From assembly GCA_030041195.1 (NCBI GenBank), contig JASHOI010000475.1:1-32133 (forward strand): a stretch of 32,133 nucleotides of DNA, written 5' to 3'. The notes below the pieces were generated by a model. That model had not been told where the DNA came from. It made no database searches and saw only the letters and a list, made by a program, of their open reading frames with translations. The position numbers and the translations under genes are program-made. This document shows positions 1-32,133 of the stretch, in pieces; within the stretch, counting starts at the first letter, position 1; each line of letters begins with the position of its first letter. Origin of the DNA: Streptosporangiaceae bacterium. GTDB lineage: Bacteria; Actinomycetota; Actinomycetes; Streptosporangiales; Streptosporangiaceae.

Positions 1-1069
1 TCCCGGCGGGCGCCGTGGCCGCCGCGACCGCGGCGCGCCACCGGTCGAGCCGCGCCTGGGCCGCCACCAGCCCGGCGTCGGTCCAGTCCCAGTCCTCGCG
101 GTAGTGGTGGGCCAGGATCGCGAGCCGGATCGCCATCGGGTCGACGCCGGCCTCGAGCAGCCGGGACACGAACACGAGGTTGCCGAGCGACTTGGACATC
201 TTCTCCCCGTCCAGCCGCACCATGCCCGCGTGCGCGTAGTGCCGCGCGAAGACCGGCTCCCCCGGGCTGGCCAGGCCGGCCAGCGCGACCCGCGCGTGCG
301 AGGCGCTCATCTCGTGGTGCGGGAAGATCAGGTCGGTGCCGCCCGCCTGGACGTCGAACGTGACGCCCAGGTACTCGGTGGCGATCGCCGCGCACTCCAC
401 GTGCCAGCCCGGCCTGCCGCTGCCGAAGCCGGACGGCCACGAGGGCTCGCCGGGCCGTGCGGCCAGCCAGACCAGCGCGTCCAGCGGGTCCTTCTTGCCC
501 GGCCGGCCGGGATCGCCGCCGCGCTCGGCGAACAGCTCGGTCATCGTGGCGGCGTCCAGCCCGGACACCGCCCCGAACGACGGATCGGCCGACCGGGCGA
601 AGTACATGTCGCCGTCCAGGTCGTAAAGGGCTCCGTGGTCGCCGAGCATTCTGCTCAGCCGCTCGATGACCGGCAGCGCCTCGACCGCGCCGATGTAGTC
701 GGCCGGCGGCAGCACCCGCAGCGCCTCCATGTCGCTGCGGAACAGGGCGATCTCGCGGTCGGCCAGTTCCCGCCAGCCTTCGCCGCTGGCGGCTGCGCGC
801 TCGAGCAGCGGGTCATCGACATCCGTGACGTTCTGCACGTAGCGGACCTGGTGCCCGGCGTCGCGCCAGGCGCGGACCAGCAGGTCCCAGGCGATGAACG
901 TCGCCGCGTGCCCGATGTGCGTGGCGTCGTACGGCGTGATCCCGCACGCGTACAGCGTGGCCACCGGCCCGTCAGCCGCAACCACAAGCTCGCCCCCGGC
1001 GTCGGCCAGCTTCGCCTCCGGGCCCTGTCCGGGCAGTTCGGGAACGCGCACGCCGCGCCAGGAATCCAT
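1..1069 (-). CDS. mshC: MshC, cysteine:GlcN-Ins ligase (mycothiol synthesis), partial at window edge
   Basis: MshC joins L-cysteine to glucosaminyl-inositol with ATP, a cytoplasmic step of mycothiol synthesis, and is related to cysteinyl-tRNA synthetase. Reading starts at the ATG at 1069 ([14 protein letters not shown]). The class I synthetase signatures are visible: HIGH at residues 51-54 inside [14 protein letters not shown], with Cys42 as the expected zinc/cysteine-binding residue, and KMSKS at 290-294. The [14 protein letters not shown] context and short N-terminus favour MshC over CysS. About 356 residues are present. The family is roughly 410 long, so some 55 C-terminal residues, including the stop, lie beyond the left edge. 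It sits 35 bp downstream of the amidase gene on the same strand and could share its transcript. Mycothiol is restricted to actinobacteria, which supports the host assignment. Confidence 0.95.
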
Positions 1070-1104
1070 AGCCGTCAGGCTATCGCTGCCGCGCGTCTCA
1101 TCGG

Positions 1105-2598
1105 TCAGCGCACGCCTGCGGCCTGCTCGAACGCGTATCCGAGCGCCAAAAGCCTCGGTTCGCTCCAGGCCGGCCCCGACAGCGACATCCCGACCGGAAG
1201 GCCACCCACATGACCCGCCGGAACGGTCAGCGACGGGTACCCGCACACGGCAGCCGGCCCGGCCGTCGAGAAGTCCCACAGATCGCCGAGCAGGTGATCG
1301 GTCAGCCTCGCGGGACCGCCGGTCAGCGAGACGACCGCGTCCAGCCGGTGCTCCGCCAGCGCGCCGTCAAGCGCCGCATGTGCCATCCGGTCCGCCTCGC
1401 CCCGTGCGGCCCGGTAGGCCGGGTCGCTAAGGTCGCCGCTGGTGGCCTCCGCCCGCTCGAAGAGGTCCTGGTCGAAGTAGACCAGCACCCGGTCGGCGTT
1501 GTGCTTGTTGAACTCGATGAGCTCGGCGAGGCTCATCGGGTGCTCGCCCGGAAGCGCGGCCAGATAGGGGTTCAGGTCGTGCTTGAACTCATACAGCAGC
1601 GCGGTCAGCTCCGGCTCGCTCATCCCGTCCAGGCCGGGCAGCGACACCGGGTCGATGATCTCAGCGCCGCCGGAGCGCAGCCGATCGACCGCCGCGTCAA
1701 GCACCGCGGCGGTGGCCCGGGCCGCCTCCTTCGAGCCGTCGCGCCAGATCCCCAGCCGGGCGCCGGCCAGCGCGCCCGGGTCGAGGAACGCCGTGTAGTC
1801 AGCGGGCGCGTCCGGGGCGCGCGCCGTCGCCTCGTCGGCCGGATCCCGGCCGGCCATCGGCGCGAGCAGCGCGGCAGCGTCGGCCACGCAGCTGGTCATC
1901 GGGCCCGCGGTGTCCTGGACGCCGGATATCGGGACGATGCCGTGCCGGCTGACAAGGCCCACGGTGGGCTTCAGGCCGACCACGCCGCACACGCCGGCCG
2001 GCGACACGATGCTGCCATCGGTCTCGGTGCCGACCGCGGCGGGCGCCAGGCCGGCCGCGACGGCCGCCGCGGATCCCGAACTCGAGCCGGACGGGTTCCG
2101 GCCGGTGCCGTGCGGGTTCACCGTCTGGCCGCCGAGCGTGCTCCAGCCGCTGGTCGAGCCCGTCGATCGGATGTTGGCCCACTCAGAGAGGTTGGCCTTG
2201 CCCAGGATCACCGCCCCGGCCGCGCGCAGCTCCGAGACCAGGAACGCGTCGCCCGACTCGGCGCCGGCCAGCGCGGGCGAGCCCGCGGTCGCGGGCAGCC
2301 CGGCAACCGCGATGTTGTCCTTGATCAGTACCGGGATGCCCTCGAGCGGGCCACGCGTCCGGCCGCTGCCGCGCGACGCGTCGCTGGCCACCGCCTCGGT
2401 CAGCGCGTTGGCGCTGACCGAGATCACCGCGTGCAGGCCCGGGTTGAGCCGCTCGATCCGGTCAAGGTAGAACGCGGTCAGGCCTGCCGAGGTCAGCGAC
2501 CCGGACGACAGCGCCCGCTGCAGCCCTGCCACGGTGGCGCCACGGGCGCCGATGCCCGAGTCGCCGATCATGGCGTCCAGGTGATCAGGTACCGACAT
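1105..2598 (-). CDS. Amidase-signature family hydrolase
   Basis: A 497-residue amidase-signature (AS) enzyme, a family that hydrolyses carboxamide bonds with a Ser-cisSer-Lys triad. Visible in order: the catalytic lysine region [14 protein letters not shown] (Lys93), the Gly/Ser-rich stretch [15 protein letters not shown] (cis-Ser about 172) and the nucleophile region [13 protein letters not shown] (Ser196), followed by [10 protein letters not shown]. The length is normal for secondary-metabolism or detoxifying amidases of this type. It is not part of a GatCAB operon: no gatC or gatB neighbour is seen. The ATG at 2598 gives [15 protein letters not shown]. No signal peptide is evident, so it is probably cytoplasmic. 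The substrate cannot be inferred. It lies divergent to the TetR gene and upstream of mshC. Confidence 0.9.
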
Positions 2599-2723
2599 GC
2601 AGCGAACACTACGGGGAACCGCGCCGCACTGCCCCGTGGTGTCCGCGGTGCCCCGCGGTATCCGTCAGCGGCGTCACGGGGCGCGCCGCCGAGTCGGGCC
2701 GAGCCCGGCAAGGGCCCGTTAGC

Positions 2724-3488
2724 ATGTGGGACGGAACCGTCTCGTCTCACCTGGTGAACGGCACAGCGGAGGACGCGGACGGCACAGCGGAGGACGCGGA
2801 CGGCACAGCGGAGGACGCGGACGGCGCAGCGCGGCGCAGGACGGAGCACAGCATCGTGGCGGACGGCAGTGACGGCACCCGGGTCGGGCAGCGCAAAGTG
2901 GGCGCGGGCCCGCGGCGCCTGGACCCGTCACGCGACGCCGCCATCCTGGAGGCCACGTTCGACGGGCTGGCCGACGTCGGCTACGACCGGCTGAGCATGG
3001 ACGACATCGCCGCCCGGGCGCACGTGGGCAAGGCGGCGATCTACCGGCGCTGGCGGTCCAAGGCCGAGGTCGCCGTGGCCGCGATGATCTGGTGGCGCGA
3101 GCAGATCGGCGCCGTGGTGGTTCCCGACACCGGCTCGCTGCGCGGCGATGTGGACGCGATCGTGGCGATGGTCCCCGATTTCGAAGAGGGCGACCGGGGC
3201 ACGCTCGGCGTGCTCCTCGGCCTGGCCAACGCGGCACGACACGATCCGGAGCTTGCTGCCGCGATCCGCGACCACGCGCTCGCGCGGTCCCGCAAGTCCT
3301 TCAGCGAAGTCCTCGACCGGGCCGTCGCCCGCGGCGAGATCCCGCCCGGCCGCGACCTGACCCTGGTGCCCGACGTACTGCACGGCATGAACGCGCTCCG
3401 CCTGGTGACCGGCCAGCCGATCGACAAGCCCTACATCCGGCGGGTATTCGACGACGTCATCCTCCCCTTGGTCACCGCCCCACTCTGA
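2724..3488 (+). CDS. TetR/AcrR-family transcriptional regulator
   Basis: A one-component DNA-binding repressor, 254 residues from ATG 2724. The helix-turn-helix is clear at about residues 74-115 (AAILEATFDGLADVGYDRLS, then DDIAARAHVGKAAIYRRWRS). The remaining C-terminal part is a typical all-helical ligand-binding domain. The first 55 or so residues are low-complexity and contain three copies of TAEDADG. An in-frame GTG at 2856 (MADGSDGTRVGQRKVG) would give a 210-residue protein of more usual TetR length, so the repeat may be untranslated leader. ATG 2724 has only a weak AAGG-type ribosome site. The gene is followed after 192 bp by an ABC exporter pair whose promoter carries a TetR-like palindrome, so it probably represses that exporter. 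The inducing ligand is unknown. Confidence 0.88.
   Translation: MWDGTVSSHLVNGTAEDADGTAEDADGTAEDADGAARRRTEHSIVADGSDGTRVGQRKVGAGPRRLDPSRDAAILEATFDGLADVGYDRLSMDDIAARAHVGKAAIYRRWRSKAEVAVAAMIWWREQIGAVVVPDTGSLRGDVDAIVAMVPDFEEGDRGTLGVLLGLANAARHDPELAAAIRDHALARSRKSFSEVLDRAVARGEIPPGRDLTLVPDVLHGMNALRLVTGQPIDKPYIRRVFDDVILPLVTAPL
2760..2822 (+). repeat. Three perfect 21-bp tandem repeats at the 5' end of the TetR gene
   Basis: Three exact copies of a 21-bp unit (it begins GGCACAGCGG and ends ACGCGGAC) lie head to tail at 2760-2780, 2781-2801 and 2802-2822, followed by a partial fourth copy. In the TetR frame each encodes GTAEDAD. The unit is a multiple of three, so copy-number change would not alter the frame. 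Confidence 0.95.
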
Positions 3489-3644
3489 CCCCCCGGACCC
3501 CGCGGGCTGCTTTCGGCCGGCGATCGGCAACTCTTCACGTGTTCGGTCACTCCAGCGACCCTTTTTGCCCTGGTTTGCGGTCACCGAACCCGTGAGGAGT
3601 GCCGGGCGGCCCTGGCGGGCGGGCGCGGAGAGTGGCATTCTAGG

Positions 3645-3667
3645 CGGAACGGAACCGATCCGTTTCG
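3645..3667. promoter_or_regulatory. Palindromic operator-like site in front of the ABC exporter genes
   Basis: AACGGA at 3648-3653 and TCCGTT at 3659-3664 form a perfect inverted repeat around an odd centre (C3656). Flanking CG pairs at 3645-3646 and 3666-3667 extend the symmetry. It ends 13 bp before the ATG at 3681, where a bound dimer could block transcription or initiation. Size and symmetry fit a TetR-type operator, and a TetR gene lies immediately upstream. Binding is inferred. Confidence 0.6.
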
Positions 3668-3680
3668 TCTGGAGGACTGG

Positions 3681-4658
3681 ATGCCGGCTGCGCCGATGAT
3701 CGAGGTGGAAGCGCTCACCAAGCAGTTCCGCGCGACGCGCGCGCTTGACCAGGTCTCGCTGTCGGCCGGGGCGGGCCAGGTGCTCGCGCTGCTCGGGCCG
3801 AACGGGGCCGGGAAGACCACGCTGGTCCGGGTGCTCACGACCCTGCTGACGCCGGACAGCGGGCGGGCCAGGGTGGCGGGCCTGGACGTCACGCAAAACG
3901 CCAAGGCGGTCAGGTCGGTGATCGGGCTGGCCGGCCAGTACGCCAGCGTGGACGAGCTGCTCACCGGCCGGGAGAACCTTGAGCTGGCCGGGCTGCTCTA
4001 TCACCTGGACCGGCCGGTGTACCGCCGCCGCGCCCAGGAAGCGCTGCAGCGGATGGCGCTGACCGAGGCGGGCGACCGGCCGGTCAGGACCTACTCGGGC
4101 GGCATGCGCCGACGGCTCGATCTGGCCGCCAGCCTCATCGGCCGCCCGCCGGTGCTGTTCCTCGACGAGCCGACGACCGGGCTCGACCCGAGAACGCGCA
4201 ACGAGCTCTGGCAGCTCATCGAGGAACTCGTGGCGGACGGCACGACCGTGCTGCTCACCACCCAGTACATGGACGAGGCCGAGCACCTGGCCAGCGGCAT
4301 CGTCGTCCTGGACAGCGGGCGCGTCGTCGCCGAGGGCACCGCGGACGAGCTCAAGGACCGCCTCGGCGGCAACGTGCTCGAGGTCCGGGTGACCCGCCGG
4401 GCCGACCTGGGCAAGGCGTCCTCGCTGATCGCGGGCATCGGCAGCGCCCCGCCCCGGCTCGAACCCGAGCTGAACAAGGCCAGCATGCCGGTCAGGGGCG
4501 GGCCCAGGGAGCTGATCGCCGCTGGGCGCGCACTCGATGACGCCGGGGTGGCCCTCGACGACCTCGGGATCCGGCGCCCGTCGCTCGACGACGTCTTTCT
4601 CACGCTCACCGGCCACGCGACCGGGGCCGGCCACGACGAGACCGGGAGGACCCGATGA
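3681..4658 (+). CDS. ABC exporter ATP-binding protein, DrrA (daunorubicin-resistance) type
   Basis: ATPase subunit (325 residues) of an ABC-2 type exporter. Walker A GPNGAGKTT is at residues 39-47, the signature YSGGM at 138-142, and Walker B VLFLDE at 158-163 followed by PTTGLDP. The H-loop region reads TTQYMDEAEHLA. The C-terminal 90 residues after the ATPase core match the regulatory extension found in DrrA-like proteins, ending LDDVFLTLTGHATG. The ATG at 3681 has GGAGG at a suitable distance (CTGGAGGACTGG). The permease gene starts inside its stop codon (ATGA), so the two are translationally coupled. Members of this family export drugs, lipids or polyketides. The substrate here cannot be read from sequence. 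A TetR gene upstream and a palindrome in the promoter suggest induction by a toxic ligand. Confidence 0.93.
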   Translation: MPAAPMIEVEALTKQFRATRALDQVSLSAGAGQVLALLGPNGAGKTTLVRVLTTLLTPDSGRARVAGLDVTQNAKAVRSVIGLAGQYASVDELLTGRENLELAGLLYHLDRPVYRRRAQEALQRMALTEAGDRPVRTYSGGMRRRLDLAASLIGRPPVLFLDEPTTGLDPRTRNELWQLIEELVADGTTVLLTTQYMDEAEHLASGIVVLDSGRVVAEGTADELKDRLGGNVLEVRVTRRADLGKASSLIAGIGSAPPRLEPELNKASMPVRGGPRELIAAGRALDDAGVALDDLGIRRPSLDDVFLTLTGHATGAGHDETGRTR

Positions 4659-5467
4659 CCGGCCTGACGGTGCCGCATCCGGCGGCCAGCCCGGTGCCGC
4701 TCACCATGCGGCTGGCGCTGCGCGACGTCGGCGGCATCACCAAGCGCAACCTGCTGCGGATCCTGCGCACGCCACAGCTGATGTTCGTCTCGATCCTGCA
4801 GCCCACGATCATTCTGCTGCTGTTCCGGTTCGTGCTCGGCGGCGCCATCCACGTCCCCGGCATCGACTACGTGGACTACGTGGTGCCCGGCATCTTCCTG
4901 GAGGCAATGCTGATCGGCGGGATGACCACCGCGCTGGCGCTCTCCCAGGACCTGCAGGCGGGGATGATCGACCGCTTCCGCAGCCTGCCGATGGCCCGCT
5001 CCGCGTTCCTGGCCGGCCGCACCGTTGCCGACCTGAGCCGCAGCGTGGCGGCCCTGGCGGTGATCGTCGGCCTTGGCGTGGCCGTCGGCTTCCGGTTCCA
5101 CAACACCGTCGGCGCCTGCCTGGGCGGCATCGCGCTGGTCATCGGCTTCGGCTACGTCCTGACCTGGGTCTACGCCGCGATCGGCCTGGCCGTCAAGGAT
5201 CCGCAGGCAGCGCAGATGGCCGCGATCCTGCCGATGTTCGTGCTCTTCTTCGCCAGCTCCGCGCTGGTTCCGGTGGCCACGATGCCGGGCTGGCTGCAGC
5301 CGTTCGCGCGCAACCAGCCGGCCACGGTCACGATCGACGCCGTGCGGGCGCTTTTCGAGGGCGGGCCGGTGTTCCACGACCTGTGGCAGGCCGTGGCGTG
5401 GTGCGCCGGCATCTTCGCCGTGTTCCTGGCCGTGTCGCTGAACCTCTACCGCCGGGCCACGGCGTGA
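4655..5467 (+). CDS. ABC-2 type exporter permease, DrrB-like
   Basis: A 270-residue integral membrane partner of the preceding ATPase, overlapping it by 4 bp. After a short cytoplasmic N-terminus (LRDVGGITKRNLLRILRTPQ) there are about six hydrophobic segments, e.g. LMFVSILQPTIILLLFRFVL, YVVPGIFLEAMLIGGMTTAL and MAAILPMFVLFFASSALVPV. The motif MPGWLQPFARNQPATVTIDA is typical of ABC2_membrane/DrrB proteins. The length is normal. The final segment ends YRRATA with TGA at 5465-5467. The protein forms the membrane pore of the exporter. Two copies would pair with two ATPases. No further cargo-specific genes (synthases, methyltransferases) adjoin, so this is more likely a stand-alone detoxification pump than part of a biosynthetic cluster. 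Confidence 0.92.
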   Translation: MTGLTVPHPAASPVPLTMRLALRDVGGITKRNLLRILRTPQLMFVSILQPTIILLLFRFVLGGAIHVPGIDYVDYVVPGIFLEAMLIGGMTTALALSQDLQAGMIDRFRSLPMARSAFLAGRTVADLSRSVAALAVIVGLGVAVGFRFHNTVGACLGGIALVIGFGYVLTWVYAAIGLAVKDPQAAQMAAILPMFVLFFASSALVPVATMPGWLQPFARNQPATVTIDAVRALFEGGPVFHDLWQAVAWCAGIFAVFLAVSLNLYRRATA

Positions 5468-5502
5468 TCGGCGCCGGCCAGCGGCGGGCGGCTCGCGGTA
5501 TC

Positions 5503-5508
5503 TAGACT
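5503..5508 (+). promoter_or_regulatory. -10 element giving a probably leaderless YbaK-family transcript
   Basis: TAGACT (TAnnnT pattern) lies 7 bp before GTG 5516, so transcription would begin at or next to the start codon. No Shine-Dalgarno precedes GTG 5510, GTG 5516 or ATG 5522. No convincing -35 is visible. Confidence 0.4.
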
Positions 5509-5515
5509 CGTGCGG

Positions 5516-6064
5516 GTGACGATGCGCATTGGGCACCTCGAAGCGGTGCCCGCCCTCGGCCGGCCCGACCTGCTCGCTCCGGCCGTCGCCGCGGCGCTCG
5601 CGGCGCTGGACGGCAAGCTCCCCGCCGACGCCGTCGGCGTGGCCGAGATCGACCCCGAGCTCGCGGACACCGCCGCGTTCTGCGAGCGGTACGGGGTCGC
5701 GCCTGCCGAGTCGGCCAACTGCGTGGTCGTGGCCGGCCGGCGCGACGGCGAGACCAGGTTCGCCGCCTGCGTGGTGCTCGCCACCACCCGGGCCGACGTC
5801 AACGGTGTGGTCCGGCGCCAGCTCGACGTCCGCAAGGCGTCGTTCGCCCCGGTCGACGTCGCCGTCGCCGAGACCGGCATGGAGTACGGCGGCATCACCC
5901 CGATCGGCGTTCCGGCGTCGTGGCCGGTTTTCGTGGACGCGGCGGTCGCGGCCACGCCGCGGGTGATCGTGGGCAGCGGCGTGCGGCGCTCCAAGCTCAC
6001 GCTGCCGGGCGAGGCGCTGAGCCGGCTGCCCGGCGCCGAGGTCCTGGACGGGCTGGCCCGCTGA
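5516..6064 (+). CDS. YbaK/ProX-type aminoacyl-tRNA deacylase domain protein
   Basis: A protein of about 182 residues belonging to the YbaK/prolyl-tRNA editing-domain family, which hydrolyses mischarged aminoacyl-tRNAs such as Ala- or Cys-tRNA(Pro). The family hallmark is seen as VVRRQLDVRKASFAP, with the conserved Lys before ASFA, then GMEYGGITPIGVP and a glycine-rich VIVGSGVRRSKLTLPGEAL near the end. It is a free-standing editing domain, with no synthetase attached. Candidate starts are GTG 5510, GTG 5516 and ATG 5522. I chose 5516 because a -10-like element lies 7 bp upstream, which fits a leaderless mRNA. It follows the exporter permease by about 50 bp and is convergent with the CPBP gene (4 bp apart). 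Tail-to-tail placement suggests independent expression. Confidence 0.85.
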   Translation: MTMRIGHLEAVPALGRPDLLAPAVAAALAALDGKLPADAVGVAEIDPELADTAAFCERYGVAPAESANCVVVAGRRDGETRFAACVVLATTRADVNGVVRRQLDVRKASFAPVDVAVAETGMEYGGITPIGVPASWPVFVDAAVAATPRVIVGSGVRRSKLTLPGEALSRLPGAEVLDGLAR

Positions 6065-6068
6065 CGGG

Positions 6069-6851
6069 CTACGGCTTGGGCAGCCAGGACACCCGGCCGA
6101 TCAGCGCCGCGTAACCGACGAACGTGACCGCATCGATGAGCGTGTGCGCGATGATCAGCGGGGTGACCCGCCCCCAGCGGCGGTAGAGGTAACCGAAGAT
6201 CAGGCCCATGACCGCGTTCCCGATGAACGCGCCGAAGCCCTGGTACAGGTGGTAGCAGCCGCGCAGCACCGCGCTGAACAGGACCGCCTTCCACGGGTTC
6301 CAGCGGAGCTGGTCGAGCCTGCGCAGCAGGTAGCCGATGACCAGGATCTCCTCGAGAATGCCGTCGTGCGCCGCGGACAGGATCAGCACCGGTATCCGCC
6401 ACCAGACCGCGGGCAGGTCCTCGGGAACCACGTTCAGCTCGAGCCCGAGGTGGTACGCGAGCAGGTACAGGGCCAGGCCGGACCCGCCGATGACCGCGGC
6501 GAGCACCGCGCCGCGCAGTGAGTCCTTGACCGGCTGGGACGCGTCGAGGCCCATGTCCGCCGGGCCCTCGCCGGTCCTGGCGAGCAGGTAGAACACGAGC
6601 ACGACCGGCGCGAGCGCGGTGGCGATGCCCGCCAGCTCCAGGGCCAGGTCGAGCCAGTTGTTCACCGCGTCCGGGCCGACCAGCAGCGCCTGCTGGCTGC
6701 CCAGCGACTGGCGGGACAGCAGCGACCCGATCAGGCTCAGCGCCGCGTTGAGCGCGCTCGCGCCGAGGGAAACCGCGAATACGGCGAACAGCTCCCATCG
6801 GATCATCCGATCCGATGGGAGGCGTAGGCTGGTACCCTCCCCGAGTGCCAC
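6069..6851 (-). CDS. CPBP-family intramembrane metalloprotease (Abi/CAAX-like)
   Basis: A membrane protein of about 260 residues with some seven hydrophobic segments. The three CPBP/Abi motifs are present: EEILVIGYLLRRL (motif 1, Glu-Glu pair), LRGCYHLYQGFGAFIGNAVM (motif 2, His) and LIIAHTLIDAV (motif 3, His and Asp). These form the active site of Rce1-like proteases that cleave prenylated or other small membrane proteins. Substrates in actinomycetes are largely unknown. The Arg usual in motif 1 (EExxxR) is Gly/Tyr here (EEILVIGY), as in some other CPBP proteins. GTG 6851 was chosen so that the LRLPSDRMIRWEL stretch is included. ATG 6806 is the alternative. The open frame continues to 7019, but that extra sequence is low-complexity. 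A perfect 12-bp inverted repeat lies in the first codons. It is divergent from the GT-C-like gene. Confidence 0.85.
   Translation of the reverse strand: MALGEGTSLRLPSDRMIRWELFAVFAVSLGASALNAALSLIGSLLSRQSLGSQQALLVGPDAVNNWLDLALELAGIATALAPVVLVFYLLARTGEGPADMGLDASQPVKDSLRGAVLAAVIGGSGLALYLLAYHLGLELNVVPEDLPAVWWRIPVLILSAAHDGILEEILVIGYLLRRLDQLRWNPWKAVLFSAVLRGCYHLYQGFGAFIGNAVMGLIFGYLYRRWGRVTPLIIAHTLIDAVTFVGYAALIGRVSWLPKP
6792..6821. repeat. Perfect 12-bp inverted repeat at the start of the CPBP gene
   Basis: CTCCCATCGGAT (6792-6803) and ATCCGATGGGAG (6810-6821) are exact reverse complements with a 6-nt spacer CATCCG. The element covers the codons for LPSDRMIRWEL of the CPBP gene, including the alternative ATG at 6806. 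It could be an operator for the divergent pair or an mRNA hairpin over the translation start. Confidence 0.75.
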
Positions 6852-6951
6852 GTTGAGGACTCTAATCGGTGCGGCGGGGTCCTTATCCCCGGTGCCACGC
6901 AGGCGCCGGACCGGGCGGCCGCGCCGGGCACACGCTGATCTCTGGGGAGCC

Positions 6952-8871
6952 GTGGACAGGAGCGAGCCGGCGGACGGGGCGGGCCGCGGCCCGAACCCGG
7001 GTTCCGCCAGGACCGCCAATCCGGCTGACCCGCCCGCCTGGGATCACCCCGCCCGCGATCAGGCCGCCGGCGATCCCGCGGTGACCGCGCCGCCGACCGG
7101 CCCGCGGCGTGCGGACCGCCCCGGCCGGCTCCCGCTGGCCGACCGGCCGGTGGTACGGCAGGTGGCACTGCTCGCCGCGTTCCTGGCCCTCGGGGTGGTG
7201 GTGACGTGGCCGCGTCCGGCCTACCTCGTAGAGGGAAAGCTGCCGGACACCCGTGACACCGAGCAGTACGTGTGGGGTTTCTGGTGGGTGGCGCACCAGG
7301 TCGTTCATCTGGGCAACCCGTTCTTCACCCGGTACATGGCCGCGCCGGTGGGCATCCAGCTTGGGTTTCACACCCTGATGCCGCTGCCGGGACTGCTGCT
7401 CACGCCGGTCACGCTGGCGTTCGGCCCGTCGGCCTCGCTGTCCCTGCTGACGATCGTCACCCCGGGCCTGCTCTGCTACGCGATGTACCGCGCCGCGCGG
7501 CTGTGGCTGAACGCCGAGACCGGCGCGATCGCGGCCGGGGCGTTCTTCGGGCTGTCCACGATCGTGGCCTTCCAGGACTGGTACCACATCAACATCGCGC
7601 TGGGTCAGCTGTTCCTGGCGGTGACGCTCGAGGTCATCATCCGGCTGCGGCGGCGGCCATGCGTGCGCTACGGCGTGATCCTCGGCCTGGTGGTCGGGGC
7701 CTCCTTCCTGGTCAACCAGGAGTCGACCGTGATGGCGGTGATGCTCGCCGCCGGGGGCCTGGTGTTCTGGCTCATCCGCCGTCCCACGGCCGGCCGGCTG
7801 CTGCCGCTGGTCTTGGGTGCCGTGGTCGCCGCCGTGGTGGCCAGCCCGCAGCTGATCGCGATGGCGCAGCAGGCCGCCGCCGGGCCGTCAACCGCGACGC
7901 CCGCCCTGTCCATCCGCACCTACCGGCAATTCGGCGCCGGGATCACCGCGCTGTTCGCGCCGTCACCACGGGTCGCCACCTTCGGGCTGCATGGCCTGGC
8001 GACCCTCTACAGCTACCGCCAGCCGGACGAGGGAATACCGACGTTCGGGCTGGTCCTGAGCGTCCTGGCGGCTGCCGGGCTGGCCGCAGCCTGGCGCCGC
8101 CGGAGCGCCTGGATGCTCGCGCTGCTGTGGCTCGGCGGCGCGGCACTGGCGCTCGGGCCCACGCTGATGATCGGCGGCCGGACCTTTGTGCCGCTGCCCG
8201 TGACCTGGGACGGCACGAAGGTGTCCCTGCTCATGCCGTACACCTGGCTGGTGCACGTGCCGGGCCTGTCCGCGCTGCGGGAGGCCGACCGGCTGGCCCT
8301 GCTCGGCCTGGTCGGCGCGGCGATGCTGGCCGGCAGCGCGGTGGAATGGCTGCGCCGCCACGCGAAGCCGGTGATCGCCCTCGTGGTGGTGCTTGGCGCC
8401 CTGGAGGCCGGCTGGTCGGGGAACTCCGGGATCGGGGTCATGACCACCGCGCTGCCAGCGCTGGACCGGCCGATCGCCGCCGACCGCTCCGATTCCATCG
8501 TGCTGGACGTGCCGTTCGGCCTGCGCGGCGGGATCGGCCTGTACGGGTCGGCGATATCGCGGCAGGCCCTGGTGCTGGCGACCGCCGACGGCCACCCGCG
8601 CGCCGTTTCCTATACCTCGTGGATTCCTGCGCGCACCAAGGACGGGATCGCCGGGAACCCGTTCTACGCGTCGCTGGTGGCGGCGCAGGACGGCCGGCCG
8701 GTGCCCGCCGCCAATCTCGCGGCCGCCCGCCGCGAGGTGCGCCGGATGGACATCGGCTGGGTGCTGGTCTGGAGCAAGTCCGGCCAGGCCGTGTCCTACC
8801 TGAAGAGCGTCGGCTTCGTGTTCGACTACCGGGCCGACCGGGTCTCCGTCTACCGCCCCGGCTGGAAGTAG
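6952..8871 (+). CDS. Large polytopic membrane protein, GT-C glycosyltransferase-like
   Basis: About 639 residues from GTG 6952. After a Pro/Ala-rich cytoplasmic leader of roughly 65 residues come about ten hydrophobic segments (first one VALLAAFLALGVVVTW), then a C-terminal soluble domain of about 160 residues ending YRADRVSVYRPGWK. The first outer loop has acidic and aromatic residues (PDTRDTEQYVWGFWWVAHQV), as in GT-C-fold enzymes that use polyprenyl-phosphate sugars. That pattern, the topology and the length suggest a membrane mannosyl/arabinosyl-type transferase, but I cannot assign a family firmly. GTG 7081 is an alternative start. GGGGAG lies only 2 bp before GTG 6952, too close to be an ideal ribosome site. 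It is transcribed away from the CPBP gene and followed by an inverted repeat at 8892-8948. Confidence 0.65.
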   Translation: MDRSEPADGAGRGPNPGSARTANPADPPAWDHPARDQAAGDPAVTAPPTGPRRADRPGRLPLADRPVVRQVALLAAFLALGVVVTWPRPAYLVEGKLPDTRDTEQYVWGFWWVAHQVVHLGNPFFTRYMAAPVGIQLGFHTLMPLPGLLLTPVTLAFGPSASLSLLTIVTPGLLCYAMYRAARLWLNAETGAIAAGAFFGLSTIVAFQDWYHINIALGQLFLAVTLEVIIRLRRRPCVRYGVILGLVVGASFLVNQESTVMAVMLAAGGLVFWLIRRPTAGRLLPLVLGAVVAAVVASPQLIAMAQQAAAGPSTATPALSIRTYRQFGAGITALFAPSPRVATFGLHGLATLYSYRQPDEGIPTFGLVLSVLAAAGLAAAWRRRSAWMLALLWLGGAALALGPTLMIGGRTFVPLPVTWDGTKVSLLMPYTWLVHVPGLSALREADRLALLGLVGAAMLAGSAVEWLRRHAKPVIALVVVLGALEAGWSGNSGIGVMTTALPALDRPIAADRSDSIVLDVPFGLRGGIGLYGSAISRQALVLATADGHPRAVSYTSWIPARTKDGIAGNPFYASLVAAQDGRPVPAANLAAARREVRRMDIGWVLVWSKSGQAVSYLKSVGFVFDYRADRVSVYRPGWK

Positions 8872-8891
8872 GCTGCGCCACGCGAGCCTTT

Positions 8892-8948
8892 TCCATGATC
8901 TGGGTGGATAACGACCAAATCAGCGTCCTTTTCGACCCAGATCATGGA
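8892..8948. repeat. 14-bp perfect inverted repeat with 29-nt spacer (possible dispersed element)
   Basis: TCCATGATCTGGGT (8892-8905) and ACCCAGATCATGGA (8935-8948) are exact reverse complements flanking a spacer of 29 nt. It fills the gap between the GT-C-like gene and the DUF559 gene. The arm is unusually AT-balanced for this genome and there is no T-tract after it. It may be a factor-independent terminator, a MITE-like dispersed palindrome or an operator of the DUF559 gene. The window holds only this copy. Confidence 0.7.
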
Positions 8949-8991
8949 TTGGCCGGCGGCAGTGTCACACCCGGCGGGCAGAATCCACGGC

Positions 8992-9969
8992 ATGGCACAC
9001 GAACTGCCAGAGCCTTGCTTACGACTGCTGTCGGCCCAGTGCGGAGTGATCGCGAGCTGGCAGGCTGAGGCCGCGGGGATCAGCGGGCGGCACATGCGGA
9101 ACCGGCAGCGAAGCGGGCGCTGGCGACGCCTCCACTTCGGCGTGTACGCGGCCTTCACCGGCGAGCCGCCGCGCTCAGCGGTTCTCTGGGCCGCGGTGCT
9201 CAGGGCCGGACCTCGCGCGATCCTCAGCCATGAGACAGCCGCCGAACTGGACGGCCTTGTCGATAGGCCGGGCAAGTTGGTCCACCTCACCGTGCCCTAC
9301 TCGCAGCACACGCAGCCGGTGCCGGGGATGGTGATCCACCGGTCGTCGCGCAGCATCGCGTTCAAGCAGCAGCGGCCGCTCCCGCCGCGGACGGCGACCG
9401 AGGAGACGGTGCTCGACCTCGCCGATGCCGCAGCCAGCTTCGACACGGTCGTCTCGCTCGTGGCCCGGGCCTGCCAGCGCGGCCTTACTACCCCATTCCT
9501 GCTGGCTGACAGCCTGGAGCTGCGGGCAAGGGCCCGCTGGCGTCGTGAGCTGAGGCAAGCGCTCCAGGACGTGGCCGACGGCGCGCACTCCGTGCTGGAA
9601 TACCGCTACCTGCACGACGTGGAGCGTGCGCACGGCCTGCCGCGCCCGGACCGGCAGGCCGAAGCGGACCGGCACCCGGGGCGCATCTTCCGCGACATCC
9701 ACTACCGCAGGTACCGGGTCACCGTTGAGCTCGACGGAACCGCGAGCCACCCCGACGAGCAGCGCTGGCAGGACAAACGCCGGGACAACGCGGCGGCAGC
9801 GGACGGGATCTTCACGCTGCGGTACGGGTGGGCCGACGTCACCGAGCGCCCCTGCGAGACCGCGCGGGAGATCGCCGCGGTGCTCGGCAGAGGTGGGTGG
9901 GGTGGTCTGCCGCGCCGGTGCGGGCCGGGGTGCCGCGTCGAGCCCGGCGCGGCCAGCCGGTGCGGTTGA
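8992..9969 (+). CDS. DUF559/AbiEi-like protein with C-terminal endonuclease-type domain
   Basis: 325 residues from ATG 8992 (MAHELPEPCLRLLSAQCGV). The N-terminal 50 residues look like the winged-helix 'type IV antitoxin AbiEi' domain common in actinobacteria (GVIASWQAEAAGISGRHMRN, then RWRRLHFGVYA). The C-terminal 100 residues resemble DUF559, a Vsr/PD-(D/E)xK-like fold: RYRVTVELDGTASH, then KRRDNAAAADGIFTLRYGW. These proteins are very abundant and highly variable in actinomycetes, and their role is not established. No partner toxin of the AbiEii type is adjacent. The in-frame ATG at 8944 lies inside the upstream inverted repeat and is an unlikely start. The neighbour downstream is convergent (11 bp apart), so it is a single-gene unit. 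Confidence 0.75.
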   Translation: MAHELPEPCLRLLSAQCGVIASWQAEAAGISGRHMRNRQRSGRWRRLHFGVYAAFTGEPPRSAVLWAAVLRAGPRAILSHETAAELDGLVDRPGKLVHLTVPYSQHTQPVPGMVIHRSSRSIAFKQQRPLPPRTATEETVLDLADAAASFDTVVSLVARACQRGLTTPFLLADSLELRARARWRRELRQALQDVADGAHSVLEYRYLHDVERAHGLPRPDRQAEADRHPGRIFRDIHYRRYRVTVELDGTASHPDEQRWQDKRRDNAAAADGIFTLRYGWADVTERPCETAREIAAVLGRGGWGGLPRRCGPGCRVEPGAASRCG

Positions 9970-9980
9970 GCCCGCCGCTC

Positions 9981-10805
9981 CTAGTCGGTGCTGTCGGCGT
10001 CTTCCTTGACCCGGGCGACCGCCACGACCGACTGGCCGAACGGCGGGCGGTCGCCGATCGCGCGCTCGAACAGCCGGACGATCGGCACCACGAGGCGGTC
10101 GTAGAACGACATCGTGCCGCCCGTTGACGGCTGCTTCTTCAGCAGGCTCGTGAACGCGTAGTAGCAGATCAGGCCCAGCGAGTTCGCGTAGCGGACCTCG
10201 ACGGCCTCGAGCCCGGCATCGGTCAGCGCCTTGGTCATCGTCCGCTTGGTGTAGCGCCGCACATGGCCGGTGGCGATGTCGACGGGGCTCATCGCGAACG
10301 GGAACGCGGGGCAGGCCAGCACGATGTAGCCCTCCGGCCGGACCAGCCTGGCCATGCTCCGCAGCGCCCCGACGTCATCGTCGATGTGCTCGAGCACCTG
10401 GTAGCAGACCAGGCACGAGTGGTCGCCCCGCTCCTCGGTCGGCAGCAGCAACTGGCGCACCGTGACGCTGGGGTACCCAGCCATGATGTTCTTCAGCTGA
10501 CCGCAAAGAGTTGGGTCCGCATCGGTCGCCGTGAACTTCTCGACCGACGGGATCCATTCCAGCGCGTAATCACCAAGCCCGCTGCCGATCTCAATCGGGT
10601 GCTCGCCAAGGTACGGCTTTGCAAAGCTCGCGAACCACTTCCGGTGGTTCCGGCATTCCGCCAGCGCGACGAGGACGTCACATTGGATCTGCCGGTCACC
10701 GCGGATCTGATCCGTGTCGTCCCTGGTCACGCCCTTGGAACGCGCTGCTTCCACTCGCCTCAACCTCTCGCTGACGACATAGGATGAATCCGGCAATGAA
10801 ACCAC
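9981..10805 (-). CDS. Class I SAM-dependent methyltransferase
   Basis: 274 residues from GTG 10805 (MVSLPDSSYVVSERLRR). Motif I is IEIGSGLGDY at about 71-80, followed by the acidic ribose-binding end of strand 2 (FTATDADP). The post-I/IV region CYQVLEHIDDDVGALRSMARLVRPEGYIVLACPAFPF is characteristic of the Methyltransf_11/23 group, and Arg/Tyr-rich VRRYTKRTMTKALTDAGL follows. Such proteins methylate small molecules or glycolipid/O-antigen sugars. The position near a GT-C-like membrane protein makes a cell-envelope polysaccharide substrate conceivable, but nothing proves it. A C-terminal amphipathic/hydrophobic region (NSLGLICYYAFTSLL) is seen, as in membrane-associated members. The GTG start is weak, with no clear ribosome site. 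Confidence 0.85.
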   Translation of the reverse strand: MVSLPDSSYVVSERLRRVEAARSKGVTRDDTDQIRGDRQIQCDVLVALAECRNHRKWFASFAKPYLGEHPIEIGSGLGDYALEWIPSVEKFTATDADPTLCGQLKNIMAGYPSVTVRQLLLPTEERGDHSCLVCYQVLEHIDDDVGALRSMARLVRPEGYIVLACPAFPFAMSPVDIATGHVRRYTKRTMTKALTDAGLEAVEVRYANSLGLICYYAFTSLLKKQPSTGGTMSFYDRLVVPIVRLFERAIGDRPPFGQSVVAVARVKEDADSTD

Positions 10806-11134
10806 AAAGCATTAATCACGCGTGCCACGACCCGGCCGACCGGCCGGTACCGCCGGCCGGCGACGCGGAACTCGAGCCGACGTGGCAGCATGCCCGGATC
10901 CTGCACCACCGGGCATCCAGTTACACCTAGCTCGGGTGATCCTACCTGTGCCCAGGAATGCTGATGGCCATGCGCGCCAAGTCCCCGGCCAGCCAAGTCT
11001 GGCCGGCCGAGGGCAAGATCAGCCCGTTCGCTCCGTGCCGCATCCTCGGGTCCGTTACAGTCCGGTTCTGAGCCACGTCCACGGCCGGTCGCAGCATCCG
11101 TCATGCTGGTGGGTAAAGCGTTAAAGGAGCGCCG
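10806..11134. other. 329-bp intergenic region between divergent genes; holds a hairpin
   Basis: No convincing gene is present. The open frames here lack family similarity and normal codon bias. It must contain the promoters of the methyltransferase (leftward) and the small membrane protein (rightward). CCGGCCAG (10985-10992) and CTGGCCGG (10999-11006) form an 8-bp hairpin with a 6-nt loop. AAAGGAG at 11123-11129 is the ribosome site for ATG 11135. Confidence 0.6.
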
Positions 11135-11626
11135 ATGTACCAGCCCTACCCAACCTCGGGGCAGATGCCCGGGCCGCCGCAGCGCCCGACCGCGCCCAAC
11201 TCTGTGCAGACAGCCGTCAAGCTCATGTACGCCGGCGCAGCCCTCAGCGTGATCGAGCTCATCGTGAGCCTGGCCACCGTGGGCAGCCTGAAGAGCGCCA
11301 TCATCAAGAAGTTCCCGCACGACACCGCGTCCCAGGTGCACTCGTACGAGGTCGCGATCGTGGCCGGCGTGGTGATCGAGGCCGTGATCGCGATCGGCCT
11401 GTGGCTCTGGATGGCCAGGGCCAACCAGGCGGGCCGCAACTACGCCCGGATCACCGGGACGGTGCTGTTCGCCATTTACACGCTGTTCCTGCTGGTCGAC
11501 CTGCGGCGCCCCGCCGCCAGCATCGGGCTGATCTTCTCGCTGCTGGTGTGGCTGGCCGGCCTCGGCGCGGTGATCATGCTGTGGCGGAGGGAATCGAGCG
11601 AGTACTTCAGCCCGCGTGTGCAGTAA
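11135..11626 (+). CDS. Small four-helix membrane protein of unknown function
   Basis: 163 residues with a strong ribosome site (AAAGGAG before ATG 11135). The N-terminus is Pro/Gln-rich (MYQPYPTSGQMPGPPQRP), followed by four predicted transmembrane segments: LMYAGAALSVIELIVSLAT, VAIVAGVVIEAVIAIGLWLW, ITGTVLFAIYTLFLLVDL and IGLIFSLLVWLAGLGAVIML. The arrangement is typical of small actinobacterial membrane proteins with a proline-rich cytoplasmic head. I recognise no functional motif. Its last 20 bp overlap the 3' end of the convergent ROK regulator gene, so the two messages are antisense to each other at their ends. Confidence 0.8.
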   Translation: MYQPYPTSGQMPGPPQRPTAPNSVQTAVKLMYAGAALSVIELIVSLATVGSLKSAIIKKFPHDTASQVHSYEVAIVAGVVIEAVIAIGLWLWMARANQAGRNYARITGTVLFAIYTLFLLVDLRRPAASIGLIFSLLVWLAGLGAVIMLWRRESSEYFSPRVQ

Positions 11627-12896
11627 GCCGGACCAGCCGCGCCCAGGCCAGGTCGGCTCCGGAGGCCAGGCACCCGTCCACGACCGCGTCGGTTCCGAGC
11701 GCGCTCACCCGCACCTCGGGCAGCACCGGCGACAGCATCCGAAGCTCGGCGGTCACCGCGGCCGAGAACCCGGGAGCCTGGCCGATACCCCCGCCTAGCA
11801 CGACGAGCTCCGGATCGACGACGGTGACCACGGCGCTGATCGCCTTGGCCACCAGGCGCGCCTCGGCGGCCACCACCGCCACGGCCCGCTCGTCGCCCCT
11901 GGCCGCCGCGGCGAACACGCTGCGCGCCGACACCGGTCCGCGCATGCCCGCCCGCCGGGCGGCGCGCACCACCGCCGGAGCCGACCCGGCGGCCTCGAGC
12001 GTGCCCCTCCTGCGCGCGTCCTGCTCGTCGGCGCCCTCGCCCTCCGAGATCGGCATGTAGGCGATCTCCCCGGCCACCCCGTGCGCCCCGCGGTGCAGCC
12101 GGCCATCGAGGACCAGGCCCAGCCCGATGCCACTGCCGATCCACACGAACGCGAAGCTGGCGAACTCGCTGCCGTGCCCGTGCGTGCGCTCGGCCAGTGC
12201 CGCGGCGTCGACGTCGTTCTCGATGACCAGGCCCTGCCCGAACGCGTCGCGCAGGCCGGCCAGGACCGCCGGGCGGCTCAGGCCGGACAGGCCTCCGGTG
12301 AGCGCCATCGCGCCCCGCCTCGGGTCGTAGACGCCCGGGCTGCCGATCACGGTCTGGGTGATCGCGTCCCTGGCGACCCCGGCGTCGGCGCACAGCGTGT
12401 CCGCGAGCCGGATCAGTTCGGCGACCCGGCCGCGCACGCTGGAGGCCCTGGTCCTGGCCGAGTGCTTCGCCCGGATCTCGCCGGTGAGGTCGGCGAGCGC
12501 GCCGCGCAGGTAGTGGTGGCCGATGTCGAGGCCCAGCACGAACCCCGCGTCCGGGCTGATCTCGAACAAGCGCGCTGACCGGCCGGGCACCCCGGTGCGC
12601 TGCCCGGCGATCCTGATCAGGCCGGAGCGCTCCAGGTTGGCGAGGGCCAGCGAGACGGTTGGCTTGGAGAGGCCGGAGAGCCGGGCCAGCTCGGCGCGCG
12701 AGCACGGCCCGAGCTGGCGGATGTGGCCGAGCAGCAGCTGCTCGTTCAGCGCCCGGATGAGCTGCGGCCTCGCGGCCTGCCCGTTGAGCTGGTCGGCCGC
12801 TGCCACGCCGCGGAACTCGCCGATGGGCTCGGCGGCGCCGGGCTCGGCGACGGCCACCTCGGCGACCCCGGCTGCGTCGGCTGACGTACTAGTCAA
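11607..12896 (-). CDS. ROK-family transcriptional repressor of the sugar locus
   Basis: 429 residues. An N-terminal winged helix-turn-helix at about 60-100 (CSRAELARLSGLSKPTVSLA, then NLERSGLIRI) is fused to a ROK kinase-like sensor domain starting FVLGLDIGHHYLRGAL (about 119-134), with IENDVDAAALAERTHG and WIGSGIGLGLVLDG further on. These proteins bind palindromes and are released by a sugar or sugar phosphate. The usual ROK zinc cluster (CxCGxxGCxE) is missing: after HGVAGEIAYMPI the sequence contains no cysteines. The TTG at 12896 is chosen because GAGGAGG stands 6 bp upstream, which decides the start. A palindrome identical in core to one in the divergent promoter lies 67 bp upstream, so autoregulation and control of the neighbouring genes is the natural reading. 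The 3' end overlaps the convergent gene by 20 bp. Confidence 0.92.
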   Translation of the reverse strand: MTSTSADAAGVAEVAVAEPGAAEPIGEFRGVAAADQLNGQAARPQLIRALNEQLLLGHIRQLGPCSRAELARLSGLSKPTVSLALANLERSGLIRIAGQRTGVPGRSARLFEISPDAGFVLGLDIGHHYLRGALADLTGEIRAKHSARTRASSVRGRVAELIRLADTLCADAGVARDAITQTVIGSPGVYDPRRGAMALTGGLSGLSRPAVLAGLRDAFGQGLVIENDVDAAALAERTHGHGSEFASFAFVWIGSGIGLGLVLDGRLHRGAHGVAGEIAYMPISEGEGADEQDARRRGTLEAAGSAPAVVRAARRAGMRGPVSARSVFAAAARGDERAVAVVAAEARLVAKAISAVVTVVDPELVVLGGGIGQAPGFSAAVTAELRMLSPVLPEVRVSALGTDAVVDGCLASGADLAWARLVRLTAHAG

Positions 12897-12962
12897 GGGC
12901 CACCTCCTCGATCATCTTCCCGCACCGCGGTGCCTGGGCACTAACGAATTCCGCTGCCTTAG

Positions 12963-12987
12963 ATAGTTAGGATACTATCCTAACTAT
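12963..12987. promoter_or_regulatory. 25-bp palindromic operator, copy 1 (ROK regulator promoter)
   Basis: ATAGTTAGGATA (12963-12974), a single central C (12975) and TATCCTAACTAT (12976-12987) form a perfect 12-bp inverted repeat, strikingly AT-rich for this genome. It lies between the GH4 stop and the ROK regulator start. A second copy with one changed base sits at 15472-15496. Confidence 0.9.
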
Positions 12988-12997
12988 GCGGCGTCAC
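12969..12997 (-). promoter_or_regulatory. Predicted promoter of the ROK regulator gene
   Basis: On the minus strand GTGACG (12997-12992) and TATCCT (12974-12969) are separated by exactly 17 bp, matching a sigma-70-type layout. The -10 and most of the spacer lie inside the palindrome, so a bound repressor would exclude polymerase. Confidence 0.6.
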
Positions 12998-13011
12998 TGA
13001 TCGTGTCCGGA

Positions 13012-14400
13012 TTATCGCAAGTAGCTAAGATGCTCGCCGTGCGCCGCGCGGTACTCGGCGACCAGTTCGCGGGCCGCGGTGATCCCGGGAACCAGCGGAT
13101 GCTGGGCCAGCGCCACGCCCGCCAGGCCGGCATCGCCGCTCATCGCCGCCTCGACGACGCCCCGCTCGTACTCTTTCACTTGCTCGACCAGGGCCTGGCC
13201 GGATCGCGGCAGCCCCCGCACCGGAAGCGGGGACACGCCGTCGGCGGTGATCACGGCCGGCACCTCCACGATGTCATCGGGGTCGAGGAAGCCCAGGCTG
13301 GCATCGTTACGGGTGTTGACGATCACCTCCCGCTGCCCGCCGCCGGACAGGCCGTCGATGACCTGCAGCGCCAGCCCTTCATACCCGCCGATCTGCGCCG
13401 CGGCGAGCTGGGCCGGGCCCCGCGCGGCCCGCCGGGCGCGAGCCTCGCCCTGCCCGCTGTCGCCCTCGGTATCGGTCCTCATGTACGTGTCACGGCGCAC
13501 GCCGAGCAGCATCTCGTACGCCGACCACGCGGCGTCGGTGCCGTCGTCCAGCGCCTTGGCCACGGCGGCCAGCAGCTCGGCGTTCAGGCGCAGCACGTCC
13601 TGGCCCCGGCTGGCGCCCGCCCTGGCGACCTCGCCGACGTAGCGCCCGCCGTCGTAGAAGTAGTAGACGTACTCGGTCGGTATCGCGCCGACCCGGCGCA
13701 CCATGGCGGGGTCGAAGGCCGCGAACCGGTGGTCGAAACGCTGCAGCTCCTCGAATCTGGCCAGCAGCTCGCCGATCCGCTCTTCGCCGCCGACCTGCAC
13801 CGAGCAGACCCAGCCCAGGTGGTTCAGGCCGCCGTAGGACGCCGAGACCGCGGCGTCCCCGGCCTCAAGGAACTCGGCCAGCCGCCCGACCGTGCCGCCC
13901 GGGGTGTCGCAGACCCCGACCGCCCGCACCTTGCCCTGCGCCGAGATGGCCTGCGTGATCAGGCCGGCCGGGTTGGTGAAGTTGATCAGTACCGCGTCCG
14001 GCGCGCAGCGGCTGAGCAGGTCGCAGTACGACAGCACCACCGGGATCGTGCGCAGCGCCATCGCGCATCCGCCGGGTCCGGTCGTCTCCTGGCCGACGAT
14101 GCCGCGCCGCAGCGCGACCTCCTCGTCGATGACCCGGCCCCGGTCGCCGCCGACCCGGACCGCGGAAAACACGTAGCCGGCGCCGGTGAACGCCTCGGCC
14201 GGGTCCGGCGTGACCGTGACGGCATCGGGATGGCCGAGCGCCGCCGCGATCCCCGACGCCAGCCGGCAGATCGTGTCCCTGCGCCCGGCATCGGGCTCGA
14301 ACAGGCAGATCTCGTCGAAGGTCCCTGGCCGGCCGGACAGCACGGCCCGCACGAACGCGGGCATCCGGACGCCGCCGCCGCCGAGGATCGCAAGCTTCAC
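13012..14400 (-). CDS. Glycoside hydrolase family 4 enzyme (6-phospho-glycosidase type), intact copy
   Basis: 462 residues from GTG 14400 (MKLAILGGGGVRMPAF). GH4 enzymes are cytoplasmic and use NAD+ and a divalent metal in a redox-elimination mechanism, mostly on 6-phospho-alpha- or beta-glycosides. Visible: the Rossmann glycine loop GGGGVRMP (7-14), NFTNPAG (140-146), the metal-ligand cysteine in VGVCDTP (Cys164), the metal-ligand histidine in GLNHLGW (His194), and a Tyr in the IPTEYVYYFYD region (about 240-250), where the catalytic base Tyr lies in characterised members. The length fits the family. The start overlaps the PfkB kinase stop (GTGA), giving translational coupling, and both are transcribed away from the divergent operator. 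The frame extends upstream into the kinase gene, but that part is a shadow. The exact sugar is not readable. Confidence 0.92.
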   Translation of the reverse strand: MKLAILGGGGVRMPAFVRAVLSGRPGTFDEICLFEPDAGRRDTICRLASGIAAALGHPDAVTVTPDPAEAFTGAGYVFSAVRVGGDRGRVIDEEVALRRGIVGQETTGPGGCAMALRTIPVVLSYCDLLSRCAPDAVLINFTNPAGLITQAISAQGKVRAVGVCDTPGGTVGRLAEFLEAGDAAVSASYGGLNHLGWVCSVQVGGEERIGELLARFEELQRFDHRFAAFDPAMVRRVGAIPTEYVYYFYDGGRYVGEVARAGASRGQDVLRLNAELLAAVAKALDDGTDAAWSAYEMLLGVRRDTYMRTDTEGDSGQGEARARRAARGPAQLAAAQIGGYEGLALQVIDGLSGGGQREVIVNTRNDASLGFLDPDDIVEVPAVITADGVSPLPVRGLPRSGQALVEQVKEYERGVVEAAMSGDAGLAGVALAQHPLVPGITAARELVAEYRAAHGEHLSYLR

Positions 14401-15362
14401 TGGCCGGTCTCCCTTTCCGCCGTCTTGTACGCGGCCGCGGCCGCCACCTGGTCGATGAATCTCGCGCCGGGCGTCTGGCCGACGGCGGCGATCCCGGAAA
14501 CATCGACCTCGCCGACCGCGCCGAGCCTGGCCACCGCCTCCGAGCCGGCGGCGTTCGCCGCGACCACGGCATCGGTGAGCGGAACCCCCCGCACCAGCGC
14601 CGCGATCAAGGCCCCGGCAAAGGCGTCGCCGGCCCCGGTCCGGTCCCTGACCGTGACCTGCCGCACCCCGTCGGCGACCTCGGTGATCCCGTCCGGGCTC
14701 GCGATCACCGCGCCGGCCGCACCGCGCGTCACCACCAGCGGCGTCCCCCACGGAGCCGCCGCCGACAGCGCAGGGCCCAGGGCATCCGTGCCGGTCAGGC
14801 GCTGTATCTCGTCCTCGTTGGGCAAGAACACGTCGGCCAGCCGGACGCAGTCGATGATCGCGTCGGCGGCGTCACGCTCGTCGCCCAGCGAGACGTCGAG
14901 CGCGATCTTGCTGCCCAGCTCGCGGGCTTCCCGCAGGAACTCGGCCATGCCCGGGCCCCCGTGCACGTAGCACCAGCGCGGCCTGGCCTGGCGGAGCACC
15001 GCCCGCCAGCGGCCGATCTCGTGCTGCCGCCGCCGCTTCGGGATGTTGCTGACGAAGGCCCGGTCACCGTCGAAGTTCAGCACCACCGTGACCCCGGCCG
15101 ACCGGCGGCGTACCCGCACCGACGGGGACAGGTCTACGCCGACCCGCGCGCAGTGCTCGATCACGACGCGCGAGCCGAGGTCGTCCCCGAGGACCGTGCA
15201 CAGGCCGGCCCGGGCCCCCGCCCTCGCCGCCGCGCTGGCGCTGTTGACCGCCCCGCCGCAGGAGAACGCGAACTCCTCGGTGAAGACCTCCTCGCCGGGC
15301 CGGGGAAGCTCCGGCACGTGGCCGAAGACAAGCTCGAGGAAGACCGAGCCGAATGAGATCAT
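14397..15362 (-). CDS. PfkB-family sugar kinase
   Basis: A ribokinase-like carbohydrate kinase of about 321 residues, starting at ATG 15362 (MISFGSVFLELVFG). The N-terminal substrate-binding motif appears as FAFSCGGAVNSASAAARAGA. The C-terminal PfkB signature is VRDRTGAGDAFAGALIAALV, with the catalytic Asp of GAGD and the anion hole. The family phosphorylates ribose, fructose, tagatose-6-P, aminosugars and others; the substrate is not defined here. TTG 15368, 10 bp after GGAGG, is an alternative start, since ATG 15362 is 16 bp from that site. It is the first gene of the leftward operon and is coupled by 4-bp overlap to the GH4 gene. Its promoter lies at the second palindrome. A TATCCT -10 (15483-15478, minus strand) lies inside that operator. 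Confidence 0.9.
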   Translation of the reverse strand: MISFGSVFLELVFGHVPELPRPGEEVFTEEFAFSCGGAVNSASAAARAGARAGLCTVLGDDLGSRVVIEHCARVGVDLSPSVRVRRRSAGVTVVLNFDGDRAFVSNIPKRRRQHEIGRWRAVLRQARPRWCYVHGGPGMAEFLREARELGSKIALDVSLGDERDAADAIIDCVRLADVFLPNEDEIQRLTGTDALGPALSAAAPWGTPLVVTRGAAGAVIASPDGITEVADGVRQVTVRDRTGAGDAFAGALIAALVRGVPLTDAVVAANAAGSEAVARLGAVGEVDVSGIAAVGQTPGARFIDQVAAAAAYKTAERETGQ

Positions 15363-15471
15363 GTCCAAGCTAGCTGTCCCTCCAGCACTGCCAGCCAGCA
15401 CCGCCAGCCTCCGTCATGTCCGGACAAGGTAGCCGTGGTCACAGTTCGGCCACGGGTCTGTGCCTGTCTGG

Positions 15472-15496
15472 ATAGTTAGGATACTGTCCTAACTAT
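15472..15496. promoter_or_regulatory. 25-bp palindromic operator, copy 2 (divergent promoter region)
   Basis: ATAGTTAGGATA (15472-15483), central C, then TGTCCTAACTAT (15485-15496): identical to copy 1 except G for A at 15486. It stands between the leftward kinase/GH4 operon and the rightward kinase/transporter operon, 31 bp before GTG 15527. One bound repressor could control both directions. Confidence 0.9.
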
Positions 15497-15526
15497 CTAT
15501 TAGCGACGGGCCGAGGTTACTGGCGG

Positions 15527-16549
15527 GTGATCGTGGCGGCTTCCCCGGTCGTGCTCGGCCTAGACTACGGCGGCACGAAGATCGCCGCCGCCGTGGGCGA
15601 CCTGACCGGCAAGCGGCTGGCGTCGGTCACGACCGCCAGCGACGGCGCGCTCGGGGCGCAGGCCAGCTTCGCCCGTGGCATCGAGGCAGCGCGCGACCTG
15701 CTGCGGGCCACCGCGCCGGGCAGCGAGCTCGCCGCCGTCGGCGTGTCCACGTTCGGGATCCCGTTCGAGGACCGGGTCGAGCTGGCGCCGGCCATCGACG
15801 GCTGGGACAGGCTGGCGATGGGGCGCGAGCTGCGCATCGCGTTCGCCGGAGCGCAGATCAGGATGGCCACCGACGCCAAGGCGGCGGCCCAGGCCGAGGC
15901 CCGCTGGGGCGTGCTGGCCGGCCATGATCCCGCGGTCTTCCTGAACCTGGGCACGGGGCTGGCCGCCGCCGTCGTGATCGGCGGCCGGGTCGTGAGCGGC
16001 GTCAACGGTGCGGCCGGCGAGATCGGCTACAACCTGCGCTCGGCCGCCGACGTCGGCCTGCCGCTGGACCGGCGCCCGCTGCTCGAGCAGATGGTCAGCG
16101 GCCAGGCACTGGCCGAGCGGGCCGCCGAGCGCGGCAAGCAGCTCACGGCCGCGGACGTGTTCGCCGCCGCCGCCGCGGACAGCGACCTGGACGGCCTGAT
16201 CGACGACTTCGTCGACGAGCTGGCGTTCCACCTGGTGAACCTCGCGATCCTGGTGAACCCGGCACGGATCGCGGTCGGCGGCGGCATCGTCCGGTCCTGG
16301 GCCCGGATCCGGCCACGGCTGCAGCACGCGCTGCGGGCAGGCACCCCGTTTCCCCCCGAACTCGTCGTCGCGCACTTCCCGTACGACGCGCCGCTGCTCG
16401 GTGCGGTGGCGATGGCCGTGGACGCGGCGAACGGCCGCGCCGCGGTCCCGGCCAGCCGCGACGCGACGCCGCGCGATGCCACGCCGGAGGACGCGACGCC
16501 GCGAGACACCCTGCATCAGGACACCATCAACACCGGCACGCTGTCATGA
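15527..16549 (+). CDS. ROK-family sugar kinase
   Basis: 340 residues. The ATP phosphate-1 motif VLGLDYGGTKIAAAVGD starts at about residue 9. The catalytic-Asp region reads RMATDAKAAAQAEARWG (Asp116, where most ROK kinases have NDANAAA), then FLNLGTGLAAAVVIGG. There is no separate helix-turn-helix, so it is an enzyme rather than a regulator. The zinc cluster of classical ROK glucokinases is absent after GAAGEIGYNL. The last 30 residues are repetitive (three RDATP/EDATP units) and probably disordered. GTG 15527 is taken as start; GTG 15533 is an in-frame alternative with equally weak ribosome-site support. It is the first gene of the rightward operon and would phosphorylate the imported sugar so that GH4 enzymes can act. 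Confidence 0.88.
   Translation: MIVAASPVVLGLDYGGTKIAAAVGDLTGKRLASVTTASDGALGAQASFARGIEAARDLLRATAPGSELAAVGVSTFGIPFEDRVELAPAIDGWDRLAMGRELRIAFAGAQIRMATDAKAAAQAEARWGVLAGHDPAVFLNLGTGLAAAVVIGGRVVSGVNGAAGEIGYNLRSAADVGLPLDRRPLLEQMVSGQALAERAAERGKQLTAADVFAAAAADSDLDGLIDDFVDELAFHLVNLAILVNPARIAVGGGIVRSWARIRPRLQHALRAGTPFPPELVVAHFPYDAPLLGAVAMAVDAANGRAAVPASRDATPRDATPEDATPRDTLHQDTINTGTLS
16457..16501 (+). repeat. Three 15-bp imperfect tandem repeats at the kinase C-terminus
   Basis: Units at 16457-16471, 16472-16486 and 16487-16501 encode RDATP, RDATP and EDATP, followed by RDT. The repeat is in frame and lies beyond the ROK fold. Confidence 0.85.
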
Positions 16550-16673
16550 CACGACGTCCTGCGTGCCACCCGGGCCGACGACTCATCGGCCATCCCTCTA
16601 CCGCTGCTGCGCATCCAGCCGGCCAGACCGGCCAGCCCCCGCTGCGCGGAACACTCATCGGAAGGGCTAATCA

Positions 16674-18353
16674 ATGAGACGCCTTAAGGCAATCGGGGTC
16701 CTCATCGCGGCGAGCGCGCTGGCGGCCGCCTGCAGCTCCGGCAGCTCATCGCCATCGTCATCCACGGCATCGGGCCCAAGCGGCGTGCTGACCATCGATA
16801 ACGAGAGCGGCGGCACCTGGACCTGCGACTTCAATCCGTTCAACCTGAGCTATCTCCCGTATTCGCTCGGGCCGGTCTACGAGCCGCTGGCGTTCGTCAA
16901 CACGCTGGAGAGCGGGAAGGCGACGCCGTGGCTGGCCACCAGCTGGTCCTGGGGCGCCGGCAACAAGACGCTGACCTTCACGATCCGCAAGGGGGTGAAG
17001 TTCACCAACGGCAACCCGCTGACGCCGGCGGACGTGGCCTTCACCTTCAACCTGCTCAAGAAGTACCCGACCCTGGACATCAACGCGGTCTGGTCGGTGC
17101 TGTCCAGCGTCACCACGTCCGGGTCCGACCAGGTGGTGATGACGTTCAAGACCGCGGCGGTGCCGTACTTCTACTACATCGCCGACCAGATCGGGATCGT
17201 CGACCAGTCCGTCTGGTCCAAGGTCTCCAACCCGGTGACCTACCCGGACAAGAACCCGGTCGGCACCGGTGCGTTCAAGACCGGCAGCAGCGACTGCACG
17301 CCGCAGAACATCAAGTACGTGGCCAACACGCACTACTGGCAGCCGGGTGAGCCCAAGGTGGGCACGGTCAACTACCCGGCGTTCCTCACCAACGACACGG
17401 CCAACACCTACCTGGCCAACGGCCAGGCCCAGTGGGGCAGCCAGTTCATCCCGAGCATCCAGAAGTTCTACCTGTCCCGTAGCTCGAGCTTCCACTACTG
17501 GTTCCCGCCGGTCGCGAACGTCAGCCTGTTCATCAACCTGACCAACCCGATCCTGAAGAACGTGGCGGTCCGGGAGGCGATGGCCTACGCGATCAACCGG
17601 CAGCAGGCGTCGACGATCGGCGAGTACGGCTACGAGCCGGCCTCGAACCAGACCGCGATCGTCACCCCGACGTTCTCCAGCTGGCTGGACACCTCGCAGG
17701 CGGCGACCTACGGCAGCAACTACGCCTACGACCCCGCCAAGGCGATATCGATCCTGGAGAAGGCCGGCTTCAAGAAGGGCTCGGACGGCATCTTCCAGAC
17801 CCCGTCCGGCCAGCCGCTGTCGTTCACGATCCTGAACAACGGCGGGTTCTCGGACTGGGTGGCCGCGGTGCAGACCATCCAGACCAGCCTCAAGGCGGTC
17901 GGGATCCAGGTCACCCCGGAGAACCTGGCGGCGACCAGCTACCAGACCGACCTGTACACCGGCAAGTACGAGCTCGGTTACGGCAGCGAGACCGGCGGGC
18001 CCACCCCGTACTTCGAGCTGCGGCAGCTGCTGTACTCGGCCAACTCGGCACCGATCGGCACGGCGGCCGGCTCCAACTGGGAGCGGTACAGCAACCCGGC
18101 CACCGACGCGCTGATCAACGAGTACGGCGCGACCACCAACCCGGCCACCCAGCACTCGATCGTGGACCAGCTGGAGAAGGTCATGCTGGACGACGTGCCG
18201 GTGATACCGGTCACCGAGGAGGTCGACTGGTACCAGTACGACACCAGCAGCTTCACCGGATGGGTCACGAAGAGTGACCCGTATGCGCAGCCTGCCGCCT
18301 ACAACTACCCGGACTGGGGCCAGATGCTGCTGCACCTGGCGCCGGCCAAGTAG
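16674..18353 (+). CDS. ABC importer substrate-binding lipoprotein, family 5 (Opp/Dpp type)
   Basis: 559 residues with a lipoprotein signal: MRRLKAIGVLIAASALAAAC, lipobox LAAAC with the lipidated Cys at residue 20, then a Ser-rich tether. The mature part is a family 5 solute-binding protein. The signature region is seen as WGAGNKTLTFTIRKGVKFTNG, then PLTPADVAFTFNLLKKY. Later AVREAMAYAINRQQ and DDVPVIPVTEEVDWYQYD are typical. Besides peptides, this family imports oligosaccharides (cello-, xylo- and chito-oligomers in other bacteria). In this sugar-enzyme setting an oligosaccharide is the most likely ligand. A good ribosome site (GGAAGGG) precedes ATG 16674. It follows the ROK kinase by 124 bp and is followed by a strong hairpin, which may raise its mRNA level relative to the permeases. 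Confidence 0.92.
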   Translation: MRRLKAIGVLIAASALAAACSSGSSSPSSSTASGPSGVLTIDNESGGTWTCDFNPFNLSYLPYSLGPVYEPLAFVNTLESGKATPWLATSWSWGAGNKTLTFTIRKGVKFTNGNPLTPADVAFTFNLLKKYPTLDINAVWSVLSSVTTSGSDQVVMTFKTAAVPYFYYIADQIGIVDQSVWSKVSNPVTYPDKNPVGTGAFKTGSSDCTPQNIKYVANTHYWQPGEPKVGTVNYPAFLTNDTANTYLANGQAQWGSQFIPSIQKFYLSRSSSFHYWFPPVANVSLFINLTNPILKNVAVREAMAYAINRQQASTIGEYGYEPASNQTAIVTPTFSSWLDTSQAATYGSNYAYDPAKAISILEKAGFKKGSDGIFQTPSGQPLSFTILNNGGFSDWVAAVQTIQTSLKAVGIQVTPENLAATSYQTDLYTGKYELGYGSETGGPTPYFELRQLLYSANSAPIGTAAGSNWERYSNPATDALINEYGATTNPATQHSIVDQLEKVMLDDVPVIPVTEEVDWYQYDTSSFTGWVTKSDPYAQPAAYNYPDWGQMLLHLAPAK

Positions 18354-18359
18354 CCAAAT

Positions 18360-18394
18360 CGGGCCGTGGCCGGGTCTTGCCCGGCCACGGCCCG
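18360..18394 (+). terminator. Perfect 15-bp GC hairpin after the binding-protein gene (attenuator or mRNA stabiliser)
   Basis: CGGGCCGTGGCCGGG (18360-18374) and CCCGGCCACGGCCCG (18380-18394) pair perfectly around a 5-nt loop (TCTTG). No T-tract follows and the operon continues. It is therefore more likely a partial terminator or a 3'-end protector that lets the binding protein be made in excess, as is common in ABC operons. Confidence 0.75.
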
Positions 18395-18406
18395 GTAGGC
18401 CAGCGT

Positions 18407-18463
18407 AGGAGGACGAATGTGCGTCAGGAGGAGCGCGTGACGCGGGCGGGCAGCACAGCATGA
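18407..18463 (+). promoter_or_regulatory. Two overlapping mini-ORFs with own ribosome sites leading into the permease
   Basis: AGGAGGA (18407-18413) precedes ATG 18417, which encodes MCVRRSA and stops at 18438-18440. The tandem AGG AGG Arg codons of this mini-ORF form a second AGGAGG (18426-18431) in front of GTG 18437, which overlaps the first stop as GTGA. That second frame encodes MTRAGSTA and stops at 18461-18463, overlapping the permease start as ATGA. The permease itself has no good ribosome site, so translation may be handed down this chain. Confidence 0.5.
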
Positions 18464-19446
18464 GGTTCGTGCTGCGCCGCCTGGGCTTCTTCGTGCTGAC
18501 GCTGTGGGTGGCGGTCACGCTCAACTTCCTGCTGCCGCGGATGATGCCGGGCAACCCGGCCCTCGCGGTGCTGGGCAAGTTCAAGGGCGCGGTCCCCCCG
18601 CAGGCGCTCAAGGCGCTCGAGGCGCAGTTCGGCCTCGACACTCACCAGAGCCTGGTCACGCAGTACGGCCACTACCTCGGCGACCTGGCCACCGGCAACT
18701 TCGGGGTCTCGCTGACCACCGAGCCGGGGACGTCGGTCGCGCAGATCGTGATGCACGCGATCCCGTGGACGCTCGGCCTGGTGGGGATCACCACGGTGCT
18801 GGCGTTCATCCTCGGCACTCTCATCGGCATCGTCGGCGCCTGGCGGCGGGGCGGCCGGCTCGACAGCATCATGCCGCCGATCTTCGTGATCATGACGGTG
18901 ATCCCGTACTTCTGGATCGGCCTGATCCTGATCCTGATCTTCGGCGTGAAGCTGCACTGGCTGCCCTACTTCTTCAGCTACAACTACACGCTCACCCCGG
19001 CGTTCTCGTGGACGTTCATCGGCAACGTGCTCGAGCACGCGATCCTGCCCGGTTTCACGCTGCTGATCACGACGATCGGCACCTGGATCCTCACCATGCG
19101 CAACACCATGATCACCACACTGGCCGAGGACTACGTCCGGATGGCCCGCGCCAAGGGCCTGCCCGGGCACCGGATCATGCTCGATTACGCCGCCCGGAAC
19201 GCGATCCTGCCGAACCTGACTGGCTTCGCCATGTCGTTGGGCTTCGTGGTAGGAGGCGCCATCCTGATCGAGGAGGTCTTCAACTACCAGGGCGTGGGCT
19301 ACCTGCTGCTGCAGGCCGTCAACAACGAGGATTACCCGCTCGAGCAGGCGCTGTTCCTGCTGATCACCGTCGCCGTGCTGGTGGCGATCCTGCTCTCGGA
19401 CATCGCGACCGCGGTGCTCGACCCGCGGACCAGGGCGGCGAGGTAG
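18460..19446 (+). CDS. ABC importer permease, OppB/DppB type
   Basis: 328 residues beginning MRFVLRRLGFFVLTLWVAVT, with the short N-terminal helix then periplasmic loop that is typical of the OppB family, and about six membrane segments. The EAA coupling loop is visible as EDYVRMARAKGLPGHRIMLDYAARNAILPNL, where the ATPases dock. The VVGGAILIEEVFNYQGVGYLLLQAV stretch near the end is a family hallmark. It pairs with the next gene as a heterodimeric channel. The start is ATG 18460, which lies within the ATGA overlap of an upstream mini-ORF and has only a weak own ribosome site. The next gene begins 2 bp after its stop. Confidence 0.93.
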   Translation: MRFVLRRLGFFVLTLWVAVTLNFLLPRMMPGNPALAVLGKFKGAVPPQALKALEAQFGLDTHQSLVTQYGHYLGDLATGNFGVSLTTEPGTSVAQIVMHAIPWTLGLVGITTVLAFILGTLIGIVGAWRRGGRLDSIMPPIFVIMTVIPYFWIGLILILIFGVKLHWLPYFFSYNYTLTPAFSWTFIGNVLEHAILPGFTLLITTIGTWILTMRNTMITTLAEDYVRMARAKGLPGHRIMLDYAARNAILPNLTGFAMSLGFVVGGAILIEEVFNYQGVGYLLLQAVNNEDYPLEQALFLLITVAVLVAILLSDIATAVLDPRTRAAR

Positions 19447-19448
19447 CC

Positions 19449-20432
19449 ATGACCACCACCGAGATTCCCGGCGCCCCCGGCGAGCCGCCGCTTGCGCCCG
19501 GGATAGCCGGCGGCCTGCCGCTCGGGGGCGGCGGAATAGCGGGCGCCCGCTCGCTGCGTCGCATGGCCCGCGCCGTGACCGCGAACCGGAAGGCGACCGC
19601 CGGCATCCTGCTGCTGGTGCTCTTCTGCCTGGTGGCCGCGTTCCCCGGGGTCATCGCGCACGACAACCCGAACGCCGAGATCTACCCGCGGTCCCTCGGC
19701 ACCCCGTCGGCCGCGCACCTGCTCGGCACCACGAGCTTCGGCCAGGACATGTTCGCCCAGGTCGTCTACGGCACGCGCCCGGTGCTGCTGATCGCGTTCG
19801 GGGTCGGGCTCGGCGCCACGATCATCGCGATGCTGATCGGCGTGGCCGCCGCCTACCTGGGCGGGGTCTGGGACGGCGGGCTCAGCCTGTTCATCGACGT
19901 GCTGCTGGTCATCCCGGCGTTCCCGCTGCTGATCATCATCGGCAGCTACCTGCACGGGGCGACCACCGGCGTGATGATCGCGGTCGTCACGGCGGTCTCG
20001 TGGTCCTACACGGCGCGCCAGCTGCGCGCCCAGGCGCTGTCGCTGCGCGGCCGTGACTTCCTCGAGGCCGCGCGGGTGCGCGGGGAGCGGGCGCTGTACA
20101 TCATCGTCGTGGAGATCATCCCCACGATGACCTCGCTGCTGGTGGCCAGCTTCCTGACCAACGCGCTGTACGCGGTGCTGTTCTCCTCCAGCCTGGAGTT
20201 CATCGGGCTCGGCGACCCGAACCAGGTCAGCTGGGGCACGATGCTGTACTGGGCGGAGAACAACGAGGCGTTCCAGACCGGCCTGCCCTTGTGGATCATC
20301 GTGCCAGGCCTGTGCATCGTCGCCCTCGGCGCCGCGTTCGCGCTGCTCAACTACGCGTTCGACGAGATCGGCAACCCGGCGCTGCGGCCGGTCCGGAGCA
20401 TGCGGGGGATGCGTGTCAAGCGGGTCAGGTAG
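19449..20432 (+). CDS. ABC importer permease, OppC/DppC type
   Basis: 327 residues from ATG 19449 (MTTTEIPGAPGEPPLAPG) with a GGCGAGG ribosome site. A flexible Gly/Pro-rich N-terminus precedes the OppC_N-type helix (MARAVTANRKATAGILLLVL). HLLGTTSFGQDMFAQVVYGTR is the family's periplasmic loop signature, and the EAA loop reads LEAARVRGERALYIIVVEII. The same frame is open upstream to 18504, but that stretch is antisense-like shadow within the previous permease. The end overlaps the first ATPase gene by 20 bp, indicating tight coupling. The sequence is complete, with no missing motif. Confidence 0.93.
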   Translation: MTTTEIPGAPGEPPLAPGIAGGLPLGGGGIAGARSLRRMARAVTANRKATAGILLLVLFCLVAAFPGVIAHDNPNAEIYPRSLGTPSAAHLLGTTSFGQDMFAQVVYGTRPVLLIAFGVGLGATIIAMLIGVAAAYLGGVWDGGLSLFIDVLLVIPAFPLLIIIGSYLHGATTGVMIAVVTAVSWSYTARQLRAQALSLRGRDFLEAARVRGERALYIIVVEIIPTMTSLLVASFLTNALYAVLFSSSLEFIGLGDPNQVSWGTMLYWAENNEAFQTGLPLWIIVPGLCIVALGAAFALLNYAFDEIGNPALRPVRSMRGMRVKRVR

Positions 20433-21405
20433 CGAGCCGATACTGGTCGTCCGCGACCTGTCGGCGGAGTACGTGATGGAGCGCGGCATCGTCGGCGCGG
20501 TCGACCAGGTCAGCTTCGACCTGGACCCCGGCGAGTTCCTCGGCATCGTCGGCGAGTCCGGCTGCGGCAAGTCCACCCTGCTGTTCGCCGTCGCCCAGCT
20601 GCTGGCCTCGCCCGCCCGCATCAGCGGGGGCAGCGTGGCCTTCAAGGGGCAGAGCATGGTGGGGCTGACCGACAAGCAGCTGGCGGCGGTCCGGTGGAAG
20701 AACCTCTCGGTGGTGATGCAGAGCGCGATGAACGCGCTGAACCCGGTGAAGTCGATCGGCGCGCAGTTCAAGGACGCGATGCGGGCGCACGGCGTGGCCG
20801 ACAAGGAACAGATCGCCGCGCGCTCGGCCGAGGTGCTGAAGATGGTCGGCATCGACCCGATCCACCTGAAGAGCTACCCGCACCAGCTATCCGGCGGCAT
20901 GCGCCAGCGGTCGATGATCGCGATGGCGATGCTGTTCACGCCCGACCTGGTGATCATGGACGAGCCCACGTCAGCGCTCGACGTGGTCGCGCAGCGCTCG
21001 CTCATGGTCCAGATCAAGGAATTGCAGGACGAGCTCGGCTTCGCCGTCATCTTCGTCACCCACGACATGTCGCTGGTCAGCCACTTCTCCGACCGGCTGA
21101 TGGTGATGTACGCGGGCCAGGTCGCGGAGTTCGGGCCCACCCGGAAGGTGTTCGACGCGCCGCAGCACCCGTACACCATCGGCCTGATGGAGGCGTTTCC
21201 CTCGATCAGGGGCCCCCGGGTGCCGCTGACCGGCATTCCCGGCAGCCCGCCGAACCTGGCCAACCCGCCGCAGGGCTGCCGGTTCGCCCCGCGCTGCCCC
21301 AAGGTCATGGCCCGGTGCCGGCAGGAGTGGCCGGAGCTGTACCACGTCAACGGCACGCTGGTGCGCTGCCTGCTGTACGCCGACGGAGAGGCCGGCCATG
21401 AGTGA
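20413..21405 (+). CDS. ABC importer ATPase, OppD/DppD type
   Basis: 330 residues from GTG 20413. Walker A is GESGCGKST at residues 47-55. The signature loop reads QLSGGMRQRSMIAMA and Walker B is DLVIMDEPTSALD, followed by the H-loop FVTHDMSLVSHFSD. The C-terminal oligopeptide-transporter extension is present with its cysteine motif CRFAPRCPKVMARC, which in this subfamily can bind an iron-sulphur cluster. It works as a heterodimer with the next gene to energise uptake. It overlaps the permease gene by 20 bp upstream and the second ATPase gene by 8 bp downstream, so the four membrane/ATPase genes form one coupled block. Confidence 0.94.
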   Translation: MSSGSGSEPILVVRDLSAEYVMERGIVGAVDQVSFDLDPGEFLGIVGESGCGKSTLLFAVAQLLASPARISGGSVAFKGQSMVGLTDKQLAAVRWKNLSVVMQSAMNALNPVKSIGAQFKDAMRAHGVADKEQIAARSAEVLKMVGIDPIHLKSYPHQLSGGMRQRSMIAMAMLFTPDLVIMDEPTSALDVVAQRSLMVQIKELQDELGFAVIFVTHDMSLVSHFSDRLMVMYAGQVAEFGPTRKVFDAPQHPYTIGLMEAFPSIRGPRVPLTGIPGSPPNLANPPQGCRFAPRCPKVMARCRQEWPELYHVNGTLVRCLLYADGEAGHE

Positions 21406-22402
21406 ACCGCCCGTCCTGCTGCGGACCGCGGGGCTGACCAAGCACTTCAGGATCGGCGGGGCGCTGTCCCGGCACACGCTGCACGCCGTTGACGACGTCA
21501 GCATCTCGGTCGGCGAGCGGCAGATCGTCGCGCTGGCCGGGGAGAGCGGCAGCGGCAAGAGCACGCTCGCCCGGCTGCTCGCCCGGCTCTACAAGCCGAC
21601 CGGGGGCGAGATCATCTACCAGGGCAGGCCGCTGTCCGCGGTGCGCTCCCGGGCCGACCTGCTTCGCTACCGGGGCGACGTGCCGATGGTGTTCCAGGAC
21701 CCGTTCGCCTCGATCAACCCGGTCTTCCGGGTGTCCCACGGCGTGCTGCGGTCCCTCAAGCTGCACCGCCCCGACCTATCCCCCGTCCGGCGCCGCGAGG
21801 AGGCGGAGCGGGTGTTCGAGGCCGTCGGGCTGACGCCAGCCGCGGAGGTGCTGCAGCGGTTCCCGCACGAGCTGTCCGGCGGCCAGCGGCAGCGGGTCGG
21901 CTTCGCCCAGGCGCTGGCGCTGCGGCCGAAGCTGATCCTGGCCGACGAGCCGGTCTCGATGCTCGACGTGTCGATCCGGATCGGGCTGCTCAACCTGATG
22001 AGCCAGCTGCGCGACGAGCAGGGGGTGTCGATCCTGTACATCACCCACGACATCGCCAGCGCCCGGTACGTCGCCGACCGGCTGATCATCATGTACGCGG
22101 CGCGGATCGCCGAGCAGGGCCCGTCGGAGGAGGTGCTGGCCAGCCCCAGGCACCCGTACACGCAGCTGCTGCTGTCGGCCGTGCCCGACCCGCGGGCGCC
22201 GCTCACGATCGGGGCCGAGACGGACCGCGGCGAGCCGCCGCGGGTCATCGACCCCACTCCCGGCTGCCGGTTCCGCTGGCGCTGCCCGCTGGCGATCGAC
22301 GAGTGCGGCCAGGTGACGCCCGAGCTCGACGAGCTCGCCCCCGATCACGACGTGGCCTGCCACGTGGCCCGCTCCGGCGCCGAAGTGAAGGCATTCGGAT
22401 GA
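21398..22402 (+). CDS. ABC importer ATPase, OppF/DppF type
   Basis: 334 residues from ATG 21398. Walker A is GESGSGKST at 48-56. The signature is HELSGGQRQRVGFAQALALR and Walker B reads LILADEPVSMLD, followed by ITHDIASARYVADR. The C-terminal extension has CRFRWRCPLAIDEC, parallel to the cysteine motif of its partner. Compared with most OppF proteins, which have DEPVSALD, it has MLD; this is a known variant in sugar-associated members. The stop TGA at 22400-22402 overlaps the ATG of the second GH4 gene (ATGA at 22399), so the glycosidase was designed to be translated with the transporter. This supports a sugar cargo. Confidence 0.94.
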   Translation: MSEPPVLLRTAGLTKHFRIGGALSRHTLHAVDDVSISVGERQIVALAGESGSGKSTLARLLARLYKPTGGEIIYQGRPLSAVRSRADLLRYRGDVPMVFQDPFASINPVFRVSHGVLRSLKLHRPDLSPVRRREEAERVFEAVGLTPAAEVLQRFPHELSGGQRQRVGFAQALALRPKLILADEPVSMLDVSIRIGLLNLMSQLRDEQGVSILYITHDIASARYVADRLIIMYAARIAEQGPSEEVLASPRHPYTQLLLSAVPDPRAPLTIGAETDRGEPPRVIDPTPGCRFRWRCPLAIDECGQVTPELDELAPDHDVACHVARSGAEVKAFG

Positions 22403-23699
22403 AGCTCGCGGTCATTGGCGGCGGGTCTACCTACACCCCGGAACTGGTCGACGGCGTGGCCAGGCTGGCCGGGGACGTCAGTGCTGCCCGGGGGGACGAC
22501 CCCCCCAGACCCCCCCGATAAAGGTCACCGAGCTGGTGCTGGTCGACCCGGATCAGGCCCGGCTGGACGTGGTCGGACCGGTCTCGGCCAGGATCATGCA
22601 GCGTTACCGGCACCCGGCGCGGCTGCGCTGGACGGCCAGCCTGGACGACGGCCTCGACGGGGCGGCCGCCGTACTGCTGCAGCTTCGCGTCGGCGGGCAG
22701 GCGGCCCGGCAGCGCGACGAGACCTGGCCGCAGGAGTACGGCTGCATCGGGCAGGAGACCACCGGGGCCGGCGGGCTGGCCAAGGCGCTGCGCACCGTTC
22801 CGGTGGTCCTCGACATCGCCGAGCGGGCCCGCCAGCGGGCCCTGGCGGACGCGTGGATCATCGACTTCACCAACCCGGTGGGAATCGTCACCAGGGCGCT
22901 GCTCGACGCCGGGCACCGCGCGGTCGGCCTGTGCAACGTGGCCATCGGGTTCCAGCGCGAGTTCGCCCGGCTGCTCGGCGTGCAGCCGGAACGTGTCGCG
23001 CTCGACCACGTCGGCCTGAACCACCTGACCTGGGAGCGCGCCGCCGTCGTCGACGGCACCGACGCCCTGCCCGGCCTGATCGCGGCGCACGGCGAGGCGA
23101 TAGCGGTCCACACCGGGCTGCCGCTGTCCGTTACGGCCCTTCTTAAGGCCGTCCCGTCGTATTACCTGCATTACTACTACGCGCATGACGCGGCCGTGGC
23201 CGAGCAGCGCGGGCGGCCGACCCGCGCCGAGGAGGTCGCCGGGATCGAGCGCGAGCTGCTGCAGCTTTACGCCGACCCGGCCCTGGACCGCAAGCCGGAA
23301 CTGCTGACCCACCGCGGCGGCGCCTTCTATTCCGAGGCGGCGGTGGCGCTGCTCGCCTCGCTGGTCAGCGACGCCCGGGACCGGCAGGTGGTGAACGTGC
23401 GCAACGCGGGGACGCTGCCGTTCCTTGACGACGACGCGGTGATCGAGGTCCCGGCCGTGGTCGGCGCCGGCGGCGCCGAGCCGGTGCCGGTGGCCCCGCT
23501 GGACCCGATCATGCGCGGGCTGGTCGCGCACGTGTCGGCGTACGAGGACCTGGCCGTGGACGCGGCGCTGCGCGGCGGAGCCGACCGGATCCGGGCCGCT
23601 CTGCTGGCCCACCCGCTGGTCGGCCAGTACGATCTGGCGAACCAGCTCACCGACCGGCTGATTGCCGAGAACGCGCGGTACCTGCCGTGGGCAGTGTAG
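22399..23699 (+). pseudogene. Second GH4 glycosidase gene, reading frame interrupted near the N-terminus
   Basis: ATG 22399 gives MKLAVIGGGSTYTPELVDG, the GH4 Rossmann start, but this frame stops at TAA 22519-22521. The rest of the enzyme continues in the -1 frame from about 22510 through TELVLVDPDQARLDVVG to 23699. The body has the GH4 hallmarks: NPVGIVT, metal-ligand Cys in VGLCNVAIGFQ, His in VGLNHLTW, and the PSYYLHYYY tyrosines. The spacing from the GGGS loop to the conserved VDPD is 45 residues if joined, against 31 in the intact paralogue in this window. The extra 41-42 nt, a G-run/C-run hairpin with a final C7, look inserted. Either the gene is dead, or the frame is restored by -1 slippage on C7, or the assembly has an error. 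Restart at GTG 22536 would lack the NAD loop. Confidence 0.8.
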
Positions 23700-23723
23700 G
23701 GGGCACGGGGAGGTGGGTGGGGC

Positions 23724-24953
23724 GTGAGCGACGAGCCCGGCGCGCCGCTGCCAGCGGTGCTGGCCGTCGACGGCGGCAACAGCAAGACCGACGTGGCCCT
23801 GGTCGCCGGCGACGGGACGCTGCTGGGCAGCGCCCGCGGCCCGGGGGTGCCCGGGGTGCTCAGCCTGGAGCAGACGATCGGCGTGCTCGGCTCGGTGGCG
23901 CGCCAGGCGGCCAGCCAGGCAAACCTGTCCCCGGGCGGGACCGGCGGCCAGCGGATCGCCCGGCACCTGTCGGCATGCGTGGCCAACGCCGACCTGCCCG
24001 AGGAGGAGCAGCGGCTCACCGACGCGCTGCGCGCGGAGGGCTGGACCGACAGCACGCACGTGGCCAACGACACGTTCGCCGTGCTGTGGGCCGGCCTGGA
24101 CGGCCCGGGCCCGCACTGGGGCGTCGCGGTCACCTGCGGTGCGGGGATCAACTGCGTCGGCGTGGCCCCGGACGGGCGGACCGTCCGGTTCCTGGCGCTC
24201 GGGCCGCTGACCGGCGACTGGGGCGGCGGGCACACGCTGGGCACCGAAGCCGTCTGGTGGGCGATCCGCGCCGAGGACGGTCGCGGCCCGCAGACCGCGC
24301 TGCGCGAAGCCGTGGCCTCTTACTTCGGCACGCCGAGCGTGCAGGACGCCGCGGTCCGGTTCCACACCGGGACGACGAGCTGGGAGGCGCTGCTCGGTCT
24401 GGTCCCGGTCCTGTTCGAGGTGGCGGCGGCGGGAGACGCGGTCGCGCTGGATCTGGTCCGCAGGCAGGCCGCGGAGGTGTGCACGATGGCGGTCAGCGCG
24501 ATGCGCCGCCTCGACCTGTTCGGGCAGCCGGTGCCGGTGTCGCTGGGCGGCGGCGTGCTCACCGCGCGCGATCCGCTGCTCACCGCCGAGATCACCAAGC
24601 GGTTCGCGGAGGAGGCCCCGCTGGCGCGGCCGCGCATCGTCGACATCCCGCCGGTGGCAGGCGCGGCCCTGCTGGGCCTGGACCAGATCGGGGCGCCGGA
24701 GTCCGCCCTGGCCCGGCTTCGCGGCGCTTACCTAGGAGCCCGCGAGCAGGTAGCAGGCGATCGCCGCCGCCGAGGCGACGTTGAGCGAGTCCACGCCCCG
24801 GCGCATCGGAATCCGGACCGGGACGTCGGCCTGATCCCGCCAGCGCGCCGAGAGGCCGTCGCCCTCGGTCCCGAGCAGCAGCGCGAGCCGGCCGTCCGGC
24901 TCCGCCCGCAGGTCGCCGATCGGCCCGGCGTCCGGCGCCGGGGTGAGCGCTAG
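23724..24953 (+). CDS. BadF/BadG/BcrA/BcrD-type ATPase, N-acetylglucosamine-kinase-like
   Basis: ASKHA-fold kinase. Phosphate-1 motif VLAVDGGNSKTDVALVAGDG is at about 12-31, with the phosphate-2-like region VTCGAGINCVGVAPDGR and the adenosine motif VSLGGGVLTARDPLL. This family includes eukaryotic-type GlcNAc kinases and bacterial GlcN/GlcNAc kinases, so it hints at an amino sugar as cargo or breakdown product. The frame is 409 residues long, but family proteins are about 320-340. The conserved part ends near LARLRGAYLG (24738). The last 70 or so residues are Arg-rich and run antisense through the 3' third of the TrmH-like gene, so they look like stop-codon loss. A TAG in the +1 frame at 24733-24735 would give the normal end. 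It follows the GH4 gene by 24 bp and is probably the last gene of the operon. Confidence 0.85.
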   Translation: MSDEPGAPLPAVLAVDGGNSKTDVALVAGDGTLLGSARGPGVPGVLSLEQTIGVLGSVARQAASQANLSPGGTGGQRIARHLSACVANADLPEEEQRLTDALRAEGWTDSTHVANDTFAVLWAGLDGPGPHWGVAVTCGAGINCVGVAPDGRTVRFLALGPLTGDWGGGHTLGTEAVWWAIRAEDGRGPQTALREAVASYFGTPSVQDAAVRFHTGTTSWEALLGLVPVLFEVAAAGDAVALDLVRRQAAEVCTMAVSAMRRLDLFGQPVPVSLGGGVLTARDPLLTAEITKRFAEEAPLARPRIVDIPPVAGAALLGLDQIGAPESALARLRGAYLGAREQVAGDRRRRGDVERVHAPAHRNPDRDVGLIPPARREAVALGPEQQREPAVRLRPQVADRPGVRRRGER

Positions 24954-25529
24954 CAGCCGGAACCCGGCGCAGCGGAGCTCGCCGAGGCCCTCACGCCAGT
25001 CGCCCATCCGCGCGTACGGCACGGCGAACACCGCGCCCATCGACACCCGGACGGACCGCCGGTACAGCGGGTCGGCGCAGCGCGGGGCCAGCACCACCGC
25101 GTCGAATCCCAGCGCGGCCACGCACCGGAAGATCGCGCCCACGTTGGTGTGGTCCACGATGTCCTCGAGCACCACGATGCGCCGGGCGCTCGCGGTCGCG
25201 TCGGCCACGGACGGGAGCGGCAGCCGCTGCATCGAGGCCAGGGCGCCGCGGTGCACCCGGTAGCCGGTCACCTGCGCGGCGACCTCCGGTTCGACCAGGT
25301 ACACCGGGCCGGGGCAGGAACCGGCCAGGTCCGCGTGGCCGGCCAGCTTGTCCCGGGTGAGCAGCAGCGAGCGCACCGGGTAGCCGGCGCCGATCGCCCG
25401 CCTGATCACCTTCTCCCCCTCGGCGACGAACAGCCCGCTGGGCGCCTCCAGGCTGCGCCGGAGGTGAACATCGGTCAGGCGGACGTAATCCGCCAGCCGC
25501 GGATCGCCGGCATCGCCGACCGGAACCAT
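24732..25529 (-). CDS. TrmH/SpoU-family RNA 2'-O-methyltransferase
   Basis: 265 residues from ATG 25529 (MVPVGDAGDPRLADYVRLTD), with GAGGGG upstream. The N-terminal substrate-binding domain (FVAEGEKVIRRAI) is followed by the SPOUT knot motifs: motif 1 DHTNVGAIFRCVAALGFDAV (Asn, Gly, Arg), motif 2 LALLLGTEGDGLS and motif 3 VRIPMRRGVDSLNVASAAAI. It uses SAM to methylate a ribose 2'-OH in rRNA or tRNA. The particular RNA cannot be named. The frame is open back to 25700, but that part lacks similarity. Its 3' end overlaps the extended BadF frame by 222 bp tail to tail, and CCTAGG at 24731-24736 contains stop TAG on both strands. Confidence 0.9.
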   Translation of the reverse strand: MVPVGDAGDPRLADYVRLTDVHLRRSLEAPSGLFVAEGEKVIRRAIGAGYPVRSLLLTRDKLAGHADLAGSCPGPVYLVEPEVAAQVTGYRVHRGALASMQRLPLPSVADATASARRIVVLEDIVDHTNVGAIFRCVAALGFDAVVLAPRCADPLYRRSVRVSMGAVFAVPYARMGDWREGLGELRCAGFRLLALTPAPDAGPIGDLRAEPDGRLALLLGTEGDGLSARWRDQADVPVRIPMRRGVDSLNVASAAAIACYLLAGS

Positions 25530-25610
25530 CGTGGCCACCCCCTCAGTGTGTCCCAGCCGCCCCCACCTCGAAATCGGGGCAAGTCGGCCGATCCGACGCC
25601 GGTGCTCCGA

Positions 25611-25616
25611 TATAGT
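25611..25616 (+). promoter_or_regulatory. -10 element TATAGT of the solute-binding/VWA gene
   Basis: TATAGT matches the sigma-70-type TAnnnT pattern at 5 of 6 consensus bases. It would start a transcript near 25623 with a leader of about 62 nt. No clear -35 is seen. Confidence 0.5.
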
Positions 25617-25684
25617 CATCCTTGGCCCGGGACGCCTGGGGACCCGCGCCGGGCCGGCCTGACGCCTGCAATTCGAGGATTCTT

Positions 25685-27460
25685 GTGAGTTCACGCGCAC
25701 GGCGCGGCCGCGTCAGCCGACGTGGCCGCGAGCGCCACGTCAGGGTGTGGCTGCTGGTCGCGATCGCGGTGGTGATCTCGGCCGGTCTTATGAGCGGGCT
25801 CACCGCCCAGGCGGTCATGGCCCGGACCGACTGCAACAACCACCCGCTGGTACTGAACGTGGCGGTCTCCGAGGACATCGCGCCCGCCATCCAGAAGGTC
25901 GGTCAGCTGTTCAACCGGCAGGACCACGTGGCCGACGGGCGCTGCACGGTGGCGAAGATCACCCCGGAAGATCCGGCGGCGGTAGCGTCCGTGGTCGACG
26001 GCCAGGCCTCCAGCGGCGGGCTGCCCGCCGCCGACGCCTGGATCCCCGACTCGAGCCTGTGGGTGGACGTTGCGCGCTCCTACCCGCTCGGGGCGCAGCA
26101 GGTTCAGACCACCGGAATCACGGTGGCCAGGTCGCCGCTGATGATCGTGATGCCCGCCGCCGCGGCCGCACAGGTTCCCGCGTTCAACGACACCATCGGC
26201 TGGAGTTTCCTCACGCCGGCCTCGGCGGGCGGGCCGCCGAACTCGCCGAAGCTCAGCGTCGAGCTGCCGGACCCGACGCAGAGCGCCGCCGGCCTTGCCG
26301 CCCTGATCGAGGTCAGCAGGCTGCTCGGCACCGGCGCAGCCGCGCGCACGCAGCTGACCAAGTTCGTGTTCACCGCCCAGTCCTCGACCGCGTTCGACAC
26401 CCCGACCGAGCTGGCGGCGTTCGTCAGCCTGTCCGCGCCCCCGCTGAACGCGCACCCGGTGACGGTCACCTCCGAGCAGGCCGTGCTCAGCTACGACGCC
26501 CTGCACCCGAACCAGCCGCTGGCCGCGCGGTACCCGGCCGGCGCCAGCGCGGCGCTCGGCGCCCCCGAGCTCAACTATCCCTACGTGCTCACCTCCACCA
26601 GCCCGGCCGAGCAGGCCGCGGCCGACGAGTTCGGGGACCTGCTGCGGCAGAGTTACACCGCGGACCTGGTCCGCTACTACGGCTTCCGGTCGGCGAACGG
26701 TGTCACCGGCACGCTGCCCGCCGCCGACGGGCTGACACAGCAGCCGCTCCAGCTTGCCACCCCAGCGGCCGCCAGCGAGGCGCAGACAGCCCTGGCGGCC
26801 TGGCGGCGGCTGCAGGTTGGGTCGCGGGACCTGGCCGTCATGGACGTCTCGTCGGCGACGGCCGCGCCGTCCGGCCTTGGCAACCTGAGCCTGGGGCAGA
26901 TCCTGCAGCAGACCGCGGAACTCGGACTCGAGCTGTTCCCGGACAGCGCGCAGATGGGCCTGTGGGAGTATGCCGACAAGCTCGACGGCAACCTGCCCTA
27001 CAAGCAGCTGGTCTCGGTCGGCCCGCTGCCCGGCGAGCTCGGCTTGATCAGCAGGCGTGAACAGATCCTGCAGATCGACAGCTCCCTGCATACCCAGCCG
27101 AACACCCCGGCAGCGCTGAACGAGACGATCCTGGCCGCCTACAAAGAGATGAACGCTACCTACCAGGCGAACTACACCAACGCGGTCATCATGCTGACCA
27201 CCGGGGTTGACAACGCTCCCGGCGACATCTCCGCGGCAACGCTGGCCCGCAAGCTGCACGCGCTGTTCAACCCGAACCGGCCCGTGGAGCTGATCATCCT
27301 GATGCTGGGCACCAAGGGCAATTTCCCCGCCCTGGAGCAGATCGCCGCCGCGGGTGGCGGCGCTGCGTACCAGGTCACGAACCCGCTACAGGTCGGCAAG
27401 GTGTTCTTCGAGGCCCTCGCCCGCCGGTTCTGTCTGTCCGGCGGCTGCACGACCCCCTGA
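25685..27460 (+). CDS. Membrane-anchored solute-binding domain fused to a VWA domain
   Basis: 591 residues from GTG 25685, with GAGGA 5 bp upstream. A basic N-terminus (RRGRVSRRGRERHVR) and one membrane helix (VWLLVAIAVVISAGLMSGL) suggest an anchored or secreted protein. Residues about 60-320 resemble type-2 extracellular solute-binding proteins (VLNVAVSEDIAPAIQKVGQL, ADAWIPDSSLWVDVARS). The C-terminal 210 residues are a von Willebrand A fold. The metal-site motif reads DVSSA (387-391), so the last Ser of DxSxS is missing. The tail ALARRFCLSGGCTTP has two Cys that could pair. The fusion is frequent in actinomycetes and its role is unknown. It stands alone between a divergent methyltransferase gene and a terminator. 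Confidence 0.8.
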   Translation: MSSRARRGRVSRRGRERHVRVWLLVAIAVVISAGLMSGLTAQAVMARTDCNNHPLVLNVAVSEDIAPAIQKVGQLFNRQDHVADGRCTVAKITPEDPAAVASVVDGQASSGGLPAADAWIPDSSLWVDVARSYPLGAQQVQTTGITVARSPLMIVMPAAAAAQVPAFNDTIGWSFLTPASAGGPPNSPKLSVELPDPTQSAAGLAALIEVSRLLGTGAAARTQLTKFVFTAQSSTAFDTPTELAAFVSLSAPPLNAHPVTVTSEQAVLSYDALHPNQPLAARYPAGASAALGAPELNYPYVLTSTSPAEQAAADEFGDLLRQSYTADLVRYYGFRSANGVTGTLPAADGLTQQPLQLATPAAASEAQTALAAWRRLQVGSRDLAVMDVSSATAAPSGLGNLSLGQILQQTAELGLELFPDSAQMGLWEYADKLDGNLPYKQLVSVGPLPGELGLISRREQILQIDSSLHTQPNTPAALNETILAAYKEMNATYQANYTNAVIMLTTGVDNAPGDISAATLARKLHALFNPNRPVELIILMLGTKGNFPALEQIAAAGGGAAYQVTNPLQVGKVFFEALARRFCLSGGCTTP

Positions 27461-27535
27461 AATTGGGCTGAATTCTCTTCAGGATCGGTGCCGATTCGTG
27501 TGAACCGGGCACGCGAGATACGCGTCATCCATTGT

Positions 27536-27566
27536 GAGGCCCGGCGAGAGCGGGGCGCCGGGCCTC
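27536..27566. terminator. Bidirectional hairpin between convergent genes
   Basis: GAGGCCCGGCG (27536-27546) and CGCCGGGCCTC (27556-27566) form a perfect 11-bp stem with a 9-nt loop, placed between two genes that end towards each other. No long T-tract is present, as is usual for GC-rich actinomycete terminators. Confidence 0.75.
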
Positions 27567-27590
27567 GCTCAAACTCTCCAGGGATCTTGA

Positions 27591-28682
27591 TCATCCGGCT
27601 GCGCCGGGCAGGCCCCTGTCAAGCATCTGATGCGCCCGATCGATCAGCACCGGCACCGCGAACCCCTCCCGCTCGAAGCCCTCGCCGACGGTCTTGTGCT
27701 GGAGGAACCTGGCGTGGATGCCCTCGAGGACCACGGCCAGCTTGAAGCAGCCGAACGCCATGTAGTAGCCGATGTCGGACAGGTCCCTGCCGGTCAGTTC
27801 GGCGTACCGGTCGGCGAGCGCGACCCTGGTGAGGAATCCGGGCATCGCCGTGACCGTCGCGCCGATGCTGATCTCCCCCCACTGCGCGTCGTCTGGATCG
27901 GCCCAGTACATGAGCGTCAGGCCCAGGTCAGCGAGCGGATCGCCCAGCGTTGACATCTCCCAGTCAACGACCGCGGCGACCGCCGGCCGTTCATCCTGCC
28001 CACCCTGTTCACCCTGCCCGCCCGCCCCGCCGAGCGTGACCAGCATGTTGTCCAGCCGGAAGTCCCCGTGCACCAGGGTGTGATCACCGTCGGCGGGCAG
28101 CCCGGCCGTGAGCCGCTCGACCAGCCGGTCGTAGCCGGGCATCTCCCGGGTGGCCGACAGTTCCCACTGCCGCTGCCAGCGGGCAAGCTGCCGGGCCAGG
28201 TATCCCTCCGGGCGGCCGAACCCGGTCAGCCCGGTGGCGGCCACGTCCACCCCGTGGATCGCCGCGAGCATCTCGACCAGCCGGTCCGAGAGTTGCCGCG
28301 CCTGGGTCGGCGTGAGCCGCTCGCCATCCTCGCGGGTGCGCAGCACCACCCCGTCCACGTACTCCATCAGGTAGAACGGCGCGCCGATGATGTCAGCGTC
28401 GGCGCAGATAGCGACCGGTGCCGGTACCGGGATGTCGGTGCCGTGCAGCGCGGTCAGCACCCGGAACTCCCGGGACATGTCGTGGGCGGTCGGCAGTACG
28501 TGCCCGAGCGGCGGGCGCCGCAGCACCAGCCGGGAACTTCGCAGATCAATGCGATAGGTGAGGTTCGAGCGACCCCCAGCTATCAGCTCGATACCGGTCG
28601 GCTCCTCGCTTGCAATGCCGTTCGCGCTGAGCCACCTGGCCAGCTTGGGACCGTCAATTCCGGGAACATCGTCAACCGCCAT
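27591..28682 (-). CDS. APH-like phosphotransferase family protein (ACAD10-type)
   Basis: A protein kinase-like fold enzyme of about 363 residues. The N-lobe has ELIAGGRSNLTYRIDL and a Lys-equivalent LVLRRPP. The catalytic loop is LVHGDFRLDNMLV (Asp base and Asn) and the metal motif is VVDWEMSTLGDPLADLG. These match the aminoglycoside-phosphotransferase/choline-kinase superfamily, and the overall layout (GSRSN, LMEYVDGVVL, GDPLADLG) matches the ACAD10/11-type branch often linked to acyl-CoA dehydrogenases. No such gene is adjacent here. ATG 28682 (MAVDDVPGIDGPKLARWL) is chosen; ATG 28694 is an alternative, and TATGTT 7 bp upstream of 28682 could be a -10 of a leaderless message. The frame is open to 28865 but without similarity. 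Confidence 0.88.
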   Translation of the reverse strand: MAVDDVPGIDGPKLARWLSANGIASEEPTGIELIAGGRSNLTYRIDLRSSRLVLRRPPLGHVLPTAHDMSREFRVLTALHGTDIPVPAPVAICADADIIGAPFYLMEYVDGVVLRTREDGERLTPTQARQLSDRLVEMLAAIHGVDVAATGLTGFGRPEGYLARQLARWQRQWELSATREMPGYDRLVERLTAGLPADGDHTLVHGDFRLDNMLVTLGGAGGQGEQGGQDERPAVAAVVDWEMSTLGDPLADLGLTLMYWADPDDAQWGEISIGATVTAMPGFLTRVALADRYAELTGRDLSDIGYYMAFGCFKLAVVLEGIHARFLQHKTVGEGFEREGFAVPVLIDRAHQMLDRGLPGAAG

Positions 28683-28877
28683 GCCGGAGAACATACCGCC
28701 CGAGCCGGGCGGGGCGTGCCCGCCGCTTCGGCCAACCCATGCGCAGGTAATGGCTAGACCGTGGTTAGGCCATGGACCGAGCGGACCCTGTATGGGGGGT
28801 GGACTAAATGACCGCGCTGACGTAGGCAGTAATAGGGGCCGGCCAGACGGAGCAGAGGGTCGCATTTAGGGAGCGCA

Positions 28878-29573
28878 GTGAGTGATGCATGGATGCCGGA
28901 AGCGAAGCGCCTCTGGGGCACGGCCGACGGCGGCCCGCTGAACGGCGGGGCTCCCCGCGTCGTCTGGCAGACGCTGGGCGCCGATCCGCGTACGATGTCC
29001 GCCGGTTCGGCGGCGCAGAGCCTCGAGAAGCTCGGCAGGGCGCCGCACCTGGTCTGGAACCCGGTGCAGGGCGAGATCGTGCAGCTGATACCGGTGCTGC
29101 GCGCCGGGCGGCTGCTCGGCACGCCGGAGGATCTGGGCCAGATGGTCCCCGCGCAGGCCGACGCCGGCGCCGGCGAGGTTGCCGGAGCCAACGTGGAGGG
29201 GCGGCTGTGCGTCCAGATCGGCGTCGTGGCGTTCGCGTGGAACCCGTTCACGTCGTGGCCGATGACCGGCCTGCCGCGGATCCTGCGCTGGCTCGACTCG
29301 TGGGGCATCCCGCGGCGGTGGCCGGCCGGGATGCCCGCGCCGTTCCCGCACGGGCTCACGACCTGCGGTAACCGGCGGTTCTGGGCCCGCGGCGGTTACT
29401 TCGGCGCATCCCAGGTGCCCGGCGTGACCGCCGCCGGGCCCGGCGCGATCGACATAGACCAGCTGACCGCCGGCACCGAGGGGCGGGCCGGTGCGGCCGA
29501 GATCCACGGCCTCGACGTCTATTTCGACAACGGCCGGGCGGCCACGTCGGGGGCGCTGAGCCGAGTCGGCTGA
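28878..29573 (+). CDS. Peptidoglycan-recognition/amidase-like protein, probably catalytically degenerate
   Basis: 231 residues from GTG 28878 (MSDAWMPEAKRLWG) with AGGGAG just upstream. It resembles actinobacterial and actinophage N-acetylmuramoyl-L-alanine amidase/PGRP domains. SLEKLGRAPHLVWNPVQGEI corresponds to the segment with a PHL/F-W-P core, LCVQIGVVAFAWNPF to the central strand, and RRFWARGGYFGASQVPG followed by PGAIDID to the region that in active relatives reads GH(F/Y)GHSQVP...DPGAID. The zinc-ligand His of GHSQVP is Ala here, so hydrolysis is doubtful and binding may be its role. No signal peptide is seen. That family tie is recalled by pattern, not by a search. It is a single gene, divergent from the phosphotransferase. 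Confidence 0.6.
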   Translation: MSDAWMPEAKRLWGTADGGPLNGGAPRVVWQTLGADPRTMSAGSAAQSLEKLGRAPHLVWNPVQGEIVQLIPVLRAGRLLGTPEDLGQMVPAQADAGAGEVAGANVEGRLCVQIGVVAFAWNPFTSWPMTGLPRILRWLDSWGIPRRWPAGMPAPFPHGLTTCGNRRFWARGGYFGASQVPGVTAAGPGAIDIDQLTAGTEGRAGAAEIHGLDVYFDNGRAATSGALSRVG

Positions 29574-29594
29574 TCATCCGGGCCGGGTCGCAGG

Positions 29595-29600
29595 TACCGT
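29595..29600 (+). promoter_or_regulatory. -10 element of a probably leaderless PPOX gene
   Basis: TACCGT ends 8 bp before ATG 29609, and no ribosome site lies between them. Transcription would start at the start codon. Confidence 0.4.
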
Positions 29601-29608
29601 ATGGCAGC

Positions 29609-30286
29609 ATGAGCGCCGATCTTCCCCTGTCGACGACGGAACGCACCACGCTGCACCGGCTCAGCGAGCGTGGCAGATCGCAGCGAGCCGACCTCTACGC
29701 GGTCCTGGACGCCGGGCTGATCTGCCATATCGGCGTCGTGATCGATGGCTACCCGGTGGTGCTGCCGACCGGTTACGGGCGCGAGGGCGACACCCTCTAC
29801 CTGCACGGGTCATCGGCCAACCAGGCCCTGCGGGCCGCGGACGGGCACGACATCTGCGTGACGGTCACCCACGTCGACGGGCTTGTGTGCGCCAGGTCGC
29901 TGTTCAACCACTCGATCAACTACCGCAGCGCGGCGATCTTCGGCACGGCCCGGCTGATCCGCGACGACGCCAGAAAGCTGGCCGCGCTCCGCGTCGTGAC
30001 CGAGCAGCTCGTCCCCGGCCGGTGGGACTACGCCAGGCAGCCGAACCGTAAGGAGATGGCCGCCACGGCCGTGCTCGAGCTGCCGCTGGCCGAGGCGTCG
30101 GTCAAGGTGCGCACCGGCGGGCCGCACGACGACGCCGAGGACTACGACCTCGACGTCTGGGCCGGGGTGCTGCCCGCCCAGCTGATGTTCGGCCCCGCGG
30201 AGCCGGATCCAGACCTGCGCGCGGGCGTGGCCGTCCCCGACCACATCAAGGCTCTGGCGGACCACCCGCGAGGAAGCTACGCGTAA
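29609..30286 (+). CDS. Pyridoxamine 5'-phosphate oxidase-like (PPOX-fold) flavin-binding protein
   Basis: 225 residues from ATG 29609. The split-barrel fold is indicated by [20 protein letters not shown], then [20 protein letters not shown] and [18 protein letters not shown], matching the nitroimidazole-resistance/flavin-nucleotide-binding branch of PPOX proteins. [20 protein letters not shown] near the C-terminus is a recurrent motif of the actinobacterial members. Such proteins bind FMN or F420 and may reduce or bind small molecules; the reaction is unknown here. It is not a vitamin B6 PdxH, as the substrate-binding C-terminus of PdxH is missing. No Shine-Dalgarno is present, and a -10 element directly upstream suggests leaderless translation. 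It lies 35 bp after the amidase-like gene and 49 bp before orn. Confidence 0.87.
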
Positions 30287-30303
30287 CGGGCGGTCGATAC
30301 GGT

Positions 30304-30320
30304 CAGTTCTTGCTGAACTG
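30304..30320. promoter_or_regulatory. Short inverted repeat overlapping the orn -35 region
   Basis: CAGTTC (30304-30309) and GAACTG (30315-30320) pair around TTGCT. The repeat covers TTGCTG, the best -35 candidate for orn, and could be an operator or a small hairpin. It does not match the actinobacterial LexA box (GAAC-N4-GTTC). Confidence 0.45.
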
Positions 30321-30323
30321 GCC

Positions 30324-30329
30324 TACCCT
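30324..30329 (+). promoter_or_regulatory. -10 element of orn
   Basis: TACCCT lies 6 bp before the ATG at 30336, which would give a leaderless or near-leaderless transcript. GGGGG directly before ATG is too close for a ribosome site. Confidence 0.4.
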
Positions 30330-30335
30330 TGGGGG

Positions 30336-31031
30336 ATGAATGATCAGCTCGTCTGGATCGACTGCGAGATGACGGGGCTGGATCTTGCCCGTGATGCTCT
30401 GATCGAGATCGCGTGCATTGTCACTGACGGCCAGCTCAACGCCGCCGACGACGGCGTGGATCTGGTGATCAAGCCGCCCGCCGAGGCCCTGGACCACATG
30501 CCCGAGGTCGTCAGGGAAATGCACACGGCGTCGGGGCTGCTCGCCGAGCTCGCCTCGGGGATCACGCTGGGCGAGGCGCAGGAGCAGGTGCTGGCCTACG
30601 TGCGCAGCCACGTGCGCGAGCCGCGGAAGGTGCCGCTGTGCGGCAACTCGATCGCCACCGACCGCGCGTTCATCGCCCGGGACATGCCCGAGCTTGACGC
30701 GTTCCTGCACTACCGGATGGTGGACGTGTCCAGCATCAAGGAGCTCGCCCGCCGCTGGTACCCGCGGGCCTACTTCGCGAGCCCGGAAAAGCACGGCGGG
30801 CACCGCGCGCTGGCCGACATCAAGGAGAGCATCAGAGAGCTGGAGTACTACCGGGAGGCGATCTTCGTGCCGCCGCCGGGACCGGACACCGCGACCGCCC
30901 GGGCCATCGCCGCGAAGTACGGGGCGCCCGGCACGGTGCCGGATGCCCCCGCCGCGGCGGCCACGGACGGCCAGGCCGCCCCGGCCCCGGCTGCCGAGAC
31001 CTCCCCGGCGGGCGAACCCGGTTCTGACTGA
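30336..31031 (+). CDS. orn: Oligoribonuclease (3'-5' exonuclease of the DEDDh family)
   Basis: 231 residues. Orn degrades 2-5-nt RNAs, including pGpG from cyclic-di-GMP turnover, in the cytoplasm. The DEDDh active site is complete: Asp9 and Glu11 in [11 protein letters not shown], Asp109 in [10 protein letters not shown], and His156 and Asp161 in [22 protein letters not shown] is a further family signature. The core ends near residue 183; the following 48 residues are Ala/Pro-rich ([20 protein letters not shown]) and probably disordered, a frequent addition in actinomycete Orn. The start ATG 30336 has a -10-like TACCCT immediately upstream and no usable ribosome site. tRNA-His follows after 57 bp, a gene order widespread in actinomycetes. 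Confidence 0.96.
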
Positions 31032-31051
31032 CGCCCTGATCCCGGTATGCT
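31024..31051 (+). promoter_or_regulatory. Predicted tRNA-His promoter
   Basis: CTGACT (31024-31029) and TATGCT (31046-31051) are 16 bp apart, upstream of the tRNA by 37 bp. The -35 lies in the last codons of orn. Confidence 0.5.
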
Positions 31052-31088
31052 TCGTGAAGCCACGCGGCCCGTCGGCCCCGCGGCGATG

Positions 31089-31165
31089 GTGGGCGTAGCT
31101 CAGCTGGTTAGAGCGCCAGGTTGTGGTCCTGGATGTCGTGGGTTCGAATCCCATCGCTCACCCCA
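31089..31165 (+). tRNA. tRNA-His (anticodon GTG)
   Basis: The cloverleaf is readable. The acceptor stem GTGGGCG (31089-31095) pairs with CGCTCAC (31155-31161) with one G-T pair. The D arm is AGCTCAGCTGGTTAGAGC. The anticodon stem CCAGG/CCTGG encloses the loop TTGTGGT with anticodon GTG at 31123-31125, and the T arm contains GGTTCGAATCC. G at 31088 can serve as the tRNA-His-specific G-1, opposite discriminator C at 31162, and CCA (31163-31165) is encoded. No second att-like copy of its 3' end is seen downstream. Confidence 0.97.
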
Positions 31166-31319
31166 TGTGATCTGGATGCACTTGGCCGGACCGTGGCCTC
31201 GGGGCCGCCCCGTTGAACCGGCCGGACCGCCGGGCAGCGTGCCCGGTCTCGGCGGCCGAGCACGTGGAGATGCCGAGCGAGCATGACCCCCAGATAGCAG
31301 GCCTGCGCGTCTAAATCCC

Positions 31320-32069
31320 ATGATTGCCGTCAAGCTCGTCCCGGCCGTCATCGCCGGGTTATCACTCACCGCGCTAGCCGCCTGCGGCACCGGGGGTACT
31401 CCTGCCGCGGCCCCGGCCGCCACGCCGAAACCCGCTGCTGCCAGGTCGGCGCCGCTGCCCTGCCATGCAGCCATGAGCGCCAGCCACCCCGCCGACGACA
31501 GCACTGACTTGGTGCACGTGACAACGGCAAGCCGGGCTATGGCGACCGCGATCGCCTACTACACGCCAGCCGGCCGGAGGAAGACCGGGCAGGCAGGCCG
31601 ACGCGGGCACCTGACTCTGCGGTTCCACATCGGCCGCGCCAACTCGGGCCGCACCGTGCAGGTTACGGTGACGGTCACCTCAGGCCGGCGGTCAGGGACC
31701 TGCTCAACCTCCTTCACCCTGCACAAGGCACCCCCGCCGCCGTCAGCGTCGCCCCCCGCGCCCACGCCATCACCAGCGCCCGCAGCTCCGGCGCTAGCGT
31801 GCCAGGCGTCCATGAGCGACGCAAGCCCGTCTGACTACACCGACGACGACGTCGAGGTGGCCACTGCGCCCTACGCGGAGGTGAACACGGTCGCCTACTA
31901 CAGGACAACCAGTACCCCGGAAAGCGGGCAGGCCGACGGCAGCGGGAACGCCAGCATCGGGTACTACATCAGCGGCGCGACCATCGGGTACACCGTGGAC
32001 GTGTCGGTCACTGTCACATCAGGCGGCCGGTCCGCGTCGTGCTCCACGTCGTTCACCCCATCCGGCTAG
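31320..32069 (+). CDS. Secreted lipoprotein with two tandem copies of a small domain
   Basis: 249 residues. The signal MIAVKLVPAVIAGLSLTALA ends in a lipobox (LAAC, lipidated Cys22), followed by an Ala/Pro/Thr spacer. Two homologous units follow: residues 48-132 and 161-246, joined by a Pro/Ser/Ala linker (134-157). Aligned features are C-x-A-x-MS, the acidic D-rich turn, AYY near the middle, GQA, and the ending VTVTSG-x-RS-xx-CSTSFT. Each unit has one Cys at each end (48/128 and 161/241), fitting an internal disulphide. I do not recognise the fold; a beta-sandwich is plausible from the strand-like VTVTVT segments. ATG 31320 has no ribosome site. The gene stands alone after tRNA-His. Confidence 0.75.
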   Translation: MIAVKLVPAVIAGLSLTALAACGTGGTPAAAPAATPKPAAARSAPLPCHAAMSASHPADDSTDLVHVTTASRAMATAIAYYTPAGRRKTGQAGRRGHLTLRFHIGRANSGRTVQVTVTVTSGRRSGTCSTSFTLHKAPPPPSASPPAPTPSPAPAAPALACQASMSDASPSDYTDDDVEVATAPYAEVNTVAYYRTTSTPESGQADGSGNASIGYYISGATIGYTVDVSVTVTSGGRSASCSTSFTPSG

Positions 32070-32133
32070 CGAGATCGCCGGTGAGAGCGCGGCCTGATCT
32101 GATCTGCTGAGCACAGCGTGCCCACAAAAAGGG

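Follow-up and report, generated by a model that had tools for sequence, protein, structure and literature searches.

A variant of the CsnR-box as the probable operator of a ROK-family repressor at a transporter locus of Streptosporangiaceae

The window, that is, the whole stretch of 32,133 nucleotides analysed here, contains two near-identical 25-bp palindromes that are very likely a real operator pair. Comparison of the locus with its relatives makes it probable that both are operators of a CsnR-type, sugar-responsive ROK repressor encoded beside them (11607-12896, minus strand), and that the whole mechanism proposed below holds. The earlier note on this DNA had presented the pair as the mark of a new ROK regulon; we found instead that the site is, judged by its sequence, a new variant (a dialect) of the published CsnR-box, the operator of the chitosanase repressor CsnR and thereby of a kind already described from soil bacteria that degrade chitosan. 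The CsnR-box has the consensus AGGAAANTTTCCT, of which positions 5 and 9 are reported as the most important for CsnR binding, and CsnR is described as the repressor of its own operon, whose binding is weakened by chitosan oligomers, most strongly by (GlcN)2 (PMC6097792). A published construct of the Kitasatospora N106 chitosanase gene is reported to carry the CsnR operator CTAGTTAGGAAACTTTCCTAACTC with the palindromic box AGTTAGGAAACTTTCCTAACT (PMC3048496). Among the open-licence papers found in a literature search, none described the variant box.

Copy 1 (predicted operator, 12963-12987, minus strand) is a perfect palindrome with 12-bp arms around one base, ATAGTTAGGATA-C-TATCCTAACTAT, located between the stop codon of a family 4 glycoside hydrolase gene (GH4a) and the start of the regulator gene; read in the regulator orientation, it has T/A at positions -2/+2. 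Copy 2 (predicted operator, 15472-15496, minus strand), ATAGTTAGGATACTGTCCTAACTAT, differs from copy 1 by a single base, at 15486, and the identity between the copies runs one base beyond the 25-mer, to 26 nt. A search with the 25-mer at up to three mismatches found only copies 1 and 2 in the window and nothing in 100 dinucleotide shuffles. Apart from the two copies, no inverted repeat of the window combines arms of 12 bp and a 1-base loop with fewer than two mismatches, a uniqueness that holds for this loop length, further repeats appearing at others. The results also showed that the 25-mers are AT-rich islands, with a GC content of 28% (copy 1) and 32% (copy 2) compared to 71% for the window. 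Copy 2 lies between the divergent PfkB-GH4a and ROK kinase/transporter operons. In all these respects the description given in the earlier note (the coordinates, one perfect copy and one single-base variant, the AT-richness, and copy 2 between a leftward PfkB-GH4 and a rightward kinase-transporter operon) agrees with the letters and the gene calls.

By Pfam, the regulator has a ROK domain (PF00480, 7e-36) and an N-terminal winged HTH (MarR_2, 2e-7, above the cut-off), which places it among the ROK-family transcriptional regulators; its gene starts at a TTG at 12896 behind GAGGAGG. Inspection by eye showed that the N-terminal phosphate motif of its ROK domain is not kinase-like and that the cysteines of what we take to be the zinc-site motif of this domain are absent, both as in the csn-type regulators compared below, and its role would be ligand-sensing and non-catalytic. 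The same strand carries GH4a (13012-14400, ending at 13012; the start at 14400 was picked by homology, a longer frame being present) and a PfkB-family sugar kinase (14397-15362, with a likely ATG start at 15362 and a longest frame reaching 15401). On the plus strand, the transporter operon begins with a ROK-family sugar kinase without HTH (15527-16549), followed by an SBP_bac_5 (Opp/Dpp-type) substrate-binding protein (16674-18353), two Opp-type permeases (18460-20432, comprising 18460-19446 and a C-terminal match in the ORF ending at 20432), two Opp-type ATPases (20413-22402, at 20413-21405 and 21398-22402), a second GH4, GH4b (22399-23699, main frame from 22536), and a BadF-type kinase (23724-24953), all assigned by Pfam. 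The GH4b frame that opens at the ATG 22399 stops at 22519-22521 beside C/G runs, and the conserved domain lies in another frame from 22536; this break (22399-22536) reflects either a mistake in the assembly or a disrupted gene. About 220 bp of the BadF frame (24732-24953) also lie in a SpoU methylase frame on the opposite strand, and the end of the BadF frame may not be real because homology to the csn-type kinases ends near residue 337 of 409. For nine proteins of the locus, no listed NCBIfam model scored up to its cut-off (the list for the ATPase covering 25 of 187 matches), and a DNA search of plasmids gave just short matches of 67-75%, in 13 records.

We then compared the locus with its relatives. 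A search with the regulator alignment gave 213 loci, of which 80 were kept; 49 of them (L001-L049) were studied, the remaining 31 being 27-33% identical. A site scoring at least 20 was present within 420 bp upstream of the regulator match in 40 of the 49 relatives, with a weight matrix that rewards A at +2 and so cannot prove A there, compared to 1 of the 484 further 420-bp segments taken from these loci; this top-scoring control segment (33.1) may be a true second site. A clear site lies just outside the 420-bp region in L007. No clear site was found in the other eight (L015, L038, L039, L040, L045, L046, L047 and L049), which carry regulators 41-64% identical to that of the window; in L049 the opposite strand reaches a score of 19.1. 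The strict pattern GTTAGGAYANTRTCCTAAC, with at most one mismatch, was detected in 26 of 345 genomes of the order, compared to one genome for the reversed-pattern control, with a single copy in 25 genomes and three in G001. It adjoins genes of the window-type locus in 25 of the 26 genomes, the exception being G322, whose site, one mismatch off, lies between GH5-type and beta-helix genes. The same scan found no strict site in G004 and G009 although both have the locus. The earlier note had named loss of the palindrome from related species that keep the locus as a result against its reading; most of the relatives studied retain the site.

Because the strict site sits at the locus in 25 of 26 genomes, it appears to act as a local operator and not as a dispersed regulon element. 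The expectation of hits upstream of secreted glycanases was not borne out: no exact strict site was found at such a gene in the 345 genomes of the order, and G322 supplied the one near-match. As for numerous unrelated hits, the strict form is nearly absent elsewhere, whereas a loose pattern matched 95 of 394 genomes of the class; its off-locus matches are partly chance, since the reversed control also matched about 36 genomes (hand count). These data bear on whether the palindromes are operators at all. Occurrence at the locus and once per genome, save in G001, contradicts a repeat element or chance, the latter being opposed by the 100 empty shuffles as well. Terminator hairpins would fit copy 1, just past a stop codon, as a repeat would fit two near-identical palindromes in one window; a scan of both copies showed no terminator-like site, and divergent genes flank copy 2 as well as the single sites of the orthologous loci. 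We regard terminators, a repeat element or chance as extremely improbable.

Two further groups of sites were noticed. Close variants of the family site occur around position 1500 of four 3-kb loci from four other genomes (L153-L156), ahead of another SBP_bac_5-type gene (26-28% identical); the variant is GTTAGGACAGTAACCTAAC in L154-L156, with one further change in L153, no ROK regulator match was found within these loci, and a nadA-like gene lies on the far side of the site in L155. A second near-perfect palindrome, ATAGTTAGGAACACTTCCTAACTAT, was seen at L115:3613-3637 (also in L005 near 15642), about 6 kb from the locus on the same contig and near a GH18-like gene.

The common plan of the locus has a single site between the regulator gene, pointing one way, and the SBP_bac_5 operon, with or without the ROK kinase, pointing the other. 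In the window and in L009, PfkB-GH4a lies between the regulator and the transporter operon, with one site at each end. L110-L113, from four other genomes, have the site between SBP_bac_5 and PfkB; L110 and L112 continue from PfkB to GH4a and then to the regulator, and L113 continues from PfkB to GH4a. A second site was not found in L110 and L112, and the contigs of L111 and L113 end earlier. PfkB-GH4a is at the far end of the operon in L039 and L046. We infer that a second copy was gained to leave the regulator, once separated, with an operator of its own. L001 and L009, from the same MAG (G001), carry two versions of the GH4a-regulator end, with regulators 89% and 90% identical to that of the window, reflecting either a recent duplication or a strain mixture.

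To define the consensus, we aligned 24 sites in the regulator orientation. Two belong to the window, and the other 22 come from relatives whose site is strict or nearly so; L010, L015, most of L017-L049 and the short loci L082-L108 did not enter the alignment. The alignment gave the consensus GTTAGGACAGTATCCTAAC, near invariant from -9 to +9, with A at +2 in 24 of 24 sites and, at -2, C in 21 and T in 3. Copy 2, read on the minus strand, is identical to this consensus, and the rarer T at -2 sits in copy 1, the perfect palindrome. Kribbella and other more distant relatives mostly have A at both -2 and +2. By this alignment, the operator of the family is asymmetric and keeps one orientation, and its reference is copy 2 and not the perfect copy 1 from which the earlier reading had set out.

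The fixed orientation was compared with possible promoters. The earlier note had placed a -35/-10 pair of the regulator gene on copy 1, probably GTGACG-17-TATCCT (8/12 by count). A simple scan found no promoter-like site on copy 1 and none passing at copy 2, and a -35 in the regulator direction was not significant over 18 orthologous sites, with 177 of 2000 shuffles reaching the observed score, so that this placement is not upheld. In the operon direction, a -35-like hexamer stands 16-19 bp before a TACTGT inside the site, with a summed score of 73 over 21 sites (the three regulator-side copies, W_c1, L001 and L009c1, were left out), whereas 2000 shuffles had a mean of 52 and a maximum of 64. 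This significance is overstated, because the -10 and the spacer range were picked post hoc from the alignment, the shuffles preserve base composition alone and the sites are related; the hexamer before copy 2 in the window itself is weak (3/6). The data are suggestive of a promoter in the transporter direction that overlaps the site. Conserved asymmetry and fixed orientation would also fit directional contact with RNA polymerase, if the local ROK protein bound the sites as an activator or a dual regulator. Overlap with the predicted operon-direction -10 fits steric repression, and CsnR is reported to repress its own operon (PMC6097792), which makes this alternative quite unlikely in our judgement compared with simple repression.

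Positions 5 and 9 of the CsnR-box correspond to -2 and +2 here and are exactly the two positions at which the window site differs; its cores at the box position, AGGATACTATCCT and AGGATACTGTCCT, do not fit the CsnR-box consensus. Two comparisons left +2 free (N), unlike the weight matrix. In the first, 18 genomes were scanned with N at both -2 and +2, which gave 30 sites compared to 2 in the control; by hand count, all 18 locus sites had C-or-T/A, in related genomes and hence not as independent events, and the 12 off-locus sites had A/T in 10, C/T in 1 and T/A in 1. The second used 41 deduplicated regulator/box pairs, keeping the best box with at most five mismatches and dropping regulators without a recognised HTH motif or box (the box of L145 is doubtful). 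A was present at +2 in 29 of the 30 pairs from the locus group, while the 11 others had A/T in 10 and C/T in 1 at -2/+2.

A CsnR-like paralogue (E <= 1e-60) was detected in 12 of the 20 genomes tested that carry the locus. In 10 of the 13 paralogue loci, the 500 bp upstream contain GGAAANTTTCC; the box of L149 departs from it by one base, that of L139 reads GGACACTTTCC, and no box was found in the 232 bp of upstream sequence present in L142. Such a paralogue could read the window sites as ordinary CsnR-boxes, from which they differ at just two core positions, with the local ROK protein acting elsewhere or weakly here. The base at +2 separates the locus group from the other pairs, the changed positions are those reported as critical for CsnR (PMC6097792), and 8 of the 20 locus-bearing genomes gave no CsnR-like match at this threshold (genome completeness unstated). 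We consider reading by a paralogue unlikely, and binding by the local regulator is preferred. The matched part of the paralogue in L144 contains a single in-frame TAA. Directly before GH20 genes at L118:5756 and L120:6700, in genomes that carry the window-type locus as well, we also saw CsnR-like boxes, each with one change in its core.

Two candidate determinants of specificity in the regulator were considered. Residue 84 of the HTH, which is A here and L, M or V in regulators of the CsnR type, fits 39 of the 41 pairs as the setter of the +2 base and is not sufficient, with L172 a clear counterexample (A at 84, A/T box); L038 also fails, probably from a wrong box assignment, and the link is confounded with ancestry. 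A Gln in the recognition helix was dropped, since some proteins closely related to the window regulator have it as well.

Among 246 genomes of the class, 4 had exact CsnR-type boxes, at 5 sites in total. A ROK regulator adjoins the box at four of them (L130, L131, L132 and L134), with GH4 and BadF genes further on, and the fifth (L133) showed no match to the locus proteins searched. These four clusters are called csn-type by gene content, and the identities given here refer to their genes. Like them, the window has a GH4 and a saccharide kinase in its operon: GH4b is 64-68% and BadF 51-54% identical to their genes, whereas GH4a is 33% identical. A transporter of the CsnEFG type is not present; the window has SBP_bac_5 with Opp-type permeases and ATPases, whereas both csn-type clusters tested (L130, L131) have an SBP_bac_1/8 binding protein. 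GH4b relatives (55-81%) close the operon, or lie nearby, in several other loci. The window regulator is 34-37% identical to the ROK regulators of the csn-type clusters, compared to 55-90% to those of L001-L044. Because GH4b and BadF are related to csn-cluster enzymes, a glucosamine-type oligosaccharide is a likely substrate; this draws on two genes, with a transporter of another class, and we give such a compound about an even chance of being the ligand.

From the features seen by comparison (the site, its locus specificity and orientation, the change at -2/+2 and the common GH4 and kinase genes), we propose how binding, repression, ligand response and insulation from the paralogues may work. 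Without ligand, a ROK dimer on copy 2 would block the kinase/Opp-transporter/GH4b/BadF operon, the site overlapping the predicted -10, and PfkB-GH4a on the other side would probably be blocked likewise. On copy 1, the ROK protein would keep its own production in check. The repressor would be released when a glucosamine-type beta-oligosaccharide enters the cell, either by this compound or by the first product made from it inside. The change from A/T to C-or-T/A at -2/+2 of the CsnR-box should insulate the local repressor from the CsnR-like paralogues that many of these genomes also encode. The earlier proposal that the ROK protein represses itself and both operons through this site is supported by the site being kept with the locus and nearly absent elsewhere at the strict level, and not by a regulator promoter on copy 1. 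A bolder reading, which we put forward tentatively as somewhat short of an even chance, is a dialect switch, in which one actinobacterial cell would hold two lineages of ROK repressors for amino-sugar polymers, separated by A/T versus C-or-T/A at -2/+2 of a palindrome that both share; the dialect of the locus would be fixed in an oriented, asymmetric site that includes the -10 of the transporter operon. The analysis predicts that uncultured Streptosporangiaceae and their relatives have a regulator-transporter system for glucosamine-type oligosaccharides, and gives its operator to the base; no description of such a system was found among the open-licence papers. The locus also lends itself to a natural test of the way in which ROK paralogues distinguish near-identical operators, at two positions already reported as important for CsnR, and indicates that loose CsnR-box searches will mix two regulons.

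Among known systems, NagC and Mlc of Escherichia coli are likewise ROK regulators of sugar metabolism with a winged HTH, and Mlc is among the solved structures matched; they are distant in sequence, and their operator differs from the window site. RokB (SCO6115) of Streptomyces coelicolor is another actinobacterial ROK regulator with mapped binding sites, but a perfect inverted repeat is reported to be missing from two of its genomic sites, and its regulon points towards a role in amino acid metabolism (PMC4856308). The CsnR/CsnR-box regulon of Streptomyces lividans and S. coelicolor (csnREFGHK, csnA) shares with the window a ROK repressor (a predicted one in the window) with HTH, a palindrome (GTTAGGAnAnTnTCCTAAC) ahead of the repressor's own gene, and an operon with an ABC transporter, a GH4 and a kinase, the window GH4b and BadF being related to csn-type cluster enzymes. 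In contrast, no exact strict window-type site was seen at secreted enzymes, the regulator is only 34-37% identical to those of the csn-type clusters, the transporter is of the Opp-type SBP_bac_5 and not the SBP_bac_1/8 type, and the window adds ROK and PfkB kinases and a second GH4. The operator itself differs from the CsnR-box in being asymmetric and in having C-or-T/A in place of A/T at core positions 5 and 9.
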